Shown here: positions 1 through 38,038 of the stretch, one piece after another | Layout of the letters: each line of letters opens with the position of its first letter | Numbering within the stretch: the stretch's first letter is position 1 | DNA from: Bacteroidales bacterium | Lineage (GTDB): Bacteria; Bacteroidota; Bacteroidia; Bacteroidales; UBA3824 | Direction: 5' to 3' | Length of the DNA: 38,038 bases | Assembly (NCBI GenBank): GCA_024401025.1 | Contig: JAKSLV010000013.1 | Coordinates: 1 to 38,038 of the forward strand | Translations under genes and position numbers: made by a program | The notes under the pieces: model-generated | The model's input: only the letters and a program-made list of their open reading frames with translations | Databases searched by the model: none | What the model was told of the DNA's origin: nothing

Positions 1-54
1 TAGAATACATGCCTGTCACGCATGGGGTCGCGAGTTCGAGTCTCGTCCAGACCG
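1..54 (+). tRNA. tRNA-Asp(GTC), 5' end cut off by window
   Basis: These bases are identical to the last 54 bases of the complete tRNA-Asp that follows at 78, including the anticodon arm with loop CTGTCAC, the T arm and the 3' acceptor strand CCAGACC with discriminator G. The acceptor 5' strand and the start of the D arm lie outside the window. The base after the discriminator starts CTA, so CCA is not encoded here, unlike the second copy. Confidence 0.93.
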
Positions 55-77
55 CTAATTTTGGAAGTGGATAATTT

Positions 78-154
78 GGTTTGGTAGTTCAGTTGGTTAG
101 AATACATGCCTGTCACGCATGGGGTCGCGAGTTCGAGTCTCGTCCAGACCGCCA
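78..154 (+). tRNA. tRNA-Asp(GTC)
   Basis: This is a complete cloverleaf. The acceptor strand GGTTTGG (78-84) pairs with CCAGACC (144-150) with one G-T wobble. The anticodon stem CATGC/GCATG encloses the loop CTGTCAC, giving anticodon GTC at 112-114, and the T loop is TTCGAGT. Discriminator G151 is followed by CCA at 152-154, which may be an encoded 3' end. It is the second of two tandem tRNA-Asp genes, 23 bases after the first, and probably shares its transcript. Confidence 0.96.
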
Positions 155-171
155 GATTCAATTGTTAGTTA

Positions 172-205
172 AGCCTTCAATCAGAAATGGTTGGAGGCTT
201 TTTTT
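172..205 (+). terminator. Rho-independent terminator of the tRNA-Asp pair
   Basis: Arms AGCCTTCAA (172-180) and TTGGAGGCT (191-199), with one wobble pair, form a hairpin followed by a run of T. It lies 17 bases after the second tRNA-Asp. Confidence 0.85.
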
Positions 206-238
206 GTTTATCAGCATTTGATTTTTGAACAAAATTTA

Positions 239-358
239 TCGCACTGATGACACTGATGACACTGATTTTACACAGATTATTATTTTACGTGATATTATCT
301 AAAAAAATCTGTGTAATCTGTGATATCTGTGCGAAACTTCAATTTCGTAGAACTTACG
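239..358. repeat. Composite palindromic intergenic repeat, left copy
   Basis: The left arm begins TCGCACTGATGACAC and runs through repeated TGATGACAC and CACAGATT units. The right arm (302-334) carries ATCTGTGTAATCTGTG and ends ATCTGTGCGA. Together they form a long imperfect inverted repeat around an AT-rich centre. Outside the right arm lies a conserved tail whose reverse complement starts CGTAAGTTCTACGAA. The same tail and CACAGAT units recur at 7380-7414 and 37812-37885. No ORF is present in 155-437; the rest of that gap shows nothing beyond the tRNA terminator. Confidence 0.75.
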
Positions 359-437
359 CTGATAAATCTAATTTTTGGCTAGGTTATTGCACTTGAGGAT
401 ATTGGATATTTATTAACTCTAAAAAAAAACTATAGAA

Positions 438-938
438 ATGAAAGATAATTTCATCAAATGGCTTTGCTGCCTGTTTTTGCTTCTTTCGGCCTCATCGCTT
501 GTATCGTGCGACTGGGACGACGAGGATGACGTATTTTCCGACGATTACGAGTTTTCCTACATAGGTTTGTGGGACCTTAGAAGAGAGGTTGTTGACGATC
601 ACGTGCGTACCACTGTCTACGAAAGTGACCACAACACCGATATGTTTATCGAGTTTAAGGAAAACGGCGATTTCTTCATATATTACAGTCGTAATCTCGG
701 AGAGGGTTATTACGACCTCTGCTACGACGACCATCCCGACAACGCCGGTTACTGGGCAATATCAGGAACCAGGCTTATCCTCAGGTTCGATTCCGATTAC
801 GAGGAGATGTGGAATCTGCAGGACGTTTCCAGAAGATACATGGACCTGGAATACCTCCCATACGAGGGAGAGAGGATGAACAAGCGCCGCCATTGGGAAC
901 GTTTGGATTACGGCCGTGTTCATTTCTTGGACGAGTAG
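438..938 (+). CDS. Small putative surface lipoprotein, acidic
   Basis: The 166-residue product starts with a lipoprotein signal peptide (Lys4, Lys8, hydrophobic core, lipobox LVSC with the lipidated cysteine near residue 24). The mature chain starts CDWDDEDD, an acidic stretch right after the cysteine, which in Bacteroidota is the known type of lipoprotein export signal for surface display. The body has a GLWDL motif followed by alternating beta-rich segments (FIEFKENGDFFIYY, GYWAISGTRLIL). This resembles lipocalin-like folds of small Bacteroidota lipoproteins, but I do not recognise a named family. It stands alone, downstream of the intergenic repeat and converging on the CHAT gene. Function is unknown. 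Confidence 0.85.
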   Translation: MKDNFIKWLCCLFLLLSASSLVSCDWDDEDDVFSDDYEFSYIGLWDLRREVVDDHVRTTVYESDHNTDMFIEFKENGDFFIYYSRNLGEGYYDLCYDDHPDNAGYWAISGTRLILRFDSDYEEMWNLQDVSRRYMDLEYLPYEGERMNKRRHWERLDYGRVHFLDE

Positions 939-956
939 GATTATTAATCATCACAT

Positions 957-997
957 AAAAAAGCCCTTGCGCCGCTATCAGCGCAAGGGCTTTTTTG
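957..997. terminator. Bidirectional terminator
   Basis: A perfect 12-bp stem AAGCCCTTGCGC (961-972) / GCGCAAGGGCTT (981-992) has an 8-base loop, a T run on the plus strand and an A run before it on the other side. It sits between two convergent genes and can serve both the lipoprotein gene and the CHAT gene. Confidence 0.93.
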
Positions 998-1023
998 TTT
1001 GTCTTATATCGGAGAGATGCCGG

Positions 1024-4000
1024 CTAATCCAGCAGGATAAAGGCGGCCCAGTTGAACGGGGTGCTGCCCTTGCGGTCTCGCATCGATATCACGGCCTTGT
1101 AGAAGGCGTCGTGGTTGTTCATCTTCAGGTTGAACATGTTGTTGTAGAAATCTGTCATCAGGATTCGTGTAGACTGGTCGTTTACCGGCCACAGCGACAT
1201 TATCAGGCCCTTGGCTCCCGACAGCTTGAAGGCTCTCTGAAGTCCGAAAACGCCTTCGTCGGTAACGTTGCCCTTGGCGGTCTCGCAGGCCGACAGCACC
1301 ACGAGGTTGGTGTTGGCCAGGTCCATCTCGCTTATCTTGGCCGACGACAGAATCTTGTCGGAGAATGCCAGGCCCGAGTTGTCGAGGCTGTTGGTGCCGC
1401 TCTCGCGGAAAATTCCGTGGGTGGCTATGTGGAGGATGTTTACATCTCCGCCCGATTTATCCAGCAGGCTTTGGGCGGTGGCATCAGTTCCCTGATACGT
1501 GGTGGTGTTTACTCCGTTTTTTATCAGGCAGGCGCTTACATCGTTCATCTCCACCAGGGTGCCGGGCAGGAAGTTGATGCTCTCGCCGCGCGATTCCGAC
1601 TGGCTGTCGCCTCCGTACTGGTATTCGATGCCGCCGTACACCAAGGCATTCTTGTTGGCGGTGGGCTTTGCCTTTGCCACCAGGTCGCGGGTGGATGATA
1701 TGCGCTCCACGTGGTATCTCTGGCAGAAAACGCTGTCGCCATCCATCGGGGCGTATTCTATGGCCATCGTGTGCAGAATGCCCTTGGGGGCAAAATATAT
1801 GTGGCAGCCCGGGAAGAGGTATTTATCTAGCCGGCTCCATATCATATCGTACATGGCGGTGGATTCGTAGGGCATATACATGAAGTCGCAGTCCTTGTCG
1901 GTGGCCTTGGCGATGGCCATCTTGAGCTCGCGCTCCTCAAAAAGCGGCACGGCCTCGGGCGATTTCAGCTTTGGAGTAAGCACAAAAGCCTGATACATGT
2001 TGTTGCTGCTCTTGAAAAACTCTATCGCCACGTCGTTTTTGCCCAGCGATTTCCTTACGTCCTGCCATCCCATGTTGATGTTTTGCGATAGGTCGGCAGC
2101 CTCAGCACTCATAGTCATAAGCTGGTGGCCTATGTTGGAGTTCCGTATCTTGATGTCGTTGTAGGCGGCGTCGCGCAGCTTTTCGGGCTTGCGGGCCTGC
2201 TCCTTCAGGTATTGTCCGTTTTCCTGATACTCGGCATAGAATTTCTGGATCTCGGCATTGTTGCAGTTTCTTATATAGCTGTTGAAGGCGGTCTCCGACG
2301 ATAGCAGCAGACCCTTGCAGAGCAGCTCGTAGTCGTAGAAAATTCCCGGAGCGGTCTTCTCTATCTTGTCGTAGTTTTGGCCCAGGATGTAAAACTCGTT
2401 CACCAGAGGCTCTATCTCGCTCTCGTAGAACGAGGTCTTCTCCTGGGTGGTCATAAACGAGAACATGTCGTGAATCTGGCCCTTTGTAAGGCTCATCCAC
2501 CGGTTCATGTATATGGCGGCGTTCTCAAAGTCCTTAAGCCTGTTGTATGCTCTGGCAATGTCGGAGATTATGGAAATGTATTCCTGGCTGTTCTCTCCCG
2601 TGCAGGTCTTTATTATTGGCTCGGCCTTCAGGTAACATTCCAGCATCTTGTCCATATTGTTCTGACGTCCGTATACGTTGCCGATTATTTCAATAATCTG
2701 TGTTCGCTCGTAGCTGTCCTGCCCGTATACGGCAATGGCTGTAAGCTCGGCGGCGTCCAGGAACCTAAGCGCGTCGGCGTATTCGTCGTTGTTGTAATAC
2801 GATAGGGCAATCTCTTTCAGCAGCTTGTATCCGGCCTTGTTGTTGCGGCCGTGGTTGCTTTCCATCTCTTGCAGTATCATATCCAGAAGGCTGGTGTAGT
2901 CGCTGTGGCGGCCCATGGTGTGCAGCATGTTGGCGTTCGATATTATCATTGAGGTAAGATACTCGGCGTCGGTGTATTCCATCTTTCCTATCTTGGCGCA
3001 CAGGGCGTTGGATATCTCCAATACCACGTCGGCGTTGGTCTTGTTTCCGTTTCCCTGATACTCCACATTATATATCTGCGCCATTATCAGCATCGATTTT
3101 GCCCGGTAGTGGGCCTCGTTGTCCAAGTCCCTGAGGCTCTGGTATATGAACGCTATGTTCTGCATTATCACCGATGCGTTAAGGCTGTTTTCCATCTGGT
3201 TTTCCTTCAGGTAGTCCAGCACCTCGTTGTAGTAGTCAACGGCTTTCTGAGGCTTTCCCGTTTTCATGAGGCAGTTGCCCACATTGTTCAGGAACTGCAT
3301 CAGGAGCTCGGGATGTGTTTCCTTATTCTTCCTCAGGATGTCGAGGGCCTTTTGTCCGTAAACATAGGCCTCCTGATACATGGCCGAGTTGTATTTCTGC
3401 CAAAACTGCTCCATGTTGTATTCGGCGCTGTTTTTGTCGCCTTTTTTTCCTGAAGCTGATGCTGATGCCGAGCCCTGTATGTGCGATTTGGCCATTGCCA
3501 GGTTGTTGCCGAGATTTATGGTGTTGGCGTGGCCGCTGCCCAGCAGAGCCTTCGAGAGGTTGTAGGCCTCCTGATAACATTCCACCTCCTTCTCGAAATC
3601 GCTGGTGGCCGAATACGAGTAAGCCAGATTGATGGTGGCCGACAGGTATCCGTCGGTGGATCCCAGGTTTTTCAGCCTCATCTTTTCACGGGTTTGGGAT
3701 AGCAGCTGAATTGCCAGCTGATACTCCTTGGCCTGCACAAGGTCGTTGCCGAGATTTGGGAAAGTGTAGTTGTCGTCAAAGGATACTGTTTTCCAGCCAT
3801 CGGCGGCGGCCAGAATCCTTACGGCCTTTTTAGTGATTCCCTGCCAGCCCTCGCCGTTGCATCCTGATATGTCCACGCCCTCCTTGTATGCCATCGAGTT
3901 CATCAGCTTGTTGTAATACCTGATGCTGGTGGCATAGTCCTTAAGGGCCGACGACGTGGTTGGAATCTGACTCAGCAGCGTCAGGTACGAATTTGTGGTG

Positions 4001-4305
4001 GTGTCGCCGGCGTTTTCCATAACCTCCAGCATCTCGGTGTAGCATTTCTGACTCTTGGCAAACTCCTTGGTTTGCTGATAGCATTGCGCCAGACCGTTCA
4101 TCACGTCGAAATAATCCTGGTTGTGCTTGTCGGCCATCGATTTGTTGACGCATTGCAGGGCCTTCTCGCCACATTCTATGGCTTTCTTGAAATCGCCGCT
4201 GCCCATTATGGAATACATCTGGTCAATAAGCGGCGTGCAGTCGCTCTGAGCCATGGACGCGTGTCCCATCATCAGCGCCATGGCAATTGTAATTATTCTC
4301 TTCAT
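1024..4305 (-). CDS. Secreted TPR-CHAT protein (putative caspase-like cysteine peptidase)
   Basis: The 1093-residue protein has a Sec signal peptide (MKRIITIAMALMMGHASMAQ). Many TPR-like helical repeats follow, roughly residues 25-620. The C-terminal CHAT domain of about 300 residues has both halves of the caspase-type dyad: His963 in HIATHG and Cys1007 in LSACETA. They are followed by the usual GLQRAF and SLWPV segments. CHAT is a clan CD peptidase fold; some members are proven proteases, such as the TPR-CHAT partner of type III-E CRISPR effectors, while many others are untested. The signal peptide places this one in the periplasm or outside. The gene lies 56 bases after aat on the same strand, and I see no promoter in the gap, so it is probably the last gene of the clpS-clpA-aat operon. 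Substrate and trigger are unknown. Confidence 0.9.
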   Translation of the reverse strand: MKRIITIAMALMMGHASMAQSDCTPLIDQMYSIMGSGDFKKAIECGEKALQCVNKSMADKHNQDYFDVMNGLAQCYQQTKEFAKSQKCYTEMLEVMENAGDTTTNSYLTLLSQIPTTSSALKDYATSIRYYNKLMNSMAYKEGVDISGCNGEGWQGITKKAVRILAAADGWKTVSFDDNYTFPNLGNDLVQAKEYQLAIQLLSQTREKMRLKNLGSTDGYLSATINLAYSYSATSDFEKEVECYQEAYNLSKALLGSGHANTINLGNNLAMAKSHIQGSASASASGKKGDKNSAEYNMEQFWQKYNSAMYQEAYVYGQKALDILRKNKETHPELLMQFLNNVGNCLMKTGKPQKAVDYYNEVLDYLKENQMENSLNASVIMQNIAFIYQSLRDLDNEAHYRAKSMLIMAQIYNVEYQGNGNKTNADVVLEISNALCAKIGKMEYTDAEYLTSMIISNANMLHTMGRHSDYTSLLDMILQEMESNHGRNNKAGYKLLKEIALSYYNNDEYADALRFLDAAELTAIAVYGQDSYERTQIIEIIGNVYGRQNNMDKMLECYLKAEPIIKTCTGENSQEYISIISDIARAYNRLKDFENAAIYMNRWMSLTKGQIHDMFSFMTTQEKTSFYESEIEPLVNEFYILGQNYDKIEKTAPGIFYDYELLCKGLLLSSETAFNSYIRNCNNAEIQKFYAEYQENGQYLKEQARKPEKLRDAAYNDIKIRNSNIGHQLMTMSAEAADLSQNINMGWQDVRKSLGKNDVAIEFFKSSNNMYQAFVLTPKLKSPEAVPLFEERELKMAIAKATDKDCDFMYMPYESTAMYDMIWSRLDKYLFPGCHIYFAPKGILHTMAIEYAPMDGDSVFCQRYHVERISSTRDLVAKAKPTANKNALVYGGIEYQYGGDSQSESRGESINFLPGTLVEMNDVSACLIKNGVNTTTYQGTDATAQSLLDKSGGDVNILHIATHGIFRESGTNSLDNSGLAFSDKILSSAKISEMDLANTNLVVLSACETAKGNVTDEGVFGLQRAFKLSGAKGLIMSLWPVNDQSTRILMTDFYNNMFNLKMNNHDAFYKAVISMRDRKGSTPFNWAAFILLD

Positions 4306-4342
4306 TTTTGGATATTTTTGTTATTTGTATAGTTAACGAGAG

Positions 4343-4362
4343 ATCTGTGCGAAAAAACAGAT
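4343..4362. repeat. Small hairpin related to the CACAGAT repeat
   Basis: ATCTGT (4343-4348) pairs with ACAGAT (4357-4362), with loop GCGAAAAA. The sequence ATCTGTGCGA also ends the left composite repeat. It lies directly after the aat stop codon on the minus strand, in the gap before the CHAT gene. Confidence 0.5.
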
Positions 4363-5030
4363 TACATATTCCTCATATATTCCTCGTAGGTGATGTGTAC
4401 ACCTCCCATCGATTTCAGGTGTGGAGTCTCCATCTGGCAGTCTATCATCTGCACGCCGTTTTCCTTGAGCAGCATTGCCAGATAGATGAGAGCCAGTTTC
4501 GACGCGCTGGGCTTGAGCGAGAACATGCTCTCGCCGCAGAAAATTTTCCCGGCCATCACGCCGTATAGTCCGCCTGCCAGCTGTTGATCCTGGTCCCAGA
4601 CCTCCACGCTGTAGGCGTTTCCCATCTTGTGGAGCTCGGTGTATGCGGCAGTAATCTCGGGACCCAGCCAGGCGCCCTCCTCGTCCTTGCGCAGGGCGCC
4701 GCAGTTTCTTATCACCGATTCAAAATCCTGATTGAACGACACCTCGTATTTGCCGCTGTTTATCAGATTGCGCATCGAGTGGGATATGTGTACCTTGTCG
4801 GTGTATATCACAAACCTGTCCAATGGGCAATACCATTGAATCCGTGGCTCCTCGCCGGGTGCGAGATTATCGCCCCAGTCTTCCTTCTTGAAGGGATACC
4901 AGGGGAAAATTCCGTGGCTGTAGGCCAGCAGCAGTCTCTCGGGGCTTAGGTCGCCGCCCACTGCTATAAGGCCGTCAGTGCCTCCCTCGGGATCGGGGAA
5001 CCACAGGTCGTCGTCTAATCTGTATACCAT
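4362..5030 (-). CDS. aat: Leucyl/phenylalanyl-tRNA--protein transferase
   Basis: Aat moves Leu or Phe from aminoacyl-tRNA to proteins with N-terminal Arg or Lys, making a primary N-degron that ClpS reads. The 222-residue length is normal for the family. Conserved landmarks are present in order: the N-terminal WFPDPE and GGDLSPERLL segments, HGIFPWY, WYCPLDR, GAWLGPEI with AYTELHKMGNAYSVEVW, GGLYGV, CGESMFS, ASKLAL and DCQ. It starts 9 bases after the clpA stop, so the two genes are almost certainly co-transcribed. The pairing of aat with clpA and clpS fits a dedicated N-degron operon. The protein is cytoplasmic and has no unusual residues that I can see. Confidence 0.97.
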   Translation of the reverse strand: MVYRLDDDLWFPDPEGGTDGLIAVGGDLSPERLLLAYSHGIFPWYPFKKEDWGDNLAPGEEPRIQWYCPLDRFVIYTDKVHISHSMRNLINSGKYEVSFNQDFESVIRNCGALRKDEEGAWLGPEITAAYTELHKMGNAYSVEVWDQDQQLAGGLYGVMAGKIFCGESMFSLKPSASKLALIYLAMLLKENGVQMIDCQMETPHLKSMGGVHITYEEYMRNM

Positions 5031-5039
5031 ATAATATAT

Positions 5040-7349
5040 CTACTTTGCTATTTTCATCTCTCCATCAGCGAAATCCACTTTGGCCACGCCGCCCTTCTTA
5101 AGCTTGCCGAAAAGTATCTCCCTCATCAGCAATGGATTCAGCATCTGGTTTATCACGCGGTCGATCTCTCTGGCGCCATACTGCGGCGAGAAACCGCGCC
5201 TGAGCAACTCCTTTTCGGCAGCCTCAGAAATCTCCAGACTGATGTTCTTGGGCGACAGGCGTTCCCTGAGCTCGCCGATTTTTTTCTGAAGTATCAGGCC
5301 GGCCATCTTCTCGCTGATGTCGTTGAACATCACTGTGGCCGTAAGTCGGTTGATGAACTCGGGCTTGAAGGTTTTCTTTACGGCGGTCATCATTGCCGAG
5401 CCCACCGTGGCGCCGTTGAAACCCACTGTGGACTGATGCGCGTACTGGGCTCCGGCGTTGGATGTCATCACCAGTATCACGTGGCGGAAGTCGGATTTCT
5501 GACCCTTGTTGTCGGTGAGGCTGGCGTAGTCCATTATCTGGAGTAGAATGTTGTAGATGTCGCTGTGGGCTTTCTCTATCTCGTCGAGCAGCAGCACGCA
5601 GTTGGGGTTTTTGCGGATGGCGTCGGTAAGCAGGCCTCCGTCGTCGTAGCCCACGTATCCGGCGGGGCTTCCTATCAGCTTGGCCACCGTGTGTTTCTCG
5701 GTGTATTCGCTCATGTCGAAACGTATCAGCTCCAGGTTCAGCTCCTTGGCCAGCACCTTCACGATCTCGGTTTTTCCCACGCCGGTCTGTCCCACAAATA
5801 GGAGAGAGGCTATGGGTTTCTGCATGTCGAGGAGTCCGGCCTTGCTCATCTGGATGCTCTCCACCACCTGGCGCACGGCCTCGTCCTGTCCGTAGATCTT
5901 GGCTTTGATGTTGGCCTCCAGGTTTTTCAGGATCAGGGTCTCGTCGTTGTTGTCGATGTCGGGGATGTTGCTTAGCTTGCATACCTTCTGCACCATCTCG
6001 GCTATCAGCTTTTTCTCCACCCACGGCTTCATAGTCTCGCCGTCTCCGTTTATTATCGGGTGAATCTCGCGGTATGCTCCGGCCTCGTCCACCAGGTCGA
6101 TGGCCTTTTCGGGCAGGTGGCGGTTGCTGATGTATTTCTGGCTCATCTCCACGGCGTAGCGCGCTATCTGTTTCTTGTTGCGGTAGGTTACGTGGTGGTA
6201 TTTCTCGTAAATCGGCATCAGGGCCTCCAGTATCTGAGTGGCCTCGTCGGTGGACGGCTCGCAAATCTCTATTGTCTGGAATCTGCGTGAGAGGGCCTTG
6301 TTTTTCTGGAAATGCTTGTTGTATTCCTGATACGTGGTGGTGCCTATGAACCTGATGTTTTCCCTGTCCATGTATTGCAGCAGCATCTGGGATGCGTCGT
6401 TGCTGTTTTCGGAATTGGCGCCCATGCCTATCATCGTGTGCATGTCGTCGATGTATACCACGGCGCTCTTGCTCTGCGATATGCCTTCCATGATGGCCTT
6501 TATGCGTTTCTCGAAATCGCCGCGGAACTGCGATCCGGCCAGCACCGCCGTCATGTCGATCTGGAAGAAGTCGGCCTGGCTGATGCTTTCTGTTGTGTAT
6601 ATGGTGTTCTCGGCAATTCCACGCAGCAGGCCGTATACCATGGCGGTTTTTCCCACGCCGCTCTCGCCAATGTATAGCACGTTGTGGCGTCCGCGTTTCT
6701 TGAGTACGTGCACGGTGCGCTCCAGCTCGTCGGCGCGGCCGATAAGCGGATTGTGGTCGGTGTAGTTGTCGTTGATGCGGGTTACATAGTTTCGCCAGTC
6801 CACCTCGGGCTCGATGTTTGCGTTTTGCTGATATTCGGCGTCATAATCGTCCATTATGGAGCTGAATTCGTCGTCGGAATCAAACCTCAGGTTGGGGTTG
6901 TTCTCTATCTCGGTGAGCGATACCAGCAGCTTGCCGGCCATCTCCTCCACGGGGATGTTCATATTGGATATGATGTAGTCCTTTACGGGACATTCCTCCT
7001 TCAGGTTCAGTATGCCCAGTATCATCTCGAACACTCCCAGCTCCTTCTTCTTGAGGGTTTTGGCAAGGCGCTCAGCCGATTGCAGCGCCATGGCCATGTT
7101 CATGGAGCTCTCTATGGTGTAGTTGCTTTTGCCCGGCACTTTTTCCTGCTCTCTCAGGTACTGGCCAAGGAAGCTCATGAGTTTTTTCTTGCTGACTCCG
7201 GCATCCGTAAATTCCTGACACACACATTCCAGGCCCAAGGCGCCGTAGTACATGAAGTGTTCGGGTGTTACGAACTCGTGTCGCTCCTTGAAGACGTTTT
7301 CCACCACGTCGCCAAGAATCTGGTCGAGCAAAAATGACTGTTTTAACAT
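5040..7349 (-). CDS. clpA: ATP-dependent Clp protease ATP-binding subunit ClpA
   Basis: ClpA is the AAA+ unfoldase that feeds ClpS-delivered N-degron substrates to ClpP. The 769 residues comprise a Clp N-domain (1-145), an acidic linker, a D1 ring (Walker A GESGVGKT at 228-235) and a D2 ring (Walker A GQTGVGKT at 520-527; Walker B LLLDE, Asp589-Glu590). The D2 loop contains VGF at 642-644, the position of the IGF/IGL tripeptide that docks in ClpP. There is no ClpB/ClpC-type middle domain, which separates it from the ClpC at 31613. D1 Walker B reads YIDDMH, with Asp302 where the catalytic Glu usually stands. The gene lies 63 bases after clpS and 9 bases before aat. clpP is not in this window. 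Confidence 0.96.
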   Translation of the reverse strand: MLKQSFLLDQILGDVVENVFKERHEFVTPEHFMYYGALGLECVCQEFTDAGVSKKKLMSFLGQYLREQEKVPGKSNYTIESSMNMAMALQSAERLAKTLKKKELGVFEMILGILNLKEECPVKDYIISNMNIPVEEMAGKLLVSLTEIENNPNLRFDSDDEFSSIMDDYDAEYQQNANIEPEVDWRNYVTRINDNYTDHNPLIGRADELERTVHVLKKRGRHNVLYIGESGVGKTAMVYGLLRGIAENTIYTTESISQADFFQIDMTAVLAGSQFRGDFEKRIKAIMEGISQSKSAVVYIDDMHTMIGMGANSENSNDASQMLLQYMDRENIRFIGTTTYQEYNKHFQKNKALSRRFQTIEICEPSTDEATQILEALMPIYEKYHHVTYRNKKQIARYAVEMSQKYISNRHLPEKAIDLVDEAGAYREIHPIINGDGETMKPWVEKKLIAEMVQKVCKLSNIPDIDNNDETLILKNLEANIKAKIYGQDEAVRQVVESIQMSKAGLLDMQKPIASLLFVGQTGVGKTEIVKVLAKELNLELIRFDMSEYTEKHTVAKLIGSPAGYVGYDDGGLLTDAIRKNPNCVLLLDEIEKAHSDIYNILLQIMDYASLTDNKGQKSDFRHVILVMTSNAGAQYAHQSTVGFNGATVGSAMMTAVKKTFKPEFINRLTATVMFNDISEKMAGLILQKKIGELRERLSPKNISLEISEAAEKELLRRGFSPQYGAREIDRVINQMLNPLLMREILFGKLKKGGVAKVDFADGEMKIAK

Positions 7350-7379
7350 ATATTGAATCTTGTTTTGCTATTATATAAT

Positions 7380-7414
7380 CGTAAGTTCAACGAATTGTTT
7401 TTATCGCACAGATT
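7380..7414. repeat. Composite repeat, short copy between clpS and clpA
   Basis: CGTAAGTTCAACGAATTG followed by ATCGCACAGATT matches the conserved end of the repeat at 239-358 (read in reverse) and at 37812. The last bases run into the clpS stop codon on the minus strand. Confidence 0.55.
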
Positions 7415-7715
7415 ATGCAGGCTCGGCAGTAAGCTTCAGGGGGAAACCGGCCTCGGTGGCCATACGTTTCACCTTGAATATCTTGCTGTTGGCGATGTCG
7501 TAGGTGTATATGCCCACCACGGCCTGGCCCTCGTTGTGGATTGTAAGCATCAGGAACTCGGCCTCCTTCTTGCTCTTGAAGAAAACCTGGGTGAGCACCA
7601 TCACCACAAAATCCATTGTGGTTTTGTCGTCGTTGTGCATTATCACCTTGTATTTCCTGGGCTGTATGGTGTCCACCCTCTTGCGCTCGCGGGTGGATGT
7701 TTTCTCTTGTGGCAT
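7413..7715 (-). CDS. clpS: ATP-dependent Clp protease adaptor ClpS
   Basis: ClpS binds N-terminal Leu, Phe, Tyr or Trp and hands such proteins to the ClpA N-domain. The 100-residue product has the flexible N-terminal tail and the family core: KVIMHNDDKTTMDFVV (the HNDD/TM region that forms the N-degron pocket), a helix with VLTQVF, the LTIHNEGQAVVGIYTYDIA segment, and the terminal FPLKLTAE strand. The gene begins the clpS-clpA-aat series, 49 bases after the thioesterase gene, and no clear promoter is visible in that gap. It probably shares a transcript with the thioesterase and the two genes that follow. Confidence 0.97.
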   Translation of the reverse strand: MPQEKTSTRERKRVDTIQPRKYKVIMHNDDKTTMDFVVMVLTQVFFKSKKEAEFLMLTIHNEGQAVVGIYTYDIANSKIFKVKRMATEAGFPLKLTAEPA

Positions 7716-7764
7716 ATATAATATGTGTATGGTTGTTACAATCGAATAAATGGATCTTATCCTT

Positions 7765-8172
7765 TTATTCGAAGTATTTGTTTATAATCTCCTGGAAGAA
7801 ATCTGGCGGCATGCATGGGCGGCCAGTCTCCTTGTTTACGAAACAGAGCACTGTGTTGCCATAGTTTAGCAGCTCTCCCTTGTCGTTGAAGCACTCGTAA
7901 TCGAAGCTCATCTTCACGCCCGGCTTCTGGCGCACATACACCTTTATAGTAAGGAGGTCGTCGTAGAAGGCGGGTTTCTTGTAATCTATCTTCATCGAGA
8001 TTACCGGCATCATATATCCGCGGTCCTCAAGCTCGCGGTACGAGCATCCGCAGTTTCTGAAAACATCGCTACGCGCGGCCTCGTAATACATTGGGTAATT
8101 GCCGTAGTAGCAGTAGCCCATCTTGTCGGTCTCGCCATAGCGGACCCTTATCTGTGTGGAACTTTCAAACAT
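7765..8172 (-). CDS. Acyl-CoA thioesterase, 4HBT hotdog family (YbgC-like)
   Basis: The 135-residue single hotdog domain carries the 4-hydroxybenzoyl-CoA thioesterase signature RYGETDKMGYCYYGNY, with Asp in ETDKMG as the expected catalytic residue, then YEAARSDVFRNCG and the beta strands KIDYKKPAFYDDLLTI. Members hydrolyse short or medium acyl-CoA, or acyl-ACP; in E. coli YbgC is associated with the Tol-Pal cluster. No Tol-Pal genes are nearby here. The gene is first in the minus-strand series leading to clpS, and a TAACTTTG box 86 bases upstream probably starts that transcript. An imperfect AT-rich hairpin (CGAATAAA/TTTATTCG) overlaps its stop codon and lacks a good T run. Exact substrate is unknown. 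Confidence 0.88.
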   Translation of the reverse strand: MFESSTQIRVRYGETDKMGYCYYGNYPMYYEAARSDVFRNCGCSYRELEDRGYMMPVISMKIDYKKPAFYDDLLTIKVYVRQKPGVKMSFDYECFNDKGELLNYGNTVLCFVNKETGRPCMPPDFFQEIINKYFE

Positions 8173-8257
8173 AGCTTTTTTATTTTTTATAAGGTTCTCA
8201 CCTGCTTTTGTGTGTTGAGTTCGATTAGTTTTTCGAAATCACATTTTTTCCAAGATG

Positions 8258-8265
8258 CAAAGTTA
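8258..8265 (-). promoter_or_regulatory. Bacteroidota -7 box for the thioesterase/clp operon
   Basis: On the minus strand this reads TAACTTTG followed by C, a match to TAnnTTTG. A TTTG lies 17 bases upstream (8283-8286), slightly closer than usual. It leaves a leader of roughly 80 bases. Confidence 0.6.
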
Positions 8266-8313
8266 TCAAAATAGTTTCAAAACAAAAATATATTGCATTT
8301 TTTTTGACAGAGG

Positions 8314-8346
8314 TTTGGCTGAAATAGTTTATTTTATGTATCTTTG
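8314..8346 (+). promoter_or_regulatory. Bacteroidota promoter for pyrE
   Basis: TTTG (8314-8317), a 21-base spacer and TATCTTTG (8339-8346) match the phylum consensus. The start codon of pyrE is 35 bases after the box. The promoter diverges from that of the thioesterase operon. Confidence 0.8.
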
Positions 8347-8381
8347 CATCCAAATACTAACAGAATAATACGCAACATCAA

Positions 8382-9023
8382 ATGGAAAGTTTGAATACAG
8401 AAAAGCAAGTTGCCAAGTATCTTCTTGACATTAAGGCAGTTAAGTTGCAGCCAGAGCAGCCATTCACTTGGGCATCGGGCTGGCATTCGCCTATCTATAC
8501 CGACAATCGCAAAACCCTCTCGTACCCAGAGGTAAGAAAATATCTCGTATCTCAGTTTGTGGACAAAATCAAGGCTATGTATCCTGATGTGGAGCTTATA
8601 GCCGGTGTGGCTACCGGAGCCATAGCTGTTGGAGTTTTGGTGGCTGAGGCTATGGGCCTGCCATTCGTATACGTACGCAGCAGCAGCAAAAACCACGGCC
8701 TGGAGAATCAGGTGGAGGGCGTTTGCAATCCCGGACAGAAGACAGTGGTTATAGAGGACCTTGTATCCACAGGTATGAGCAGCCTTAAGGCAGTATCAGC
8801 CCTCAGGGAAAAAGAGGTGAACGTAATGGGTATGCTGGCCATCTTCACATACGGTTTCCCAGTGGCAGAAGAGGCTTTCAAGCAGGCCAACTGCACTCTC
8901 GACACCCTCAGCAACTACAACTCGCTGATAGCCCTGGCTCAGGAGGCCGGCTACGTGCAGCAGAATCAGCTCGACACGCTGCTTGCATGGCGCAAGTGTC
9001 CTGATACTTGGGGACAGAACTAA
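8382..9023 (+). CDS. pyrE: Orotate phosphoribosyltransferase
   Basis: PyrE joins orotate and PRPP to give orotidine 5'-phosphate in pyrimidine synthesis. The 213-residue protein has the family's N-terminal region (FTWASGWHSPIYTDNR), the GVATGAIAVGVLVAE segment, the YVRSSSKNHG loop that supplies active-site lysine, and the PRPP-binding motif VVIEDLVSTGMS. The product is cytoplasmic. It is a monocistronic-looking gene under its own promoter. An AT-rich palindrome separates it from yicC. Confidence 0.96.
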   Translation: MESLNTEKQVAKYLLDIKAVKLQPEQPFTWASGWHSPIYTDNRKTLSYPEVRKYLVSQFVDKIKAMYPDVELIAGVATGAIAVGVLVAEAMGLPFVYVRSSSKNHGLENQVEGVCNPGQKTVVIEDLVSTGMSSLKAVSALREKEVNVMGMLAIFTYGFPVAEEAFKQANCTLDTLSNYNSLIALAQEAGYVQQNQLDTLLAWRKCPDTWGQN

Positions 9024-9035
9024 ATTTTTTATTTA

Positions 9036-9089
9036 ATGATTTTTGATTTTTGATTAACCGAAAATCAAAAATCGAAAATCAAAGATCAT
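9036..9089. repeat. Low-complexity imperfect palindrome built from TTTTTGAT units
   Basis: The left arm ATGATTTTTGATTTTTGATT mirrors a right arm made of AAATC/GATTTT units ending AAAGATCAT. It fills the pyrE-yicC gap almost completely. It may act as a weak transcript end or processing hairpin, but lacks a GC-rich stem and T run. Confidence 0.65.
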
Positions 9090-9095
9090 TTAGAA

Positions 9096-9974
9096 ATGAT
9101 GAAATCAATGACCGGCTACGGCAAGGTAACCCGTAGCTACAACGGCAAAAACATAGAGGTGGAGATACGATCGCTCAACAGCAAGAGCCTCGACGTTCAT
9201 ACCAAGGTTCCTCAGCAGTTCAACGACAAGGACCTGGAGATACGGTCGATGATAGGCAAGAGCCTGGAGCGCGGCAAGATAGATTTCTCGCTATCCTACA
9301 CCAACGAGACATCCGACGAGACCCTCCGCATAAACGAGAGTCTGCTGGAGGCCTACTTCAAGAAGATGAAGGCCATGCAGGAGCGTCTGGGTCTGGAGAT
9401 CGACAACTCTATGCTTATGACCACTCTGATGAGGTTTTCCGACGTTCAGAAGATGGAGGCCGAGGAGGTGAGCGACAACGACTGGTCGTTCGTGGCCGGG
9501 ATGGTGAGCGAGGCCATTGCCAATCTTGACTCTTTCCGCACTCAGGAGGGACAGCGCCTAAAGGAGGATTTCCTCCACAGGATAGATCTTATCCTTGGCT
9601 ATCTGGCCCAGGTGGAGCCTCTGGAGCAACAGCGCGTGCCGCTGATAAAGGAGCGCATCATACAGAGATTCGAGGAGCTGAAGGGCGTGGTGGATCTCGA
9701 CAGCAACCGTCTGGAGCAGGAGCTGATATTCTACATAGAGAAGCTCGACATCACCGAGGAGAAGGTTCGCCTTAGACAGCACTGCAAGTATTTTGTGGAG
9801 AACATCGATGCCGACGAATCTACCGGCAAGAAACTGGGTTTCATAGCCCAGGAGATGGGCCGCGAGATAAACACTCTGGGATCAAAGGCCAACGACGCCG
9901 GAATCCAGAAGATTGTGGTAATGATGAAGGACGAGCTTGAGAAAATCAAGGAACAGGTTTTGAATATTCTTTAA
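9096..9974 (+). CDS. yicC: YicC/YloC family endoribonuclease
   Basis: The 292-residue product opens MMKSMTGYGKV, the MxSMTGYG family start, and has the N-terminal YicC domain (LNSKSLDVHTKVP) and the C-terminal DUF1732 domain (DITEEKVRLRQHCKYF, GKKLGFIAQEMGREINTLGSKAND). E. coli YicC is an RNase acting on small RNAs. The start may be either of two adjacent ATGs; the first is annotated. In many bacteria gmk follows yicC directly; here the next gene is fabG, after a second low-complexity palindrome. Confidence 0.94.
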   Translation: MMKSMTGYGKVTRSYNGKNIEVEIRSLNSKSLDVHTKVPQQFNDKDLEIRSMIGKSLERGKIDFSLSYTNETSDETLRINESLLEAYFKKMKAMQERLGLEIDNSMLMTTLMRFSDVQKMEAEEVSDNDWSFVAGMVSEAIANLDSFRTQEGQRLKEDFLHRIDLILGYLAQVEPLEQQRVPLIKERIIQRFEELKGVVDLDSNRLEQELIFYIEKLDITEEKVRLRQHCKYFVENIDADESTGKKLGFIAQEMGREINTLGSKANDAGIQKIVVMMKDELEKIKEQVLNIL

Positions 9975-9976
9975 TC

Positions 9977-10065
9977 AGTAGATAGTAGAAAGTAGAAGTA
10001 GAAAGTAGGAAGTATGCATCAGATCAGGCACTAACTACTATCTACTATCTACCAACTACTTACTA
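9977..10065. repeat. Low-complexity imperfect palindrome built from AGTAG units
   Basis: The left half is repeated AGTAGA/AAGTAG units (9977-10014). The right half is the complement (CTACTATCTACTATCTACC and ACTACTTACTA, up to 10065). The halves could fold on each other around GCATCAGATCAGGCAC. It fills the yicC-fabG gap. Confidence 0.65.
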
Positions 10066-10084
10066 TAAAAAACTATAAAGCAAA

Positions 10085-10831
10085 ATGAAATTATTAGAAG
10101 GAAAAGTAGCTGTTATCACAGGAGCAGCACGTGGTATTGGTAAGGCACTTGCAATAAAGTTTGCTGCAGAAGGTGCCAACATTGCTTTCACCGACTTGGC
10201 CATCAACGACGACGCCAAGGCTACAGAGGCCGAGATTGCCGCAATGGGCGTAAAGGTAAAGGCATACGCCAGCAACGCTGCCGATTTCGAGCAGACCCAC
10301 CAGGTAGTGGAGGAGATCCACAAGGAGTTTGGCTCTATCGACATCCTCGTAAACAATGCCGGCATCACCAAGGACGGCCTTCTCGTAAAGATGACCGAGG
10401 CTCAGTGGGATGCTGTTCTTACAGTAAACCTTAAGTCTGCATTCAACTTCAGCCACGCTGTAGTTCCCATCATGATGCGTCAGCGCAAGGGCTCCATCAT
10501 CAATATGAGCTCTGTGGTAGGTGTACACGGCAACGCCGCTCAGTGCAACTACTCTGCATCAAAGGCCGGTATGATTGGCCTGGCCAAGTCTATCGCACAG
10601 GAGTACGGCAAGAAGGGTGTGCGCGCCAACGCCATTGCCCCAGGCTTCATCATCACTGCCATGACAGCGCAGCTCTCCGACGAGATCCGCAAGGAGTGGG
10701 AGGAGAAGATTCCATTGCGCCGCGGCGGTTTGCCAGAGGACATCGCCAACGTGGCCCTGTTCCTTGCTTCTGATATGTCGTCATACGTATCAGGCCAGGT
10801 AATCCAGGTGGACGGCGGTATGAATATGTAG
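10085..10831 (+). CDS. fabG: 3-oxoacyl-ACP reductase
   Basis: FabG reduces 3-oxoacyl-ACP with NADPH in fatty acid elongation. The 248-residue short-chain dehydrogenase has the cofactor motif GAARGIG (13-19), the NNAG motif at 90-93, and the catalytic Ser143, Tyr156 and Lys160 (YSASK). The C-terminal VSGQVIQVDGGMNM is typical of FabG rather than other SDRs. It ends in a strong terminator. Other fatty acid synthesis genes are absent nearby, so assignment to FabG rests on sequence, not on context. Confidence 0.92.
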   Translation: MKLLEGKVAVITGAARGIGKALAIKFAAEGANIAFTDLAINDDAKATEAEIAAMGVKVKAYASNAADFEQTHQVVEEIHKEFGSIDILVNNAGITKDGLLVKMTEAQWDAVLTVNLKSAFNFSHAVVPIMMRQRKGSIINMSSVVGVHGNAAQCNYSASKAGMIGLAKSIAQEYGKKGVRANAIAPGFIITAMTAQLSDEIRKEWEEKIPLRRGGLPEDIANVALFLASDMSSYVSGQVIQVDGGMNM

Positions 10832-10878
10832 TTTCCCCAAGCGTAGAAAAGTACGTATCAGAAAAAAAATATAAAAAA

Positions 10879-10915
10879 GACTGACACAGATTTCCAAGTG
10901 TCAGTCTTTTTTTTT
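10879..10915 (+). terminator. Terminator of fabG
   Basis: GACTGACAC (10879-10887) pairs with GTGTCAGTC (10898-10906), and a T run of nine follows. A-rich bases precede it. Confidence 0.93.
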
Positions 10916-10982
10916 ATTTTTGGGCTTAGTTTCAAAAACAGCAAAACGTAGAATAATAAACCAATAAAAAATCATACAAATT

Positions 10983-12263
10983 ATGGGCTGGTTCGCTAAT
11001 TTATTCAAGAGCAAGAAGAAAATTGCAGAGCAATTTAATAATGCTGATATGAAGGTTCTTGTTATGAATACCCAAAAGGGAAAGGTGAATACTCTCGTAA
11101 ACGCTAGAGAGCACGCCACCAAGGATTCCAAGGTACTCTTCAGGCTTAAAAAGCATACTATCGTAAATGTGACAGGCCAGAACGACGAGTGGGTAAAGAT
11201 AAACACCGTGCTGGGTCAGGCCTATTGTATGAAGAAATATGTAGACATCCAGGAATCGTTCCAGAAGCTTCTGGTGGAGGCCAAGGTGCTGAACGTGAGA
11301 TCGTTCTACAGCACTGATGCCACCATTATGGGCACAGTGAAGAAGGGCGATGTGCTCCTGATGCTAAGCAAGCATTCCAACTGGTATGGCATAGATTTCA
11401 ACGGCAAAACTGGATACGTATGCGCCGATTACGTTACCCTGCTGGACGATACCAGCAGCAACAGCAAAGGCAGCAGCGTCAGCAACAATACCACCACCAA
11501 CACTACCACCAACACCAAGAAGGAGGAGACCCGCCAGTTTTTCAACTCCAGGAAAGACCTGGCCAAGGTGGACCTGGCTCCAAAGAAACAGCTGTCGGCC
11601 GATGGACAGGACAAGTATGGCAAGGTGGCTGTAAAGACCTGGAACAATTTCGGAAACATCATCACCGTGATAAGCAAGGAGCTGGGCATCGACGTGGCCC
11701 GCGCCTTGGCTGTGATATGCGTGGAGAGCGGCGGAAGCGCCTTCAGCAGCGACGGCCGTATGCTTATCCGTTTCGAGAATCACGTTTTCTATACATATTA
11801 CGGCGCCAAGAGCGACGACAAGAAGGAGAAATTCGACGAGCATTTCGCCTTTGACGAGAGCAGCCGCCGCAACGGCCACAAGTACCGCGCCAAGAAGAGC
11901 GACGAGTGGAAAACCAGCCACAACGGACAGGCCACAGAGTGGGAGGCCCTCGAGATTGCCAGAAAGCTTGGCGACACCGAGGCGCTATATTCCATCAGCA
12001 TGGGCGCGCCTCAGGTGATGGGCTTCAACTACAAGATGATAGGCTACTCGTCGGTGCAGGATATGTTCGAATCCTTCAGCAAGGACATCCGCTACCACAT
12101 CATGGCCCTCTTCGACTTCATAGCCGCCAAGAGCTCGCGCGTGCAGTACCTCATAACCGGCGATTTCCTCTCGTTTGCCAAGGAATACAACGGCCTGGCA
12201 GCCCCTGAGGCCTACGAGAGCCGCCTTATCCAGTACTACGAGATCTACAAGAAACTTCTGTAA
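10983..12263 (+). CDS. SH3-SH3-N-acetylmuramidase without signal peptide
   Basis: This 426-residue protein has two bacterial SH3-like domains (about 23-90 and 96-155), a Ser/Thr/Asn linker (156-180), and a C-terminal N-acetylmuramidase domain of the phage-endolysin type (DUF3380 family). The catalytic glutamate is probably Glu248 in VICVESGG, followed by the family motifs LIRFENHVFY and SMGAPQVMGFN. Such enzymes cut the MurNAc-GlcNAc bond. The N-terminus (MGWFANLFKSKKK) has no Sec signal or lipobox, so export would need a holin, a secretion machine or cell lysis. Its stop codon overlaps the start of the next gene by one base, indicating translational coupling to the vWA membrane protein. No canonical promoter is clear upstream. 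A domesticated endolysin or a secreted effector are alternatives. Confidence 0.85.
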   Translation: MGWFANLFKSKKKIAEQFNNADMKVLVMNTQKGKVNTLVNAREHATKDSKVLFRLKKHTIVNVTGQNDEWVKINTVLGQAYCMKKYVDIQESFQKLLVEAKVLNVRSFYSTDATIMGTVKKGDVLLMLSKHSNWYGIDFNGKTGYVCADYVTLLDDTSSNSKGSSVSNNTTTNTTTNTKKEETRQFFNSRKDLAKVDLAPKKQLSADGQDKYGKVAVKTWNNFGNIITVISKELGIDVARALAVICVESGGSAFSSDGRMLIRFENHVFYTYYGAKSDDKKEKFDEHFAFDESSRRNGHKYRAKKSDEWKTSHNGQATEWEALEIARKLGDTEALYSISMGAPQVMGFNYKMIGYSSVQDMFESFSKDIRYHIMALFDFIAAKSSRVQYLITGDFLSFAKEYNGLAAPEAYESRLIQYYEIYKKLL

Positions 12264-14368
12264 TGACAAGCACTTTTATATCTGACAGCGCCTGGTATTG
12301 GCCTGTTGTATGTTTTCTGGCGGCGCTGGCCCTTACCGCCGTGTCGTATTACCGCAACAGCCGCCTTCAGGACCTCGGAGTCTGGAAGCTGAGGCTGTTG
12401 GCCGCGCTCAGGTTTCTGGCGCTTTTCGTTACGGGATTGCTGCTGCTGAATATATTTGTGCGCCGCAACACCACCCACACCGAGAAACCCGTGCTGGCCC
12501 TGGCTTTCGACAATTCGGAATCCATCCTGATGCGCGGGCCATACGCCGCCGACAGTCTCCGTGGCATCAGGGATGGCGTTGCCGGAATTATGGACCATCT
12601 CTCCAACAAATACAATGTAAAGCTTTTCGCCTTTGGCGACAAGGTGCGTATGTCTGATGCCGGGGCCTTGGATTTCAGCGACAAATACACCGACATGTCG
12701 CAGATGATGGAATCTATGCAGGCCTTGATGGGCAATGCAAACTCGGGCGCGCTGGTGGTGCTTAGCGACGGCATCTGCAACCGCGGACAGAATCCCGTGT
12801 ATTCCACATCGGCTTTCCCAAACAAGATACACACGGTTTTGTTGGGCGACACCACCGCCTACAAGGACCTCCTGATAGGCGGCACCGTATTCAACGAGAC
12901 CGCCTTCCTCGGCAACGAGTTTCCGATTCAGGTAACCGTAAACGCCCGCATGCTTGCCGGACAGAACACAAGCTGCGAGATATCAAGAAACGGCCGTGTG
13001 GAGTTCTCTAAAAACATCTCGATATCATCCGACAATTTCTCGCAGGAGATTTCCACATCGCTGAAGGCCGATACCAAGGGCCTTAACAAGTACACCATAA
13101 CCCTCCGCAGCCTTGATGGCGAGATCACCACCCTCAACAACACCCGCGACATCCTTGTGGATGTGGTGGACGACAAGCATAAGGTGCTGATACTCTCTGC
13201 AATGCCGCATCCCGACGTGGCGGCATTGCGCAATGCCCTGGGCGCCAACAGGGGGCTGGACGTGGATGTGGCCACCATTCAGAATTTCGACAAGAGCGTC
13301 TCGGGCTACAATCTTGTAGTTTTGGTTCAGCTGCCGGCTGTAAACCACAAGGCCGACAAGGTTTTGTCCGAAATCCGTCAAAAAGGAATTCCGGCCTTGT
13401 TTGTAGTGGGAAGTCAGACCGATTTTGACAAATTGAACGAGGTAAATACTTGTGTATCAATATCCAAGAAGAGCGATAGTTTCGAAGAGGTGGGATACGC
13501 CGAAAATGCGAGATTCTCGCTGCTTACATTCGAGAATGGGGTAGAGGAGATGCTTCAGAAGGCGCCGCCCCTCTATTGCGCTTTCGGTGAATACAAGGTA
13601 CTGCCTCAGACACAGGTGTTTGGCAATCAGCTGATAAAAGGCGTTGCCACCGACAAGCCCCTTGTGGCAATATCGGAGCCCGGCAAGTCGCGACAGGCTG
13701 TAATTACGGGCGAGGGCATCTGGCGCTGGCGCATCGATTGCTACAAGCGCTACCTCAACCACGAGAAATTCGACCTTATGATTTCAAGAATATGCCAGTT
13801 TCTGCTCACCCGCACCGACAAGGAGCGTTTTGTGGTGAGCACACGCAGCATTTTCAACGAGAACGAGCCGGTATACCTGAACGCCAAAGTCTTGGACGAG
13901 AGTATGGAGCTCGACAACGAGGCCGAGGTTACGGTGGATCTGGTGCCTCAGTCCAATCCCAAGAACACCTTCAGCGGCAAGATGGAGCCCACCGGCAGCG
14001 GATATTACATTAGGGTTGATAATCTGGAGCCCGATGCCTATACATATACGGCCAAAGCTGTCAGCAACGGCAAAACACTCAGCAAATCAGGCGTTTTCTC
14101 CATCAAGGAGATAAAGACCGAGGCCGAGAATCTTGTTGCCAACAGCGGACTTATGCGCAAGATTGCGTCGCAGACCGGCGGCAGGATGTTTGCCGCTGGC
14201 CAGATGTCAGATCTGGAGAAAGCCCTTCTGGACGACGACGACATCCGCCCAACATCCTACAGCGATGTCTCCACGGTGTCGCTGATGAGTTTCAAGTGGC
14301 TGTTCGCGCTCATCGTGCTGCTGCTGTCGGCAGAATGGTTTCTCCGCAAGTTCTGGGGAACTCTGTAG
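12263..14368 (+). CDS. Membrane-anchored von Willebrand factor A-like protein
   Basis: The 701-residue product has two N-terminal membrane helices (about 12-30 and 46-66). A vWA-like domain follows, with a MIDAS motif DNSES (Asp83, Ser85, Ser87) and the later LSDG (Asp169). A long beta-rich extracytoplasmic region follows, and a final helix near the C-terminus (FKWLFALIVLLLSAEWFL). The layout is common in Bacteroidota membrane proteins of unknown role, some placed near BatA/MoxR-type clusters, but no MoxR ATPase is present here. A middle stretch (HKVLILSAMPHPDVAALRNAL) looks like a second alpha/beta fold of the class I amidotransferase-like type. Its start overlaps the muramidase stop, so the two proteins are made together. 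A shared role in wall turnover is inference. Confidence 0.8.
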   Translation: MTSTFISDSAWYWPVVCFLAALALTAVSYYRNSRLQDLGVWKLRLLAALRFLALFVTGLLLLNIFVRRNTTHTEKPVLALAFDNSESILMRGPYAADSLRGIRDGVAGIMDHLSNKYNVKLFAFGDKVRMSDAGALDFSDKYTDMSQMMESMQALMGNANSGALVVLSDGICNRGQNPVYSTSAFPNKIHTVLLGDTTAYKDLLIGGTVFNETAFLGNEFPIQVTVNARMLAGQNTSCEISRNGRVEFSKNISISSDNFSQEISTSLKADTKGLNKYTITLRSLDGEITTLNNTRDILVDVVDDKHKVLILSAMPHPDVAALRNALGANRGLDVDVATIQNFDKSVSGYNLVVLVQLPAVNHKADKVLSEIRQKGIPALFVVGSQTDFDKLNEVNTCVSISKKSDSFEEVGYAENARFSLLTFENGVEEMLQKAPPLYCAFGEYKVLPQTQVFGNQLIKGVATDKPLVAISEPGKSRQAVITGEGIWRWRIDCYKRYLNHEKFDLMISRICQFLLTRTDKERFVVSTRSIFNENEPVYLNAKVLDESMELDNEAEVTVDLVPQSNPKNTFSGKMEPTGSGYYIRVDNLEPDAYTYTAKAVSNGKTLSKSGVFSIKEIKTEAENLVANSGLMRKIASQTGGRMFAAGQMSDLEKALLDDDDIRPTSYSDVSTVSLMSFKWLFALIVLLLSAEWFLRKFWGTL

Positions 14369-14380
14369 TTCCTTTCAGGT

Positions 14381-14914
14381 TTATTCTTCTTTTTTATTTT
14401 CGGTCTGAGGCTGCTCCTCATCGCTCTCCTCCTCCTCCTCGATGATGATTTCCTTGAAGAAGTCGGATTCGAACTTGGCGGCGGTGGGCAGCGCCATCCA
14501 GGCAAATAAGGCCGAAATTGCGGCGGCCAGGTAATACAGAGAATTGTTGTCTACCACGAAGTAGAGCAGTATGTTGATTACTAATGGGATGTATGTCAAG
14601 ATGTTGCGGAACTTCACCGCCTTCAGGTAGTAAGTCTGCTTTTCGTGGATGTCGTCTTTCTCCTTCAGGAGGGCGGCAGTCTTGTCGTAGTTGCTGGAGC
14701 CGTACCAGATTCCGAAACCAGTGATAATCAGCGATAGATACTGCATCGGTATCTTGAGAGCCTCGATATTAAGCAGCGGCTCGGTGTCACCTTTCTGGCT
14801 TATGATCCATGTTGCTATAAAGGCAGTGCCTGCCGCAGCTCCTAATGCGATATACTTTTTCTGAGCCTCTTGGAGGGTCTTGTCGAATTCCGGTGTGGTG
14901 ATTTTGTCTTCCAT
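14381..14914 (-). CDS. Four-helix membrane protein of unknown function
   Basis: I do not recognise this 177-residue protein. It shows four hydrophobic segments: about 21-39, 58-73, 102-119 and 124-142. Between the second and third is a charged stretch (YDKTAALLKEKDDIHEKQTYY) likely to be cytoplasmic. The C-terminus is extremely acidic (EEEEESDEEQPQ, then NKKEE). It converges on the vWA gene with 12 bases between stop codons. It lies downstream of the SiaC-like gene on the same strand but a terminator separates them, so expression may depend on read-through or an unseen promoter. Confidence 0.8.
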   Translation of the reverse strand: MEDKITTPEFDKTLQEAQKKYIALGAAAGTAFIATWIISQKGDTEPLLNIEALKIPMQYLSLIITGFGIWYGSSNYDKTAALLKEKDDIHEKQTYYLKAVKFRNILTYIPLVINILLYFVVDNNSLYYLAAAISALFAWMALPTAAKFESDFFKEIIIEEEEESDEEQPQTENKKEE

Positions 14915-14930
14915 TGGTATTTTATTAATT

Positions 14931-14959
14931 AAAAAAAAGCCAGTACATTTGTACTGGCT
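14931..14959 (-). terminator. Terminator downstream of the SiaC-like gene
   Basis: AGCCAGTAC (14938-14946) pairs perfectly with GTACTGGCT (14951-14959) around ATTT. The T run needed for termination is on the minus strand (eight A on plus), so it serves the gene at 14999. Confidence 0.9.
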
Positions 14960-14998
14960 GTATCTTTGTTTTTGGATAAATTGCTAGTTGATAATGTG

Positions 14999-15406
14999 TT
15001 AGAGCGATTCGTCTGAACCGTCGTCGCAACCTTCCTTGGCCTCCTTGAGCTCGATGGGCACTTTGGAAACGTTCTGGAAATCCTTTCCTGCATCCAGGAG
15101 GTCGCTGTCGCTGTAAAACCAGGTGATGTTGAGTTCCTTGCCCGGAATGTCGTTTATCTTGTTGAACTCCTTCAGGATGTTGTAGATCCAAATCTGAGAC
15201 GAAGTGTTGTAGTAGTCAAGCGATAAGTGAACAGTAGTCTTATCTGCCGGGGTTTTTACGTAGTTACTCAAAACCTTGAACACAGGCTCGTAAAACGAGA
15301 AAGTGTTCTCGATGATAGAGCGTCCCCTGATTTCGAAGAAACCATTGTCGCAGTCGAAATTTATGAAAGGACTCTTTGCGCTTTCCGCTATATGCAAACT
15401 TTCCAT
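14999..15406 (-). CDS. SiaC/DUF1987-family regulatory phosphoprotein
   Basis: The 135-residue product matches the DUF1987 (SiaC) fold: SPFINFDCDNGFFEIRGRSI, ENTFSFYEPV, HLSLDYYNTSSQIWIY and NITWFYSDSDLLDAGKDF. In Pseudomonas, SiaC is switched by phosphorylation of a threonine in the equivalent of the NTSS loop by the kinase SiaB, reversed by the phosphatase SiaA, and it stimulates a diguanylate cyclase. None of these partners is near. An ATG at 15505 would add 33 residues, but a good promoter lies at 15475-15506, so the start MESLHIAES at 15406 is preferred. The protein is cytoplasmic. The partner system in this organism is unknown. Confidence 0.85.
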   Translation of the reverse strand: MESLHIAESAKSPFINFDCDNGFFEIRGRSIIENTFSFYEPVFKVLSNYVKTPADKTTVHLSLDYYNTSSQIWIYNILKEFNKINDIPGKELNITWFYSDSDLLDAGKDFQNVSKVPIELKEAKEGCDDGSDESL

Positions 15407-15474
15407 TTGTTTAGTGTTTTTTTTTAGAATGTTTGGTGTTTTTCCTTGTTTGCTTATCTTTATTTTGAGTACTG

Positions 15475-15506
15475 CAAAACTAAGAATAAATTCTGCAATT
15501 ACCAAA
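15475..15506 (-). promoter_or_regulatory. Bacteroidota promoter for the SiaC-like gene
   Basis: On the minus strand TTTG (15506-15503), a 20-base spacer and TAGTTTTG (15482-15475) match the consensus. Transcription would begin near 15468, which rules out a start codon at 15505 and supports the one at 15406. Confidence 0.8.
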
Positions 15507-15570
15507 AAAAAATTAAAGATAATTGAAAAAAGTTTTTTTGTTCCCTGATGCTGCTCAATGGATTTTTTGT

Positions 15571-15578
15571 TATATTTG
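15571..15578 (+). promoter_or_regulatory. -7 box for the envelope protein at 15608
   Basis: TATATTTG followed by C matches TAnnTTTG and lies 29 bases before the ATG. No clear TTTG is found at the right distance upstream. Confidence 0.6.
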
Positions 15579-15607
15579 CGGTGTATTTGTAAAAAAAAGA
15601 CAAGACT

Positions 15608-16225
15608 ATGAGGAAACTGTTAACAGCAATTCTGGCCGTCCTGATTGTATCTCAGGCCAGTGCCCAGGAGATTGCATCATACGAGGTGGATTCCACCGCG
15701 ATATACACCGCGATGTATAATCCCAACAACTATTCCAAAGCTCCGGTAAAGCTGCCTCAGCGCAAGGTGCTGGATTGCAACAGGATAAACACTCAGATAA
15801 ATATGGGTGCGGGTTTCGGCAGCATTGGCAGCTACGAGTTTGTAGCCCCCAGCATCAGCTACCAGGCCACCGACAGGCTTCAGCTACAGCTAGGGATGGG
15901 ATTCGTATACGGCAGCCTCAGGCTTAGGAGTTTTGCCGGCGAGACATCAGCCGAAAACAATCTCCGCGCCATCAGCAACTATTACCAGGCATCAGCAAGA
16001 TACAGCGTATCAGAGAAATGCGATGTGTACGGCAGCCTTATGTACTGGCGCGGCAACAGCCTTGACAGGAATCCCTACAGCAGGGGAAAGGACAGCTATA
16101 TGGCCACATTTGGAGCAAGCTTCAGCATTACCGAATCGCTGCATATCGGCATAGAGGTGCGCCGTGCCGAGAACGTGAGCCCCTTCTATTGCGGCGGATA
16201 CGCGCCATACGGCTGGGGTATGTAA
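15608..16225 (+). CDS. Secreted, probably outer-membrane beta-barrel-like protein
   Basis: The 205-residue product has a Sec signal peptide (MRKLLTAILAVLIVSQASAQ). The mature part consists of amphipathic strands with alternating aromatic and polar residues (INMGAGFGSIGSYEFVAPSI, LQLQLGMGFVYG, ATFGASFSI, LHIGIEVRRA), suggesting a small outer-membrane barrel of eight or so strands. No family is recognised. A perfect TTTCAGCTGAAA palindrome between T and A runs follows the stop (16235-16246) and may be a weak terminator. It precedes the DUF6913-dapA genes by 73 bases. Confidence 0.75.
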   Translation: MRKLLTAILAVLIVSQASAQEIASYEVDSTAIYTAMYNPNNYSKAPVKLPQRKVLDCNRINTQINMGAGFGSIGSYEFVAPSISYQATDRLQLQLGMGFVYGSLRLRSFAGETSAENNLRAISNYYQASARYSVSEKCDVYGSLMYWRGNSLDRNPYSRGKDSYMATFGASFSITESLHIGIEVRRAENVSPFYCGGYAPYGWGM

Positions 16226-16298
16226 TTTTTTTGATTTCAGCTGAAAAAAAATACTTGAATTACGTATTAGTTTAAGATTTTTTTTATAAAATTGCAGA

Positions 16299-16841
16299 AT
16301 GAAATTATTTGAAAACATACGGGCCAAAATGGGATATGCTCTGCTGCGTCGCAAGGCGCGCGAACTATCTAGGAATAAGACATTTAACAATCTTGAGACT
16401 TCGGTTTCGGTTGCTATCCTGTTTGATTATGACCAGCAGGGCAGCGTATCGCTTGTAAGGAGTTTTGCAAGCGAGCTGGAATCCAAGGGCAAGAATGTGA
16501 GTCTGCTGGGCATCACATCCGGCGTGGGCGGAGGCGACGATGCGGTGATAAAACTGGTGTCGCTGCAGAAGCTTACTTTCCTGTGCTATCCCGACAACGA
16601 GGCCGTTATCGACCCTTTCCTGAAAAAGGATTTCGACATCCTGATAAACCTTTGCGGAAAGGATTGTCTGGTTTTGGATTACATTCTGGGACTGTCCAAG
16701 GCAAGGTTCAAGGTGTCGCCTCAGCTCGAAAACGACGCTTTTGCGGATTTTATCCTGAGGTTCAGCAATCCAGGGCCGCAGGATGCCGCCGTGATACTAA
16801 AGAAGGTGCGCGAGTATCTTGCGGGTATGCAGAAGGCCTGA
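16299..16841 (+). CDS. DUF6913 family protein
   Basis: The 180-residue cytoplasmic protein begins MKLFENIRAKMGYALLRRK and continues with an alpha/beta pattern (VSVAILFDYDQQGSVSLVRSF, KNVSLLGITSG, FDILINLCGKDCLVLDYILGLSKARFKVS). It fits the DUF6913 family of Bacteroidota, whose genes commonly lie just upstream of dapA, as here (96 bases). No biochemical role is known to me. There is no signal peptide or membrane helix. Co-transcription with dapA is likely. Confidence 0.8.
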   Translation: MKLFENIRAKMGYALLRRKARELSRNKTFNNLETSVSVAILFDYDQQGSVSLVRSFASELESKGKNVSLLGITSGVGGGDDAVIKLVSLQKLTFLCYPDNEAVIDPFLKKDFDILINLCGKDCLVLDYILGLSKARFKVSPQLENDAFADFILRFSNPGPQDAAVILKKVREYLAGMQKA

Positions 16842-16937
16842 GACAGAAACCCCAGCCTCAGCCCGTAAATGATGGAAATAATGTAAGAAAAACAAAATAG
16901 AAATAGAACATACAAAATATTACGAAAATCCTCAATC

Positions 16938-17828
16938 ATGAGAAATGACAATTTGCTTGGAGTGGGTGTGGCGCTTATTACCCCCTTCAATGAGAATGGC
17001 GAGGTGGATTACCCCGCTCTAGAAACTCTGCTAAACCACATTATAAGCGGCGGTGTAGATTACATTGTGGTATCAGGAACCACCGGCGAACCTTCCACTA
17101 TGACAGCCGACGAGAAACGCGATTTGCGCAAGTTTGTGGTAGAAAAGGTGAATGGCGCTGTGCCATTGGTACTTGGCATTGGCGGCAACTGCACAAAGGC
17201 TGTTGTTGACGAGATAAAGAATACCGACCTGAAGGGTTTCGACAGCATTCTAAGCATTTCTCCATACTATACAAAGCCATCTCAGAGAGGCATTTACGCC
17301 CATTTTGCCGAGATTGCGAAGGCAAGCCCTCTTCCCGTGATACTCTACAATGTGCCCGGACGCACCGGACGCGGTATGGATGCCGCCACTATCTTGCAGC
17401 TGGCCAACGACTTCCGCAACATTGTGGCCGTAAAGGAGGCCAGCGGAAACATGGACCAGATAATGGAGATTATCCAGAAAAAGCCAGAGGATTTCATACT
17501 GATTTCCGGTGACGACTCGCTTACAGTTCCTATGATTTCGGTGGGATGCAGCGGCGTTATCTCTGTGGCCGCCAACGTGGTGCCAAAGCAGTTTTGCAGT
17601 ATGATAAAGGCAGCCATGAACGGCGATTTCAAGGAGGCTTCCAAAATCCACTACATGCTGCTGGATCTTATGAACACACTGTTTGAGGACGGCAGCCCAT
17701 CGGGCGCAAAGGCGGCTCTCGCACAGCTTGGCCTTATGAAGGAGGTGCTCCGTCTGCCTCTGGTGGAGGTTTGCGAAAAAACACGCGAGCATATCAAGGT
17801 GGCTCTGGCCAAGGCTCTTGAGGCATAA
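16938..17828 (+). CDS. dapA: 4-hydroxy-tetrahydrodipicolinate synthase
   Basis: DapA condenses pyruvate with aspartate semialdehyde, the first committed step to diaminopimelate and lysine. The 296-residue TIM barrel has GTTGEPSTM (47-55), the active-site Tyr137 in LYNVPGRTG, and the Schiff-base Lys166 in VAVKEASGN, followed by ISGDDSLTVPMI and the GVISVAANV strand. Length and motifs are normal. The GH13 gene begins 18 bases after its stop. Confidence 0.96.
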   Translation: MRNDNLLGVGVALITPFNENGEVDYPALETLLNHIISGGVDYIVVSGTTGEPSTMTADEKRDLRKFVVEKVNGAVPLVLGIGGNCTKAVVDEIKNTDLKGFDSILSISPYYTKPSQRGIYAHFAEIAKASPLPVILYNVPGRTGRGMDAATILQLANDFRNIVAVKEASGNMDQIMEIIQKKPEDFILISGDDSLTVPMISVGCSGVISVAANVVPKQFCSMIKAAMNGDFKEASKIHYMLLDLMNTLFEDGSPSGAKAALAQLGLMKEVLRLPLVEVCEKTREHIKVALAKALEA

Positions 17829-17846
17829 TATTTAAAGAATTTATTG

Positions 17847-19610
17847 ATGAGCAATATTCCTAAATGGGCGGCAGAAGCGGTCTGGTATCAGATATTTCCA
17901 GACCGTTTCTGCCGTTTCTGTTCCGATAATCCAATATCTGCCGAGCATCTGGAGGGCACTACGCCCTGGAATCTCGACCGCCACAATCCCTGGCAGATAC
18001 ATCCCTGGACTTCCGACTGGTACGAGAAGCAGCCATACGAGAAGGAGAATACCAAATCGCTGAAAACCAACATCCTGCGCCGCAGATATTGCGGCGATGT
18101 AAGGGGAATAATCTCCAAGCTGGACTATCTGGCCGATTTGGGGATAAACGCGTTGTACCTGAATCCGCTGCAATATTCGCCCAGCCTCCACAAGTACGAC
18201 GGCACCGATTTCCTCCACGTGGACCCTTTCCTAGGCAGCAATCCAATGGCCGACCTGGCCACCATCGGGGGCAAGGATTTCGACGATTTCGACAATGCTC
18301 CCTGGACCGTGGCCGACATGGAGGCTCTGGAGCTGATACGCGAGGCCCACAAGAGGGGCATCAGGGTGGTTTTCGACGGTGTTTTCAATCATATTGGCTA
18401 CAACAGCCTGCCGTTTCAGGATGTGCTGCGCAATAGGGAGAAATCCAAATACATCAACTGGTTTCTTACAGATCTTGACAAATCCACCAAGCGGAAACTT
18501 GTCTTTGACAAGTTTTGGGGATGCGTGGACGAGATGCCCAAGTTGAACTATGGTTGCAGTCAGGTAAAGAATTATGTATTCGCAACTTTGAAGCGCTGGT
18601 TGAAACCAGTTGTGGAAGGCGTTGAGTATGAAGGCATTGACGGCTGGCGACTGGACCACGTGATAGGAGTGCCGCCCACTTTCTGGAAATCCGCTAGAAA
18701 TTTTACCAAAAAGATTAGCAAAAATTCATTATTCCTGGCCGAATTGATAGAACCCGATACAATAATAAAGCCATACCTTGATAATGAAATTTTTGATAGC
18801 GTAATGAACTATGGATTTTACTTTTCGGCCTGCCAGTTTTTTGCCGCCGAGAAAAATTCCATCTCTGCTTTGGATTTTGACAAGCGCATCAAACGTCAAC
18901 TTCAGCTTTTTCCAGTGGCAAGCAACTATCTGATGATGAATCTGTTGGGAACCCACGATACGGAGCGCGTAGCCTCATTGATAGTAAACCGCGACCTCAA
19001 GAAGTTCGACGACATAGCCGCGTTTTTCCAAAACACCCATATCGAGGACAAGGGCTATATGTCGCGTCCGCCAAGCCAGATGGAGCGGCGGATTCAGCAG
19101 ATGATGATAGTTTTCGAGTTTGCCATGATAGGCTCTCCGATGGTTTATTACGGCGACGAGCTTGGAATGTGGGGCGCCAACGATCCCGACTGCCGCAAGC
19201 CTATGGTATGGCCCGGTATGGAGTTCAGCCAGGAACATTCCGTAACAGGAGGCCGCCACAGCCGCAAAAGCCTCTTCAAGATAGAGCCGGATATGGAAAT
19301 GCTTGATTTCTACAAGCGTATCATCAGCCTCAGACGTAAGAATCCTGTTTTGTGGTCCGGCAGGCTGGTTACCGAATTTGCCGACCCCGACAGGCGCGTG
19401 TGGGCGATAAGCCGTTGCGACAATAGTTCACGCATAGTTTTTGCCTTCAACCGCGAGGAAAAAGCCCTTTCCGTGGAGATAAATGCCGGTCCCAAATCGC
19501 GTTTCTGCGATTATATGGATGGAGAAACGCTATCCCCGGGCATTGATGGACGCATAGCGATTGATATGGAACCTATGTCGTTTAGGATACTGATGGAAAA
19601 CAATGCTTGA
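17847..19610 (+). CDS. Cytoplasmic GH13 alpha-amylase family glycosidase
   Basis: This 587-residue enzyme has the four GH13 regions: DGVFNHIG (177-184), GWRLDHVIG with nucleophile Asp270, LAELIEP with acid/base Glu299, and LLGTHDTER with Asp371. An N-terminal WYQIFPDRF motif is typical of neopullulanase/cyclomaltodextrinase-type members. No signal peptide is seen, so it probably acts on maltodextrins or glycogen-derived oligosaccharides inside the cell. A TTG three bases upstream could extend the frame by one residue; the ATG at 17847 is chosen. It follows dapA by 18 bases and may share its transcript, although the pathways are unrelated. Specificity (neopullulanase, maltogenic amylase or maltodextrin glucosidase) cannot be decided by eye. 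Confidence 0.9.
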   Translation: MSNIPKWAAEAVWYQIFPDRFCRFCSDNPISAEHLEGTTPWNLDRHNPWQIHPWTSDWYEKQPYEKENTKSLKTNILRRRYCGDVRGIISKLDYLADLGINALYLNPLQYSPSLHKYDGTDFLHVDPFLGSNPMADLATIGGKDFDDFDNAPWTVADMEALELIREAHKRGIRVVFDGVFNHIGYNSLPFQDVLRNREKSKYINWFLTDLDKSTKRKLVFDKFWGCVDEMPKLNYGCSQVKNYVFATLKRWLKPVVEGVEYEGIDGWRLDHVIGVPPTFWKSARNFTKKISKNSLFLAELIEPDTIIKPYLDNEIFDSVMNYGFYFSACQFFAAEKNSISALDFDKRIKRQLQLFPVASNYLMMNLLGTHDTERVASLIVNRDLKKFDDIAAFFQNTHIEDKGYMSRPPSQMERRIQQMMIVFEFAMIGSPMVYYGDELGMWGANDPDCRKPMVWPGMEFSQEHSVTGGRHSRKSLFKIEPDMEMLDFYKRIISLRRKNPVLWSGRLVTEFADPDRRVWAISRCDNSSRIVFAFNREEKALSVEINAGPKSRFCDYMDGETLSPGIDGRIAIDMEPMSFRILMENNA

Positions 19611-19712
19611 GGTGAGAGCGCTTAACGCTTTGAGAGCTAGTATCTAAGAGAAAATTTCTTATCACACCAATAAAAATAATTTGCTTCAAGAGGTTGTTTG
19701 TAAATATCAGAT

Positions 19713-19747
19713 AATCAGTCGGTTGCTTAAACCGACTGATTATTTTT
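19713..19747 (+). terminator. Terminator of the dapA-GH13 unit
   Basis: AATCAGTCGGTT (19713-19724) pairs perfectly with AACCGACTGATT (19730-19741), loop GCTTA, followed by ATTTTTG. The preceding bases 19611-19712 hold nothing I can name. Confidence 0.92.
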
Positions 19748-19799
19748 GTTTAAAAAGTGTGCTTTATAAATCAGATTTTCAGCCATTTGAAGAAGTTTG

Positions 19800-19815
19800 T
19801 GGCACGTTCCTTGCT
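19800..19815 (+). promoter_or_regulatory. Sigma-54-type (-24/-12) promoter
   Basis: TGGCAC (19800-19805), five bases, TTGCT (19811-19815) is a full match to the RpoN consensus TGGCAC-N5-TTGCW. The predicted start of transcription is near 19826, leaving a leader of about 54 bases before the 67-residue ORF. No TAnnTTTG box is present. An activator site would be expected within about 200 bases upstream but I cannot identify one. Confidence 0.75.
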
Positions 19816-19879
19816 ATAATAAGGGGACAAACTATACAATAATTTTTTTTCACAAACACAAACTTATAAATAAACAAAA

Positions 19880-20083
19880 ATGGCATTAAATTGGACAGGA
19901 GTCATAAGGAAGAACATCCTTAAGCTTAGACTCGCATTCGACTCAAGCGTATCGATCCCCGAGAGGGAAAAGCAGCTACGCGCTTACGCAACAGGGCTTG
20001 CTGACAGCAGCAACTTCAAGGTTTTGGAAACCACTCACTACCCTGACGGCAGTCAGCTGAAGGCACAGCTGCCCAACCGTTGA
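19880..20083 (+). CDS. 67-residue protein of unknown function
   Basis: The product starts MALNWTGVIRKNILKLR and is basic, soluble and without signal peptide, cysteine or membrane helix. I recognise no family. Support for a real gene: a start codon after an A-rich leader, a sigma-54-type promoter 65 bases upstream, and a strong terminator 37 bases after the stop. The small size and strong flanking signals suggest an abundant, conditionally expressed protein. Its neighbour on the other strand is an XRE regulator. A non-coding role for the transcript is possible. Confidence 0.72.
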   Translation: MALNWTGVIRKNILKLRLAFDSSVSIPEREKQLRAYATGLADSSNFKVLETTHYPDGSQLKAQLPNR

Positions 20084-20112
20084 CGCTAGGCATCACACTC
20101 GCACACTCGACT

Positions 20113-20160
20113 AAAAAAACAGCCCCGAAACTACCGCTGGTGTTTCGGGGCTGCTTTTTT
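20113..20160. terminator. Strong bidirectional terminator
   Basis: CAGCCCCGAAAC (20120-20131) pairs with GTTTCGGGGCTG (20142-20153), with A run before and T run after. It ends both the 67-residue ORF and the XRE gene on the minus strand. Confidence 0.94.
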
Positions 20161-20165
20161 TTCAT

Positions 20166-20531
20166 CTAGTCTTCCAGGTCGCTCACCTTCGATTGCTGCC
20201 TCAGATAATCGATGCTTACATTCTCGTTCTCTGGTGTGGATAGCTTGAAATACTCATCTATCGTAGTGCATATCAGCGATTTAATTTCCTCACGCTGGGT
20301 AAGGGTGAGGGTAGGGGATTCTTTCTCGCCTTCGTTCAGGGTAAGGTAGCTTACCGTTACCCCGAGGGCCTCGGCTATCTTCACGAGGTTTTTCACCGTG
20401 TAGCCGTTTGGATCCTGTCGCGATAGCATTACTCTAAGGCTTACCGTAGGTATATTAGTCTCCTGAGCAAGTCTTGTAATGGTCCAGCCTTTTTCCTTTC
20501 TCAGTTGCTGGATTCTCTCAGTAATATTCAT
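20166..20531 (-). CDS. XRE-family helix-turn-helix regulator
   Basis: The 121-residue protein has an N-terminal Cro/C1-type HTH (residues 3-62: ITERIQQLRKEKGW, ITRLAQETNIPTVSLRVML, VKNLVKIAEALGVTVSYLTL). A C-terminal tail of 55 polar residues may mediate dimerisation. It resembles short phage or chromosomal XRE regulators; a target cannot be read from sequence. It has its own promoter and shares a bidirectional terminator with the 67-residue ORF. Confidence 0.88.
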   Translation of the reverse strand: MNITERIQQLRKEKGWTITRLAQETNIPTVSLRVMLSRQDPNGYTVKNLVKIAEALGVTVSYLTLNEGEKESPTLTLTQREEIKSLICTTIDEYFKLSTPENENVSIDYLRQQSKVSDLED

Positions 20532-20569
20532 TTCCTTGTACGTTTAATTTTTGAGTAATATTCTAAGCC

Positions 20570-20599
20570 CAAAGTTATAAAAAAATATCATACAACAAA
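20570..20599 (-). promoter_or_regulatory. Bacteroidota promoter for the XRE gene
   Basis: On the minus strand TTTG (20599-20596), 18 bases, then TAACTTTG (20577-20570). It lies about 40 bases before the start codon. Confidence 0.65.
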
Positions 20600-20697
20600 A
20601 CAAAAATACTAGAAATTTTATATTAATTATCTTTCAAAAAAACGGATGCGTTTAATTGTCTGAAAATCAAATGTCTGTAATTTGCCTGTCGTTGCAT

Positions 20698-23600
20698 TTA
20701 GTCTGATTTTTTCAGGCTTTCCAGGAATGTAAGGGCCTTGTCGGTGGATGTTATCTTGTCGATTACCATTCCGGCCTTTCCGTTTATCTGTTTCATCTGA
20801 CAGTCGCGGTTTCTCTGAATCCGCATCAGCACGTTGCCGAACACCTGCGAGTTGAAGTAAGGCGAATTGGCGTCGCTTACAAAATAGCACAGCATCTTGT
20901 TGTTTTTCAGCGTTATCTTCTCGATGCCGAGTTCCTGAGCCATCCAGCGCATCTTCACCACATTAAAGAGCGACAGCGTCTGCTTGGGAATCTTTCCGAA
21001 ACGGTCCTCAAGCCTTCCGCTTATGGCCTTAAGCTCGTTAAGGTCCTTCAGGTTGTCGAGAGCGCGGTAAATCTTCACCCTCTCGGCCACATTCTGCACA
21101 TAATCGGATGGCAGCAGCACCTCCATGTCGGTATCTATCTGGCAGTCTGATACAAACTTATAATCCCGCGGCAGGTCCACGCTCTTGGCTTCTCCGCCGG
21201 CTGGCTCGTTGTATTGGCTCATATATTCCTCTTCTTTTATCTCCTTCAGGGCCTCGTCCAGGATTTTCTGATACGTCTCTATTCCTATCTCGGTAATGAA
21301 GCCGCTCTGCTCGCCGCCCAGCAGGTTTCCGGCGCCCCTGATGTCGAGGTCCTGCATTGCGATGTTGAAACCGCTGCCCAGCTCGCTGAAGCTCTCGATG
21401 GCCTTCAGCCTCTGTCGCGCCTGTATAGTAAGGTGCTCCTCGGGAGGCGCCAGCAGATAGCAGAACGCCTTCTTGTTGGATCTACCCACGCGGCCCCTCA
21501 GCTGATGCAGCTCGCTAAGTCCAAAATTCTGAGCGTCAAGCACTATTATGGTGTTGGCGTTAGGGATGTCCAGGCCGTTCTCTATTATCGTGGTGGATAT
21601 CAGCACATCGGCCTCGTTGTTTATGAACGACAGCATGATGTCCTCCAGGATGTTGCCGTCCATCTGTCCGTGTCCGGTAAGAATCGTGGCATCAGGGAAC
21701 AGCTTCCTCACCAGCGCCTCGGTCTCGTATATGCGCTTTATCTTGTTCTGTATTATAAACACCTGTCCGTGGCGGCTAAGCTCGTAGTCGATGGCCTCCC
21801 TTACAACGTCGATGTTGAATGTATGCACCTCAGTAACAACGGGATACCTGTTGGCCGGCGGAGTGTTTATGATGCTGAGGTCTCTGGCTCCCAAAAGCGA
21901 GAATTGCAGCGTTCGGGGTATAGGCGTGGCGCTCAGTGTAAGAGTGTCCACGTTCAGCTTCATCTGCTTCAGTTTTTCTTTCACTGATACTCCGAATTTC
22001 TGTTCCTCATCTATTATCAGCAGGCCCAAGTCCTTGAAACTGATGCCTTTGCCCACCAGCTTGTGGGTTCCTATCACGATGTCGGTGGTGCCGTCGGCAA
22101 TGGATTTCTCCACGTTTTTTATCTCCTTGGCGGTGCGCAGGCGGCTCATGTATTCCACATTTACGGGGAATTCTTTCAGCCTGTCGCTGAATGTTTTATA
22201 GTGCTGAAGCGCAAGTATTGTTGTAGGCACCAGCACGGCCACCTGTTTGCCGTCGCACGCAGCCTTGAAAGCGGCCCTCACTGCAATCTCGGTTTTTCCG
22301 AAACCCACGTCGCCGCATATCAGGCGGTCCATAGGCTCGTTGCTCTCCATGTCGGCCTTTACGGCAGCCGTGGCCTTCTCCTGGTCGGGAGTGTCCTCGT
22401 ATATGAACGAAGCCTCCAGAGCCTGCTGCATATATGAATCGGGCTGATACGCGTATCCCTTCTGCTGCTTGCGCTGTGCGTATAGCCTTATGAGTTTTTC
22501 GGCAATATCCTTTACCTTGGCCTTGGTTTTCTGCTTCAGCTTGTTCCAGGCGCCCGATCCCAGCTTGTATATTTTGGGAGCCTCGCCGTCGCCGCCCTTG
22601 TATTTCGAAATCTTGTGGAGCGCGTGTATGGATACAAACAGAATGTCGTTGTCCTTGTATACCAGGCGGATAACCTCCTGAGGCTTGCCGTTTATGTCCA
22701 TAGTCTGCAAGCCGTCGAAAGTGCCTATTCCGTGGTCCTGATGCACCACAAAATCACCGGGCTTCAGCGAGTTCATCTCGTTTATGGTCATAGCGTCGCG
22801 GTTGCGCTTTATCTTGGCTTCCTTAAGACGGTATTTCAGGTAACGCTCAAAGATCTGATGGTCGGTGTATACGCACAGGTTAAGGTCGCTGTCTATAAAA
22901 CCCTTGTTGATAGACATTTGCGCACTCTTGAAATCCACCTTCTTGTCCACAGCCTCAGAGGAGAAAATGTCGTGGAGGCGTATCTCCTGATGATTGTTGG
23001 TGACGGCTATGTATGTGGTGTATCCAAGTTGCTGATACTCGTGGATGTTTTCGGCCAGCATCCTGAAGTTTTTCTTGAAAACCGGCTGGGCTATTACGTT
23101 GAATTTTACGCAGTTGCCGCCATCGTAATTGCCGGTGATGCCGCAGTCCACCACCTGATGGGCGTCCACCGATTCCATAAGCTTGTCGGGATCGGGATTG
23201 TTTTCACGGGCCAGTCTCAGGTCGTATTCCATATCGTTGAACCACACCACAGCCTTGTCGGAAACAAAATCCAGGAATGGAATCTTGGGTTTCTCCGATT
23301 CGTCGCGGCAGATGTTGGGGATGATGGTTATTCTCTCCACCTTTTCTATCGACAGCTGGTTTACAACGTCGAAGGTCCTGATGGAATCTATCTCGTCGCC
23401 GAAAAAGTCGATGCGGTATGGCTCCTCGTTGGAATACGAGTAGATGTCCACGATGCTTCCACGGGTAGAGTACTGTCCGGGTTCGCACACAAAATCCACA
23501 TACTCGAAACCATATTTGTCGAGCACGTCGGTTATGAAATTGCTGTCCACCTTCTCGCCGGTATGGAGCTGCAGGGTGTTGTCGCTAAGCTCGCTGGCCT

Positions 23601-24003
23601 GTATCACGTTTTCGCCCAGGCTGTCGGGATAGGTTACAAGAACGTAGTTGTCGAGTTTGGAGATCTTGTCGAGAACCTCGGTTTTCGAAAGTATCGATTC
23701 CTGACTCATCGATGCATCGTCGTTGGCCGATTTCAGGGCCGATTTCTTGTGGCTGTTGGGGTAGAAGAAAACGGGACGCCTAAGCTCAGTGCACTGGAGG
23801 TCGTTGTAGGTGTAGGCCGAATCTTCCTCGTTGTCCATCACCACAATAAGCGGCTGCTGGGCCAGATGCTTGTTGGAGGCCAGGAAAAACGATAGGGCAG
23901 AGGTCTGCATTCCCTTTACGTGGGCCAGACGCTGTTTTTTCAGCAATTTGTCAAGCTGCTGGTGGGCGGGATGGTTCTCGTATAGTTTTATAAGTTGCGA
24001 CAT
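20698..24003 (-). CDS. mfd: Transcription-repair coupling factor
   Basis: Mfd removes RNA polymerase stalled at DNA lesions and recruits UvrA. The protein of about 1101 residues has an N-terminal UvrB-like region, a CarD-like RNA polymerase interaction domain (PGDFVVHQDHGIGTFDGL), and a RecG-like translocase: Walker A GDVGFGKTE, DEEQ box, TLSATPIPRTL, and RGRVGRS motif VI. The C-terminal TRCF domain follows (ELKAISGRLEDRFGKIP). The frame opens at 24063, but that 20-residue extension lies in a terminator hairpin, so MSQLIKLYENHP at 24003 is chosen. It is downstream of the lysis-like gene cluster but separated by that terminator. Confidence 0.96.
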   Translation of the reverse strand: MSQLIKLYENHPAHQQLDKLLKKQRLAHVKGMQTSALSFFLASNKHLAQQPLIVVMDNEEDSAYTYNDLQCTELRRPVFFYPNSHKKSALKSANDDASMSQESILSKTEVLDKISKLDNYVLVTYPDSLGENVIQASELSDNTLQLHTGEKVDSNFITDVLDKYGFEYVDFVCEPGQYSTRGSIVDIYSYSNEEPYRIDFFGDEIDSIRTFDVVNQLSIEKVERITIIPNICRDESEKPKIPFLDFVSDKAVVWFNDMEYDLRLARENNPDPDKLMESVDAHQVVDCGITGNYDGGNCVKFNVIAQPVFKKNFRMLAENIHEYQQLGYTTYIAVTNNHQEIRLHDIFSSEAVDKKVDFKSAQMSINKGFIDSDLNLCVYTDHQIFERYLKYRLKEAKIKRNRDAMTINEMNSLKPGDFVVHQDHGIGTFDGLQTMDINGKPQEVIRLVYKDNDILFVSIHALHKISKYKGGDGEAPKIYKLGSGAWNKLKQKTKAKVKDIAEKLIRLYAQRKQQKGYAYQPDSYMQQALEASFIYEDTPDQEKATAAVKADMESNEPMDRLICGDVGFGKTEIAVRAAFKAACDGKQVAVLVPTTILALQHYKTFSDRLKEFPVNVEYMSRLRTAKEIKNVEKSIADGTTDIVIGTHKLVGKGISFKDLGLLIIDEEQKFGVSVKEKLKQMKLNVDTLTLSATPIPRTLQFSLLGARDLSIINTPPANRYPVVTEVHTFNIDVVREAIDYELSRHGQVFIIQNKIKRIYETEALVRKLFPDATILTGHGQMDGNILEDIMLSFINNEADVLISTTIIENGLDIPNANTIIVLDAQNFGLSELHQLRGRVGRSNKKAFCYLLAPPEEHLTIQARQRLKAIESFSELGSGFNIAMQDLDIRGAGNLLGGEQSGFITEIGIETYQKILDEALKEIKEEEYMSQYNEPAGGEAKSVDLPRDYKFVSDCQIDTDMEVLLPSDYVQNVAERVKIYRALDNLKDLNELKAISGRLEDRFGKIPKQTLSLFNVVKMRWMAQELGIEKITLKNNKMLCYFVSDANSPYFNSQVFGNVLMRIQRNRDCQMKQINGKAGMVIDKITSTDKALTFLESLKKSD

Positions 24004-24031
24004 CAGTAATCTGTGAGTAATTATAAAAATC

Positions 24032-24076
24032 AAAAAAGCCGAAAGTTTGCAGCTGAAGCGCATCCTTTCGGCTTTT
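24032..24076 (-). terminator. Terminator of the amidase gene cluster
   Basis: AAAGCCGAAAG (24035-24045) pairs with CTTTCGGCTTT (24065-24075); the loop is 19 bases. The minus strand has a T run after the stem, so it ends the unit 24109-26406 before mfd. Confidence 0.85.
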
Positions 24077-24108
24077 ATTTTCAGAGGTTATGGGGTATCA
24101 GGATAATG

Positions 24109-24621
24109 CTATCCGGCAGCGCCCTCCTCCTCGAAGTATGAATTGTCTACTGTTGTAACGCCATCCTCATCCATTGGGTTGTGGTAGTTGTTGGCAGCGT
24201 ACTGTGATGCGATTGCAGCCTCAGAGATAGCCTTGGTCTTGCTCTTATCAACAGAACTGATGTGGTGCATAACCTTGGCGCCGAAATAGAAGGCTACCAT
24301 CATCTGGAAGGCGGCGAGGAACTCGCTCGACCTTTCCTCGAGACCAATCATTCTTACGTTGGCAAGCTCTATCACTACTGTGATGAAAAGCAACGACATT
24401 GTAAGGATTCCTCGGATGGTACCACGAGGCATGTTGAAAGTCTCGCCCTCGTTTGGATTGGGGTTGTCCTTGGTCCAATCGCCGAATGTGTATTTTCTGA
24501 ACATTACCACAATAAAGATTGTGGAGATTATAAGCCAAACCATTACCGGCATATAGATGCTCATGTAATACTCTAACTTATGGTAATGCCAATACATTAC
24601 TATATCTGGGTAATTATCCAT
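24109..24621 (-). CDS. Three-helix membrane protein, holin-like in size and layout
   Basis: This 170-residue protein shows hydrophobic segments at about 20-41, 72-88 and 104-115, the last ending FYFGAKV. A conserved-looking MPRGTIRGIL motif precedes the second segment. The tail is polar and acidic. I do not recognise a characterised family. In context it is the last gene of a unit headed by an amidase without signal peptide, and a small multi-helix membrane protein is where a phage lysis cassette carries its holin. That role is inference; a structural membrane protein of an unrelated complex is equally possible. Confidence 0.8.
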   Translation of the reverse strand: MDNYPDIVMYWHYHKLEYYMSIYMPVMVWLIISTIFIVVMFRKYTFGDWTKDNPNPNEGETFNMPRGTIRGILTMSLLFITVVIELANVRMIGLEERSSEFLAAFQMMVAFYFGAKVMHHISSVDKSKTKAISEAAIASQYAANNYHNPMDEDGVTTVDNSYFEEEGAAG

Positions 24622-24686
24622 AATTTATAAATAAGTTTTATTGGTTGATTATTAATTAATTATCGTTGTTTGGATGCGGCTGTGCC

Positions 24687-25139
24687 TTAATCGTTGAAAA
24701 GGAGATATCCCACACCGAGGCCCACTGCCACTCCGGCTGCTATTCCCCAGGAAGCGAGTTTGGCGCGGCGGCGGTATTTCTTGGCCATCTTGCCGGCCTC
24801 CAGGAGGTCCTCGCGGCTTGTCTTAAGCTCGGTCTGGTAATACAGCTTGTCGGTCTTCAGGATTTCTATCAGCGAATCCTTCTGCTGCGACAATGCTACC
24901 AGTGTGTCGCATTTCTCGGTAAGGGTTGCCACCTGCTCTTTGGAGATCCTGTAGAGCTTGCCGGTTTCTATCACAGACCTCATTCGTGCGTCGTTCATTA
25001 CCCAGAGAGTGTCGCCGTCGGGTTTCACCAGAAGCTCCTGACCGGGTTTTACGCATTGCAGTGTGATCTGGGCCTTTGCGCTGCCGGCCACAAAGATAGA
25101 TATCAGCAATACTATTATGCTAAGTGTAATCCTATTCAT
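24687..25139 (-). CDS. Signal-peptide coiled-coil protein with C-terminal membrane helix
   Basis: The 150-residue product begins with a signal peptide (MNRITLSIIVLLISIFVAGSAKAQ). A short beta region (LQCVKPGQELLVKPDGDTLWVMND) follows, then a coiled coil (SKEQVATLTEKCDTLVALSQQKDSLIEIL) and a basic stretch (KKYRRRAK). A glycine-rich C-terminal helix (WGIAAGVAVGLGVGYLLF) suits membrane insertion. Small periplasmic coiled-coil proteins of this layout are common in phage-like and envelope modules. It overlaps the preceding coding sequence by 8 bases, which implies coupling. No named family is recognised. Confidence 0.8.
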   Translation of the reverse strand: MNRITLSIIVLLISIFVAGSAKAQITLQCVKPGQELLVKPDGDTLWVMNDARMRSVIETGKLYRISKEQVATLTEKCDTLVALSQQKDSLIEILKTDKLYYQTELKTSREDLLEAGKMAKKYRRRAKLASWGIAAGVAVGLGVGYLLFND

Positions 25140-25563
25140 CTTTCAAGTTTCCGTATAGTTGTTCAAAAGCAATGGCCATCTCGTCGGAGCTCATCTGCCT
25201 AACCTCGTTGCTTACGTTTGCGGCCTGTTTCTCGAGAGCCTCAGTCTTGGAATCAAGCTCGGAGATCTTCTTGTTGAGTTTCTCGATCTCGGCCTCCTTG
25301 TCGGCTATCTTGGCGTCGTATTCCTGACGGTGCTCCTCATCGTTGTCCATTCCGTTTTTGGCCTTGTTTATCAAGTCCTGAATGCTGTCTACGTTGTTGT
25401 TGTTGAACAGCTTGTTCTTGATGAAGGTGTAAGGACCAGCAAGGGCGGAAAAGATGCATGTCAGGGTCTGCCATTTAAAGTTGAGGTATCCGGCCTCGTG
25501 GAGTACGCCTATTACCACAAGCGCCACTAGCACCACCACAATTATTATAATCCACTTTTTCAT
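25132..25563 (-). CDS. Small N-terminally anchored coiled-coil membrane protein
   Basis: The 143-residue product has a strong N-terminal helix (IIIIVVVLVALVVIGVL, residues 4-20) and a second hydrophobic stretch (about 31-46). A long coiled coil follows (KIADKEAEIEKLNKKISELDSKTEALEKQAANV, about residues 80-115) with an acidic C-terminus. The topology resembles an i-spanin: an inner-membrane anchor carrying a coiled coil. The resemblance is structural only. It sits 21 bases after the amidase gene and overlaps the next gene by 8 bases. Confidence 0.8.
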   Translation of the reverse strand: MKKWIIIIVVVLVALVVIGVLHEAGYLNFKWQTLTCIFSALAGPYTFIKNKLFNNNNVDSIQDLINKAKNGMDNDEEHRQEYDAKIADKEAEIEKLNKKISELDSKTEALEKQAANVSNEVRQMSSDEMAIAFEQLYGNLKDE

Positions 25564-25584
25564 GCTGTATGTCTGTATTTAATG

Positions 25585-26406
25585 TTAGTTGACATCAAGA
25601 TATTTGCCGAACACCCAGCCTTCCACTGTGGTGCGCACCTTGTACCAGCCGTTTTTCTCGCCCACAATCGAAACCAGAGTGCCCTTTGGCAGCGGCTGAG
25701 CCACCAACATTCCGTCGGTTTCGGGAGTGTTGCGGATATTTAGCGACTGCGAAACCACACGTCCGGTATCTGGCGATTCGGCTGCTCCGTCGCTCTTGCG
25801 GTCGGATCCCAGCAGCTGCTCGCGAAGCTTGTCGAGAGGGAAAGCTGGACCCGGATCTATCTTGCGCGATGGCGCGATTTCCTCGTGGCCAAGTATCTGC
25901 TTGATGTTTGGATATGCCTCTATTAGCTCGGCGCAGAGCTGACGCACGGTCTCGATCTGCTCGGCGGTGTATACGTGCCAGTATTTTGGTGTTGACTGGT
26001 TTCTGTGTATAGCCTCCACAACATCGCTGGGATTGTATGCGGCGCCAAACCACGATCTGTATACGTTTCCGCTCTTGGTAAGGGGACCCGAATTAACGAT
26101 CTCTATACCTATTGAATACTTGTTGTATCCCGAGCGTCCGCCGTAGCTGCTCTCGCCTGCGTGCCAGGCAATCTCGTTGAATGGTATCAGCTGAGTTATG
26201 GATCCGTCGCGGTCGATAAGTACGTGTGCCGAAGCCTTCACCTTTGGGTTTACCAATGTGTTGAGAGAAGACTGATAAGGGCCTGCGGTATAGTGTATCA
26301 CTATAGTGTCGGGATATTTTTTCTCGAACTCTCCGCTGGTCTTGTTGCAGCTCACCATCTTCCTGACGTTGTCTCCGCTTACCAAATAGTCCTTTATTTG
26401 TAACAT
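25585..26406 (-). CDS. N-acetylmuramoyl-L-alanine amidase with SH3 domain
   Basis: This 273-residue protein combines an Amidase_2 (AmpD/PGRP-like) domain with a C-terminal SH3-like domain (about 214-273: SQSLNIRNTP, GWYKVRT, EGWVFGKYLDVN). Zinc ligands are apparent as His38 (IVIHYTAG), His174 (ILGHEEI) and Asp184 (RKIDPGPAFPLD), with Lys182 beside them. The SSYGGRSGYNKYSIGIEI stretch is typical. It would cleave the MurNAc-L-Ala bond. No signal peptide is visible, as in phage endolysins and cytosolic AmpD. It leads a four-gene unit with three small membrane proteins. A role in wall recycling is the plain alternative. Confidence 0.9.
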   Translation of the reverse strand: MLQIKDYLVSGDNVRKMVSCNKTSGEFEKKYPDTIVIHYTAGPYQSSLNTLVNPKVKASAHVLIDRDGSITQLIPFNEIAWHAGESSYGGRSGYNKYSIGIEIVNSGPLTKSGNVYRSWFGAAYNPSDVVEAIHRNQSTPKYWHVYTAEQIETVRQLCAELIEAYPNIKQILGHEEIAPSRKIDPGPAFPLDKLREQLLGSDRKSDGAAESPDTGRVVSQSLNIRNTPETDGMLVAQPLPKGTLVSIVGEKNGWYKVRTTVEGWVFGKYLDVN

Positions 26407-26432
26407 TTTGAGAATGTTTTTAAATTTCTCGG

Positions 26433-26463
26433 TAAATATAAGGTTTATAATTGGGATTTACAA
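26433..26463 (-). promoter_or_regulatory. Promoter for the amidase cluster
   Basis: On the minus strand TTG (26463-26461), 20 bases, then TATATTTA (26440-26433), one mismatch from TAnnTTTG. It lies about 27 bases before the amidase ATG. Confidence 0.55.
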
Positions 26464-26484
26464 TTTTTTTCTCAAAAAAATTGC

Positions 26485-27375
26485 TTATTTTTTGAAAGAG
26501 CGTTCCAAGTCGCATCCCACCAGGAGTGTCTTTATAAGGTTGGGAGGTCCTTCGAAACCTCTCTCCTCGGCTCTTACGAACACAGCCACGCGGTCCTCGT
26601 ATGGGCTCTTGATAACACCCTGCACAAACCTTCCGAGACAGATGTTGAAGTCGTTCTCTGTGTAGGAGTATACCTGCTTGGTGCCGAGTTCCGGAGATTT
26701 CAGGAAAATGTTGGTGGTTTTCACAACCTCGAATCCGAAATCTGGATCGGTCTCCATCTTGTTCTCGATAGTCACCTTGTATTTGTTGCCCATAGCCTGG
26801 AATTCGGTGCCGAGCAGTTTGATGTCGTTCTGAGGGATGATCTTGTACTCGTTAAGCTTCTCGGCAAAGGTGATGTTGTTCTCGCTCCACATCTCCTTGA
26901 TGCTGCCCGACTCGCGCTCCTCGTCTTCCTGTTTCCACACATACACATCCTGTCCGCTTATCATATTGCGGATTACGAGGTTGAAGAAATAGATACCTGC
27001 GGCCTCGTCGATTGGCTCGAGGGCGTATGCGAAATATCCATCCTTGCTCCAGCCTATTGGGAATATCTTCTCATGGAGGAATTCGTCGGTTCCCTGATAG
27101 TATTTAAGCTCGGCAGGAACTTTGTATGTCTGCTTAATCATTTCCAACGGAAGGGGTTCGTCGTCCACCGATTTTGGACTCTCGTCTTCCTGCTGTTTGA
27201 TTACCTCTTCCACAATCTGACTGTGTTCGTCAGCGGTAAGAGGCTTCTCGGCTGCCTCGTTGGCATTCTGGGCACCTCCATTGTCGGAGTTTCCCTTGTT
27301 GCCGCTGCAGCCCATTAGTGAAGCCACAATTACGGCAGCCACCATTAATTTGTTGAGTTTCAGTATTTTGCTCAT
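26485..27375 (-). CDS. Lipoprotein of unknown function
   Basis: The 296-residue product starts MSKILKLNKLM and has a lipoprotein signal with lipobox SLMGC. A TTG nine bases upstream extends the frame, but the ATG at 27375 gives a better signal peptide. After the cysteine comes a low-complexity Asn/Gly/Glu tether (SGNKGNSDNGGAQNANEAAE). The globular part contains GWSKDGYFAYALE and VWKQEDEERESGS, reminiscent of a repeat-type or beta-rich ligand domain, but I cannot name a family. It is upstream of the amidase cluster on the same strand, with 78 bases between, where the cluster's own promoter lies. Confidence 0.82.
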   Translation of the reverse strand: MSKILKLNKLMVAAVIVASLMGCSGNKGNSDNGGAQNANEAAEKPLTADEHSQIVEEVIKQQEDESPKSVDDEPLPLEMIKQTYKVPAELKYYQGTDEFLHEKIFPIGWSKDGYFAYALEPIDEAAGIYFFNLVIRNMISGQDVYVWKQEDEERESGSIKEMWSENNITFAEKLNEYKIIPQNDIKLLGTEFQAMGNKYKVTIENKMETDPDFGFEVVKTTNIFLKSPELGTKQVYSYTENDFNICLGRFVQGVIKSPYEDRVAVFVRAEERGFEGPPNLIKTLLVGCDLERSFKK

Positions 27376-27499
27376 TGTGTTCAAACGATTGGCTTGTAAT
27401 TATTAATCCGCTCTAAAATTAGAAAGTTTTTTTGAGAAAACATCTATGAAATTCATATTTTTTTGTCAAAATAAATTTTTTTATTCGGAATATCTTTTC

Positions 27500-27507
27500 T
27501 AAATTTG
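27500..27507 (+). promoter_or_regulatory. -7 box for tRNA-Pro
   Basis: TAAATTTG followed by C matches TAnnTTTG and lies 22 bases before the tRNA. Confidence 0.6.
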
Positions 27508-27529
27508 CACTGCTTTTCCAAAAAGCCAT

Positions 27530-27602
27530 CGGGACATAGCGCAGTTGGTAGCGTACAACGTTCGGGACGTTGGGGTCGCGAGTTCGAGTCTCGCTGTTCC
27601 GA
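27530..27602 (+). tRNA. tRNA-Pro(CGG)
   Basis: The acceptor CGGGACA (27530-27536) pairs with TGTTCCG (27595-27601). The anticodon stem CAACG/CGTTG encloses the loop TTCGGGA, so the anticodon is CGG (27563-27565) and reads CCG. The discriminator is A and CCA is not encoded. A hairpin terminator follows 25 bases later. Confidence 0.95.
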
Positions 27603-27626
27603 CAACAGAGATATATCAAAAATTAT

Positions 27627-27650
27627 AAAAGCCTTGGAAACAAGGCTTTT
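27627..27650 (+). terminator. Terminator of tRNA-Pro
   Basis: AAAAGCCTTG (27627-27636) pairs with CAAGGCTTTT (27641-27650) around a GAAA tetraloop. Confidence 0.9.
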
Positions 27651-27700
27651 ATTGTTTATAGACCTATCTAAACGGATATTATAACATTGGGGCCAAAAGC

Positions 27701-27738
27701 AAAAATCCTCCGCAAACACTTGGTTTGCGGAGGATTTT
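27701..27738 (-). terminator. Terminator of the TPR membrane protein gene
   Basis: A perfect 16-bp stem, AAAATCCTCCGCAAAC (27702-27717) with GTTTGCGGAGGATTTT (27723-27738), has a 5-base loop. It lies 28 bases after the stop of the minus-strand gene at 27766. Confidence 0.92.
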
Positions 27739-27765
27739 CTGTATTTAGTAAGTTACTTAGCCTTA

Positions 27766-28467
27766 TTACTTTCCAAGCTTAATCTTCATAGCCTGAATAT
27801 ACTTGTCGGCAAGAGCACCCTCGTTAGATGTTGGGTAGTCCTTCTTGATGGTCTCGTAGATTTTGAGAGCATCTTCCCACTTCTGATCCTTCTCGAAAGC
27901 TGTACCAAGCTTCTTGAGGAAGATAGGAGCCAGGAGGTTGTTGCCCTTAGCCTTGTCGGCGGCCTTCTTGTAGAGGTCTACTGCCTTGGCTGTCTCGCCC
28001 TTCTCCATGTAAGCGTCGCCCATAAGGCCGATAGATTCAGGCTCGAGCATTGGGTCTGATGTAGAGAAATCGCCAAGCATCTTGATAGCCTGGTCGAACT
28101 GGCCAAGACGCATATAGCAAGCTGCAGCGTAGAACTTAGCATTGTTGGCAGCGTCGGTGCTTGAATAGTTGTCGATGATGTTGAGGAAGCCAGGATAGTT
28201 GCCGTCGCCGTTAAGCGCAAGGTTTATCGAGTCGTTCTCGAAATACAATTCAGCCATGTGCATCTGAGCTGCGGCGTTTACCTCCTTTGGAGCTTTCACG
28301 TACTTGTTGTATCCCCAGATGCCGATGATAATAAGTATCACTGCTCCCAAGACGATGAAAATCGTATTCTGATTGGTCTCGACGAACTGCTCTGCCTTGC
28401 CAATCTGTAAATCCATTTCAACCTGGTCAAGCTGACCCTGCTGTTCTTCGTTTTGTGTGTTTGCCAT
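27766..28467 (-). CDS. Membrane-anchored TPR protein (YfgM-like)
   Basis: The 233-residue product has a charged cytoplasmic N-terminus, a single membrane helix (about 36-51, IFIVLGAVILIIIGIW) and tetratricopeptide repeats in the remainder (for example AKFYAAACYMRLGQFDQAIKM and LGTAFEKDQKWEDALKIY). The layout is that of YfgM, a periplasmic-facing partner of the SecYEG translocon and PpiD in E. coli; the Bacteroidota proteins of this type are not characterised in detail. A -7 box TAACTTTG lies about 44 bases upstream, and a perfect terminator follows. Membership in the YfgM family is a topology-based guess. Confidence 0.82.
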   Translation of the reverse strand: MANTQNEEQQGQLDQVEMDLQIGKAEQFVETNQNTIFIVLGAVILIIIGIWGYNKYVKAPKEVNAAAQMHMAELYFENDSINLALNGDGNYPGFLNIIDNYSSTDAANNAKFYAAACYMRLGQFDQAIKMLGDFSTSDPMLEPESIGLMGDAYMEKGETAKAVDLYKKAADKAKGNNLLAPIFLKKLGTAFEKDQKWEDALKIYETIKKDYPTSNEGALADKYIQAMKIKLGK

Positions 28468-28510
28468 TTTAGTTTTGTGTTTTCAAAATTTCTTTAATTA
28501 AAATCAAGCG

Positions 28511-28518
28511 CAAAGTTA
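28511..28518 (-). promoter_or_regulatory. -7 box for the TPR gene
   Basis: The minus strand reads TAACTTTG followed by C. A matching TTTG further upstream is not clear. Confidence 0.6.
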
Positions 28519-28572
28519 CTCTTTTAGATTATACTAAAAAAATTTTTGGGGCTCTATTTTTAAGAAAAATGC

Positions 28573-28609
28573 AAAAAAAAATCCCCAAAATTGATTTTTT
28601 GAGGATTTT
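28573..28609 (-). terminator. Terminator of rplS
   Basis: An imperfect AT-rich stem, AAAATCC...CAAAA with TTTTGAGGATTTT, with a T run on the minus strand, lies 28 bases after the rplS stop. Confidence 0.7.
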
Positions 28610-28637
28610 ATTCTTTTGCGAGTTCTTGAAAGTCGAA

Positions 28638-28985
28638 TTACATTCTCTTCTCCTTGATGCGGGCCTTCTTGCCGGTGAGCTCTCTTACGTAGTAGATTCT
28701 TGATCTGCGAACGCGACCTCTCTTGTTGATCTCGATAGCGCTGATGAAAGGTGACTCTACTGGGAAGATTCTCTCAACACCAACATTGCCAGACATCTTT
28801 CTTACTGTGAAAGTAGCGCTGATGCCAGCTCCCTTTCTCTGGATTACCACGCCTTTAAACTGCTGGATTCTCTCCTTGTTGCCTTCTACGATCTTATAAG
28901 ATACTGTTACAGTGTCACCACTGTTGAATTTTGGCCATTCTCTCTTCAAAGAGTATTGTTCTTCAACTACTTTTAATAATTCCAT
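28638..28985 (-). CDS. rplS: 50S ribosomal protein L19
   Basis: The 115-residue product has the L19 landmarks [47 protein letters not shown], and the basic tail [21 protein letters not shown]. An upstream ATG at 29036 would add 17 residues unlike L19, and it sits in the -7 element of the promoter; the start [10 protein letters not shown] at 28985 is chosen. The gene is alone here, without the rpsP-rimM-trmD neighbours it has in many other phyla. Confidence 0.97.
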
Positions 28986-29033
28986 GGTTTTTTTTATTAT
29001 AATAAAATTAATTTCGTTCTTGTTTTCGGACTG

Positions 29034-29065
29034 CAATATTAGAAACTTTTTGCGTCATTTGCAAA
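29034..29065 (-). promoter_or_regulatory. Promoter of rplS
   Basis: On the minus strand TTTG (29065-29062), 20 bases, then TAATATTG (29041-29034), one mismatch from TAnnTTTG. The leader before the ATG at 28985 would be about 40 bases. Confidence 0.7.
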
Positions 29066-29199
29066 TTTTTGAGAGGAAAAAATTATATTTTTTCTTTCTG
29101 CTTTAATTTGATGTTGCGTAATTACCAAAGTATCAGCCTGATATGCTAATTATGCTAAGTAAAGATTCAAATTTATTTATTTGCCTTGATTTTTATTTT

Positions 29200-29207
29200 T
29201 ATCTTTG
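29200..29207 (+). promoter_or_regulatory. -7 box for the GH18 gene
   Basis: TATCTTTG followed by C is a perfect match. A TTTG lies 16 bases upstream (29180-29183), a short spacing. The GTG start is 36 bases downstream. Confidence 0.65.
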
Positions 29208-29242
29208 CATCTCGAAAAATAGGGATAATATAAATATAAAAA

Positions 29243-30475
29243 GTGACAAGAAGGCATATATATATAATAGTGTTGCTGCTGATGCAGGTGTTGGCAGGCA
29301 GCGGATGTCTGGTGAATCCGGACGACGAGCATGTACTGGGCACATCGGTACCAACGTCTTTCCAGAAGCCCAAGCCGCCTCTGGTGTGCGCGTACCTCCA
29401 TATCGGCACACGCAACCTCGACGCAGCCAACATCGACCTGGAGGGCGTGGATTTCGTCAACATGGCGTTTACGGCCATCAAAAACAACCGTATGGCACTC
29501 CTCCACGAGGGCGATTCCAAAAACTTCATGATAACAAAAAAGCTCAAGCGCAAGTATCCGTCAATCAAGGTGTTGGTATCAGTGGGCGGATACGGCACTT
29601 CAAAGAGTTTCTCGCAGATGGCATCAGACTCTGCTAGCAGGGCCACCTTTGTGGACGACGCTGTAAAATTTGTAAGGCACTACGGAATGGACGGCATCGA
29701 CCTCGACTGGGAGTTTCCGGGATTGGAGAAAAGCACCCGCGAAACCGACAGGGTAAGCTTCACGGCCCTGATATCAGAGCTTAGACGGGAGCTCAACAAG
29801 GTGTCGAGGCTCGACGGCAAGCATTACTATCTAACAGTGGCATCAGGAGCTTTCGACTTGTATCTGCATTATATAGAGCCGCTTAGGATAGTTGACCTCG
29901 TGGATTACTTCCATATTATGACCTACGACTTTTATGGTCAGTGGAATTCGTATACGGGACACCACGCCAACCTCTTTCCATCGGCCCAGCGCCCCAACGG
30001 ATATTCCGTAAAGAGAATCACCGATATATATATAAAGAGTGGCATTCCGCGCGAGAAGATTGTGATAGGCGCCGCTTTCTACGGAAGGGAGTGGAGTGGG
30101 GTAGATGCCACCAACAACGGCCTCTACCGTCCTGGCAAGGGCGTAGGCTCTGTAAGCTACAAGAACATAAAGGCGATGCTCTCCAGCAAGTCGGGATATG
30201 TGCCTTACTGGGATGCCAAGGCCAAAGCCCCGTATATGTATAACGCTGCCACAAAGCGTTTTATATCTTATGAGGACGCCAATTCGGCCAGAATGAAGGT
30301 AAACTACGCCTACGCGCACCGCCTGGGTGGCATCATGTATTGGGAGCATTTCTCCGACAGCGACGGCGAGCTGGCCGGAACCATCATACGCCAGGCCGGA
30401 ACGCTCAGGGGAGATTTCCCATTGTTCACCCTTCCCGGAGGTTTTGTGCTATATTGCAAAAAAAATGGCAAATAA
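29243..30475 (+). CDS. Lipoprotein glycoside hydrolase family 18 (chitinase-like)
   Basis: The 410-residue product starts at GTG, with signal peptide TRRHIYIIVLLLMQVLAGSGC; the cysteine at 22 is a likely lipid site, though the lipobox GSGC is not classical. The GH18 barrel shows SVGGY, the catalytic DGIDLDWE with Glu157 as the acid, MTYDFYG, YGREW and the GGIMYWEHFSD strand. GH18 covers chitinases and endo-beta-N-acetylglucosaminidases; the full DxxDxDxE motif points to an active enzyme. Lipid anchoring suggests the cell surface, for cutting chitin, GlcNAc polymers or host N-glycans. No SusC/SusD pair lies nearby. The start is set by the -7 box and the signal peptide. Confidence 0.9.
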   Translation: MTRRHIYIIVLLLMQVLAGSGCLVNPDDEHVLGTSVPTSFQKPKPPLVCAYLHIGTRNLDAANIDLEGVDFVNMAFTAIKNNRMALLHEGDSKNFMITKKLKRKYPSIKVLVSVGGYGTSKSFSQMASDSASRATFVDDAVKFVRHYGMDGIDLDWEFPGLEKSTRETDRVSFTALISELRRELNKVSRLDGKHYYLTVASGAFDLYLHYIEPLRIVDLVDYFHIMTYDFYGQWNSYTGHHANLFPSAQRPNGYSVKRITDIYIKSGIPREKIVIGAAFYGREWSGVDATNNGLYRPGKGVGSVSYKNIKAMLSSKSGYVPYWDAKAKAPYMYNAATKRFISYEDANSARMKVNYAYAHRLGGIMYWEHFSDSDGELAGTIIRQAGTLRGDFPLFTLPGGFVLYCKKNGK

Positions 30476-30477
30476 AT

Positions 30478-30508
30478 TTTGTCCAAGCACGTTTTTTGTA
30501 TATATTTG
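30478..30508 (+). promoter_or_regulatory. Promoter of the histidine kinase gene
   Basis: TTTG (30478-30481), 19 bases, TATATTTG (30501-30508): a full match, with the ATG 20 bases further on. It begins two bases after the GH18 stop. Confidence 0.8.
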
Positions 30509-30527
30509 CATATAGTAGAATAATATC

Positions 30528-31295
30528 ATGGATAGCAAGCTGAACATAACAGGCAACGACGATATGCTGAGGGTGCAGAACGCATTCCTCAACAACATAT
30601 CACACGAGATACGCACTCCCCTCAACGCGATTATCGGATGCAGCGAGATTATCTCGATGCCCGATACCGACAGGGATACTGTTGCCGAATTGTCGCAGCA
30701 GCTTAGGAAACATTCCAACTATCTGCTAAAGATGCTCGACAACATCATAATACTCAGCAAGTTGGAGTCAGGGCTCATAAAATGCAATCCCAGCAAGTTT
30801 GATGTAGGTTTCCTTTTCTCTTACATATATCATTCGTCAAAATCGCTTGTGGCCACCGATTCCACCAAGCGGGGCCGCATCAGCTACAGGCTGGAGAATA
30901 ATCTTGGCGATGCCCCGGTGTATGTCTGGGCCGACGACACCATTATCTGCCAGATGGTGAACGCCCTGGTAGACAACGCCATAAAGTTTACCGACGATGG
31001 CAGTGTGGTTCTGGATGTAAGGATATCCGCCGACAGCGGAAAGTTGTCGGCAGATTATGTTTTGGAAGTTACGGTGTCTGATACCGGACTGGGAATTCCA
31101 CTGGAAGGCAGGGATACTATTTTCGGAAAATTCAAGAAGCTGTCGCCCGATCCGTCCAGGATTTTCGACGGCGCCGGCCTGGGCCTTGCCCTTGTAAAGA
31201 CATTTGCAAATCTGCTCAACGGCAGCGTCTCATACGTTACCGAGCCGGGAAAGGGCTCGGTGTTCACACTCAAGATTCCGGTTGTGAGGTACTGA
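30528..31295 (+). CDS. Orphan histidine kinase core without sensor domain
   Basis: This 255-residue protein is only a HisKA dimerisation domain plus HATPase domain. The phospho-acceptor is His26 in SHEIRTPLN. ATP-binding boxes are NALVDNAIKF (N), DTGLGIP (G1) and GAGLGLALVK (G2), and SVFTLKIP ends the domain. No membrane helix, PAS or GAF domain precedes it; the N-terminus is about 20 residues. It must sense through a partner or act as a cytosolic kinase. No response regulator gene is adjacent; the next gene, convergent and overlapping by 26 bases, encodes an Hpt protein. It has its own promoter. Confidence 0.92.
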   Translation: MDSKLNITGNDDMLRVQNAFLNNISHEIRTPLNAIIGCSEIISMPDTDRDTVAELSQQLRKHSNYLLKMLDNIIILSKLESGLIKCNPSKFDVGFLFSYIYHSSKSLVATDSTKRGRISYRLENNLGDAPVYVWADDTIICQMVNALVDNAIKFTDDGSVVLDVRISADSGKLSADYVLEVTVSDTGLGIPLEGRDTIFGKFKKLSPDPSRIFDGAGLGLALVKTFANLLNGSVSYVTEPGKGSVFTLKIPVVRY

Positions 31296-31620
31296 TGGCG
31301 TTTCTAAGCTCGTCAAGTGCCGCGGGAATCTCCTTTATGTAGAAATCAACCAATTCGTTGTATCTTTCGGGCTGTTCGTGTCGGTCCACAAGGTGCTGAA
31401 GCTCCTCCATCTTGTCGGACACGTTCATTATGCCCATTACCCGCGATGTGGATTTTGCCAGATGCGCAATCTGCCCTATCTCCTCCACGTCGCCGGCAAG
31501 ACGTGCAGCCTCGAAACGCTGCATTATCTCGCTGGCTTGTGAGAAGAACAGGCTGATAATCTGGTTTTTGGCCTCCATATCGCCATCGGTTATATCGTTC
31601 AGATAACTAAGGTCAATCAT
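31270..31620 (-). CDS. Hpt (histidine phosphotransfer) protein
   Basis: The 116-residue all-helical product carries an Hpt signature with phospho-His53 in IAHLAKSTSRVMGI (family: HxLKGxxxxxG), and the helix FFSQASEIMQRFEAARLAGDVEEI before it. Hpt proteins pass phosphate between response-regulator receiver domains. Its ATG overlaps the end of the clpC-like gene (8 bases), so it is translationally coupled to that chaperone. Its 3' end overlaps that of the histidine kinase gene by 26 bases in the opposite direction. There is no receiver domain in the window. That the Hpt serves the neighbouring kinase is a guess from position. Confidence 0.88.
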   Translation of the reverse strand: MIDLSYLNDITDGDMEAKNQIISLFFSQASEIMQRFEAARLAGDVEEIGQIAHLAKSTSRVMGIMNVSDKMEELQHLVDRHEQPERYNELVDFYIKEIPAALDELRNAISTSQPES

Positions 31621-33742
31621 TTTCGGTATTTTGTGGGTGGGTTAGGGTAGCGGCTATCTTGTCACCCTCGGGGCTCAGGTCGGCCACAATCTCGTCGCCG
31701 TCCTTGATGTCCACGCCTATGATGGCGGCGGCCAGCTCGTCTTCCAGATACTTCTGGATGGCTCGCTTTAGAGGACGCGCGCCGAATTTTGGATCGAAAC
31801 CCTTCTCCGCAATAAAGTCCTTGGCCTTGTCGGTGAGAGTCAGCTTCAGTTTCATCTGCTGTATGCGCTTGTAGAGTCCTGCAAGCTCTATGTCGATGAT
31901 CTGGTGGATGTTCTCGCGTGTAAGGCTGTTGAACGACAAAATGTCATCTATTCGGTTCAGGAATTCGGGAGCGAAAGCCTTCTTCAGGGCCTTCTCCACG
32001 ATTGCCTTGTTGTTCTCGTCGCTGTTTTCGCCCGATCCAAAACCCATTCCATGTCCGTAGCTCTGTATGTCGCGCGCGCCGATGTTGGATGTCATTATTA
32101 TTATTGTGTTCTTGAAATCTATCTTTCGGCCTGATGCGTCTGTCAAGTGTCCCTCGTCGAGTATCTGGAGCAGGATGTTGAACACCTCGGGATTAGCCTT
32201 CTCTATCTCGTCTAGCAGCACAATGGAGTATGGCTTGCGTCTCACCTTCTCGGTAAGCTGGCCGCCCTCGTCGTATCCTATGTATCCCGGAGCGGCGCCG
32301 ATAAGGCGCGATACCGAGTATTTCTCCATATACTCGCTCATATCCAGGCGGATAAGGGCATCCTTCGAATCAAACAGATACTCGGCAAGTATCTTGGCGA
32401 GCTGTGTTTTGCCCACGCCAGTTGGACCCAGGAATATGAACGATCCTATAGGCTTGCTTGGATCCTTTAGTCCCACGCGGTTTCGCTGGATGCATTTCAC
32501 CACCTTCTCTATTACGTGGTCCTGACCCACAACCTTGCCCTTCAGCATATCGTACATCACCCTTAGACGCTGACCCTCGGCCTGCGCCACTCTGGCAACT
32601 GGCACACCGGTCATCATCGCTATCACCTCCTCGATGTTCTCCACATCCACGGTCTGGCGGTTTTTGCTGAGGTTTTTCTCCCATTTGTCGCGCTCCTTCT
32701 GCAAAAGCTGCTCCAGCTCCTTCTGCTTGTCGCGGTGGCTGGCGGCCAGCTCGAAGTTCTGGTTCTGGATGGCCTTGTCCTTCTCCACCTTTACGTCGGC
32801 TATCTGCTCCTCGTATTCGCTTATCGATTCGGGAACGGTGATGTTGGAGATGTGCACCTTCGATCCGGCCTCGTCAAGTGCGTCTATGGCCTTGTCGGGC
32901 AGGCAACGGTCGCTTATGTATCTGTCGGAGAGCTTCACGCAGGCCTCTATTGCGGCAGGTGTGTAGGTTACATTGTGGTGGCTCTCGTACTTGTCCTTTA
33001 TGTTGTTGAGTATCTCGATGGATTCTTCCACTGATGCCGGCTCCAATATGATTTTCTGAAACCTGCGCTCCAGCGCTCCGTCCTTCTCGATGTGCTCGCG
33101 GTATTCCTTCAGGGTGGTGGCTCCTATGCACTGGATCTCGCCGCGTGCAAGGGCGGGCTTCAGCATGTTGCTGGCATCCATCGATCCGCTGGCATTGCCG
33201 GCGCCTATCAGCTGATGTATCTCGTCGATAAAGAGGATTACGTTCTTGTTTCGCGACAGCTCGTCCAGGATGGATTTCATCCTCTCCTCAAACTGTCCGC
33301 GGTATTTTGTGCCGGCCACAAGAGATCCCAGGTCAAGGGAGATAATCCTCTTGCCGTAAAGTACCCTTGATACCTGCTTCTGCACAATCTTTATCGCAAG
33401 ACCCTCTGCCACAGCCGATTTGCCAACTCCGGGCTCTCCGATGAGCACTGGGTTGTTTTTCTTTCGGCGGCTGAGTATCTGCACCATTCGCTCTATTTCC
33501 TTGCTTCTGCCTACTATGGGATCCAGCTTGTTTTCCTCGGCAGCCTTGGTGAGGTCGGTGCCGAAATTGTCGAGCACGGGAGTCTCTCCATTTTCCTGCG
33601 ATTTCGACTGCTGCTCGTCATTCTTCTTGGAGCCTTCGTAGTCATCGTCCTCGTCCTCATCCTCTTCAGGAATCTCGGCCTGGGCTTTGGGCTCCGGTAA
33701 ATATCTCTCTATCAATTTGTAATTTATATCCGTTTCTATCAT
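31613..33742 (-). CDS. clpC: ClpC-type AAA+ unfoldase lacking the N-terminal domain
   Basis: This 709-residue protein has both AAA+ rings. D1 has Walker A GEPGVGKS at 102-109 and Walker [10 protein letters not shown] short ClpC-type middle domain has a UVR-like motif ([16 protein letters not shown]). D2 has GPTGVGKT and [10 protein letters not shown]2 loop with GMGFGSG could serve as the ClpP-docking tripeptide. Unlike usual ClpC of about 840 residues, it starts just before the acidic linker ([11 protein letters not shown]); the N-domain of about 130 residues is missing. The 158 bases upstream have no coding potential and then a gene on the other strand starts. The Hpt gene follows with an 8-base overlap. 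Confidence 0.93.
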
Positions 33743-33778
33743 AATGTAGTATTATTGTAATCATTATTTTTCCGAGTC

Positions 33779-33786
33779 CAAATTTA
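33779..33786 (-). promoter_or_regulatory. -7 box for the clpC-like gene
   Basis: The minus strand reads TAAATTTG, 36 bases before the ATG at 33742. A TTTG partner at the right distance is not present. This supports the short start without an N-domain. Confidence 0.6.
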
Positions 33787-33848
33787 ATGATTCTGTTTTA
33801 TATTTATAAATAAAATTACAAAAAAATTTGTTAAACTAACCAAATTTT

Positions 33849-33880
33849 TTTGTGTCGGATATTTGTTTTTCATAAATTTG
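33849..33880 (+). promoter_or_regulatory. Promoter of the 33901 operon
   Basis: TTTG (33849-33852), 20 bases, TAAATTTG (33873-33880): full match. The GTG start is 20 bases downstream. Confidence 0.75.
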
Positions 33881-33900
33881 TGAAAAATTAAATCAACAAA

Positions 33901-34677
33901 GTGAGACATTTTATTGTATTAGCATTATTGTCCGCAATTGCCTTGGTATCAGTAGACAAGTCATTTGCGCAAGATGCCAGGGTATACGAGGTAAGGGGCA
34001 GGGTATGCAATCCCGATGGTGCCTCCATACAGTTTGCCCATGTTGTAAATATCAATAAGAAATCGGCTTGCATCACCGATACTGCGGGCTGTTTCAGGAT
34101 GCTGATGCTGGCTGCTGATACTGTACGCATATCGTGCATAGGATATTCGCCCACGGGATTCACAATCCGCAAACTGCATTTCGACGAGGATACGCACTCC
34201 ATCGAGCTCGACAACATCGTGATGACTCCCGTGGTCTACGAGCTCTCTACGGTAAATGTGTATGCCGAAAGGTGGAAGTCGTTCCTATTCGATTACACCC
34301 AGATAGAGAAGGAAGACGACCCCTACTACATAAAATCCATCGAGCACTGGCGCGAAAACATCATTGATATGGACGAGCTGAAGCTGATACATCAGGATGC
34401 CAGAGGCGTAGGTTTTGCTCTCAACTTCGATTTCAAGAAACGCCGCGCGCAGAAAAGGATCGAGGAATTCAAGCGTCAGGATGCCCTTAATGCCGAGGTG
34501 GCCGAAAAATACAATCCTCGCATAGTGGCTGATATCACGGGACTTACGGAGGAGGAGGCTGAAAAATTCATTTTCTTCTTCAACCTTCGCCGCGAGTACA
34601 TACTTTCCAAAAACGATTACGACATTTACATATTAGTAAAGCAATTATACAAAGAATACCAATTAATAAACAAATAA
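33901..34677 (+). CDS. Secreted protein with carboxypeptidase-regulatory-like domain
   Basis: The 258-residue product starts at GTG, with a signal peptide (RHFIVLALLSAIALVSVDKSFAQ). Then comes a beta-sandwich of the carboxypeptidase regulatory-like type (VYEVRGRVCNPDGASIQFAHVV, ACITDTAGCFRM, VRISCIGYSP). This domain is the usual N-terminal module of SusC/TonB-dependent receptors, but here it stands alone with a helical C-terminal region (LTEEEAEKFIFFFNLRREYIL). It is the first gene of an operon with a lipid A-type acyltransferase (3-base gap) and comF. A chaperone or envelope role is possible; function is unknown. Confidence 0.85.
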   Translation: MRHFIVLALLSAIALVSVDKSFAQDARVYEVRGRVCNPDGASIQFAHVVNINKKSACITDTAGCFRMLMLAADTVRISCIGYSPTGFTIRKLHFDEDTHSIELDNIVMTPVVYELSTVNVYAERWKSFLFDYTQIEKEDDPYYIKSIEHWRENIIDMDELKLIHQDARGVGFALNFDFKKRRAQKRIEEFKRQDALNAEVAEKYNPRIVADITGLTEEEAEKFIFFFNLRREYILSKNDYDIYILVKQLYKEYQLINK

Positions 34678-34680
34678 ATT

Positions 34681-35601
34681 ATGAAATTTTTCCAGTATAT
34701 AGCCTACCTGCTATACAGGTTGGTGATTTTCGGATACCGCATTACACCATTCTGGCTGCTCTACATCCAGTCCGACATTGTGGCATTCCTCATTTTCAGG
34801 GTTTTCAGATACAGGGTAAAGGTTGTGGACAAGAACCTCGAGATGTGTTTCCCCGAGAAGAGCAAGGAGGAGCGCGACCAAATCAAGAAGAAATACTACA
34901 CCCACATGGTGGACCTCTTTTTGGAGAGCCTTAAGGGATACACATATCCTGCCGAAAAACTTAAGAAGCGCATCGAATACGACGACCTTAGCATTCCTGA
35001 GCGTCTATATGCCGAGGGCAAGAGTATGATAGTGGCTACCGGCCATCACGGCAACTGGGAGTGGGCCACTCAGACAGTGCTTTTGGAGCACAAGCACCGT
35101 TTTGCAGCCATCTTCAAGCCTCTCAAGAATCAGTATATCAGCAATTTCACTGTAAAATGCCGCGAGGCCAGGGGAACACATTTCTGCCCAATAGAGAAAT
35201 CAAAATTTGTATTCGCAATGCGCGAGCAGAGGCCTATGGGATTTGTAATGGCCGGCGATCAGAATGCTCCAAACCTCAAGAGAGCCATCTGGGTGGATTT
35301 CTTCGGAATGCAGACAGCCTGCCTCCATGGCATCGAGTTTTACGCCAAGATGTTCAACCTTCCCGTCATCTATATGGAATCGCGGAAGGTAAAGCGCGGC
35401 TATTACCGTCAGTACGTGTATATGATCTGCGAAGACCCTTCCAAGGCAGCTCCTGGCGAGATCACACAGAAATACATGTCGAAGCTGGAGGAAGTTATGC
35501 GTAATCAGCCTGAGACTTGGCTCTGGAGCCACAAGCGCTGGAAAGCCACCAAAAACCCCGACGGCACTGTAGATTACGGCAAACTTTACAAAAACCTTTA
35601 G
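34681..35601 (+). CDS. Lipid A biosynthesis-type acyltransferase (LpxL/HtrB family)
   Basis: LpxL/HtrB enzymes transfer a secondary acyl chain to lipid A at the inner membrane. The 306-residue product has an N-terminal hydrophobic region and the HX4E catalytic motif as His122 to Glu127 in GHHGNWE. Further family features are LYAEGKSMIVATG, the KPLKNQYISNF segment, and GDQNAPNLKRAIWVDFFG. Family membership is clear from these motifs; which acyl position it serves is not. The gene lies 3 bases after the previous stop and 2 bases before comF. Confidence 0.92.
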   Translation: MKFFQYIAYLLYRLVIFGYRITPFWLLYIQSDIVAFLIFRVFRYRVKVVDKNLEMCFPEKSKEERDQIKKKYYTHMVDLFLESLKGYTYPAEKLKKRIEYDDLSIPERLYAEGKSMIVATGHHGNWEWATQTVLLEHKHRFAAIFKPLKNQYISNFTVKCREARGTHFCPIEKSKFVFAMREQRPMGFVMAGDQNAPNLKRAIWVDFFGMQTACLHGIEFYAKMFNLPVIYMESRKVKRGYYRQYVYMICEDPSKAAPGEITQKYMSKLEEVMRNQPETWLWSHKRWKATKNPDGTVDYGKLYKNL

Positions 35602-35603
35602 CA

Positions 35604-36317
35604 ATGGGAATTTTGGGAATATTGAGGACTGCTGTAAAAGATGTGGTCGATATCCTGTGTCCACCGATATGTCTGGGATGTGGACGCAGGATTCAGAATG
35701 ATTTCGAACATCTTATATGCGCCGAATGTCTCACAACATATCCCAAAGTGGACCATTACAAGCACGACGAAAACGAAGTAACCGATTTTTTCTATAGCCA
35801 GTCGGTAAAAATAGATTACGGATGCTGCTTTTTTCAGTTCCAGAAAGGCGATACCACCCAACACCTGATCCACAACATAAAATACTATGGACATCCCGAA
35901 CTGGGTGTAAAGCTGGGCAGGATAGCAGCCAAGATTCTTAAACCATACAATCGTTTTGGGAATGCCGATTTCATTATTCCAGTGCCAATGCACCCCGACA
36001 AACTAAAGAAGAGGGGTTTCAATCAGGCCGAACGGATAGCCAAGGGTATATCTGAGGTCTATGGTATCAAGGTAAAAGAGGGGATATTGTTAAAAACTGT
36101 TAATTCCTCGTCTCAGACCACTATGAATAAAAGTCAGCGAGCCGAAAACTCCAGCAAGATTTTCGGATTTACTGATGTAGACGATAGCGACAAAAATCAT
36201 TACCTTATCGTAGACGACGTTTTCACAACAGGATCCACGCTTTTGGCCTGTGCTCAAAAGCTGCGGGAGGCCAGGCCAAACTGCACTATCAGCGTTTTCG
36301 CATTGGGAAAAGCATAA
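35604..36317 (+). CDS. comF: ComF family phosphoribosyltransferase-like protein
   Basis: The 237-residue product has an N-terminal zinc-finger pattern (Cys19, Cys23, Cys26, then CAEC at 39-42). The body shows YYGHPELGVKLG, IPVPMHPDKLKKRGFNQAE, and a PRPP-binding-like VDDVFTTGSTL. ComF proteins take part in DNA uptake in competent bacteria, and are widespread in species with no known competence. The frame is open further upstream, inside the acyltransferase gene, but the ATG 2 bases after that stop gives the typical ComF N-terminus. It ends at a strong terminator. Confidence 0.93.
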   Translation: MGILGILRTAVKDVVDILCPPICLGCGRRIQNDFEHLICAECLTTYPKVDHYKHDENEVTDFFYSQSVKIDYGCCFFQFQKGDTTQHLIHNIKYYGHPELGVKLGRIAAKILKPYNRFGNADFIIPVPMHPDKLKKRGFNQAERIAKGISEVYGIKVKEGILLKTVNSSSQTTMNKSQRAENSSKIFGFTDVDDSDKNHYLIVDDVFTTGSTLLACAQKLREARPNCTISVFALGKA

Positions 36318-36358
36318 AAAAAACGGGTCAGATTTCTATGAAATCTGACCCGTTTTTA
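36317..36358. terminator. Bidirectional terminator
   Basis: A perfect 17-bp stem, AAAACGGGTCAGATTTC (36320-36336) with GAAATCTGACCCGTTTT (36340-36356), loop TAT, lies between comF and the convergent lipoprotein gene. Confidence 0.94.
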
Positions 36359-36380
36359 GTTGAAATATTGTTGTACTAGA

Positions 36381-36992
36381 TTAGAAACCCAAGCAAGAAA
36401 TCTGACCATTGGTGATTTCCATAGTCTCCTTGGCTGAGTTCATCAACTTGGCAGAGAAAGTGCCATTGATGTAAGTGTTGTTGATAGTGATGTTGATGTT
36501 GCACTGTGTAGAGAACCACATAGAAGCCTTGTCAGACTCGTCCTTAGATGATCTGTAGACAACGAAAGCATCCACAGTACCCTTGAGGGCATCGCTGATA
36601 GAACCACCCTGAAGGTAATCGATAAGGAGCTGAGTAGCATTAACACCGCCATTTACAGATCCTACAAAACCCTTGCCACCCTTAAAAGTGATCGACATGA
36701 AAGCGCCGGTAGCCTTGTCGTAGCCGTAAATAGTGGTCTTCTCGTCGGAAGTCTTGAAAAAGTCAAGAATCTTGATGGTTGATCCAGTGATTTTTGAATC
36801 CTCTGTACCATCGTTAGCCTTGGTGTAGTGGGCAGCAGCAGTGCCATTGAAAGGCTTGCCATTGGTATTGCAAGTCAATGAAGCGATGAATGAAGGCTTT
36901 GCATCGTCATCGTCGTCGTCATCTTTGCCGCAAGAAACCAATACAAACGCGCAAAGAGTGAGAGCCATAAGGCTGAAAAATAGTTTTTTCAT
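36381..36992 (-). CDS. Putative surface lipoprotein with poly-Asp tether
   Basis: The 203-residue product has a lipoprotein signal (MKKLFFSLMALTLCAFVLVSC) and begins its mature part CGKDDDDDDDAKP. A cysteine followed by a run of Asp fits the Bacteroidota lipoprotein export signal, suggesting display on the cell surface. The remainder is beta-rich with Asn/Thr/Gly (CNTNGKPFNGTAAAHYTK, ITGSTIKILDFF, NINITINNTYINGTFSAKL), with a calycin-like feel; no family is recognised. Codon use is more uniform (GTAGCC, CTTGAG) than in its neighbours, hinting at high expression. A -7 box lies upstream. Confidence 0.85.
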   Translation of the reverse strand: MKKLFFSLMALTLCAFVLVSCGKDDDDDDDAKPSFIASLTCNTNGKPFNGTAAAHYTKANDGTEDSKITGSTIKILDFFKTSDEKTTIYGYDKATGAFMSITFKGGKGFVGSVNGGVNATQLLIDYLQGGSISDALKGTVDAFVVYRSSKDESDKASMWFSTQCNINITINNTYINGTFSAKLMNSAKETMEITNGQISCLGF

Positions 36993-37029
36993 TGTTGTAT
37001 GTAATTTAGTTTGTAATTATTATTGACTA

Positions 37030-37037
37030 CAAAGTTA
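37030..37037 (-). promoter_or_regulatory. -7 box of the lipoprotein gene
   Basis: The minus strand reads TAACTTTG followed by T, 38 bases before the ATG at 36992. The upstream TTTG is not obvious. Confidence 0.6.
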
Positions 37038-37811
37038 TCAATAAAAGTAAATTTGTATAACTATTTAACGTTAACAATTCGTTATTGTTTTATCATCAGT
37101 AAAAAAATCACATAAATTAACATAAGTTCTACGAATTCTTAAAAACGTCGCTTCGCTCAAAATTTTTCAAAAATCTTTTTTTATTACTTAAATAATCGGG
37201 CATAATCTCTTTGTCACTTTCGTAACCCGCGATTGAGAAACACCAGATAATGTTCATTAGAAAAAAATGCTAACTCACAGTGGGATAGGGGAGTAGGGGC
37301 TTTGAAGTTGATATAGAAAATTTTCAAACAGCATATTTTATGCCAATAAAAATCAGTTTTCATATCAAGAAAGATTTTTCTCGAAAAGTAAAGTATAAAT
37401 TCCAAACTGCCTAAAACCGAAAAAAAATAGTGAAATTTTAAGTCCCCTATTTCTATTTAACATAATATTATTGATATAAATTAATTCCTGTCCAATGCAG
37501 GAATATTATAATCTATGATAAGATATGCAATATATGGTGTAGGAGGGCAATATATGGCGTTTTTTGCACTTTTTGGGCAATTTTTGATTTTGCCGCCAAA
37601 TTTCGTGAAATCACTGTATTTCGCATATCTGGATGCCTCCCTGGCCGTAGACCAAAATATTGCAATCTTATATTTAACATAATATTAATTATCAGACAAA
37701 AGGGATGAAGTTTCCTGAAGTCGTCTTGAATAGGAAAATTGTCAAAATTAATGGAATTTGATGAAAAAACACAGAATTTTATAAAATATAGCATAAAATT
37801 GGTGTAAATAA
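37038..37811. other. Non-coding AT-rich stretch
   Basis: No credible gene is seen. The two open frames here (63 and 93 residues, minus strand) have low-complexity translations. Contents: TAAGTTCTACGAA (37123-37135), a match in inverse orientation to the tail of the repeat at 239-358; a small hairpin ATTCCTG/CAGGAAT (37484-37504); and a 13-base near-repeat GCAATATATGGTG/GCAATATATGGCG (37527-37539 and 37547-37559). Confidence 0.6.
37454..37687. repeat. 17-bp direct repeat pair flanking about 200 bp
   Basis: TATTTAACATAATATTA occurs at 37454-37470 and 37671-37687 in the same orientation. Between them lie the short hairpin and the two 13-base near-repeats. No ORF is present. Confidence 0.6.
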
Positions 37812-37885
37812 CGTGAATTCAATGAATTGTAAAGTTTCGCACAGATATCACAGATAAATCGGTGTTATCTGTGTCATCAGTGCGA
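37812..37885. repeat. Composite palindromic repeat, right copy
   Basis: CGTGAATTCAATGAATTG leads into TCGCACAGATATCACAGATAA (37837-37857) and its partner arm TTATCTGTGTCATCAGTGCGA (37865-37885). The arms differ at 3 of 21 positions. It is oriented opposite to the copy at 239-358 and preserves the same asymmetry: one TCGCACAGATATCAC arm and one TCGCACTGATGACAC arm. Confidence 0.75.
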
Positions 37886-37934
37886 TAAAAACATATAATA
37901 AGTAGATTTTTGATAAACAAACACAGATATTAAT

Positions 37935-37972
37935 AAAAAACGGGCTGAAATTCGAAAATTTCAGCCCGTTTT
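37935..37972 (-). terminator. Terminator of the gene at the right edge
   Basis: AAAACGGGCTGAAATT (37937-37952) pairs perfectly with AATTTCAGCCCGTTTT (37957-37972), loop CGAA. The flanking A run on the plus strand gives a T run on the minus strand, 29 bases after the stop at 38002. Confidence 0.92.
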
Positions 37973-38001
37973 ATAATAGTTTCTAAATGTCTGATTCAGA
38001 A

Positions 38002-38038
38002 TTACTGCTCAAGAAGACCCTTAACTCTGTTGTAGTTG
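38002..38038 (-). CDS. 3' end of a coding sequence cut off by the window
   Basis: The minus strand reads NYNRVKGLLEQ then TAA (38004-38002), with a strong terminator after it. Twelve or so codons are too few to assign a function. Confidence 0.6.
   Translation of the reverse strand, partial: NYNRVKGLLEQ

What the first reader, a model, noticed from the sequence alone, without database searches (positions are those of the whole stretch)
24109..26406. Four-gene unit laid out like a phage lysis cassette, without other phage genes
An Amidase_2-SH3 protein without signal peptide is followed within 21 bases by a small protein with an N-terminal membrane anchor and long coiled coil. Next, overlapping by 8 bases, comes a signal-peptide coiled-coil protein with a C-terminal helix, and last a three-helix membrane protein. 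The order recalls endolysin, inner and outer spanin-like proteins and holin. One promoter and one terminator bracket the unit. No capsid, tail, integrase or terminase gene is within the window. It could be a domesticated lysis module (for example for releasing particles or for programmed lysis) or an unknown envelope-remodelling complex.
Basis: partly seen in the sequence, partly recalled or inferred. Interest (0 to 1): 0.75.

Follow-up and report, generated by a model that had tools for sequence, protein, structure and literature searches.

The report
Chromosomal phage-style cell-wall-opening gene cassette
Many Bacteroidales-type bacteria carry, as an ordinary chromosomal operon, an enzyme related to those phages use to burst cells together with membrane partners, and the likely hole-forming partner ends in a short conserved tail that may hold the enzyme until it is let out.

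Summary
A lipoprotein gene (E) stands in front, giving E-A-B-C-D. A-B-C-D is complete and in order in 53 of 56 fetched loci (Bacteroidota, Calditrichota, one labelled Chlorobi), with varying flanks and low dN/dS. A is full-length homologous to phage endolysins. No relative of D was found in two viral collections, so a prophage remnant is unlikely. Sheath genes occur in few D-positive genomes.

D is holin-like in anatomy, not by family; B and C do not fit spanins well.

The unexpected result is D's tail: [A/S/T/P]-x-G in 58 of 58 loci with a separate wall-hydrolase gene, 0 of 5 where the hydrolase is fused to a membrane partner or was not found. Holin-like proteins beside homologous endolysins in phages end alike: 9 of 9 found by sequence similarity, although homology to D is not shown. 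I read the tail as a hydrolase dock. Function is inferred: controlled export of A, as in T10SS or programmed lysis. Cargo unknown.

The parts
26485..27375 (-). Gene E: putative lipoprotein with a beta-rich domain; accessory fifth gene in front of A (ATG at 27375; a longer TTG start lies at 27384)
   Evidence: Invariant Cys after a hydrophobic signal in an alignment of 33; found in front of A in 38 of 56 loci, median gap 84 bases; AF2 mean pLDDT 81; no PDB fold match at E<=0.001
25585..26406 (-). Gene A: Amidase_2 + SH3_3 wall hydrolase, no hydrophobic signal, endolysin-type
   Evidence: Pfam; full-length phage endolysin homologues, about 31-42% identity in the listed rows (alignment); H38, E102, H174, K182, D184 invariant in 55 A proteins
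25132..25563 (-). Gene B: N-terminal TM, conserved second hydrophobic stretch, coiled coil
24687..25139 (-). Gene C: signal-peptide-like segment, short 'DTLWV' region, coiled coil, C-terminal hydrophobic helix
24109..24621 (-). Gene D: holin-like protein, three helices, predicted N-out/C-in
   Evidence: Motifs PRGxxR and FYFGxKVMHH nearly invariant; helices; charge pattern
24112..24123 (-). Last four codons of D (GAAG): the A-x-G tail, proposed hydrolase-docking motif
   Evidence: Ends in G in 55 of 56 loci, A at -3 in 51 of 56; link to a separate hydrolase gene

Best explanation
The unit is a chromosomally maintained, phage-type wall-hydrolase export (lysis) module. A is made in the cytoplasm as an endolysin. 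D, an inner-membrane holin-like protein, holds A at the membrane through its cytoplasmic C-terminal [A/S/T/P]-x-G tail. When triggered, D lets A across the inner membrane, where A cuts peptidoglycan (MurNAc-L-Ala amidase by family). B (inner-membrane hairpin plus coiled coil) and C (periplasmic coiled coil with a C-terminal membrane helix) organise the site or help breach the envelope; E is a lipoprotein that senses or restrains. The outcome is controlled opening of the wall, T10SS-like or lysis of a subset of cells. Shown: gene content, order, conservation, homology of A to phage endolysins, the tail and its link with an unfused hydrolase. Inferred: topology, docking, export, lysis, the roles of B, C and E, the trigger and the cargo.
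For: Synteny in 53 of 56 loci. Full-length homology of A to phage endolysins, catalytic residues invariant. Hydrolase swap: a muramidase instead of the amidase before B-C-D in L142, L250 and L251; hydrolase fused to D in L058 and L252. Tail: 58 of 58 loci with a separate hydrolase gene in the locus, plus L095 whose genome has A elsewhere, against 0 of 5 without one (neither A nor a PF11860 muramidase in G655 and G687). L045, a further locus not among those 64, also has the tail. Background: 0 of 391 other complete ORFs of 100 aa or more end in [A/S/P]-x-G, 9 of 391 end in G. Same kind of ending on holin-like proteins beside homologous phage endolysins: 9 of 9 found by sequence similarity (six phage records, one identical to another, and three viral contigs). 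dN/dS 0.011-0.175 in 29 comparisons. Charges favour N-out/C-in for D.
Against: No holin or spanin family is matched convincingly by B, C or D: 15 of 20 D members match only phrog_13256 of unknown function over a short stretch, one of 20 matches a holin/anti-holin family at E 0.064, and B's Rz-like hit (E 1.1e-4) is one of 55 families hit, mostly coiled-coil-type. D and the phage holin-like family are not demonstrably homologous (hhalign probability 0.1%, at most 3.4%; one weak reverse hmmsearch hit, E 9e-4 in a 57-sequence set). B and C fit spanins poorly. In several viruses the G-ending tail is on a single-TM Rz-like protein whose C-terminus should be periplasmic, which does not fit docking in the cytoplasm. 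15 of 29 viral clusters labelled SH3 showed no motif protein nearby. The five tail-less loci are about three lineages; in L108 more in-frame stops follow the shortened D, so its tail loss may be general decay. Other hydrolase families were not searched in the tail-less genomes. No expression, lysis or secretion data exist.
Confidence: 0.58

Rival explanations
1. A non-lytic envelope complex: A is an AmpD-like or remodelling amidase tethered at the inner membrane by D and B, acting in wall turnover, division or stress, with no hole formation.
For: D in 18 of 19 same-genus genomes, strong purifying selection, AmpD equivalog similarity (112.5 bits), varied non-phage flanks; some phage records also annotate their homologues as AmpD.
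Against: The AmpD score is under its cut-off of 143 bits. The C-terminal SH3 domain fits wall binding rather than soluble muropeptides (general knowledge). The hydrolase is swapped for muramidases in relatives, without an apparent signal peptide by eye in L142 and L250 (L251 is cut off). Full-length relatives in annotated phages are endolysins; cellular databases were not searched for closer non-cassette relatives.
Confidence: 0.27
2. Degenerate prophage lysis genes caught in the chromosome.
For: A is endolysin-like; the gene set resembles a phage cassette.
Against: A-B-C-D conserved over many families with varied flanks and in Calditrichota-type genomes; no relative of D in viral contigs or phages; dN/dS 0.011-0.175; 21 chromosomal A proteins group together with one viral row among them.
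Confidence: 0.05
3. Dedicated release module for contractile injection systems or tailocins.
Against: 22 of 26 D-positive genomes have none, 1 of 26 D-negative genomes has one, and none of the 7 same-genus genomes searched has one (101), although D is near-universal in the genus. Only one sheath family was searched.
Confidence: 0.03
4. The A-x-G tail of D is a degron, a processing site or a dock for another protein, not for the hydrolase.
For: Short C-terminal motifs are often protease signals (general knowledge); similar endings also occur on Rz-like viral proteins; tail loss in L108 may be decay.
Against: In the 64 loci tabulated the tail is absent where the hydrolase is fused or was not found and present elsewhere (L095 counts with A found elsewhere in its genome), and it recurs on viral proteins next to related hydrolases.
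Confidence: 0.3

Closest known systems
Type 10 secretion systems (Serratia marcescens SmaLC, Yersinia entomophaga YenLC)
   Same: [quoted passage not shown] hydrolase plus small membrane proteins.
   Different: No holin or spanin family match here, no recognised Rz/Rz1 gene in the unit, different gene order, extra lipoprotein E, no known cargo.
Lysis cassettes of alphaproteobacterial phages of the DSS3P8 type
   Same: Homologous Amidase_2-SH3 endolysin; a nearby 2-TM holin-like protein ends in [A/S/T/P]-x-G.
   Different: D has a third TM and no demonstrable homology to that protein; these phages have Rz/Rz1-like genes where this unit has B and C.
Natural holin-endolysin fusions of Clostridium sporogenes (PMC9527704, passages read)
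   Same: Hydrolase joined to the C-terminus of the membrane partner, as in L058 and L252.
   Different: TpeE-family holin there; in most of our loci the link would be a short tail instead of a fusion.

Membership tests
Phage-type lysis cassette (holin-endolysin-spanin) | Endolysin homologous to phage lysins, without signal peptide | tested here: met
Phage-type lysis cassette (holin-endolysin-spanin) | Holin of a recognised family | tested here: not met
   D: no holin family above noise in Pfam, PHROGs or NCBIfam (best holin-type hit E 0.064 in 1 of 20 members); hhalign to the phage holin-like family 0.1-3.4%
Phage-type lysis cassette (holin-endolysin-spanin) | Class I holin topology (3 TM, N-out, C-in; recalled) | tested here: inconclusive
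   Helices, charge distribution; prediction only
Phage-type lysis cassette (holin-endolysin-spanin) | Inner spanin: one N-terminal TM with periplasmic coiled coil | tested here: inconclusive
   B has a conserved second hydrophobic stretch followed by positive charges, but only 17 of 54 pass the threshold; weak Rz-like PHROG hit E 1.1e-4 among 55 families
Phage-type lysis cassette (holin-endolysin-spanin) | Outer spanin: small lipoprotein | tested here: not met
   C has a signal-peptide-like segment with no evident lipobox by eye (at most L107 of 54 could be read as one) and a C-terminal hydrophobic helix (21, 62, 67); a separate 114-aa putative lipoprotein lies between B and C in the Calditrichota locus L121 (38)
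Type 10 secretion system | Holin/endolysin/spanin cluster outside prophages | tested here: inconclusive
   Outside prophages in the loci seen; holin and spanin identity not met as above
Type 10 secretion system | Release of proteins depends on the cluster | not testable with these tools
   Needs experiment
AmpD muropeptide-recycling amidase | NCBIfam equivalog cut-off | tested here: not met
   112.5 bits against a cut-off of 143
CIS release module | Co-occurrence with a sheath gene | tested here: not met
   4 of 26 D-positive, 1 of 26 D-negative; over the cut-off 3 against 0; one sheath family only

The most novel reading that the evidence does not exclude
The C-terminal, often acidic, [A/S/T/P]-x-G tail is a general hydrolase-docking signal of holin-like proteins, found on apparently unrelated membrane proteins of phages and of bacterial chromosomes and dispensable when the hydrolase is fused. 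It would be a candidate for the recognition principle between holin and endolysin that one review calls still to be identified.
Probability: 0.4. Interest if true: 0.85.

Novelty: new variant of a known kind. Interest (0 to 1): 0.7.

Why it matters
If true, Bacteroidota and Calditrichota carry a lysis or export system of their own kind, near-universal in at least one Bacteroidales genus (18 of 19 genomes) whose closest named relatives come mostly from ruminant and horse gut metagenomes. That could explain release of cytoplasmic proteins or particles. [quoted passage not shown]

Tried and rejected
Phage origin of D: a viral-contig scan and a phage tblastn with D gave no relative (27 gave two chance hits at E 0.5). 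Viral-contig scans with the B and C alignments could not run. Structure search of D in viral models: best E 0.44. Structure search of E in PDB: none at E<=0.001; a periplasmic lysozyme inhibitor at rank 12 (E 0.053) is not evidence. Homology of D with the phage holin-like family: not shown. CIS co-occurrence: not supported (21 of the 22 D-positive genomes, without G145, plus 5 further same-genus genomes were tested). Bacteroidota promoter at the unit: not found. GH18-like gene as a T10SS cargo clue: it is near the cassette in five same-genus genomes but was not found in the fetched flanks of the other same-genus loci, so it is only a passing note.

Choices made after seeing data: the motif was AxG first, then [A/S/P]-x-G, then [A/S/T/P/G]-x-G and [A/S/T/P]-x-G. 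With G at -3 excluded, the viral count is 13 instead of 14 of 29 (127). In one search, 57 of 80 viral loci were kept; 23 dropped out because the script's lysin pattern did not find the ORF, among them L193 and L194, which carry the tail. Three of the 14 positive clusters (L159, L172, L177) are contigs I had already seen. The SH3 label there is a short pattern; L200 is probably mislabelled as lacking SH3. L198's motif protein looks like a lipoprotein. Ten of 12 non-SH3 and 22 of 29 SH3 clusters had any membrane ORF in reach. Of the 17 proteins compared, eleven were picked by ending in G and one by its exact ending. In the tree (103) 21 chromosomal rows were chosen by me, and the row labelled G656_A is in fact the A protein of L099.

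Full report
Observation. A is Amidase_2 plus SH3_3 without a hydrophobic segment. A fifth gene, putative lipoprotein E (26485-27375), lies 78 bases upstream. mfd follows downstream. Promoter matches are at background and no Bacteroidota-type promoter match lies at the unit.

Conservation. D was found in 18 of 19 same-genus genomes within a set of 60 relatives (24 of 60 in all), in 22 of 247 genomes sampled from the order (own genome included), and in 7 of 82 genomes of the phylum of L108, a Caldithrix-labelled record, its own genome included. A profile search of 395 genomes of the phylum found the window's own D and one convincing relative (G544, E 8.5e-17); the other 15 genomes with a match gave only short matches at E 2e-4 to 8e-4. 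A scan of named genomes returned 56 loci from Bacteroidota and Calditrichota records, one labelled Chlorobi. In 53 of the 56, A-B-C-D is complete and in order; the exceptions are L095 (D alone), L108 (no A) and L113 (no B or C). E is recognised in 38 of 56; some loci end at contig edges. Flanking genes differ between families. All 29 dN/dS values from six sequence pairs (E was missing in one) lie between 0.011 and 0.175, so the genes are under selection.

Gene A. In annotated phages 54 records matched, 22 of them over at least 80% of the query, at roughly 31-42% identity in the 30 listed rows, which are annotated as amidases, endolysins, lysins or AmpD. In an alignment with ten phage and viral proteins, three chromosomal copies are 38-42% identical to the DSS3P8 enzyme and share the SH3 region. 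Residues recalled as the catalytic set of this fold are invariant in 55 A proteins. In a tree of 62 rows the 21 chromosomal copies that I chose fall in one supported set (97/95) with a single viral row, L207, from a contig with phage-like genes. A scores under the AmpD equivalog cut-off. I did not search cellular proteins outside the cassettes for closer relatives of A.

Membrane partners. D has near-invariant PRGxxR and FYFGxKVMHH motifs, three main helices in the model (pLDDT 73.6) and a charge pattern that fits N-out/C-in (mean K+R in 49 rows: loop 1 3.4, C-side 3.0, N-terminus 0.8, loop 2 0.3, or 1.0 if loop 2 is taken wider). Five of 20 members match DUF1182 weakly, 15 of 20 match a phage family of unknown function over a short stretch, and one matches a holin/anti-holin family at E 0.064. 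B has a conserved second hydrophobic stretch (mean hydropathy 0.89 in 21 rows) followed by positive charges, which suggests a hairpin and a cytoplasmic coiled coil rather than an inner spanin; only 17 of 54 B proteins pass the threshold for a second segment. C has a signal-peptide-like segment but no evident lipobox, and a C-terminal hydrophobic helix. E has a confident beta-rich model without a fold match.

Swaps and fusions. In L142, L250 and L251 a muramidase precedes B-C-D; no signal peptide is apparent by eye in L142 and L250, and L251's gene runs off the contig. In L058 and L252 the muramidase is fused behind D. In L058 a DUF5675 domain is fused behind a B-like hairpin, and L253 looks the same by resemblance (117, not family-scanned). 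So the partners stay while the hydrolase changes, as in phage cassettes.

The tail. D ends in G in 55 of 56 loci, with A at position -3 in 51. Among 391 other complete ORFs of at least 100 aa in the same loci, 9 end in G and none in [A/S/P]-x-G. Over 64 loci (the 56 plus L058, L142 and L248-L253), [A/S/T/P]-x-G is present in 58 of 58 with a separate hydrolase gene in the locus, and in L095 whose genome has A elsewhere. It is absent in the 5 where the hydrolase is fused (L058, L252, L253) or was not found (L108, L248). G655 and G687 have neither A nor a PF11860 muramidase; they are drafts and other hydrolase families were not searched. Many rows are close relatives, the five tail-less loci are about three lineages, and L108's D is followed by further in-frame stops and may simply be decaying, so the Fisher value computed overstates the evidence.

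Phage parallel. The idea came from four phages, where the 2-TM protein a few genes after the endolysin ends in EAKG, GAKG, GARG and GAKG. A similarity search with one of them found six phage records (the four, an identical copy, and MAL1, which ends in EARG) and three viral contigs ending in EAQG, TPRG and ESKG: nine of nine. A survey of 80 viral loci with related amidases gave, after automatic filtering to 57 loci in 41 clusters, the motif on a nearby hydrophobic ORF in 14 of 29 clusters labelled SH3 and 0 of 12 labelled without. Lowering the hydrophobicity threshold added L185 and L196. Seventeen holin-like proteins form one family by phmmer; all end in G and 15 in [A/S/T/P]-x-G, but 12 of the 17 were selected by their ending. 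Profile comparison does not show homology between D and this family. Against the docking idea, several viruses carry the ending on Rz-like single-TM proteins, and about half of the SH3 clusters show no motif protein; seven of these contigs have a soluble protein after the endolysin instead.

Function. The reading that best joins these facts is a holin-endolysin-type export module kept by the chromosome, comparable in kind to T10SS (PMC10847048, passages read). Holin-endolysin fusions and the open question of holin recognition are described in PMC9527704 (passages read). CIS release is not supported. Whether the unit kills cells or opens the wall locally cannot be told from sequence. Seven searches of a CC-licensed PMC library listed 15 of 410, 15 of 15, 5 of 5, 6 of 6, 1 of 1, 12 of 210 and 8 of 19 matching papers; none of the listed titles and abstract openings describes this operon or this tail. 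Only two of those papers were opened, and papers outside that library were not searched.

Noticed in passing
window 10983-12263 (+): A second wall hydrolase without an apparent signal peptide: two SH3_3 stretches plus PF11860 muramidase, overlapping by one base a 701-aa membrane protein; similar in make-up to the muramidase that replaces A in L250.
   Followed up: partly
window 29243-30475 (+): GH18-like chitinase, putative lipoprotein (best model 121 bits, far under its cut-off of 750), near the cassette in five same-genus genomes; chitinases are T10SS-linked in Serratia (PMC9527704, passages).
   Followed up: partly
L058 5889-8676, L253 5566-8177, L113 2326-3826: A DUF4230 lipoprotein and a larger membrane protein of the same kind follow D or stand near it (by Pfam in L058 and for the L113 lipoprotein; otherwise by resemblance): possible further partners.
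   Followed up: no
L121 7149-7493: In this Calditrichota locus a small putative lipoprotein lies between B and C, and a small TM coiled-coil protein follows D; the lipoprotein is more like an outer spanin than C is.
   Followed up: no
L045 3882-4589: Gene C appears internally duplicated.
   Followed up: no
L161, L164, L169, L170, L171, L173, L175: A soluble repeat-like protein ending in -YG, -FG or -WG stands directly after the endolysin in these viral contigs instead of a membrane protein.
   Followed up: no
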